34,548 nt of DNA from a bacterium (GTDB lineage: Bacteria > Pseudomonadota > Gammaproteobacteria > Nevskiales > OUC007), in assembly GCA_018222345.1 (NCBI GenBank), contig JAAFAL010000017.1, positions 1-34,548 of the forward strand, read 5' to 3'. The notes under the pieces were generated by a model. That model was not told the DNA's origin. It did not search any database and saw nothing but the letters and a program-made list of their open reading frames with translations. The position numbers and the translations under genes were made by a program. Position 1 is the first letter of the stretch; every line of letters starts with the position of its first letter. Positions 1-34,548 of this stretch are shown piece by piece.

Positions 1-664
1 GGGTAATGGTGCTGCCGCCCTGCACCACTTGCCGCGCCCGCAGGTTGGCCCACGCAGCACGCGCAATGGCCACCGGGTCAACGCCCCAATGGCTGCGGAA
101 CTTGCGGTCTTCAATGTCCAGCAGCGTTTCGATCAGCAGCGGCGGGACGTCCTCCAAACGCACCAGCACGCGGTCCTCACCTTGCTTGGGAAAGATACTG
201 CCGATCAGCAGCGGATCGAGCCGGGCAATGGCGACCGTGCTGCCCTCGTCGGCCAGATTGATGCTGCGGATGCCGCCGTCGCCAAACCGCAGCCGCAGGC
301 GCCGCGCAGGCTCTGCGGCGTCCCAGAACTGGAAACCACGGCTGGCGACCAGCAAATCGCGGCCATCAAAGGCAAAACTACCCGTGCTGGCAGCATTGCT
401 GCGCTGGCGATAACCCAATTGCTGCAAGCGATCGACAAGCTGGCTGCGGTCAATGCGGCGGCCGGCGTATAACTCGGTGGGTGCAGCGTAAATTTGCGCC
501 GGCAATGCCCATTGCACGTCGGCGAAGCGGTCACGGACGATCCAGTCCAAGCGCGGCACATGCACCGCCAGCAGCAACGTGAACAAACACGCGCCAACGA
601 CCGAAGCAATGAATAGTTTGCGCAACCAACCGCGGGCTGGCGCGGCTTTGCGGGGGGAAGCCAT
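1..664 (-). CDS. mrcB: Penicillin-binding protein 1B, N-terminal part (cut by left edge)
   Basis: Bifunctional peptidoglycan glycosyltransferase/transpeptidase of the inner membrane. Reading leftward from the ATG at 664, the frame stays open for 221 codons to the window edge. What is visible: a short basic cytoplasmic tail, one membrane segment (about residues 17-36), a UB2H-like region (about 58-150, including PAQIYAAPTELYAGRRI and QQLGYR), and the start of the GT51 glycosyltransferase domain. That domain shows EDRKFRSHWGVD (catalytic Glu about residue 186) and QGGSTIT at the edge. The UB2H region favours PBP1b over PBP1a. The gene lies 60 bp downstream of phoU on the same strand and could receive Pho-regulated readthrough. 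It also has an extended -10 candidate of its own (TGG-TAAACT, 673-681), 8 bp before the ATG. The transpeptidase half is outside the window. Confidence 0.93.
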   Translation of the reverse strand, partial: MASPRKAAPARGWLRKLFIASVVGACLFTLLLAVHVPRLDWIVRDRFADVQWALPAQIYAAPTELYAGRRIDRSQLVDRLQQLGYRQRSNAASTGSFAFDGRDLLVASRGFQFWDAAEPARRLRLRFGDGGIRSINLADEGSTVAIARLDPLLIGSIFPKQGEDRVLVRLEDVPPLLIETLLDIEDRKFRSHWGVDPVAIARAAWANLRARQVVQGGSTIT

Positions 665-681
665 TACCGCCTAGTTTACCA
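665..681 (-). promoter_or_regulatory. Candidate extended -10 promoter of mrcB
   Basis: On the minus strand the phoU-mrcB gap reads TGG followed by TAAACT (678-673), then AGGCGGTA and the mrcB ATG. TAAACT matches TATAAT at 4 of 6 positions and has an upstream TGn. No good -35 is visible. The start point would fall almost at the ATG, so the message would have little or no leader. AGGCGG could instead be a Shine-Dalgarno for a longer transcript. Confidence 0.3.
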
Positions 682-724
682 AGCCAGAACCGGACTGATG
701 CCCACTTCCAGCAGACAACCTCGC

Positions 725-1441
725 CTAGCTGACCTTGCTGATAGGGCCAGTGATGGAGGTGTGGCGAATATCTTTACCGAGTACCAGATAAATGACGTAT
801 TCGGAGATGTTGCTGGCGTGATCACCGATGCGCTCCAGCGAGCGCGCCACCCACATCAGGTTGAGCACGCGCTGAATACTGCGCGGGTCTTCCATCATGT
901 GGGTGATACAGGTGCGTTGCATGGCTTCGTATGCCGCATCAACCTTCTCATCTTCCTCGACCACTTTCATGGCGCCGTCAGTGTCCATGCGTGCCAGCGT
1001 GTTCAGCGCCCGTGTCACCATGGTGCGCACCATGGCACCCATGGGCTGGATTTGGCTCATGGCGGCACTGGGCGGCGCGCCCAAGGCCAACTTGCTGGCC
1101 ATGCGGGCAATCTTCTCGGCCTCGTCGCCGATACGCTCGAGATCGGTGATGGTCTTGATAACTGCCACCAACAGGCGCAAATCGGACGCTGCCGGCTGTC
1201 GCAGCGCGATAATGCGGCTGCACTCTTCGTCGATTGCGACCTCGAATTCATTGACCTTGTAGTCACGCGATGCAACTTTGTCGCCCAACTCGCCGTCGCC
1301 ATCAACCAGCGCTTGCAAGGCCTCGCGCACCTGCTGCTCAACCAAGCCGCCCATGGCCAGCACGCGTTGGCGCACGTCGTCCAACTCGGCGTTGAAACGC
1401 CGAGAAATGTGGTTGCCTAAATGCAGGTCGGTGTCACTCAT
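725..1441 (-). CDS. phoU: Phosphate-specific transport system accessory protein PhoU
   Basis: 238-residue cytoplasmic regulator that links the PstSCAB transporter to the PhoR sensor kinase and keeps the Pho response off when phosphate is plentiful. The length is normal for the family. Two PhoU helical repeats are visible (about residues 15-110 and 120-220). The first carries the acidic metal-binding type motif [12 protein letters not shown] and the conserved [13 protein letters not shown]; the second carries [16 protein letters not shown]. The ATG at 1441 overlaps the pstB stop by four bases (ATGA), so translation should be coupled to pstB. It is the last gene of the pstCAB-phoU unit; mrcB follows after 60 bp. 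Confidence 0.98.
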
Positions 1442-2301
1442 CCGTAGCGGCCAGTTATGTAATCCTCGGTCTGTTTTTTGCCGGGGTTGGTGAAGATGGT
1501 GTCGGTTTCGTTGTATTCAATAAGGTCGCCCAAATACATGAACGCGGTGTAGTCAGACACTCGCGCAGCCTGTTGCATGTTGTGGGTGACGATCAGCACC
1601 GTGTAGTCGGCCTTGAGTTGGTCGATCAGCTCTTCGACCTTTAGCGTGCTGATCGGGTCCAGCGCCGAGCACGGCTCGTCGAGCAGTAGCACCTTGGGCT
1701 GCACGGCGATGGCGCGTGCAATCACCAGCCGCTGCTGCTGCCCGCCCGACATGCCCAAGGCAGATTCCTGCAGGCGGTCCTTCACCTCACCCCACAGCGC
1801 AGCGCCCTTGAGCGCCCACTCGACGGTGTCGTCGAGTACGCTTTTCTTGTTCTCGCCCGCCAGACGCAAGCCGTAGGCGACGTTTTCGTAGATCGACTTG
1901 GGAAACGGGTTGGGTTTTTGGAACACCATGCCCACCTGACGACGCAGGCGGGCAACATCAACATCCTTGTCGAAAATGTTCTTGCTGCCCAGGCGAATCT
2001 CGCCCTCCGTGCGCACGGTATCGATGAGATCGTTCATGCGGTTGAAGCAACGCAGCAAGGTGGATTTGCCGCAGCCGCTGGGGCCGATGAAGGCGGTCAC
2101 CTTGTTGCGTTCGATATCCAGGGTCACGCTGTTCAGCGCCTGTTTGTCGCCGTAAAACAGGTTCAGGCCATCGACCTCCACAGCCACTTCACCGCGCGCA
2201 GCAGGCTGCTGCCGCGGGGCTGAAAGGCTCTCGGCCAATGCTTCTTTGCTCTTGTCACGCATCATCGTGTCTCGCAGTGTGCCATTTCCGGGCGCATCCA
2301 T
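1438..2301 (-). CDS. pstB: Phosphate ABC transporter ATP-binding protein PstB
   Basis: 287-residue ATPase that powers phosphate import with PstC and PstA at the inner membrane. Walker A is GPSGCGKST (about 73-81), followed by the phosphate-importer signature around the Q-loop ([19 protein letters not shown]), the ABC signature [10 protein letters not shown], Walker B VLLLDEP and the switch His in VTHNMQQA. About 35 residues precede the ABC core, longer than in E. coli PstB (257 aa). A second in-frame ATG lies at codon 13. The start at 2301 is preferred because an AGGT ribosome site overlaps the pstA stop six bases upstream. The gene lies 7 bp after pstA and overlaps phoU by ATGA. Confidence 0.98.
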
Positions 2302-2308
2302 GTTCTAC

Positions 2309-4015
2309 CTAGTGTTCCAAGGCGCGATAACGCTCGCGCAAACGGTTGCGAATCCGCACCGCCGCCAGGTTAAGCAAAACGATTACCAGCACCAGCAACA
2401 ACGCTGTTGCATAGACCAGTGGCCGAGCGGCTTCGACGTTGGGGCTTTGGAAGCCGACGTCGTAAATATGAAAACCCAGATGCATGAACTTGCGGTCCAG
2501 GTGCAAAAACGGGAAGTTGCCGTCCATGGGCAACGACGGCGCCAGTTTGACTACGCCCACCAGCATCAGCGGCGCCACCTCGCCAGCGGCGCGGGCAATG
2601 GCCAGAATCAAGCCGGTCATCATTGCCGGGCTAGACATGGGCAACACCACCTTCCACAGCGTTTCGGCCTTGGTGGCGCCCAATGCCAAGCTGGCCTCGC
2701 GAATGCTGCGCGGAATCCGCGCCAAACCCTCTTCGGTGGCTACAATCACCACAGGCAAGGTGAGGATGGCCAGCGTCAGCGATGCCCAGAAGATACCGCC
2801 GGTGCCAAATGTGGGCGCCGGCAAGCTCTCGGCGTAAAACAATTGGTCGATGCTGCCGCCAATGGCATAAACGAAAAAACCGAGCCCGAACACGCCATAG
2901 ACGATTGACGGCACGCCGGCCAGGTTGTTCACCGCGATGCGAATCGTGCGGGTGATGACACCCTGCTTGGCGTACTCACGCATGTACAGCGCGGCGACCA
3001 CGCCAAACGGCGTGACCAGCACCGACATCAGCAGCACCATCAACACGGTGCCAAAGATTGCCGGGAAGATGCCACCTTCGGTGTTGGCCTCACGCGGCTC
3101 TTCGGAGACGAACTCCCAGATCTTGGCGAAGTAGAAGCCGATTTTTTCACCCAGCCCCATGGCATTGGGCTGGTAACCGCGCACGACCTCTTCCAGCGGC
3201 ACAGTCACCGTCTCGCCGGTCTGTACGCGCACGGTGATGCTGTCGCGTTCGATCCGCTCCTGCAGTTCGTTCAGTTCAGCTTGCAACTCGGCGTAGCGGG
3301 CATCCAATTCAGTGCGTTTTTCGGCCATTTCGGCCTTGCGCGCCGCAGTGAATGCGTCGTTGAGCTCATAGCGGCGTTGCTGCAGCCGCAGTTGCTCCAG
3401 CGCGTAATTGACCTTGCCGATCTCACCATCCTGGATGTGCTCGATCTGCGCATACAAGTCGCGCGCGCGGTCGTGGCGCTGCTCAAACGCGGCCCACGCA
3501 CTGTCACCACTGGCAACGCGATTGCCGGCCTCGCTGACCGACACCAAGGTGCCGAACAGGTCGCCCCACTCCAGCCGTTCGAACACGGAAATATCCGCCG
3601 GGAAGCTGCGCTCGACGATCCACTGGTCGAGTAGATAACGGAAATCCGAGCCGTAAACATCGCGGTTGGCAACCTTGACCAAACGGCGGTCATAAAATGG
3701 CTGATCGGTATCGACCGGGATGCCTGCCGACTCCAGCCGCGCCGCCGATACGGTTTCGGTGGCGCCAAGTTGGGCGATCAACGGCCGCGCGGGCTGGCCC
3801 GGCTCGGCGTACTGCGCCACGGTAACCGGCGCGGGCCAAAAATGGCCCAGGCCGCGCACTGCGATGAGCAGCAGCAAACCGACGACAAGAATGGCGCTGA
3901 TGGCCACGGCGCCACCTGTGAACCACACCCACGGTGCGCCGCTGGCGTACCACTCGCCAAAGCTGCCGGCGCCGCGGCGGTTGATGTCAACAGCGGTTGT
4001 GTCGGGATGGTTCAT
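2309..4015 (-). CDS. pstA: Phosphate ABC transporter permease PstA, long form
   Basis: 568-residue inner-membrane permease subunit of the high-affinity phosphate importer. E. coli PstA is about 296 residues, but long forms occur in Pseudomonas and relatives. Order of parts: one N-terminal membrane helix (about 33-53), a periplasmic insertion (about 55-315), then the conserved multi-helix permease core (about 317-560). The insertion includes a charged helical coiled-coil stretch (about 172-260, rich in Glu, Arg, Gln and Leu). The core contains the EAA-type coupling loop REASLALGATKAETLWKVVLP-like segment ahead of the last helices. The ATG at 4015 overlaps the pstC stop by four bases (ATGA). 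What the coiled-coil insertion does is not known to me. Confidence 0.97.
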   Translation of the reverse strand: MNHPDTTAVDINRRGAGSFGEWYASGAPWVWFTGGAVAISAILVVGLLLLIAVRGLGHFWPAPVTVAQYAEPGQPARPLIAQLGATETVSAARLESAGIPVDTDQPFYDRRLVKVANRDVYGSDFRYLLDQWIVERSFPADISVFERLEWGDLFGTLVSVSEAGNRVASGDSAWAAFEQRHDRARDLYAQIEHIQDGEIGKVNYALEQLRLQQRRYELNDAFTAARKAEMAEKRTELDARYAELQAELNELQERIERDSITVRVQTGETVTVPLEEVVRGYQPNAMGLGEKIGFYFAKIWEFVSEEPREANTEGGIFPAIFGTVLMVLLMSVLVTPFGVVAALYMREYAKQGVITRTIRIAVNNLAGVPSIVYGVFGLGFFVYAIGGSIDQLFYAESLPAPTFGTGGIFWASLTLAILTLPVVIVATEEGLARIPRSIREASLALGATKAETLWKVVLPMSSPAMMTGLILAIARAAGEVAPLMLVGVVKLAPSLPMDGNFPFLHLDRKFMHLGFHIYDVGFQSPNVEAARPLVYATALLLVLVIVLLNLAAVRIRNRLRERYRALEH

Positions 4016-6306
4016 AGGTCGCTGTACTTACGGCGCAGGCGTTGGCGGACAACCTCGGCCACGGTGTTGAACACAAAGGTGAACATGAACAGCACCAGCC
4101 CGGCGAGGAACAGAATGCGGAAGTGGGTGCTGCCGACCTCGGATTCGGGCATCTCGACCGCGATATTGGCCGACAGCGTGCGCATGCCCTGGAAGATGCT
4201 CATGTCCATGATCGGCGTGTTGCCAGTGGCCATCAGCACAATCATGGTCTCGCCGACGGCGCGGCCCATGCCGATCATGACCGCCGAGAACATGCCCGGG
4301 CTGGCAGTCGGCAACACCACGCGCACCAGTGTTTGCCACGGCGTCGCACCTAGCGCGAGCGAGCCCTGCGACAACTGCTTGGGTACCGAGAAGATCGCGT
4401 CTTCGGCAATCGAGAAAATCGTTGGAATCACCGCAAAACCCATGGCGATGCCAACCACCAGCGAGTTGCGCTGGTCGTAATCGATGCCCAGTTCATTGGT
4501 CAGCCAGTTGGGCATGCTGCCGCCGAACAACGCGGCTTCAACCGGGTTCGACAAGCTGAACGCCAACACAGCCACCGCGATAACGACCGGGATCAACAAC
4601 ACCGGTGCCCAGCCATCAGGCACCAGGTAACGCATATTCGGCGGCAGGCGCGTCCATAAAAAGCCCGCGAGCGGAATCGCCGGCGGCAGCAGCAGCAACA
4701 GCAAAAATGCGCCGGGCATATTCAGTTCGAGATACGGCGCCAGGAACAAGCCGGCCAAGAAGCCCAGGATCACGGTGGGCAGCGCTTCCATGATCTCGAT
4801 GGTGGGCTTGATCAGTTGCCGCAACTGCGGCGACATGAAATACGCCGTGTAGATCGCGCCGAAAATCGCCAGCGGCAGGGCAAAAAGCATGGCGTAAAAC
4901 GCCGCCTTCATGGTGCCGAAACTCAGCGGTGTGAGGCTGAACTTGGGTTCAAAATCATTGGTGGCGGATGAGGATTGCCAGACATAGTCCGGCTCGGGAT
5001 AGCTCTCGTACCAAACCTTGCCCCACAGCGCGCCCATGCTGATCTCGGGGTGCTCGTTGTGGATGTCATAGCGGTGTAGCTGTCCGTCGGCGGTTTCCAC
5101 CAGCATGGTGTCGGCGCGTGGCGCCAGTGCCACGCTGCGAACGGCCACGTCGCCAACATCAAAATTGGCCAGCCGGCGCTTGGATGTGGCGTAGTACAAC
5201 GCCACTTTGCCGCTGTCGGTGCCCACCACGAAACCGCGACGGCGCTGCTCGATGTCAACATCGGTCACGGTACCCGCAGGCAATTTGAAGTCGCGGACAC
5301 GCTGCAGGCGGTAACTGTTGTCGTCATTGCGCACCGGGAACCACTGCGAAATGAGCCCGCGCTCACCACTGCCCGGCTCGGCCAACATCAACGAGATGCC
5401 GCCGTTGAGGAAAGTCGCCTGACGCAGGCTCTCACCCTCGGCCACGGTGATCAGATCAATACGCTGCGGATTGTCCAGGTCGCGAATCGACCAGAATGCC
5501 AGCCGGCCATCGGCTGACAAGGCGTACAGCCACGCCTGCTGCGGATCGATGCGAATGGTAGTTGGCGCGAACTCCAGGTTGAGTGTTGTTTGCGCATCGG
5601 CTTCCAGCTCGCCGGCACCACCGAACAGTCCGACCTCCTGCACAAAGCGGGCGATGCGCACCTGATTGCCGGGCAGTACGCCGGCCAGCAACACCGACTC
5701 CTCGGCGGTACGCACCTCCAGCGCATCGACGGGCCCATCGGCGAGGGCTAAGGAACCTTCGCCATAGGGATAAGCGATGCCAGGAATGATCGTACGCACA
5801 CCGTCGGTGAACTCCGAGCGGTAGCTGTGCTCGGCAATGCGCACACTGCCATCGGCCAACGCAATGGCGAAGCGGCCGGAGGCACGGTCGATAATGTCGA
5901 AAGCAACTGCGGGCGGTTCGCCGTCAGCGATGACCGGCACGGTCTCACGCAAGGCGCCTGTGGCAACGTCAAAGAAGTGTGCCTGCCCGTCGCTACCCAG
6001 CCGAACGCCAATCTCAGCTTGCTCCTCCATCGCCAGCAACCACGGTTGCTGCGCGGCCATTGCAGGCTGCAGCGCGTAGCTGCCGTGGCTGGTGACCTTG
6101 GCCGGCGCAAACAGCGGCAGCACCACATAGGCCAGATAAAAGAAGATCAGCATGATGGCGACAATGACGCCAAGGCCGCCGACTGCCACGCCCCAGCGAG
6201 CGAACCGGTCTTTGAGGTAACGCCAGCGCGTGCGCGCGTCCATAACGCCGAGCAGCGCATGCCGGTCAGACGCGTTGGAGGGCTTGGTCGAGGACACTGC
6301 AGTCAT
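4012..6306 (-). CDS. pstC: Phosphate ABC transporter permease PstC, long form
   Basis: 764-residue inner-membrane permease subunit, partner of PstA. It is more than twice the length of E. coli PstC (319 aa), matching the long PstC of Pseudomonas-type systems. An N-terminal membrane helix (about 39-66) is followed by a periplasmic region of nearly 400 residues. That region has repeated beta-rich blades (for example FDIIDRASGRFAIALADGSV and PQQAWLYALSADGRLAFWSI) resembling a WD/propeller fold. The permease core follows (about 465-760), with SLALGATPWQTLVRVVLPTA as coupling loop. The start at 6306 has no Shine-Dalgarno but lies 6 bp after a -10 hexamer of a PHO-box promoter, so it may be leaderless. 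An internal ATG at 6243 also lacks a ribosome site. Confidence 0.96.
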   Translation of the reverse strand: MTAVSSTKPSNASDRHALLGVMDARTRWRYLKDRFARWGVAVGGLGVIVAIMLIFFYLAYVVLPLFAPAKVTSHGSYALQPAMAAQQPWLLAMEEQAEIGVRLGSDGQAHFFDVATGALRETVPVIADGEPPAVAFDIIDRASGRFAIALADGSVRIAEHSYRSEFTDGVRTIIPGIAYPYGEGSLALADGPVDALEVRTAEESVLLAGVLPGNQVRIARFVQEVGLFGGAGELEADAQTTLNLEFAPTTIRIDPQQAWLYALSADGRLAFWSIRDLDNPQRIDLITVAEGESLRQATFLNGGISLMLAEPGSGERGLISQWFPVRNDDNSYRLQRVRDFKLPAGTVTDVDIEQRRRGFVVGTDSGKVALYYATSKRRLANFDVGDVAVRSVALAPRADTMLVETADGQLHRYDIHNEHPEISMGALWGKVWYESYPEPDYVWQSSSATNDFEPKFSLTPLSFGTMKAAFYAMLFALPLAIFGAIYTAYFMSPQLRQLIKPTIEIMEALPTVILGFLAGLFLAPYLELNMPGAFLLLLLLPPAIPLAGFLWTRLPPNMRYLVPDGWAPVLLIPVVIAVAVLAFSLSNPVEAALFGGSMPNWLTNELGIDYDQRNSLVVGIAMGFAVIPTIFSIAEDAIFSVPKQLSQGSLALGATPWQTLVRVVLPTASPGMFSAVMIGMGRAVGETMIVLMATGNTPIMDMSIFQGMRTLSANIAVEMPESEVGSTHFRILFLAGLVLFMFTFVFNTVAEVVRQRLRRKYSDL

Positions 6307-6312
6307 CGGGCA

Positions 6313-6346
6313 AGTCTAGTGGCGGTTTGTGACATCACGATGATAA
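6313..6346 (-). promoter_or_regulatory. PHO-box promoter of pstC
   Basis: On the minus strand, positions 6346-6329 read TTATCATCGTGATGTCAC: half-sites TATCA and TGTCA whose starts are 11 bp apart, as in the PhoB box. Ten bases later comes TAGACT (6318-6313), a 4-of-6 match to TATAAT. This box/10-bp/-10 geometry matches the promoters of pstS and phoB in this window. The first half-site is imperfect, so it is the weakest of the three. The -10 ends 6 bp before the pstC ATG. Confidence 0.6.
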
Positions 6347-6358
6347 GGCTGGAAACAG

Positions 6359-6388
6359 CGACAGCCCGATCGCTTGATCGGGCTGTCG
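6359..6388 (-). terminator. Hairpin terminator downstream of the porin gene
   Basis: A perfect 13-bp inverted repeat (arms 6359-6371 and 6376-6388, loop GCTT) lies 17 bp past the porin stop. On the minus strand the second arm is followed by CTGTTTCC, so the U-tract is poor and termination may be partial or Rho-assisted. It separates porin transcription from the pstC promoter just downstream. Confidence 0.65.
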
Positions 6389-6405
6389 TCAACAATCAGC
6401 AAGGC

Positions 6406-7551
6406 TCAGAAGTCGAACTGAAAGCGTGCGGTGACGGCATTCGGCTCGTCGGCACCTTCAGCAACGTCAGACGCGATGTAGTTCAGCATCAAACGCATTT
6501 GCGGGTTCATATACCAGTTCACACCCAGCGTTTGTGATTCGACTTCCAGCTCGGTGGTGTCATTTTCGACATAGTCGGCACGTGCGGCCAGTTCGATGGC
6601 GCCCCAACTACGCTTGGGTTTGACGCGGCCGAACTTGCCCGCGCCAACGACGTAAGGGCGCGATTCGCCAGTCAGGAAAAAGCTGACATCGACGTACCAG
6701 GCTTTGATGTCACTTTCCTCGATGTCGTCCTCGTAGGTGCCGTCAACCAGCTCCATTTGCAGCGACAACGGGCCAGCGATGGCGGCGGTTTCGATGCCCA
6801 GGCGCATGGACTCGCTGCGCAGGCCGTTGTTCAGATCGACAATTGCCGTGCGCGACGCATCAGACAAATGACCTGCAGGGCGCACGCGGACGCGGTTTCG
6901 CGCGTCGAAGCCGCCCTCTTTAACTGCTGCAATACCGAAGTGGGTTTGCACCATGTCGCCGAATTTTGGCCCGGCTACCAGCCGCACGCTGCCGCCAAAG
7001 CCTTCGTTCTCGTCGGCATCGTTGTCATCAACGTTGTAGGCCGAGATGCCACCGCCGAAAATACCCAGCGTTTTCCAGTAGCCCACACCAATCTGGTGTG
7101 CGGGGGCAAACTGGGTGACGAACGAACGCTCAAGGAAAGTCAGATAGCGCGAACTTGTAATCTCTTCCAACGAGAAGTACTGCTTGAACTGGCCGACCGT
7201 TAGCTTGCCGCCGAGCGTATCGAACTGCAGATAAGCGTCTCGCAGGCCGATTTCATTGTCGCCAAAATCAAGATCGATGACGTATTTTGCGTCGTAGATT
7301 TTTCCTTTGGCATGAAACCGAATGCGGCGAAATTCGGAGCCGCTCTGGTTGTCAGCCGTATCGTTGTCGAACACTGCAGCGTCGAGCATGAAGCGGCCGC
7401 CAAACGTGCCGACAAAGCGGCCATCTTCTGATTTGACCGTAATGCCGCCTTTGGTGCTGGCGCTGTCGGCAACTGCCTGTGGCCCGATTGTGGCCAAGCC
7501 TGTAGCCAATGCCAAAGCTGCGCCGTGCGCAGAAAAAATCCGTTTAATCAT
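6406..7551 (-). CDS. Outer-membrane phosphate-selective porin (OprO/OprP family)
   Basis: 381-residue outer-membrane beta-barrel, probably trimeric, letting phosphate or polyphosphate into the periplasm. The start at 7551 (MIKRIF) is chosen over an upstream in-frame extension because it begins a signal peptide (basic residues, then ALALATGLA, cleavage about AVA|DS at residue 28) and has AGGA eight bases upstream. The mature N-terminus has the family's GGRFMLDAAVFDND-type first strand. Alternating amphipathic strands follow, and the protein ends in FQFDF with the terminal Phe recognised by BAM. It lies between pstS and pstC, which supports a phosphate role. Hairpin terminators flank it on both sides and I see no PHO box of its own, so it may depend on readthrough from pstS. 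Specificity (phosphate versus pyrophosphate) cannot be read from sequence alone. Confidence 0.9.
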   Translation of the reverse strand: MIKRIFSAHGAALALATGLATIGPQAVADSASTKGGITVKSEDGRFVGTFGGRFMLDAAVFDNDTADNQSGSEFRRIRFHAKGKIYDAKYVIDLDFGDNEIGLRDAYLQFDTLGGKLTVGQFKQYFSLEEITSSRYLTFLERSFVTQFAPAHQIGVGYWKTLGIFGGGISAYNVDDNDADENEGFGGSVRLVAGPKFGDMVQTHFGIAAVKEGGFDARNRVRVRPAGHLSDASRTAIVDLNNGLRSESMRLGIETAAIAGPLSLQMELVDGTYEDDIEESDIKAWYVDVSFFLTGESRPYVVGAGKFGRVKPKRSWGAIELAARADYVENDTTELEVESQTLGVNWYMNPQMRLMLNYIASDVAEGADEPNAVTARFQFDF

Positions 7552-7628
7552 GTGTGAAAGTCCTGAGTTGTCCCCGTAACCTGTCAGAACACGGCCCGAA
7601 GCTGTGCCGGGCCGGCTGCTCCATATCC

Positions 7629-7654
7629 AAAACAGGGCAGCCAACGCTGCCCTG
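7629..7654 (-). terminator. Rho-independent terminator downstream of pstS
   Basis: A 9-bp perfect stem (CAGGGCAGC at 7633-7641 with its complement at 7646-7654, four-base loop) is followed on the minus strand directly by TTTT. It lies 46 bp after the pstS stop and before the porin start. It probably limits how much pstS transcription continues into the porin gene, giving abundant PstS and less porin. Confidence 0.75.
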
Positions 7655-7700
7655 CTTCGTGGAGTCTAACGCAACCCGGGGTCGCGTCGCCTCAGCTTGC

Positions 7701-8669
7701 TTACTGCAGCTTCGCCAACTCTTTGGCGGCCTGCGAAGCGGGCAGCGGGATGTAACCGTCCTTGGCCACAACTTCCTGGCCGACCTTGGCCAGCACCATC
7801 TTGAAGAACTCACGCTCCAAAGGCTGCAGCGGCTTGTTCGGGTGCTTGTTCACATACACGTAGAGCACGCGTGCCAGCGGGTATTTGCCGTTGATCGCAT
7901 TGTCGGGGGTGGGCTCATAAACCTTGCCACCAGCCTTTTTGGTCAGTGGCACTGGGCGCACACCGGAGGTGATGTAGCCAACACCGGAATAGCCAATGGC
8001 GTTGAGGCCGGTCGAGACCGATTGCACCACCGATGCCGAACCCGGTTGTTCATTCACCGAATTGCGGAAGTCGCCCTTGCACAGCGCTTTTTTCTTGAAG
8101 TAGCCGTAGGTACCCGACACCGAGTTGCGGCCATAAAGCTGGATCGGCTTGTTGCTCCAGTCGCCAGTCAGGCCGAGTTGGCCCCAGCGCGTCACATTCT
8201 CGGCAAAACCGCACTTGCGGGTGGACGAGAACACCGCGTCAACCTGCGCCAAGGTCATCCCCTTGATGGGGTTGTCCTTGTTCACGTACACGGCCAGCGC
8301 GTCAATCGCGACGCCAACCGGTGTCGGCTTGTAACCGAACTTTTTCTCGAACGCTTCGATTTCGCCGTCTTTCATCGCCCGGCTCATCGGTCCAAGGTTC
8401 GACGTGCCCTCGGTCAAAGCCGGCGGCGCTGTTGAACTGCCGGCAGCCTGCACCTGAATGTTGACGTTCGGGTACAGACGCTTGAACTCTTCGGTCCACA
8501 GCGTCATCAGGTTGGCCAGGGTGTCGGAACCGACACTAGACAGGTTGCCCGACACACCTTGGGTTTTGGTGTAGGTGGGCAGGTTTTCGTCAACGCCGGC
8601 GGCGGCGGCCGGTAGCGCGACAACAGCGGCGGACAGGCCCGCAAGGAAATAGGCGGAAGAAAATCGCAT
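7701..8669 (-). CDS. pstS: Periplasmic phosphate-binding protein PstS
   Basis: 322-residue substrate-binding protein that captures phosphate in the periplasm and delivers it to PstCA. The start at 8669 (MRFSSA) is chosen over the longer in-frame ATG at 8723. It begins a signal peptide (membrane core about 7-20, cleavage within AAAAG near residue 24) and has TGAGG five bases upstream. The longer start would also overlap the -10 of the PHO promoter. Phosphate-binding segments are visible: SVGSDTL near the N-terminus, [19 protein letters not shown], and [12 protein letters not shown]. The variant resembles the PstS of Pseudomonas and Xanthomonas more than that of E. coli. It stands alone between a PHO-box promoter and a terminator, consistent with high-level expression. 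Confidence 0.97.
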
Positions 8670-8722
8670 AAAAACCTCAGGATAAGTAAGCGTGGGGAAG
8701 GTCCCCATTGAGAACGCGCGCA

Positions 8723-8756
8723 ACTGTAGGAGTTCAAGGTTGCAGTTTTGTTACAG
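8723..8756 (-). promoter_or_regulatory. PHO-box promoter of pstS
   Basis: On the minus strand 8756-8739 reads CTGTAACAAAACTGCAAC, matching the E. coli PHO-box consensus CTGTCATAAAACTGTCAC at 14 of 18 positions. Ten bases later lies TACAGT (8728-8723), a 4-of-6 match to TATAAT. The expected start near 8716 leaves a leader of about 47 bases before the pstS ATG. No classical -35 is needed when PhoB binds. Confidence 0.8.
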
Positions 8757-8798
8757 CGCGGTGTTAAGGCGACGACTATTTCAAAAACATTCAACGGC

Positions 8799-10100
8799 TT
8801 ATGCAGCCTCTCGCACCAGGCGCGAAACCGGGAAATGGCATGAGAAGGTGCTGCCCTGGCCCACCACGCTGTCGATATGCAGATGGCCGTTGTGATGTTC
8901 CACTGCATGCTTGACGATGGCCAGCCCCAGCCCGGTGCCGCCAGTTGCCCGCGAGCGGGCGACATCGACACGATAAAAGCGCTCGGTCAAACGCGGCAAG
9001 TCTTTGGGCGCCACGCCGATGCCGGTGTCACTCACGCTAAGGTGGCAGCCTTGGTCATCAACCCACCAACGCACAGCCACTTCGCCGCCGTCGGGCGTGT
9101 ACTGCAAGGCGTTGAACACCAGGTTGGAAAACGCGCTATACAACTCTGAGCGCCGGCCGAGCAATTGCCGGTGGTCTTCAATGCTGAACACCAGGCGATG
9201 GCGCTGGCGTGATATCTCTTCGGCCTCGTCTTCCAACTCGGCAAACAGCTCGTCGATATCCACCGGTTCTTCGGGCGTCTCGTCCGGGGTCGATTCCAGC
9301 CTGGCCAGTTTGAGCAGGTCGCTGATGATGCGTTCCATGCGCTCGGACTGCTGCTGCATCTCACCCAGCGGCGCATTCCACACGGCAAGCGGGCCTTCGC
9401 GCTCGCTCGCCATCATGTCCAGATAACCCTTGAGCACGGTCAGTGGCGTGCGCAGCTCGTGCGAGGCATTGGCGACGAAGTCACGCCGAGTTTGTTCCAG
9501 CCTGCGCAGGTGGCTGATGTCGCGGCCGATCATCAAGCGCTGCCGGTTACCGTAGGGTACGACGCGGATCGACAGGGTCACGTCTTGGTTGACGTGCGAC
9601 GGGATCTCTACCGGACCATCGTAGTCGCCGCCCGCCAGGTAGCGGTTGAATTCCGGGCTGCGCAACAAAAAGCCGACGCGCTGGCCAATGTCGCGATGGC
9701 CAATGCTCAGCAGGCGCTCAGCAGCGTCGTTAAACCAGACAATTTCATCGTCTTTGTTGAGTACCACGGCGGCATCAGGCAGCGCTGCGGTGGAGGCTTG
9801 AAATTCCGACACAATCGCCGTCAAGCGCCGCTTACGTTTGCGGTTGCGGCGCTTGAGGTCGTAAATGCCTTCAAAAACCTGGCCCCACAAACCCTTGGCT
9901 TGCGGCAGTTCGCTGAGCTTGCCCATGGCCAGCCAGCGCACCAGGCGGTGCAGTTGAGCGACATGCAGCAGCAGCAAAGGCAGCACCGCCGCTAACAGCG
10001 CCCACGCCCAACTGCCTGCCATCCAACCGATCAGCAAGCCGAACAGGCAGAACAGCACCGTGCGGGAGAATTCGGCACGCCAGGCTTCACGGTTTGTCAT
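8799..10100 (-). CDS. phoR: Phosphate regulon sensor histidine kinase PhoR
   Basis: 433-residue membrane kinase that phosphorylates PhoB when phosphate is low. Two closely spaced hydrophobic helices (about 12-29 and 31-47) lack any large periplasmic loop, as expected because PhoR senses through PstSCAB-PhoU. A basic linker (about 83-93) is followed by a PAS domain (about 95-195, with ALPDAAVVLNKDDEIVWFN), then the phospho-acceptor helix with NASHELRTPL (His about 214). The ATPase domain shows the N box NLVFNALQYTPDGGE, DTGIGV and GGTGLGLAIVKH. The gene follows phoB by 21 bp and is transcribed with it. Confidence 0.97.
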   Translation of the reverse strand: MTNREAWRAEFSRTVLFCLFGLLIGWMAGSWAWALLAAVLPLLLLHVAQLHRLVRWLAMGKLSELPQAKGLWGQVFEGIYDLKRRNRKRKRRLTAIVSEFQASTAALPDAAVVLNKDDEIVWFNDAAERLLSIGHRDIGQRVGFLLRSPEFNRYLAGGDYDGPVEIPSHVNQDVTLSIRVVPYGNRQRLMIGRDISHLRRLEQTRRDFVANASHELRTPLTVLKGYLDMMASEREGPLAVWNAPLGEMQQQSERMERIISDLLKLARLESTPDETPEEPVDIDELFAELEDEAEEISRQRHRLVFSIEDHRQLLGRRSELYSAFSNLVFNALQYTPDGGEVAVRWWVDDQGCHLSVSDTGIGVAPKDLPRLTERFYRVDVARSRATGGTGLGLAIVKHAVEHHNGHLHIDSVVGQGSTFSCHFPVSRLVREAA

Positions 10101-10121
10101 GACAGCAAAGCGCGCACTGCT

Positions 10122-10874
10122 CTACGTCTGGGTGCTGAAGCGATAGCCGGTGCCGCGCACGGTCTGGATGTGCTCATCGAAACCGTGCGGCGCCAGGGCT
10201 TTGCGCAGGCGCCGGATGTGCACATCCACAGTGCGCTCCTCGACATATACGTTCTGGCCCCAGACCCGGTCCAACACCTGCTCGCGGGTGTAAACGCGCT
10301 CGGGGTTGGAGACGAAGAAATACAACAGCCGATACTCGGTTGGCCCAAGGCGGACGCCGTCGCCATTGACAGTGACGCGTTGGCTTGCGGCATCAACCAC
10401 CAAGCCGCCAATCTCGATCTTTTCCTCGACCCCGCCCGGCAAGCTGCGGCGCATGACGGCATTGATGCGGGCAATGAGTTCGGCGGTGGAAAACGGCTTG
10501 GAAATATAGTCATCGCAGCCCAGGTTGAGCGCACGAATGGTGTCTTCTTTCTCGGCCCGCGCAGTGAGCATGATGATGGGCAGGTCGCGCAGCGTGCTGT
10601 CGTTGCGCAACTCGCGCGCCAACTCCACGCCGGAAGCGCCAGGCATCATCCAATCCAGCAGGATCAAATCAGGCCGGCGCTCGGCAATGGCCAGACGCGC
10701 TGCCTGTGCATCTTCGGCCTCGACAACGATGAACTCGGCGCGCTCCAGCGCAAACCGCACCATGTCGCGGATAGGCGCCTCGTCTTCGACGACCAATACA
10801 CGTTTGCCCTGCAATACCGATTGCCCCACGGCCTGCTCTCGCGGCGTCATGACATTTTCTCCGATCCAATACAT
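10122..10874 (-). CDS. phoB: Phosphate regulon response regulator PhoB
   Basis: DNA-binding response regulator that activates the PHO-box promoters of this locus. The receiver domain (about 24-140 of 250) contains VLVVEDE, the phospho-acceptor Asp in [10 protein letters not shown] (about residue 74), the Thr of IIMLTAR and the Lys of DDYISKPFS. The OmpR-type winged helix (about 152-248) contains the recognition helix region [19 protein letters not shown] and ends with VRGTGYRFS. Two starts are plausible, each with GGAG 7-8 bases upstream: 10874 (given) and 10850 (MTPREQ), the latter giving 242 residues. The PHO box at 10919-10936 shows direct autoregulation. Its predicted RNA start near 10896 is compatible with both ATGs. 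Confidence 0.97.
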
Positions 10875-10902
10875 CGCGCAGCTCCGCCCGCTTTAGCGCG
10901 GA

Positions 10903-10936
10903 ACTCTAGGTGCCAACGATGACAATGCCGTGACAG
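10903..10936 (-). promoter_or_regulatory. PHO-box promoter of phoB-phoR
   Basis: On the minus strand 10936-10919 reads CTGTCACGGCATTGTCAT, with two perfect TGTCA half-sites whose starts are 11 bp apart. Ten bases later lies TAGAGT (10908-10903), a 4-of-6 match to TATAAT. The box starts 2 bp after the pepN stop. Autoregulation of phoBR by PhoB is established in E. coli and this site fits it. Confidence 0.82.
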
Positions 10937-10938
10937 CA

Positions 10939-13575
10939 TTACGCCGCGGCTTCCAGGGCTTTTTTCGCCAGTTCGGCAACATTGGCCGACACTTTGGGCT
11001 GCGCCAACACGCGCTCCAGCGCTTCACGCATCAAGCCGCTGCGCTCACCGTGCAGGCGCGCGAAGCGGGTAATCGGTACCACCATGCGCGCAGCCACCTG
11101 CGGGTTGATCGCATCCAGCGCCGTCACCGCATCGGCCATCACCGCATAGCCAGCGCCATCGGCAGCATGAAACTGTGCAAAGTTCTGCGACGCAAAACCC
11201 GACAAAACGGCGCGGACGCGATTGGGGCGAGTGAGATCAAAATCATCTCGCGCCTGTAAATCACGCACGCCAGCCGGCGTGCCTGCCACGGCCGACGCCG
11301 CCTGCAAACGGAACCAGTGATCCATGACCAGGTCTTCGTCGGCCCATTGCTCGGCGAATGCCGCAAACATGGCTTCGCGTTGCGGCTCGGCCATGTCGTT
11401 AACAGCCTGCAAGGCTGCAAGCCGGTCACTCAAATTGTCGGCGCCAGACAACAGGTCTTGTGCCGCCGCCAAGCCAGCATGTGCGTCTGCCGCAGCCAGC
11501 AAATCCAGCGCGCCCGCATGCAGGCGGCGGCGGGCAACCTCGGCCTGGGTAAACTGCCACGCGCCACCGGCCTTACTACGCGCCAGCCACTGCGGCAATT
11601 CGGCTTGCAAGCGCTTGCCCAGCCCACTGCGCACCGCATCGTGCATGGCCAGCACGGCATCAACATCTGTGCTGTCGTGGCTGTCGGCTAATTCATGCGG
11701 CGTGGGCAGGCTCAACCATTCCGGCAAAATAGCGTCATCAAGGTCAGTGGCCTTGAGCACCTCGGCCAACACATCAAGACTGTGTTCAACAGCAGCCGCT
11801 TGCCCTGCTTGGTGCGCCTCGCAGGCCTGATGAATCAGCCGTTGGCAGGCCTCCCATCGGGCAAAGGCATCGCTATCTTCACGCATGATCGTGGCCAGCG
11901 ACTCGGCAGTTTGTGCGTATTGCAACCGCACTGGCGCCGAAAAGCCGCGCAGCAGCGATACCACGGGCTCGGCATGCAGGCCCGAGTACGTCACTTGGCC
12001 TTGCGCGTCATCAAGAATCAACACCTCGCCCTGCTGGCGCATGCCGGTAACCTCAGCCGACGCTGCCTCTGCGCCCAGCAGCCGCACGGCAATCGGCAAC
12101 GGCATGGGCTGCTTGTCGGCCTGCCCCGGCGTGGCGGGCACGGTTTGGCTGAAGCTCAGGGTCAGCGTGTCACCATCAAACTGTTGCTCGACCTGTAGCC
12201 GTGGTGTGCCCGCCTGGCTGTACCAGCGGCGGAACTGCGCGCCGACCGAGACGCCGCTGCCATCTTCGATGGCGCGGACAAAATCCTCGATGGTGACGGC
12301 CTGGCCGTCGTGGCGATCAAAGTAGGTATCCATGCCGCGCGCGAAGCCGTCGGCACCGACAATGCCGCGCATCATGCGGATGACCTCAGCGCCCTTCTCG
12401 TACACCGTCATGGTGTAGAAATTGTTCATCTCCACGTAGGACTCGGGCCGCACCGGATGCGCGTTGGGGCCCGCATCTTCGGGAAACTGGCGCGCACGCA
12501 GGTGGCGCACCTGCTCGACGCGGGCAATTGCCGGGTCGTTCATGTCCTCGCTGAACTGTTGCTCGCGCAGCACGGTCAAGCCTTCCTTGAGGCTGAGCTG
12601 GAACCAGTCGCGGCAGGTGATGCGGTTGCCGGTCCAATTGTGGAAGTACTCATGCGCAACCACGTCGCGCACCATGATGTGGCTGGCATCGGTGGCGATA
12701 TCGGGTGTGGCCAGCAACAGGCTGCTGTTGAAGATGTTCAGGCCCTTGTTTTCCATCGCCCCCATGTTGAAAGACGACACTGCGACAACCAGATAGCGAT
12801 CGAGATCGTATTCGCGGCCATAAGTCCGCTCGTCCCACAGCATCGCTTGGCGCAGCGATTCCATGGCAAACGCCAGCCGATCCTGTTGGCCGTGCTCGGC
12901 ATACAACTCCAGGCTGACTTCACGGCCACTGGGCGTGGTGTGCGTATCAGTCACGCGCAGCAAATCGCCAGCCACCAGCGCAAACAGGTAGCAGGGCTTG
13001 AGATGCGGGTCGTCCCAGACGACGCGATGGCGGCCGTCCGCGGTCTCGCTTTTTTCGAGGCAATTGCCGTTGGACAGCAAAACCGGGTAACGCTTGGCGT
13101 CGGCTTCAATGCTCACGCGATAGCGCGACAACACATCGGGGCGATCGGGGAAATACGTGATGCAGCGAAAACCCTCCGCCTCGCACTGCGATGCCAGCAT
13201 GTCGCCACAGGCAAAAATGCCTTCCAGCGCGGTGTTGTTCGCCGGGTCGATCAACACTTGCGTCGTCAACGTGAACTTGGCTGGCACGTCGGCGACATGC
13301 AGCGCCTCATCATCGACACGGTAGGCATCGTCAGCCAGCGCCGCGCCGTCAATCGCAACGGACTGCAACTCCAGGCGCTTGCCGTCCAGCCTCAGCGGGG
13401 CGTTGTCTTTGGCTTGAGCGGCGCGCTCTATCTGCAGTTCGGCGGTGACGCACGTGGTCTTGTCGCCAATGTCGAAGTGCAAATTGATGGCTGGCACCAG
13501 ATAGTCTGGCGGCGCGTAATCGCGCAGGTATTTGGTCTTCAATTCGACCTGATTATCAGCGTCGCGTGGGTTCAT
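10939..13575 (-). CDS. pepN: Aminopeptidase N (M1 family zinc metallopeptidase)
   Basis: 878-residue cytoplasmic broad-specificity aminopeptidase in the final stage of protein breakdown, close to the E. coli length of 870. The exopeptidase motif GAMEN is at about 272-276. The zinc site HEYFH is at 308-312 with the third ligand Glu at about 331 in LKEGLTVLREQQF. The downstream DUF3458 Ig-like and C-terminal helical domains follow. The start at 13575 (MNPRDADNQ) is chosen because it overlaps the stop of the upstream ketoacyl synthase gene as ATGA; the upstream in-frame extension of 20 residues lies inside that gene and looks unlike PepN. There is no functional link to the Pho genes, whose first promoter begins right after its stop. 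Confidence 0.97.
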   Translation of the reverse strand: MNPRDADNQVELKTKYLRDYAPPDYLVPAINLHFDIGDKTTCVTAELQIERAAQAKDNAPLRLDGKRLELQSVAIDGAALADDAYRVDDEALHVADVPAKFTLTTQVLIDPANNTALEGIFACGDMLASQCEAEGFRCITYFPDRPDVLSRYRVSIEADAKRYPVLLSNGNCLEKSETADGRHRVVWDDPHLKPCYLFALVAGDLLRVTDTHTTPSGREVSLELYAEHGQQDRLAFAMESLRQAMLWDERTYGREYDLDRYLVVAVSSFNMGAMENKGLNIFNSSLLLATPDIATDASHIMVRDVVAHEYFHNWTGNRITCRDWFQLSLKEGLTVLREQQFSEDMNDPAIARVEQVRHLRARQFPEDAGPNAHPVRPESYVEMNNFYTMTVYEKGAEVIRMMRGIVGADGFARGMDTYFDRHDGQAVTIEDFVRAIEDGSGVSVGAQFRRWYSQAGTPRLQVEQQFDGDTLTLSFSQTVPATPGQADKQPMPLPIAVRLLGAEAASAEVTGMRQQGEVLILDDAQGQVTYSGLHAEPVVSLLRGFSAPVRLQYAQTAESLATIMREDSDAFARWEACQRLIHQACEAHQAGQAAAVEHSLDVLAEVLKATDLDDAILPEWLSLPTPHELADSHDSTDVDAVLAMHDAVRSGLGKRLQAELPQWLARSKAGGAWQFTQAEVARRRLHAGALDLLAAADAHAGLAAAQDLLSGADNLSDRLAALQAVNDMAEPQREAMFAAFAEQWADEDLVMDHWFRLQAASAVAGTPAGVRDLQARDDFDLTRPNRVRAVLSGFASQNFAQFHAADGAGYAVMADAVTALDAINPQVAARMVVPITRFARLHGERSGLMREALERVLAQPKVSANVAELAKKALEAAA

Positions 13576-14693
13576 AATTTTTTCAGCACCACTGCGCCAG
13601 CCGAGTAGCCGGCACCGAAGGCACACAGCACGCAAACATCGTCGCGCTCCAGGCCGTCCTGGTGCAAATGCATGGCGATAACCGAGCCAGCCGAACTGGT
13701 GTTGGCGTATTCATCCAGCACGACCGGCGCCTCATCAAAGCTGGGCTCGCGGCCGAGCAGGCGCTTGGAAATCAGATTATTCATGTTGAGGTTGGCCTGG
13801 TGCAGCCAGAAGCGCCGCACCGACTGCGGCTCGATGCCCAACTCGCCCAGGTGTTGGCCGATCAAACCAACAACCAGCGGCACGACCTCTTTGAACACCT
13901 TGCGGCCCTCCTGAATGAACAACCGGTCGCGGTCGCTGCGCGGCGGTGTCTCTGCGGGGTTCAGGAAGCCAAAATTGTTGCGGATGTTGTTGGAAAACTG
14001 TGTCGCGAGACGGCAACCCAAGACTTCGAAGCCTTGCTGGTTTTTTGCGTCTTCGGCGCGCTCCAACACCATGGCCGTGCAGGCGTCACCAAAGATGAAA
14101 TGGCTGTCGCGGTCGCGGAAGTTCAGATGGCCTGTGCAAATTTCCGGGTTGACCACCAACACACAACTGGCGCTGCCATTGCGCAGCGCATCAACAGCGT
14201 TCTGAACGCCGAATGTGGCCGATGCGCAGGCTACGTTCATGTCGTAACCAAAGCCGCTGGCGCCCAGGCGTTGCTGCACCTCGACGGCAATCGCCGGATA
14301 GGCGCGCTGCAGGTTGGAACAGGCAACGATGACGGCATCGACCTCGCTGCCGCTGCGGCCAGCTACTGCCAAAGCTTGCTCGGCCGCCGCGAGGGCCATT
14401 TCGCACAACTGCGAGGGCTCTTCATTGCTGCGCGTAGGCAGCTCGGGGCGCATACGGGTGATGTCGAGCACGCCCGACTTGTTCATCACATGCCGGCTTT
14501 TAATGCCGGAGGCTTTTTCGATGAACTCGCTGCTGGACAGCGGTGCGGCTTCAAGTTCGCCGGCTTGTATCGCCTGCGCGTTGGCAGCGTTGTGCGCGTC
14601 GGCCCAAGCGTTGAAAGCAGCCACCAGCTCGTCGTTGCTGATGGACTCGGGCGGCGTAAACAAACCCGTCCCAGTGAGCAATATTTTCGTCAC
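13572..14693 (-). CDS. FabH-like 3-oxoacyl-ACP synthase III (PA3286-type)
   Basis: 373-residue thiolase-fold condensing enzyme. The Cys-His-Asn triad of the FabH class is present: Cys in NVACASATFGVQ (about 156), His in WLHQANLNMN (about 298) and Asn in EYANTSSAGS (about 331). It is longer than classical FabH (about 317) because of an N-terminal insertion (about 25-60), and segments such as SNDELVAAFNAW, FIEKASGIKSRHVM and GHLNFRDRDSHFIFGDAC resemble the Pseudomonas aeruginosa PA3286 type. That enzyme is reported to divert medium-chain acyl-CoA from beta-oxidation into fatty-acid synthesis. Substrate here is inferred, not shown. The start is GTG at 14693; nearby upstream ATGs are out of frame. 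It is translationally coupled to pepN. Confidence 0.9.
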   Translation of the reverse strand: MTKILLTGTGLFTPPESISNDELVAAFNAWADAHNAANAQAIQAGELEAAPLSSSEFIEKASGIKSRHVMNKSGVLDITRMRPELPTRSNEEPSQLCEMALAAAEQALAVAGRSGSEVDAVIVACSNLQRAYPAIAVEVQQRLGASGFGYDMNVACASATFGVQNAVDALRNGSASCVLVVNPEICTGHLNFRDRDSHFIFGDACTAMVLERAEDAKNQQGFEVLGCRLATQFSNNIRNNFGFLNPAETPPRSDRDRLFIQEGRKVFKEVVPLVVGLIGQHLGELGIEPQSVRRFWLHQANLNMNNLISKRLLGREPSFDEAPVVLDEYANTSSAGSVIAMHLHQDGLERDDVCVLCAFGAGYSAGAVVLKKL

Positions 14694-14817
14694 GGCGCAT
14701 CATGCGTTTGTAAAGGTTTGAGTGTAGCAGCCCGCAAACGCAGGGGTGACCTCGGGTGCGGCCCAATTTTGCGACAGCATCGGTCGGCCAAGGTTTGGTG
14801 CCGAAGCGCGATTCAGC

Positions 14818-16260
14818 TCAGGCCGGCGCAGGCACCAAGGCTTCGCCGGGGCCGGCAATCAGCCCGGCGTCTGCAAGCGCTGACTCGATGCAGTCTTTGA
14901 CGACACGCTCGCGCCGCACCGATAAATGCGAGCCAACAAACCAGCGCGGCTCGCAATCCCAATGCCGGGCCAAGGCTTGGGCCTGCGGCGGTGGCAGCAG
15001 TTGGTCGGCGCTGCCGGCAAACACATGGCGGTGCGGCTTCGGCACTTGGCAGCCGGCGGCCAACGGCGATATAGGCTGCAGCAGCCGGCGGATCAGCGTT
15101 TCGTTGACGCCCAGCGCTTCAATGCCGCGTTGTGGAATATCGGGGAAGTTGCGCCATAAGGCGTCTGCCACATCGACCAAGGGGATGCCGGCGATGACCA
15201 CATCAAATGCGTCGCAATGTGCGGCCAGCAGCGAGGCGTTGTAGCCGCCCAGGCTGTAGCCCAGCAAGCCAATCTGCTCGGCGCCCTGCTCGGCTTGCAA
15301 CCAGGCGGCTGCGCTGCGCAGGTCATGCAGCGCCTGGGTTTGTGCATGAACGAGGTTGAGAAAATCGCCGTCCAGGTAGTTGTCGCCGCTACGCCGGCCG
15401 GCTCGGCGCGGCCCATGCAGTGGCAACACCGGCATGAACACATTGAAGCCCAAACGCTGGTGCAACCAGGCCGGTGGGAACAGCGACATGTCCAGCCAAG
15501 GTATGCCCATGCGGTAGCCATGAATCGCGACCAGCCACGGGCGCGGCGTATCGTCGGCGTGACGCAGCATCCAACCATGCATGGTTTGGGTGTTGGCAAA
15601 GCCGGCGTAGCGCTCGGCGCCTGGCAGTTCGGCGTGCGGCTGAAAGCCACTGCGCCAAGTCACATGGGCATAGTCGATATCGCCACGCTTTGCAGCTTGG
15701 ATCGCGACATCCTTAGGCAGCGCCGGCTTGGCGTGATAAGTCGCCGGTTTATCAGCCCAGCCCCGCGTCTGAATCACTTCGGCAGCGGCGTGAACCTCGT
15801 TGGCCACGCGCTCGGCGCGCGCCCCAGTGGGGATTTTCGCGCTGCTGGTGAAGTAGCCAATCAAAGCGTTGTCGAGCATGGCCTTGAATGCCACGCTACG
15901 TGTCACCGGTGGCGGTTCGACGCCTTCGAAATCTGCTTGCTCGGCCAAGGCCAGATAACCCGACACCAATGCCGCCAGCGCAGACGCCGCAAACACCACC
16001 AAGCCGGCGAACAGACCAGCAAACAGCATGTAGGGCAAGGCCAGCAGGCAGCCCAAAACACCCGCCAGCGCCATGAATTGATTGAGCCGAGGATCACCGG
16101 CGTAGAGCAAACTGCCAACGCCGGTCGAGGCCAATACCAAGCCGGGCAGCGCCGCAAGCAAAGCTGCGCCCAGCCCCGCACCACTGGCCGTAAATGCCCA
16201 CAGGCCACCCGCCAACAAGGCCACCAGCCCCAGAGGTTGATACTGCGGGTACTGGGTCAC
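14818..16260 (-). CDS. Membrane-anchored alpha/beta hydrolase
   Basis: 480 residues if the GTG at 16260 is the start; this GTG overlaps the stop of the upstream gene (GTGA), and the longer in-frame extension has no membrane or enzyme character. The N-terminal 105 residues are strongly hydrophobic (three or four helices, about 8-105). A linker follows, then an alpha/beta hydrolase domain (about 225-470). The catalytic set is visible: nucleophile Ser336 in GYSLGG, acid Asp419 in FAGSADQLLPP, and His445 in FVGSHLSV. An oxyanion-type AIHGYRMG lies near 246. The substrate is not recognisable; prolyl-peptidase-like, esterase or lipase roles are all possible. It is the last gene of a three-gene operon whose two upstream members are of unknown function. 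Confidence 0.85.
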   Translation of the reverse strand: MTQYPQYQPLGLVALLAGGLWAFTASGAGLGAALLAALPGLVLASTGVGSLLYAGDPRLNQFMALAGVLGCLLALPYMLFAGLFAGLVVFAASALAALVSGYLALAEQADFEGVEPPPVTRSVAFKAMLDNALIGYFTSSAKIPTGARAERVANEVHAAAEVIQTRGWADKPATYHAKPALPKDVAIQAAKRGDIDYAHVTWRSGFQPHAELPGAERYAGFANTQTMHGWMLRHADDTPRPWLVAIHGYRMGIPWLDMSLFPPAWLHQRLGFNVFMPVLPLHGPRRAGRRSGDNYLDGDFLNLVHAQTQALHDLRSAAAWLQAEQGAEQIGLLGYSLGGYNASLLAAHCDAFDVVIAGIPLVDVADALWRNFPDIPQRGIEALGVNETLIRRLLQPISPLAAGCQVPKPHRHVFAGSADQLLPPPQAQALARHWDCEPRWFVGSHLSVRRERVVKDCIESALADAGLIAGPGEALVPAPA

Positions 16261-16559
16261 GGCAGGTAGAACAGCACGATGCCGGCAATGCTTCCCAGGC
16301 CAATGGCCTGCCCGATGCCGGTCAACAGGCCGAACTGACCACTCAGCAAGGCGCGGCGCAGGGTCCACGTGGCCACGGCCATGGCACTGGCCACACCCAT
16401 GAATAGCAACGCGCTGACAATCAAGAACGGGAACTCGGCGCGTAATTTTGGCATTTCGCCGAGATAAACCGCGTAGATCAGGCACACCACACCCAGCACT
16501 AACGCCATCACCGAGGCCAGCGCCAACAAGGCGCAATTGAGGATGAACAATTGCCGCAT
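16257..16559 (-). CDS. Small membrane protein, unknown function
   Basis: 100-residue protein that is nearly all hydrophobic. Three membrane helices are visible (about 5-30, 43-65 and 75-98), with short charged loops (GEMPKLRAEF and TLRRALLSGQ). Its ATG shares one base with the stop of the upstream gene (TGATG) and its stop overlaps the GTG start of the hydrolase gene, so all three are translationally coupled. It may pair with the membrane segment of the hydrolase. I do not recognise a family. Confidence 0.75.
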   Translation of the reverse strand: MRQLFILNCALLALASVMALVLGVVCLIYAVYLGEMPKLRAEFPFLIVSALLFMGVASAMAVATWTLRRALLSGQFGLLTGIGQAIGLGSIAGIVLFYLP

Positions 16560-16846
16560 CAGCTTTGATCTTTACTTGGCTTGGGTTTGCGGCGCCGGCG
16601 CGCGGCCTGTGCGGCGCTAGCGGCGATTTTGGGTTGCAACATGGCGACCTTCACCAGCGACCTGCTCAGGTAACCCATGATGCGGTCGCGGTATTGAAAC
16701 AGACTACCCACCAGCTTCATCTCGCGGTCATCCATGAACACGACCTGCTCATCGGCATCATCGCCGTAACGCACTGAAAACGACAAGCGCAGATCGAGCT
16801 TGTCGGGATTGCGTTGGTTTTTTGTCCGGGGCGGCTTGCTTGGCAT
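16559..16846 (-). CDS. Small basic protein, unknown function, leaderless start
   Basis: 95-residue soluble protein. The start at 16846 (MPSKPPRTK) is chosen over an upstream in-frame ATG that lies inside the divergent gene. It sits 6 bp from a TATAAT hexamer, with no Shine-Dalgarno. The N-terminus is Lys/Arg/Pro-rich, the centre has a compact region (LDLRLSFSVRYGDDADEQVVFMD), and the C-terminus is a long basic tail (ARRRRKPKPSK). It could bind nucleic acid or an acidic partner, but no family is recognised. It is first gene of the operon with the small membrane protein and the hydrolase. Confidence 0.75.
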   Translation of the reverse strand: MPSKPPRTKNQRNPDKLDLRLSFSVRYGDDADEQVVFMDDREMKLVGSLFQYRDRIMGYLSRSLVKVAMLQPKIAASAAQAARRRRKPKPSKDQS

Positions 16847-16852
16847 CGGTCG

Positions 16853-16860
16853 ATTATAGT
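16853..16860. promoter_or_regulatory. Shared bidirectional -10 element for two leaderless genes
   Basis: The octamer ATTATAGT gives TATAGT on the plus strand (16855-16860) and TATAAT on the minus strand (16858-16853). Exactly 6 bp separate each hexamer from an ATG: CACCCG before 16867 on plus, CGACCG before 16846 on minus. Only 20 bp separate the two start codons, leaving no room for Shine-Dalgarno leaders. Each -35 would lie within the other gene; I see no strong -35 for either. Confidence 0.7.
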
Positions 16861-16866
16861 CACCCG

Positions 16867-17373
16867 ATGAGCACAAACAGCAAGCTGGTGGTTTTTGCAC
16901 ACGGCATGGAAAGTGGGCCGTGGGGGACCAAGATCAAGGCGCTGGCCAAAGTTGCCGAGGGCGCCGGGTGGGCCGTGGATAGCCGCGACTACCGCGCCAC
17001 CAAAGACCCCGATGAGCGCGTGCGCATGCTGCTAGCCGACCCGCCGCGCGCTGATCGGCTCGTGTTGGTGGGCTCGAGCATGGGCGGCTACGTATCGGCC
17101 ATGGCCTGCGAGCAACTTGAGCCAGACGGCCTGATGTTGATCGCACCGGCGCTGTACTTCCAAAAGTACGATGCCGAGCCGACTGGTATCCCCAAGGCTT
17201 GCGCCGTCGTCCACGGCTGGCACGACGACATCGTGCCGCCAGATCGTGCATTGCGATTCGCTGATACGCACAAAGCCGAACTGCATATGCTCGATGGCGA
17301 TCATCGCCTGGTCGAACAAATCGGTGAGTTGGAATGGATACTGACCCGGCTGTTGGCGCGAGTCGCGGCTTAG
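16867..17373 (+). CDS. Small alpha/beta hydrolase (esterase-like)
   Basis: 168-residue cytoplasmic protein with a compact alpha/beta hydrolase fold. Visible elements are the oxyanion strand VVFAHGMESGPWG, nucleophile Ser71 in GSSMGGY, acid Asp in HGWHDDIVP (about 120-121) and His in LDGDHRLVE (about 146). It resembles the short YqiA/YpfH/RBBP9-like hydrolases lacking a lid; the substrate cannot be inferred. The start at 16867 (MSTNSK) is chosen because an upstream in-frame ATG would extend into the divergent gene without added homology, and because TATAGT lies 6 bp before it. The message is therefore probably leaderless. It converges on the membrane-protein gene with one base between stops. 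Confidence 0.85.
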   Translation: MSTNSKLVVFAHGMESGPWGTKIKALAKVAEGAGWAVDSRDYRATKDPDERVRMLLADPPRADRLVLVGSSMGGYVSAMACEQLEPDGLMLIAPALYFQKYDAEPTGIPKACAVVHGWHDDIVPPDRALRFADTHKAELHMLDGDHRLVEQIGELEWILTRLLARVAA

Positions 17374-17374
17374 T

Positions 17375-17800
17375 TTACCGGCCTGGATCCTGACGGCCAC
17401 CACGCAAAAATACGACTGCAAAGAACAGCATGAACACAATGTCGTTGATGCCGTAAATCGTATAAAACACGCCTGCAGACCGGTCATCAGCGAACACTTC
17501 GGCAAGGCTCGGTGAGGCCGCTAATTGCCACCGCACCCAAACAACGACGTACACCAGCTTCTCAATTGCCAAAGCGCCACTGATCCACCTCAAGCGGCCA
17601 TCGCTCAGGCCCGCGGCGAGATACAACAGCCCCCAGACCACAATCATCAGCAGGCCGAAGTTCGACATGACCACCGGGTCGGCCGCGTTGATCACCGGGT
17701 TGGTGAAAGCGCGCGAAAAAATCAGCACGCCACCAATGTTCATGGCCGCCGCGGCGATGTAGCCCAATGTGACCCAATCGCGTCTGACCGAGCTAAGCAT
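17375..17800 (-). CDS. Four-helix membrane protein, unknown function
   Basis: 141-residue predicted inner-membrane protein with four hydrophobic stretches (about 11-30, 45-63, 74-91 and 111-132) separated by short loops. The start at 17800 overlaps the lpdV stop by eight bases, so it may be translated from the tail of the bkd operon message; an alternative ATG lies at codon 20. It resembles small uncharacterised membrane proteins found in many Proteobacteria, but I cannot assign a family or a role in branched-chain metabolism. Confidence 0.75.
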   Translation of the reverse strand: MLSSVRRDWVTLGYIAAAAMNIGGVLIFSRAFTNPVINAADPVVMSNFGLLMIVVWGLLYLAAGLSDGRLRWISGALAIEKLVYVVVWVRWQLAASPSLAEVFADDRSAGVFYTIYGINDIVFMLFFAVVFLRGGRQDPGR

Positions 17801-19208
17801 GAATCGCGTGCCCCAAAGCCGACAGCGCAGACTCGGGGAAGGCCTCTGTCATGGTCGGATGCACGTGAATCGTGCCGGCCACATCTTCCAGGCGCGATCC
17901 CATCTCCAGCGCGTGGATAAACTCGCCGGACAGTTCTGACACATGCTTGCCGACGGCATGGATGCCTAAAATCACGTGGTTGTCGGCCCGCGCGGTGATA
18001 CGCACGAAGCCGCCATCGGCGCCGGCTTCCATACTCAATGCGCGGCCATTGGCCGCTAGCGGGAAGTTGCCCACCTTGGTCTCGTAACCCGCTGCCTTGG
18101 CTTCGTCGGGTGACAGCCCCACGCCGATGATTTCGGGCTCGGTAAAGCACACGGCGGGGATGGCCACGGGCTCAAACGCGCGGCGCTGGCCGGCGATAAT
18201 CTCGGCCACCATCTCGCCCTGCGCGCTGCCCTTGTGCGCCAGCATGGGTTCGCCCACCAGGTCACCAATCGCCCAGACCTTGCTCACCGATGTGCGGCAT
18301 TGCTCATCGACCTTGACGAATGGGCCGTCCATATCGACTGGCATGTTCTCCAAGCCCCAACCTTGGGTGTTGGGTTTGCGGCCGACAGTCACCAGCACCT
18401 TGTCGACCTTGATGTTCAAATCATCGCCGTGGTCGGATTTGGCGGACAGCGTCGCCACGCCTTTGTTGACCTTGACGCCTTGCGCCTTGGTGCTGAGGTG
18501 CACTTTGAGCTTGTTTTTCTTGAGATATTGCTCGACCGGGCGCACCAAGGCCGCGTCATACAGCGGCAGAATGCGATCTGTGGCCTCAACAAAGGTCACG
18601 GTCGAGCCCATTTTGGCGTAGGCAATGCCCAGTTCCAGGCCGATGTAACCGGCGCCGACGACCGCCAGACGCTTGGGCACCTCGGGCAAGTTCAGCGCCT
18701 CGGCCGAACTGATCACGTGCTCACCAAACGGCAGATTCGGCAATTCGGTGGCCACTGAGCCGTTGGCCAAAATCACGTGCTCGGCGTGGATCGTGACCTC
18801 GCCCTCGTCTGTATCGACGGTGCAGGTTTTGGCATCGGAAAACGTCGCCCAACCATGCACCTCGCGCACCTTGGCGCGGCCCAGCAGGCTGCCAACACCA
18901 CGCGAGAGCTTATCGACGACGCCGTCTTTCCATTTCACCGCGCCGCTCAAATCGAATTCAGGTTCTTGCGGCAATTTGATGCCCAGCACGCCCTTGCCGG
19001 CATGCTTGCGCATGTCGTCCAACTTGCTCGCTGCATGGATCAGTGCCTTGGACGGGATGCATCCGCGGATCAGGCAGGTGCCACCGTGGCGGTCGGCCTC
19101 GACGATGGTGGTGTCCAGGCCCAGTTGGCCGCAGCGGATGGCCGCCACGTAGCCACCAGGGCCCGCGCCGACGACAAGGACTTTGGTGTTGATTGATTTT
19201 GTTGCCAT
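17793..19208 (-). CDS. lpdV: Dihydrolipoyl dehydrogenase, E3 of the branched-chain complex
   Basis: 471-residue FAD flavoenzyme that reoxidises dihydrolipoyl groups on E2 using NAD+. The N-terminal FAD site is VLVVGAGPGGYVAAIR (about 10-25). The redox disulfide is GGTCLIRGCIPSK with Cys45 and Cys50. The NAD-binding site is VVGAGYIGLELG, a second FAD contact is VWAIGDLVGEPMLAHK, and the C-terminal interface ends with IHVHPTMTEAFPESA, which carries the His-Glu catalytic pair. There is no fused lipoyl domain. The gene follows bkdB by 113 bp, most of which is an 88-bp palindromic element, so its expression may be uncoupled from the rest of the operon. No strong Shine-Dalgarno is seen. Confidence 0.96.
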   Translation of the reverse strand: MATKSINTKVLVVGAGPGGYVAAIRCGQLGLDTTIVEADRHGGTCLIRGCIPSKALIHAASKLDDMRKHAGKGVLGIKLPQEPEFDLSGAVKWKDGVVDKLSRGVGSLLGRAKVREVHGWATFSDAKTCTVDTDEGEVTIHAEHVILANGSVATELPNLPFGEHVISSAEALNLPEVPKRLAVVGAGYIGLELGIAYAKMGSTVTFVEATDRILPLYDAALVRPVEQYLKKNKLKVHLSTKAQGVKVNKGVATLSAKSDHGDDLNIKVDKVLVTVGRKPNTQGWGLENMPVDMDGPFVKVDEQCRTSVSKVWAIGDLVGEPMLAHKGSAQGEMVAEIIAGQRRAFEPVAIPAVCFTEPEIIGVGLSPDEAKAAGYETKVGNFPLAANGRALSMEAGADGGFVRITARADNHVILGIHAVGKHVSELSGEFIHALEMGSRLEDVAGTIHVHPTMTEAFPESALSALGHAIHA

Positions 19209-19222
19209 ATCGCTTTACTTCA

Positions 19223-19310
19223 TGTCATTGCGAGGCCGCAAAGCGGCCGCGGCAATCTCGATGTGTTGGCGCCTGTATTACAAGATTGCTTCGCTACGCT
19301 CGCAATGACA
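19223..19310. repeat. Palindromic REP/MITE-like element, copy 1 (88 bp)
   Basis: Perfect 12-bp terminal inverted repeats: TGTCATTGCGAG at 19223-19234 and its complement at 19299-19310. The left half contains a GC-rich hairpin (GGCCGC, AAA, GCGGCC), and both halves carry the pair ATTGC/GCAAT that lets each half fold alone. A second copy with the same termini lies at 30479-30563. It occupies most of the bkdB-lpdV gap. No coding potential. Confidence 0.88.
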
Positions 19311-19321
19311 GGCCGATGGTT

Positions 19322-20634
19322 TCAGCTTGTGAACAGAGTTGCAGGAAATTCCAGCAAGCCTTTGATTTTCTGAATGAATAAAGCCGCGTCGTAGCCATCA
19401 ACAATGCGATGGTCAAACGACGACGACAGGTTCATCGTCTTGCGAATCGCGATCTGGCCATCAATGACCACCGGCTTCTCGACCAGCTTGTTGACACCAA
19501 TGATGGCGACCTCCGGTGAATTGATCACCGGTGTTGTGACAATGCCGCCCAGCGCGCCCAGGCTGGTGATGGTAATCGTCGAACCGGACAGTTCGTCTTT
19601 GGTGGCCTGCCCCGCCCGCGCGGCGTCAGCTAGACGTTTGACCTCGGCAGCGCTGTCCCACATGTCGCGCGCCTCGGCGTGGCGCACAACAGGCACCGTG
19701 AGCCCCACTTTGGTTTGTGTAGCAATACCGATGTGCACGCCTTCAAATTGGTGCACCACGCCGGCGGCGTCGTCATAGTTGCTATTGACCTGCGGGTAAT
19801 GCGGCACGGCCTGCACAATGGCCTTCATCAAGAAAGGCAGCAGCGTCAGCTTCGGTTGGTCGTCGCGCCGGTTGGTATTCATGTGCTTACGCAGCGCTTC
19901 CAACTCGGTCAGGTCGATCTCTTCGACGTAGGCAAAGTGCGGGATACGCTGTTTGGCGTCCTGCATGCGCTCGGCAATCTTGCGCCGTATGCCGATGATC
20001 TTGATGTCCTCGACGCCAGTTTTCTGAACGAGCCCGGTTGCTGCTGGCCCGGCAATCTGGCCGGAGGCCAGATGTTCGTCGAGATCAGCATGGGTGATTT
20101 GCCCGGCCGGGCCTGTGCCCTGCAGATACGCCAGGCGGATGCCCTCGTCGCGCGCGCGGCGACGCACTGCGGGTGACGCCAAGGGTTTGTCGCCGGCCGG
20201 CCGGGTACGCCCAGCAGGCTTGCGGCTGGGTTTCTGAGCCGGTTTGCTGGCTGGCTTTTGGTCCGGCACTGCTGGTGCGGACGGCTCCTGCGCGCTCTCA
20301 GCCTTTGGTTGCGTATCCGGTTCTGGGTCGGGCTCCGGGTCAGCTTCTTCGGCGGGGCGAATATCCACATCCGCATCGATGGCGTTGCCATCGCCTTCCA
20401 CTTCCATGGTAATCAGCGCCGAACTGACGGGCACCATGTCGCCGGGCTCGCCATGTAATTTGACGATCTTGCCGTCTGTTGGCGCCGGTACTTCCACTGC
20501 TGCCTTGTCGGTCAGCATGTCAACGATCGGCTGGTCTTCCTCGACCATGTCGCCAACCGCTACGCGCCATTCAGCAATCTCGGCCTCGGCGATGCCCTCG
20601 CCAATATCCGGCAGCTTGAATACGTAAGTACCCA

Positions 20635-20635
<1 letters not shown>
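19322..20635 (-). CDS. bkdB: Branched-chain 2-oxoacid dehydrogenase E2 (lipoamide acyltransferase)
   Basis: 437-residue core subunit that carries acyl groups on lipoate and passes them to CoA. The N-terminal lipoyl domain (about 1-78) has the lipoylation Lys44 in MLTDKAAVEVP. A flexible acidic then Ala/Pro/Lys-rich linker follows (about 92-150). The peripheral subunit-binding domain (about 155-190) reads ASPAVRRRARDEGIRLAYL. The catalytic domain (about 205-435) ends with SSSFDHRIVDGYDAA, whose His is the active-site base. Its ATG shares one base with the bkdA2 stop (TAATG). A single lipoyl domain and the neighbours favour the branched-chain complex over pyruvate or 2-oxoglutarate dehydrogenase. 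Confidence 0.95.
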
Positions 20636-23121
<2,486 letters not shown>

Positions 23122-24048
23122 ATGAACGATACCTTCGCAGGTCGCGCACTCGCGATCGCCGCTACTGCGTTGCTCGCCGCCGGTTGTGCCACGCCCATCA
23201 ACCAACCACTGACCGCAGAAGCCACACAATCAGTGCGCACAAGCAAGGTCGTACCAAGCGTTAAGCAATCAGAAATCGGTGCCATCATTGATGTCCAGAA
23301 CACTGGCGCCGTGATGGCTCAATTCGGCATCATAGGGGCGCTCATCGGGGCGGCAGTTGATAGTTCGGTCAACGCAAGCAGAACAAAAAGTGCGGAGGAA
23401 CTGCTCAAAGACATTCGCAATGATTTGATTGAGTTCGATTTCTACAGCGTCTACTCCGCGCGAATTGACGACTCGATCAGGCGAGGCGAAGTGTTGTCAG
23501 CGAGCAAATCCGAACCCACTAAATCCTTTAACGACCAGGCACTTACGGCCATTGCGAGGACTGCCGACGAAGACGCCGTCCTCTATTTGATTGGCGACTA
23601 CAACTTCAACGCTAGCTTCTCAGCTATCCGCACAGGCATTCGAGCACTCCTTATACGTTCAAAAGATGCTCGCGAAGCTGGCTCGCGCAAACTGACGGTC
23701 AAAGACGCCATTTACCGTTCGACCATCGTAGCCAGTGTCGCCCTGCCCGCACCCGCTGACGAAAAAGCCGCCAATGCCCAGCGATGGGCGGAAAACGAGT
23801 CGGCGCTAGTACGACAAGCCTTGGTCGCTGGCATCGAGAAATCTGCCAAGGCCCTGGTTTTAGACCTGAGTGCCCCGGATTACGAATCTGCGAGCAAGCG
23901 TTACAACAAGCAGCGCAAGATTGACAACGTGGTGAGCGATGCGGTTGCCGAAATTGATGAGGCCATGGTCTACCGGCGCAAGACAGATGGTTCGATATTT
24001 GTATTGGCAGTTGTTGATGCCTCGAAAGAACTGGTCGCCAAACAGTGA
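23122..24048 (+). CDS. Predicted lipoprotein, unknown function (first of a pair)
   Basis: 308 residues. A lipoprotein signal ends in LLAAGC with lipidated Cys22, so the protein is expected on the periplasmic side of a membrane. Residue 23 is Ala, so outer-membrane sorting is likely under the usual Asp+2 rule. After the signal there is a hydrophobic, Gly/Ala-rich stretch (AQFGIIGALIGAAVDSSV, about 70-87) that may insert in a membrane. The rest is a mixed soluble region with DEDAVLYLIGDYNFNASFSAI and a C-terminal SIFVLAVVDASKEL. No family is recognised. Base composition and codon use are more AT-rich than in neighbouring genes. A GGGGA ribosome site lies 8 bases upstream. It is coupled to the next lipoprotein gene by GTGA. 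Confidence 0.85.
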   Translation: MNDTFAGRALAIAATALLAAGCATPINQPLTAEATQSVRTSKVVPSVKQSEIGAIIDVQNTGAVMAQFGIIGALIGAAVDSSVNASRTKSAEELLKDIRNDLIEFDFYSVYSARIDDSIRRGEVLSASKSEPTKSFNDQALTAIARTADEDAVLYLIGDYNFNASFSAIRTGIRALLIRSKDAREAGSRKLTVKDAIYRSTIVASVALPAPADEKAANAQRWAENESALVRQALVAGIEKSAKALVLDLSAPDYESASKRYNKQRKIDNVVSDAVAEIDEAMVYRRKTDGSIFVLAVVDASKELVAKQ

Positions 24049-24581
24049 CAAGGGCTGTAGCGGCTCTGGTTTGTGCGCTTTGCACTGTTGGCTGCGCACC
24101 GCAGTCGATGGGCATGCGCGATCAGGCCCGCATGTCAATTGTCGATATGCGGGCCATTCGTGCAGCGCAGAGCAGCTGCAACTTTACGATTGCCACTGTC
24201 AGCGACAAGCGCAAGAACCCCGAGGCTATTGGGGAGCTAGGTAGCCTGACGGAATTTCAGCAAGACAATGTGCTGACTTGGCTAGAGTCGGGCTTGAGCC
24301 AACTTGAGCGTGGCGACACATCCGCAAGTGCGGAGCCCGTTTTGATCGATGTCGAGTTAGTCAAGCTCTATCTTGACTTCGTCGGACTCTCGATCGCTTC
24401 GACAGTGGTCGTGCGCGCCCACCACAATCACTCTAGCCGCACCAAGCGAACAGACTTGGTGCGTGGAACAAACTTTGTGGGCAACTGGGCATCGGGCGCT
24501 GGCGAGTTGCAGACTGCGATGGACATGGCCCTATCTGACGCAGTCATGCAGCTGTCCAAAACAGCCGGTCACTGCAGTTAA
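24045..24581 (+). CDS. Predicted lipoprotein, unknown function (second of a pair)
   Basis: 178 residues from a GTG that overlaps the stop of the first lipoprotein gene. A short signal (AALVCALCTVGC) puts the lipidated Cys at 17. The mature part contains CNFTIATVSDKRKNPEAIGELGS-like sequence, an amphipathic segment (FQQDNVLTWLESGLSQLE), a beta-rich centre (VLIDVELVKLYLDFVG and ASTVVVRAHH) and a helical C-terminus (LQTAMDMALSDAVMQL). The pattern of two or three strands then a helix recalls small YajG-like or LptE-like periplasmic lipoproteins, but I cannot claim homology. A second Cys (about residue 45) and one near the C-terminus might form a disulfide. It probably acts with its partner. Confidence 0.82.
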   Translation: MTRAVAALVCALCTVGCAPQSMGMRDQARMSIVDMRAIRAAQSSCNFTIATVSDKRKNPEAIGELGSLTEFQQDNVLTWLESGLSQLERGDTSASAEPVLIDVELVKLYLDFVGLSIASTVVVRAHHNHSSRTKRTDLVRGTNFVGNWASGAGELQTAMDMALSDAVMQLSKTAGHCS

Positions 24582-24695
24582 GCTACGCGCGCCCTAGCCT
24601 TTCGCAAGTTTTTGCTCATAAGCATTAGGCACATTCATGTAGGCAAGTGTTTCGACGCTGACGGCACCACCAAAACTATCGGTCGTGCTGCGCGC

Positions 24696-25868
24696 TCATC
24701 CGGCGGGAGCAAATGCCTGCCAGGTTGTGCTGATTTCGCCTCCATCAAACACCGCAATACCTCCTAGCTGCCCCAGCACCGCCTCGCTCTGCGTAGGCCG
24801 CAAGAACACGAAATCGTCCGGGTTCAGGCCAGGATCAACGCCGGTGACGAGCACTTCCTGATTGGACGAGCGCCCAAAGCTGCGGTCATAACGCAAACCC
24901 GGTGGATCGACCGGCGTGGCTTTCCAGTACCCGCCGTGTATGCAAATGGCATTGCGCCGGCCCAGCAAGCGCCGCGCGCCGTCCAGGACCTCTAGCACCG
25001 GTGTTTTTACAGGCCGCAACACCTTGAGCGCTGGCGTGGCGATGTAGGCAGCCGGTTTATAGTCAACGAGCAAATCGGTGTCGAAATCGGTGGGTTTGAC
25101 GAGCACCGACCCGAGTGCCAGTTCGTTGGCCACTGTGGTGTCCCGATACAGCCGGAAGGTCGGGCTGCCACCGGCGTTGCAGATCAGCGCATTGGCTGTC
25201 GCATGGCCAAGTTCAGCCGCCACTTGCCCGATTGCGATGCGGTATTGGGCCAACGCGCGATCAAACATGCGCTGCCGCCACCCAAGCAGCGTTGGCACCT
25301 TGGCCACGTGAGCCTCGTAGCCGAGCAGCGCGGTCACCCTCAAGTTGTCACATTGCGCGATTTGCCGCAGGGCGCCGGCAAGCGCGTCACCCGGCACAAA
25401 CCCGCCGCGGTGCAGGCCTACATCCAACTCCAAGGCAACATTCAGCGTCACGCCCTGCTCGCGTGCCAAGTCAACGTACTCCGCCAAGCGTTGCGCCGTA
25501 TCGACGAGCCAATGCACTTGCCCTGCGCGCTGCGGATGGTTGGCAACAAACTGGCGCGCTGCTGCAACCGGCAACGGCTTGCCCAGCAGTTGGTCGGCAT
25601 CGGGAATCGCTTGGGCGATTTTCGTCAACATTGATGCGTTGAAGGTCATCAGGCGCTTCGTGTCCAGGCAATCGCAACACAACTTCAGTAACGCTGGGCT
25701 GGGTAGGGACTTGGCCACGACGCGCAGTGCCATGCCTGGCGGCAGCACGTCAGAGATGTGCTTCAGATTAGACATCAGTTGAGGCAAGTCGACAACGACG
25801 ACCGGCTGCACGTAGCCGGCTCGGTGCAGCGCGCCGCGCATGGCCGCAAAGCGCTCTGATGATCTCAT
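24696..25868 (-). CDS. Alanine-racemase-fold PLP enzyme (D-amino-acid deaminase/aldolase-like)
   Basis: 390 residues. The N-terminal half is an alanine-racemase-type TIM barrel. PLP Lys53 lies in LRVVAKSLPSPAL, followed by FNASMLTKIAQA, HWLVDTAQRLAEYV, ALELDVGLHRGGF and the phosphate-binding NAGGSPTFRLY region. The C-terminal part has a beta domain with ICIHGGYWKATP and PTQSEAVLGQLGG, as in the D-threonine aldolase/DSD1 group, where the His and a Cys or Asp bind a metal. Here the C-terminal motif deviates from the usual H-x-C pair, so activity class is uncertain. Its ATG overlaps the stop of the flavin oxidase gene (ATGA), so the two are made together and may act on one substrate. Confidence 0.85.
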   Translation of the reverse strand: MRSSERFAAMRGALHRAGYVQPVVVVDLPQLMSNLKHISDVLPPGMALRVVAKSLPSPALLKLCCDCLDTKRLMTFNASMLTKIAQAIPDADQLLGKPLPVAAARQFVANHPQRAGQVHWLVDTAQRLAEYVDLAREQGVTLNVALELDVGLHRGGFVPGDALAGALRQIAQCDNLRVTALLGYEAHVAKVPTLLGWRQRMFDRALAQYRIAIGQVAAELGHATANALICNAGGSPTFRLYRDTTVANELALGSVLVKPTDFDTDLLVDYKPAAYIATPALKVLRPVKTPVLEVLDGARRLLGRRNAICIHGGYWKATPVDPPGLRYDRSFGRSSNQEVLVTGVDPGLNPDDFVFLRPTQSEAVLGQLGGIAVFDGGEISTTWQAFAPAG

Positions 25869-27184
25869 GCGCCGGCCGCTTCGCCGAACAACTTGGCAAG
25901 ATGCGGGTTGAGCAAGCGTCCGTCCGGGTCGAGCGAGCGCCGCAACTCCTCAAACCGTGCAAAGTTAGGATAAAGCTCGCGTAGCTGGCTGCGGCCAAGG
26001 CTGTGCAACTTGCCCCAGTGCGGGCGGCCGCCATAGCGTAAAAAGATGGGCTCAAGTTGATCAAAAAACCACTGATAATCATCGTTGTGATGCACGTGCA
26101 CCGCAATGCTGATGCGCGCGCCGCCCTGAAACGGGCTCAACCACGCCGTGTCGGCGGCGGTCATGCGGCACTCGATCGGGAAGAACAAGCGCGGCTGCTC
26201 TCGATCCAGCATGCTGCGAATCTCATCCAGCGCCGTCAGCCCGACCGCTTCCGGCAGGTGATACTCCATTTCGTGAAAGCGCATGCGCCGGTCGCTGGCC
26301 AACAGCTTCCAGCTTGTGCCCACTTGCTGTGCAGGCCGCTCGCTACGCAGCACGCGGTTCAGAATCCATCGCCGCACACTGGGCGCCCAGGCCAGCGTAT
26401 TGCGCAGCCACAGCAGCTTTTGCAAACCGGCATGGTCATCGCCAAGGTTTTCGGCAATATCAGGCGCATCGGTCTCATCGGTCTCATCGTGCGTCAGTGT
26501 CAACGCGTAATCGCTGCCGGGGATGACAAAAAATTCGAAGTTGCGATGCTGCCGCCACAAGCTTGGCGCCTGCTCCAACACCTCGCGGTAGGGGCGAACC
26601 TGCGCCCGGCGATGCAACTTGAACGCCTCGCGCACGTGCACATCGGCGCTGAGCACAATGCCCAGCGTGCCCAGCGACACCTGCGCCGCCGCCAGCTCGT
26701 CTGGCGATGACACGGCATCAACACTGCGAATGTCACCATCCGCGGTCATGATCGAACACGCGCGCAATTCTCCCGACAAACATGGAAACTCACGCCCAGT
26801 GCCGTGAGTAGCTGTCGCCGTGGCACCCGCAAGTGATTGCACATCAATGTCGCCGAGGTTGCGAAATGCCAAGCCCTGCGCTTGCAGCGCGGCCGACAAG
26901 GCATTGAGCGAGGCCCCAGCCGGTAAGCGTGCTCGCAACTCGCCGTCGTCCGGCGCCAGCACTTGCACCATCGGGATCGCCATCTCGTCCAAACAAATCA
27001 TCGTGCCGTCAGTGGCATTCAACGGCGTAAATGAATGCCCCGCCCCGCGCACGCGAACACCGCCGCGAGCACCCTGAATGGCTGCCCGCAGTTCATCTAG
27101 GTCACGCGGAAATAACTGCTGCCCAGGTTGCGCCTTGACGCAGCCAGACCAATTGCTCCACTGCGATGCACCAGCATCGCGCAT
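25865..27184 (-). CDS. FAD-linked oxidase, gulonolactone/arabinonolactone oxidase family
   Basis: 439 residues. The N-terminal FAD-binding PCMH domain (about 20-190) includes VRVRGAGHSFTPLN; His50 is at the position that covalently binds FAD in alditol and gulonolactone oxidases. SLAGATATATHGTG is a second FAD contact. The C-terminal ALO domain (about 200-435) shows the family's YHLPE, FPIECRMTAAD, RPHWGKLHSL and DPDGRLLNPHL. It should oxidise a sugar lactone or polyol with O2. The ATG at 27184 shares one base with a seven-codon upstream reading frame; a TTG immediately before it is the only earlier start. It is coupled to the PLP enzyme. The substrate is unknown. Confidence 0.9.
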   Translation of the reverse strand: MRDAGASQWSNWSGCVKAQPGQQLFPRDLDELRAAIQGARGGVRVRGAGHSFTPLNATDGTMICLDEMAIPMVQVLAPDDGELRARLPAGASLNALSAALQAQGLAFRNLGDIDVQSLAGATATATHGTGREFPCLSGELRACSIMTADGDIRSVDAVSSPDELAAAQVSLGTLGIVLSADVHVREAFKLHRRAQVRPYREVLEQAPSLWRQHRNFEFFVIPGSDYALTLTHDETDETDAPDIAENLGDDHAGLQKLLWLRNTLAWAPSVRRWILNRVLRSERPAQQVGTSWKLLASDRRMRFHEMEYHLPEAVGLTALDEIRSMLDREQPRLFFPIECRMTAADTAWLSPFQGGARISIAVHVHHNDDYQWFFDQLEPIFLRYGGRPHWGKLHSLGRSQLRELYPNFARFEELRRSLDPDGRLLNPHLAKLFGEAAGA

Positions 27185-27262
27185 CAAACAAACTTACCGG
27201 CACTCATCCTAGGGAATATGCCACAGCAGCTTGTGTGTGGCCCGTCAGGGCGGCTCTCTCAG

Positions 27263-28363
27263 CTACAAGCGCTCTTCAAAGAACCGCTTGGCCTTGTCCA
27301 GCCAGCCCTGCTCTTGCGGGCTGTGTTTTTCGCCGAGGCTTTCACCAAATTCGGCCAGCAGTTCTTTTTGCTTGGCGTTGAGCTTGATCGGTGTTTCGAC
27401 GCTGACGGTGCACAGTAGGTCGCCGGTGGCGCCGCCGCGCACACTGGGCATGCCCTTGCCACGTAGCCGGAAGCGCTTGCCAGACTGGGTACCCTCGGGA
27501 ATCTTCACCGTCGCGCGGCCGCCGAGGGTGGGCACTTCGATGTCGCCACCCAGCGCGGCGGACACAAACGAGATGGGCACCTGGCAGTGCAGATTGCCAC
27601 CGTCGCGTTCGAAAAAGTCGTGCGGCCGGATCGCAACCTGCACATACAGATCACCCGGCGGCGCGCCACGCTCGCCTGACTCACCTTCGCCACTCAGGCG
27701 AATGCGGTCACCGCTATCGACACCAGCGGGAATTTTGACTGACAGTGTCTTGCTGCCTTGCGTGCGGCCTTTGCCATTGCAGGTGTCGCAGGGGTCGGCG
27801 ATGACCTCGCCCTGGCCGCGGCAACTTGGGCAGGTTTGCTGAATCGAGAAAAAGCCCTGCTGCATGCGCACTTGGCCTTGGCCGTGGCATGTGGGGCAAG
27901 ACTTCGGCGATGTGCCTTTTTTTGCGCCCGAGCCATCACAGGTCTCGCATTCATCCCAAGTCGGAATGTCGATGCTGGTCTCGATACCGGAAAAGGCTTC
28001 TTCCAGGTCTAGCGGCAGGTCGTAACGCAGGTCTGAACCCCGCGCAGAGCGGCCACCACCGCCGCCGAAAATATCCGAGAACACATCACCAAAAATATCG
28101 CCGAAACCGCCAAAGCCGGGCCCGCCCTGACCGGCGCCTTTGACGCCGTCATGCCCAAACTGGTCGTAAGCCTGGCGTTTTTGAGGGTCGGCGAGCACTT
28201 CGTAGGCTTCCGAAGCTTCTTTGAACTTGGCCTCGGATTCAGCGTCACCCGGATTGCGGTCCGGATGGTGCTTCATCGCCAGCTTGCGGTAGGCCTTCTT
28301 CAAGTCGGCAGTTTCGGCCGATCTGGAGACGCCGAGTACCTCGTAGTAGTCGCGTTTGCTCAT
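27263..28363 (-). CDS. dnaJ: Chaperone DnaJ (Hsp40)
   Basis: 366-residue co-chaperone that delivers clients to DnaK and stimulates its ATPase. J domain (1-70) with HPD at 33-35, a Gly/Phe linker (about 75-110, [19 protein letters not shown]), then the zinc domain with four CxxCxGxG-type repeats ([32 protein letters not shown]). The client-binding C-terminal domains follow, ending FFEERL. The length is normal. It lies 100 bp after dnaK, behind a hairpin with a T-run that should reduce its expression relative to dnaK. No good Shine-Dalgarno precedes the ATG. An 18-bp segment of its 3' part recurs at 24647-24664. Confidence 0.98.
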
Positions 28364-28400
28364 GGTGGGCTTTGAATTGGCTGGCTAGATGAAATGGAGC

Positions 28401-28443
28401 AGGAGAAAAAGCAAAGCCGGACACTGCAATAACAGTGCCCGGC
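28401..28443 (-). terminator. Terminator or attenuator between dnaK and dnaJ
   Basis: On the minus strand an 11-bp stem (one G-U pair; arms 28443-28433 and 28426-28416, six-base loop) is followed by TTTGCTTTTT. This is a standard Rho-independent form. It lies 21 bp after the dnaK stop and upstream of dnaJ, so it should end most dnaK transcripts and let a fraction continue into dnaJ. Confidence 0.8.
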
Positions 28444-28464
28444 CCAGTGCGCATGGCTTACCGG

Positions 28465-30390
28465 TTATGCGCTCTTCTTCTCGTCGGTGACATCTTCGAA
28501 TTCGGCATCGACGACGTCATCGTCCTGTGCCGCACCGGCTGCCGCTTCGCCTGCGGCAGCTTCTGCGCCACCCTCGGCCTGATAGGCCTTTTCGGCGATC
28601 TTGGCACTGGCTTCTGACAGCGCCTGGGTCTTGGTTTCGATGGCGTCCTTGTCGTCGCCCTTGAGCGCTTCCTGCAAGTCGGCAATCGCAGACTCGGCAG
28701 CCGTTTTCTCGTCGGCCTCGAGCTTGTCGCCCAAGTCCTTGATGGTTTTCTCGACGCCGTGGATCAAGCCTTCGGCTTGGTTGCGGGCGTTGAGCAGCTC
28801 GCCGAACTTCTTGTCGTCTTCGGCGTGCGCTTCGGCGTCCTTGACCATGCGCTCGACTTCGTCGTCGCTGAGGCCCGAGCTGGCTTTGATGACAATGCTC
28901 TGCTCTTTGCCCGTTGCCTTGTCCTTGGCATTCACATTCAGGATGCCATTGGCGTCGATGTCGAAAGTGACCTCGATTTGTGGCACACCGCGCGGCGCGG
29001 GCGGGATGTCGCTGAGGTCGAACTTGCCCAGGCTCTTGTTGGCACTGGCCACTTCACGCTCGCCCTGCAAGACATGCACGGTCACTGCGCCCTGGTTGTC
29101 CTCGGCGGTGGTGAACGTTTCGGCCTTGCGGGTCGGGATGGTGGTGTTTTTCTCGATCAGCTTGGTCAGCCGGCCACCCATGGTTTCGATACCCAGGCTC
29201 AGCGGCGTCACATCCAACAGCAACACGTCCTTGACGTCGCCGCCCAGCACAGCAGCCTGGATGGCGGCGCCAACTGCAACGGCTTCGTCCGGGTTCACGT
29301 CCTTGCGCGGCTCGCGACCGAAAAATTGCTGCACAGCCTCCTGCACCTTCGGCATACGGGTTTGGCCGCCGACCAAGATGACGTCGTTGATCTCTCCGGC
29401 CGACAGGCCAGCGTCCTTGAGGGCGACCTTGCATGGCTCAATCGTGCGCTTGATCAGTTCTTCAACCAAGGCTTCCAACTTCGCACGGCTGATCTTCAAG
29501 TTCAGGTGCTTCGGCCCGGACGCATCGGCGGTAACGTATGGCAGGTTGATTTCGGTCTGCGTGGTACTCGACAGCTCGATCTTGGCCTTTTCGGCGGCCT
29601 CTTTCAGGCGCTGCATGGCCAGCGGGTCGCCGGACAAATCAACGCCGGAGTCCTTCTTGAACTCGTCGGCAATGTAGTCGATCAGGCGCATGTCAAAGTC
29701 TTCGCCGCCCAGGAAGGTGTCGCCATTGGTGGCCAGCACTTCGAACTGCTTGTCGCCATCGACATCGGCAATCTCGATGATGGACACGTCAAACGTGCCG
29801 CCGCCCAGGTCATACACGGCCACGGTCTTGTCGCCGTCGGTCTTGTCCATGCCGTAGGCCAGCGCTGCCGCGGTGGGCTCGTTGATGATGCGCTTGACGT
29901 CCAGCCCGGCGATCTTGCCGGCGTCCTTGGTGGCTTGGCGCTGGCTGTCGTTAAAGTAAGCCGGCACGGTGATCACCGCCTCGGTGACCTTTTCACCCAG
30001 GAAATCCTCGGCGGTCTTTTTCATCTTGCGCAGGATGGTCGCGCTCACCTCTTGCGGGCTCAGCTTCTTGCCGTTGACATCCACCCAAGCGTCGCCGTTG
30101 TCGGCCTTGGTGATCTTGTACGGCACCATCTTGATGTCTTTTTGCACGACATCATCATCGAACCGGCGGCCAATCAGGCGCTTGATCGCATACAGCGTGT
30201 TGTTCGGGTTGGTGACAGCCTGGCGCTTGGCCGGACGGCCAACGAGTGTCTGGTCGTCATCGGTGTAGGCAATGACGGAAGGCGTGGTGCGCTCGCCCTC
30301 AGAATTTTCAATGACCTTGGCGTCCTTGCCGTCGAGTACGGCGACGCAGGAATTGGTTGTACCAAGGTCGATGCCAATGATCTTGCCCAT
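28465..30390 (-). CDS. dnaK: Chaperone DnaK (Hsp70)
   Basis: 641-residue ATP-dependent chaperone. The ATPase domain (1-about 385) begins [17 protein letters not shown] and contains the phosphate-binding [14 protein letters not shown] and the [11 protein letters not shown] segment. The linker is [13 protein letters not shown]. The substrate-binding domain and helical lid extend to about 605. The C-terminal tail is Ala/Glu-rich and ends in [14 protein letters not shown], like the EEVKDKK tail of E. coli. GGAG lies six bases before the ATG. It has its own sigma32-type promoter (30444-30470) in addition to readthrough from grpE, from which it is separated by a palindromic element. Confidence 0.99.
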
Positions 30391-30443
30391 GATGTGCTCC
30401 GAAATGCTGTTGGCCTACAGGCCGTTGATAACTTGAAAGAATG

Positions 30444-30470
30444 AATGGGGTTGGGTGCGCCAGATTCAAG
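30444..30470 (-). promoter_or_regulatory. Sigma32 (heat-shock) promoter of dnaK
   Basis: On the minus strand CTTGAAT (30470-30464) and CCCCATT (30450-30444) are separated by 13 bp, close to the E. coli RpoH consensus CTTGAAA/CCCCATnT. The predicted start near 30437 gives a leader of about 47 bases that contains a small GGCCTACAGGCC hairpin (30412-30423) and the dnaK ribosome site. It lies 8 bp downstream of the palindromic element. Confidence 0.78.
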
Positions 30471-30478
30471 CACCCCTG

Positions 30479-30563
30479 TGTCATTGCGAGGGCCGAAGGC
30501 CCGCGGCAATCTCGTCAGGAACTGCCTGCGTGACGAGATTGCGTCGCTACGCTCGCAATGACA
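30479..30563. repeat. Palindromic REP/MITE-like element, copy 2 (85 bp)
   Basis: Same 12-bp terminal inverted repeats as copy 1: TGTCATTGCGAG at 30479-30490 and its complement at 30552-30563. Inside, GGGCC-GAA-GGCCC forms one hairpin. GCAATCTCGTC and its exact complement GACGAGATTGC form a second inverted repeat around a variable centre. The right arm TCGCTACGCTCGCAATGACA is shared with copy 1. It fills most of the grpE-dnaK gap. Confidence 0.9.
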
Positions 30564-30569
30564 GGCTTA

Positions 30570-31163
30570 TTACTCGCTCTCGCCGGCCGACTTGGTTGGT
30601 GCTTTGGCAACAACCACCATCGCCGGCCGCAACAAGCGATCCGCCAGCAAATAACCCTTCTGCATCACGTCAATGACGGTGTTGGGCGCAACATCGCCGT
30701 TTTCCAGCATTGTCACGGCCTCGTGGTGCTCGGGGTTGAACGGCTCGCCGGTGGGGTCAAGCTGGGTAATGCCCATCTTGTCCATGGTGCCGGTGAGCTG
30801 CTTGAGCGTCAGCGTCATGCCCTGTTTGAGCGACTCGGCGCTAGCCTCCGGCGCGTCGGCCGACTTCAGGCCCAGCTCCAGCGAGTCGCGCACGCCTAGC
30901 AATTCGCGGGCAAACTTCTCGACGCCATATTTATGCGCTGCGGCCACTTCACGCTCGGCGCGGCGGCGCGCATTGTCCGCTTCAGCGGTGGCGCGTAAAA
31001 ACTTGTCCCAGTTTTCCTGCGCCTTGGCTTCGGCGGCAACCAGTGCCGCAGTCAAGTCGTCGTCACCGCCGGCCGGCTGCTCCGGCGCTTCATCCGGCCG
31101 TGGCTCGGCTGTGGCAGTGTCGGTATCTTGCTCAGGTGTCGTCTTGTCAGCGTCTTGGCTCAT
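30570..31163 (-). CDS. grpE: Nucleotide exchange factor GrpE
   Basis: 197-residue homodimeric exchange factor that releases ADP from DnaK. It has an acidic, disordered N-terminus (about 1-35, rich in Glu, Asp, Thr and Pro), a long coiled coil (about 38-95, with the family segment KFLRATAEADNARRRAEREV) and the C-terminal beta domain containing FNPEHHEAVTMLENGD and VIDVMQKGYLLADRLLRPAMVVVAK. The length is normal. It is first in the grpE-dnaK-dnaJ series, about 50 bases downstream of a sigma32 promoter, and divergent from nadK as in E. coli. Confidence 0.98.
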   Translation of the reverse strand: MSQDADKTTPEQDTDTATAEPRPDEAPEQPAGGDDDLTAALVAAEAKAQENWDKFLRATAEADNARRRAEREVAAAHKYGVEKFARELLGVRDSLELGLKSADAPEASAESLKQGMTLTLKQLTGTMDKMGITQLDPTGEPFNPEHHEAVTMLENGDVAPNTVIDVMQKGYLLADRLLRPAMVVVAKAPTKSAGESE

Positions 31164-31220
31164 GGCAGAAAAGCGTCGTAGGCGGATGGGTTACGGGCTG
31201 CGCCCGGCAATGGCTCCGTC

Positions 31221-31247
31221 AATGGGGCCGCATCGATGAGTTTCAAG
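31221..31247 (-). promoter_or_regulatory. Sigma32 (heat-shock) promoter of grpE
   Basis: On the minus strand CTTGAAA (31247-31241) and CCCCATT (31227-31221) are separated by 13 bp. The -35 matches the E. coli RpoH consensus perfectly and the -10 nearly so. The predicted start is near 31214, about 50 bases before the grpE ATG. Spacer length and -10 are identical to the dnaK promoter. Confidence 0.85.
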
Positions 31248-31326
31248 CGCCAGCACCATTCCCACAGCACGGCCGCGCCAGCCGCTATCATTACCCACAT
31301 GAGTTGCCAAAAATTCCTCGCCCGCC

Positions 31327-32202
31327 GTGTTTGAGCGTATCGGCCTGATCGCCAAGCGCGACGACGCCCGCGTCGGTCCCACCCTGACCCGTGTTGCCAG
31401 CTATCTGGCCGAATGCGATGTGACCGTCGCAGTGGATTCAGTATCGGCTGGCCTGCTGCGCCGCGACGACGCCATTTCGCGCGCTGAACTTGGCAAAACC
31501 TGCGACGCCTGCGTGGTCGTCGGCGGCGATGGCACCCTGCTCGACGCCGCCCGCGCGGTGACACCGTACGAGACGCCGCTAATCGGCATCAACCGCGGCC
31601 GGCTGGGGTTTATGGTGGACGTGCTGCCGGACGCGTTCAGCACCGCGCTGGACGAAATCTTCGACGGCAATGGCATCCGCGACGCGCGCTTGATGCTCGA
31701 AGCCAACCTGATTATCAACGGCCAGCCGCAAGAACCCTTTTTGGCACTCAACGACGTCGTGGTGCGCAACCAGGCGTTCGCCCGCATGGTGGAATTTGAC
31801 ACGCGCGTTGGTGGGCGCTTTGTCACCAGCCACCGCGCCGACGGTATTGTGATCGCCACACCGACAGGTTCGACGGCTTATGCGCTGTCCGGCGGCGGGC
31901 CGATCGTCCACCCCGGCATCGACGCCATTACCCTGGTGCCTATCTGTCCGCACACACTTTCCGACCGCCCATTGGTGATCGGCGCCAACGAAGAGTTGGA
32001 GGTCGTCATCGGCGGCACCCGCGAAACCGAAGCGCTGGTCACGTGGGACGGCCAGAAGCGCCACGCATTGGGCGGCGGCGACAAAGTGGTGATCCGCGCC
32101 GCAAAGCAAAAGCTGGTGATGATCCATCCGCCGGGCTATGACTACTTCAACATTCTGCGCACCAAGTTGCGTTGGGGCCGCGGGCAGCCGATCGAGCAAT
32201 GA
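31327..32202 (+). CDS. nadK: NAD kinase
   Basis: 291-residue cytosolic enzyme that phosphorylates NAD to NADP. Visible motifs are the catalytic GGDGT (about 66-70) in ACVVVGGDGTLLDAAR, INRGRLGFMVDVLP, LNDVVVRNQAFARMVEF, and the NAD-binding DGIVIATPTGSTAYALSGGG, followed by ITLVPICPHTLSDRPLVI. The length matches E. coli NadK (292). GTG at 31327 is the only usable start, because a stop lies in frame nine codons upstream. No Shine-Dalgarno is seen, but an 11-codon reading frame (31299-31334) overlaps the GTG and could supply ribosomes. It is coupled to recN by ATGA. Confidence 0.96.
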   Translation: MFERIGLIAKRDDARVGPTLTRVASYLAECDVTVAVDSVSAGLLRRDDAISRAELGKTCDACVVVGGDGTLLDAARAVTPYETPLIGINRGRLGFMVDVLPDAFSTALDEIFDGNGIRDARLMLEANLIINGQPQEPFLALNDVVVRNQAFARMVEFDTRVGGRFVTSHRADGIVIATPTGSTAYALSGGGPIVHPGIDAITLVPICPHTLSDRPLVIGANEELEVVIGGTRETEALVTWDGQKRHALGGGDKVVIRAAKQKLVMIHPPGYDYFNILRTKLRWGRGQPIEQ

Positions 32203-33890
32203 TTCGGCATCTTTCCATTCGCAGTCTCGCGGTCATTGCGGAATTGGACTTGCCGCTAGATGCCGGCTTTTCCGTGCTCAGCGGCGAGACCGGCGCCGGC
32301 AAATCCATTCTTATCGATGCCATTGGTTTGGCGTTGGGCGCACGGGCTGACTCAGACGCCGTGCGCCAGGGCGCCAAGCGCGCGGAAGTCAGCCTGGAGT
32401 TCACCCTGGACGAGACCGCCGAAGCGCGCCAGTGGCTGGCCGAGCAAGCCTTGGACGACCCCGACGACAGCAGCACCTGCACGCTGCGGCGCGTGATCAA
32501 TGCCGATGGCGGCTCGCGGGCATTCATCAATGGGTCAGCTTCCACGGTGGCTAATTTGCGCCACCTGGGGAGCCTACTGCTCGACATTCACGGCCAGCAC
32601 GACAACCAGCGCCTGTTGCAGGCCGCCACAGCTCGGCAATTGCTGGACGATACCGGGCATTACGACGCCGAACTGGCTGCCGTACGCAAAGCCGCCAATG
32701 CTTGGCGCCAAGCGCAGCAAGCCCTGCAAGAACTCGACGCCGCAGCCACCACCAGCCCCAAACAACTGGAGTTTTTGCGTTTTCAGCTACAGGAGCTGGA
32801 GCGCATTGCACCGCAAAGCGGCGAGATGTCGGCGCTGGCAGCCGAGCACAAGCAGTTGGCCAATGCCGGGCAATTGCTAGCCGACGCCGAGGCCAGCATT
32901 GCCGCCTTGTCGGACGACGATGCCAGTGCCCTGAGCTTGTTGGCGCGGGTCCAGCAACTACTGGACAAGCTCACCAAGTTGGACGACGGTTTTGCCAATG
33001 CGCTGGCAGCCATCGAATCGGCACAAATCAGTGTTGAAGAAGCCGCCACCGACGTGCAGCGCCGGCTGGACGGGCTGGACCTGGACCCGGCGCGGCTGGA
33101 ACAACTGGATGCGCGCATCGCTGAATTGCACGGCCTGGCGCGCAAACATCAGGTGCCGGTGGATGAATTGCCTGATCACATGGCCGCACTGCGTCAGGAA
33201 CTCGACAACGCCGAGCATGCCGGCGAGCGGCGCGCCACGCTGGTTGCCGAATTGGAATCGGCAAACAACACCTACCTGGCGGCTGCCAAAACATTGAGTG
33301 GCGCACGGGAAAAAGCCGGCCAGCAATTTGGCAAGGCTGCCACCGACATCCTCCGCCCACTGGGCATGGCCGATGCCCAATTGCTGGTCGAGATCACACC
33401 AAAACCCGACGCCGCACCCCACCCCAGCGGCGCCGACCAAGTACAACTGCTGGTTTCAGCTAATCCCGGCTTGCCGCCGCGACCGTTGGCCAAGGTGGCC
33501 TCGGGCGGCGAGTTGTCACGCATCTCGCTAGCGCTGCTGCTGGCCGCCAAGCAGGACAAACTGCCCGGCTGCATGATTTTCGACGAGGTCGATGCCGGCA
33601 TCGGCGGCGGCGTGGCGGATATTGTCGGGCAGCGCTTGCAGGAACTGGCCCGCCGCACACAGGTGTTGTGCGTCACCCACTTGCCGCAAGTGGCCTCACA
33701 GGCCGATGCGCAACTGCACGTACGTAAACAAGTCACCGACGGTCAGACCAGCACCCATGTTGATGCCCTAAGCGCCGAGCGGCGCGTGGAAGAACTCGCC
33801 CGCATGCTTGGCGGCATCGACAGCACAGAGCAAGCGACAGCGCATGCGCAAAGCATGTTGGATGCGGCGCAAAAGCGCGTGGTTGCCTGA
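32199..33890 (+). CDS. recN: DNA repair protein RecN
   Basis: 563-residue SMC-like ATPase acting in recombinational double-strand-break repair. Walker A is SGETGAGKS (about 28-36). The characteristic LDIHGQHDNQRLL follows (about residue 130). A long helical coiled coil occupies about 150-355, then the C-terminal ATPase half contains ASGGELSRISLALLLA (signature), MIFDEVDAGIGGG (Walker B) and VTHLPQVASQAD. The start at 32199 is used because ATGA overlaps the nadK stop and the product begins MIRHLSIRSLAVI like other RecN proteins. The nadK-recN order matches E. coli. No LexA box can be tested here since it shares the nadK transcript. Confidence 0.98.
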   Translation: MIRHLSIRSLAVIAELDLPLDAGFSVLSGETGAGKSILIDAIGLALGARADSDAVRQGAKRAEVSLEFTLDETAEARQWLAEQALDDPDDSSTCTLRRVINADGGSRAFINGSASTVANLRHLGSLLLDIHGQHDNQRLLQAATARQLLDDTGHYDAELAAVRKAANAWRQAQQALQELDAAATTSPKQLEFLRFQLQELERIAPQSGEMSALAAEHKQLANAGQLLADAEASIAALSDDDASALSLLARVQQLLDKLTKLDDGFANALAAIESAQISVEEAATDVQRRLDGLDLDPARLEQLDARIAELHGLARKHQVPVDELPDHMAALRQELDNAEHAGERRATLVAELESANNTYLAAAKTLSGAREKAGQQFGKAATDILRPLGMADAQLLVEITPKPDAAPHPSGADQVQLLVSANPGLPPRPLAKVASGGELSRISLALLLAAKQDKLPGCMIFDEVDAGIGGGVADIVGQRLQELARRTQVLCVTHLPQVASQADAQLHVRKQVTDGQTSTHVDALSAERRVEELARMLGGIDSTEQATAHAQSMLDAAQKRVVA

Positions 33891-33927
33891 GCGTACTCGG
33901 TCGATAGTGGTTGAGTGCCTTAGTTTA

Positions 33928-33950
33928 CGCCGGCCTCGTGACCGCCGGCG
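33928..33950. terminator. Hairpin between convergent genes recN and the right-edge gene
   Basis: A 7-bp GC stem (CGCCGGC at 33928-33934 with its complement at 33944-33950, nine-base loop) lies 37 bp after recN and 7 bp before the stop of the opposite gene. Neither strand shows a proper U-run after it, so it is only a candidate bidirectional or Rho-assisted terminator. Confidence 0.3.
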
Positions 33951-33957
33951 GCATCAA

Positions 33958-34548
33958 TCAGTTCCTGACGGCGCCTGCCGCCCCGCCTTCGCTGTTTGCT
34001 AAGTCGGCACAATGATCTGGCCCGGTTGGGTCGATCAGTGTGCACGTACAGTTGGTTACGCCGGTGGCATCGTCGATTTCACAGGTGATCCGATCGTTCT
34101 TGAGCGCGTAGGTTGACGCGCTGTCGCCGGACGCGTCGTCAGCACTCGCGCTCCCCCCGTACCGACCGCCGGAGCCAGTGGCGCGGCGTTTAGGCTGAGA
34201 CATGTCCTGAATGCGTTGATTGCCCTCGGTGATGACCTGTGAGTAGGCTTGCGCGAAGGCCCGATAAGCTTCGTCTTCCCGTTGTTTTTCGAATGCTCTT
34301 CTTTCAGCGCGCTTGGCGTCCGCGCGCTGCTTTTCGGCGCGGTTCTTTGCACTAATTTCAGCCCATTCTTCCTCAAACTTGTCAACGCGGGTAAAGGCGT
34401 AATCCATCTTGCTCTTGTCGAACGACGGGCTCCCAGCGATATAGGGGCGCAAGCTCAATGCAAGCGCTTTGTCCTCGTCTCGTCCACGCCGATACAAGAT
34501 CATCACCGTGGTATAGAAGTCGTGCCGCCCCCTCGCCCCGTACAGTGA
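33958..34548 (-). CDS. Hypothetical protein with charged helix and Cys-rich C-terminus, probably cut by right edge
   Basis: The frame is open from the stop at 33958 through the window end, and the residues before the first usable start (SLYGARGRHDFYTTV) look like ordinary protein. The gene therefore probably begins outside the window. Internal starts are GTG at 34506 and ATG at 34503 (about 181 residues). Neither has a Shine-Dalgarno, but a TATACC hexamer lies 6 bp before the ATG, so a leaderless start is not excluded. The visible part has a highly charged helical stretch (Lys/Arg/Glu-rich, KNRAEKQRADAKRAERRAFE), a Gly/Ser linker, and a C-terminal segment with four cysteines (ITCEIDD, TNCTC, DHCADL). 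No family is recognised. It converges on recN. Confidence 0.6.
   Translation of the reverse strand, partial: SLYGARGRHDFYTTVMILYRRGRDEDKALALSLRPYIAGSPSFDKSKMDYAFTRVDKFEEEWAEISAKNRAEKQRADAKRAERRAFEKQREDEAYRAFAQAYSQVITEGNQRIQDMSQPKRRATGSGGRYGGSASADDASGDSASTYALKNDRITCEIDDATGVTNCTCTLIDPTGPDHCADLANSEGGAAGAVRN

Follow-up and report, generated by a model that had tools for sequence, protein, structure and literature searches.

Overlapping -10-like hexamers and two predicted leaderless starts in a 20-bp divergent gap of a Nevskiales genome

Genes and start codons at the divergent locus

The window, by which we mean the whole stretch of 34,548 nucleotides that was analysed (contig JAAFAL010000017.1 of assembly GCA_018222345.1), comes from a gammaproteobacterium of the order Nevskiales, the nearest named relatives of which are Abyssibacter (Oceanococcaceae) and members of the Nevskia/Solimonas group. 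The plus-strand gene studied here (16867..17373), predicted to be leaderless, encodes an alpha/beta hydrolase of 168 aa (PF05728 UPF0227, PF12146 and PF12697). It was matched in 58 of the 61 related genomes searched, part of these matches being weak, and in most relatives the orthologue starts within a few codons of the position of the window ATG. On the opposite strand lies an operon headed by a basic protein of 95 aa (16559..16846, minus strand), also predicted to be leaderless, for which no Pfam or NCBIfam match was found and the relatives of which make up a clear family. It is followed by a strongly hydrophobic, membrane-like ORF of 100 aa (16257..16559, minus strand) and by a second alpha/beta hydrolase (PF00326) of approximately 480 aa (14818..16260, minus strand), the probable start codon of which is GTG. 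Stop and start codons overlap at 16561-16557 (TGATG) and again at 16260-16257 (GTGA), and given these tight overlaps the locus consists of a single plus-strand gene opposite a tightly coupled three-gene operon. The first two operon genes, both small and without a Pfam match, are conserved next to the hydrolase in relatives. As N-terminal homology of this hydrolase was found in another frame, a frameshift was considered and rejected, since relatives share the two-gene layout and the window has the GTGA overlap. The ORFs on both strands are genuine conserved genes. An earlier note on this DNA described the locus as a hydrolase facing a hydrolase-containing operon; both are indeed present, with the qualification that the minus-strand gene at the promoter encodes the 95-aa protein and that the hydrolase is third in the operon.

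On the plus strand, positions 16844-16869 read CAT CGGTCG ATTATAGT CACCCG ATG. The octamer ATTATAGT (16853..16860), examined in the sequence itself and by a genome-wide pattern search, contains, when both strands are read, two overlapping -10 hexamers that have TATA (16855-16858) in common. For the plus-strand gene the hexamer is TATAGT (16855..16860, five of six consensus positions), followed by 6 bp and the ATG at 16867-16869; for the minus-strand gene it is TATAAT (16858-16853, six of six), followed likewise by 6 bp and the ATG at 16846-16844. The divergent ATGs (16846 on the minus strand and 16867 on the plus strand) are 20 bp apart, and no Shine-Dalgarno-like 4-mer occurs 4-12 nt upstream of the ATG on either the plus or the minus side. 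The octamer, hexamers, paired 6-bp spacers and 20-bp gap had all been placed correctly in the earlier note, and the upstream 4-mer check confirmed the lack of a Shine-Dalgarno sequence that it had claimed for both sides.

TATAGT and TATAAT carry -11A and -7T on their respective strands, as expected of opposed overlapping -10 elements, and both starts show the sequence signature of a leaderless gene, namely TANNNT approximately 6 bp upstream and no Shine-Dalgarno sequence. The -18 position is G on both strands, -18T thus being absent from both sides. Neither side has a good -35 element, the best plus-strand candidate matching at only two of six positions and the sole minus-strand candidate, TTGCTG, lying at a poor spacing of 19 bp, and basal activity may therefore be low. 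A consensus scan of the region detected no sigma70 promoter.

Predicted leaderless starts in this genome and among its relatives

The frequency of leaderless-type starts was assessed in 715 kb of stretches sampled from this genome, in which 508 gene starts were assigned, approximately, with a simple home-made codon-based gene finder. With one start taken per gene, TANNNT hexamers with at least three of six matches to TATAAT peaked exactly 6 bp before the start, with 16 cases against approximately 3 at each other spacing. When any nearby in-frame start was allowed, spacings of 6 and 7 bp gave 20 and 10 cases, respectively, where the spacings from 10 to 44 bp averaged 5.5, and hexamers with at least five of six matches were seen seven times at 6 bp against 0.83 expected. 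Judged from this peak, approximately 3% of the genes of this genome look leaderless, in line with the range reported for a minority of gammaproteobacterial genomes, i.e. 3.0-5.7% (mean 4.5%) in 15 of 239, mainly from basal orders (PMC3160421). The genome's signature makes leaderless starts at 16867 and 16846 plausible, and, for each gene taken alone, the 6-bp enrichment indicates that a -10-like hexamer of such quality is more likely to be real than a product of chance. Both ATGs therefore do stand at the position expected for leaderless genes, as had been proposed, and on these sequence grounds we consider a leaderless start likely for the plus-strand gene and, with less assurance, fairly probable for the minus-strand gene. 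Two further leaderless candidates were noticed in the window, TAGACT-N6-ATG (6304-6318) at the apparent start of the minus-strand gene 4012-6306 and TAAGTT-N6-ATG (27182-27196) at the apparent start of the minus-strand gene 25865-27184.

The divergent gene pair is kept in 49 of 108 non-redundant loci, and for 43 of the 49, the window included, it was possible to place both starts. The octamer is absent from all of the other 42. Three loci of the same family (L004, L006 and L008) have the aligned minus-strand ATG exactly 20 bp from the plus-strand ATG, and in their spacers, CCCAGCCCAAACTTCGAGCC, CAGCCCAAAAGATTCGAGCC or CAGCGCAAAAGATTCGAGCC, neither hexamer is present; the true minus-strand start is uncertain in these three because a second in-frame ATG exists there. 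A conserved symmetric element was accordingly rejected, and the idea of a maintained symmetric device is not supported, the octamer being missing even where the 20-bp gap is found. The earlier note had called for such an alignment and had named retention of the genes with loss of the octamer as the outcome that would speak against it, and this is what the relatives show.

Relatives differ from the window in the arrangement of the two starts. The minus-strand gene is usually preceded by an SD-like motif, and outside the window a leaderless-type minus-strand gene was seen in a single weak case (L023, TAAACT at 7 bp). In four relatives (L012, L013, L056 and L062) TATCAT stands 6 bp before an in-frame plus-strand ATG, and these loci are predicted to be leaderless on the plus strand only. 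Where the minus-strand gene begins, CTTTGG(C)TATCAT or CTTTGCGTATCAT recurs strongly among relatives (L005, L007, L009, L014, L017, L018, L021, L027, L039, L057 and others). The plus-strand TATCAT of many relatives is the reverse complement of the ATGATA with which the minus-strand gene begins and, since GC-rich genomes seldom use ATA for isoleucine, TATCAT is best read as the -10 of the plus-strand gene lying on the minus-strand start codon. The start codon of the minus-strand gene may thus be embedded in the opposing promoter in these relatives, in which case the minus-strand promoter must lie further upstream there. The plus-strand promoter probably stayed near the minus-strand start codon while sequence and spacing turned over.

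These relatives, with their SD-like motif and a minus-strand promoter displaced by TATCAT, and the four that appear leaderless on the plus strand alone, lend some weight to a reading in which only the plus-strand gene of the window is leaderless. The minus-strand operon would then be transcribed with a normal leader from a promoter inside the plus-strand coding region, and TATAAT would be a chance mirror that costs a single base. We regard this as possible, if unlikely, as it has to set aside both a perfect TATAAT at exactly the leaderless spacing that is enriched in this genome and the lack of a Shine-Dalgarno sequence before the minus-strand gene of the window. That neither hexamer is used, the octamer being an AT-rich patch that arose by chance between two closely spaced genes, each with its promoter elsewhere, is improbable: the lack of a -35 element on either side and the lack of conservation of the octamer fit such a patch, but TATAAT-like hexamers at 6 bp are enriched several-fold, and with 0.83 expected against seven seen, the chance share among hexamers with at least five of six matches is approximately 12%.

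Probable origin of the symmetry and proposed mechanism

The general form of the 12-base geometry, CATN6ANTATANTN6ATG, is its own reverse complement. It occurs at two places in the genome of 3,001,342 bases, against none for the reversed control, and the second site is flanked by a gene on one side only, a small ORF judged HemP-like by eye. Recurrence within the order was rejected, the pattern being found in three of 85 genomes and flanked by genes on both sides only at the window site. Across 370 gammaproteobacterial genomes a hand count gave 81 sites, and a control with a left spacer of 10 bp gave 136 sites over its two orientations, i.e. 68 per orientation (also counted by hand), so that the mirror pattern shows no significant excess. 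The proposal that the mirror geometry is a special device is therefore not borne out, since within the class sites of the double geometry do not significantly outnumber those of the shifted control.

Among 34 mirror sites checked for ORFs, the convincing two-gene cases were the window and L227, and the mirror form thus recurs, but rarely. L227 is from a gammaproteobacterium unrelated to the window genome, and its site (CATCTGCATAGTATACTGCACTGATG, 1501-1526) lies between genes for a type II secretion F protein (plus strand) and an FKBP-type isomerase (minus strand), with TATACT-N6-ATG on both strands. At another site (L199, 1501-1526) a HigB-like ORF (by eye) has TATAGT-N6-ATG and may represent the toxin half of a toxin-antitoxin pair, expressed as a leaderless gene.

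Little of the symmetry needs an explanation of its own. Given an ancestral 20-bp gap and a TATANT 6 bp from one ATG, the hexamer necessarily sits in the middle and leaves 6 bp on the mirror side as well, and a mirror TANNNT then requires one extra base (P approximately 0.2). The 20-bp spacing of the ATGs is probably older than the octamer; a TATANT would have arisen 6 bp before one ATG, and one further base would have produced the mirror -10. The mirror symmetry is thus most likely a by-product, and we view it as mostly incidental, a lineage-specific arrangement. It is very improbable that the near-palindromic 26 bp (CATCGG-N14-CCGATG, complementary at 10 of 13 positions) is mainly the operator of a dimeric regulator overlapping the promoter. 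The complementarity of four of six spacer positions (P approximately 0.04) speaks for such an operator, but the statistics are marginal, CAT/ATG and TATA force half of the symmetry, the arms are absent from the same-family relatives, and the adjoining genes include none that could be recognised as a regulator.

The overlapping divergent promoter is real as a sequence arrangement and probably functional, and we incline, with a modest degree of confidence, to the reading that both genes are leaderless and use the shared -10 core. The 20-bp gap would comprise two overlapping sigma70-type -10 elements with a common TATA, to which RNA polymerase would bind in either orientation, melting the same AT-rich core. 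Transcription would begin at or beside the A of either ATG and give two leaderless, or nearly leaderless, mRNAs; we infer that transcription starts there, that both messages are translated without a leader and that the two orientations exclude each other. A bolder suggestion, which we think doubtful, is that the site represents a minimal switch, in which a single -10 core would, without any further regulatory sequence, give rise to two leaderless transcripts that exclude each other. On this view the form also arises independently at other gene pairs, for example that of L227.

Should both starts be confirmed, this promoter would approach the lower size limit for a divergent promoter, with 20 bp between start codons, and would offer a clean natural model in which to ask how one -10 core is shared out between directions where neither a leader nor a Shine-Dalgarno sequence can compensate. 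As it stands, the locus illustrates that the symmetry of TATAAT together with tight gene packing can yield such sites with no special selection.

Relation to bidirectional promoters and leaderless genes

Bidirectional promoters, defined as pairs of transcription start sites 7-25 bp apart, are a known and widespread class (PMC10268837; PMC12825309), and their two orientations sterically exclude each other (PMC12825309). The earlier note expected the two genes of the window to be expressed in competition, and the case for this is weak: the E. coli bidirectional promoters that have been tested show low basal activity, loss of one direction being of no substantial help to the other (PMC12825309), and no recognisable -35 element is present here. 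Given this low basal activity, competition is possible but would not be expected to matter in the absence of activation.

Start-site separations of 18, 10 and 23 bp are preferred (PMC12825309), and the preferred configuration has a separation of 18 bp, reciprocally paired -7 and -11 positions and -18T (PMC10268837), a preference and not a requirement (PMC12825309). The window site does not have this configuration, and its predicted separation of 21 bp is none of the three preferred values. As far as the bidirectional promoters of Warman et al. 2021 are described in the papers that cite them (PMC12825309; PMC10268837), the window resembles them in its opposed sigma70-type -10 elements with shared bases and in a start-site pair, predicted from sequence, of 21 bp, which falls within the 7-25 bp definition. 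On the same accounts it differs from the preferred 18-bp promoters in that its overlap is the 4-bp TATA with a predicted separation of 21 bp and -18T is lacking, and further in that both products are predicted to be leaderless. Our literature search, which had most subscription journals outside its reach, found no paper devoted to leaderless starts combined with bidirectional promoters. Leaderless starts and shared -10 elements are each known already, and the window site is ordinary in kind, within a known class. With leaderless genes that have TANNNT just before the start codon (PMC3160421; Deinococcus-Thermus, PMC12340547) it has in common a -10 at leaderless spacing and no Shine-Dalgarno sequence; unlike them, its two starts share one -10 core.
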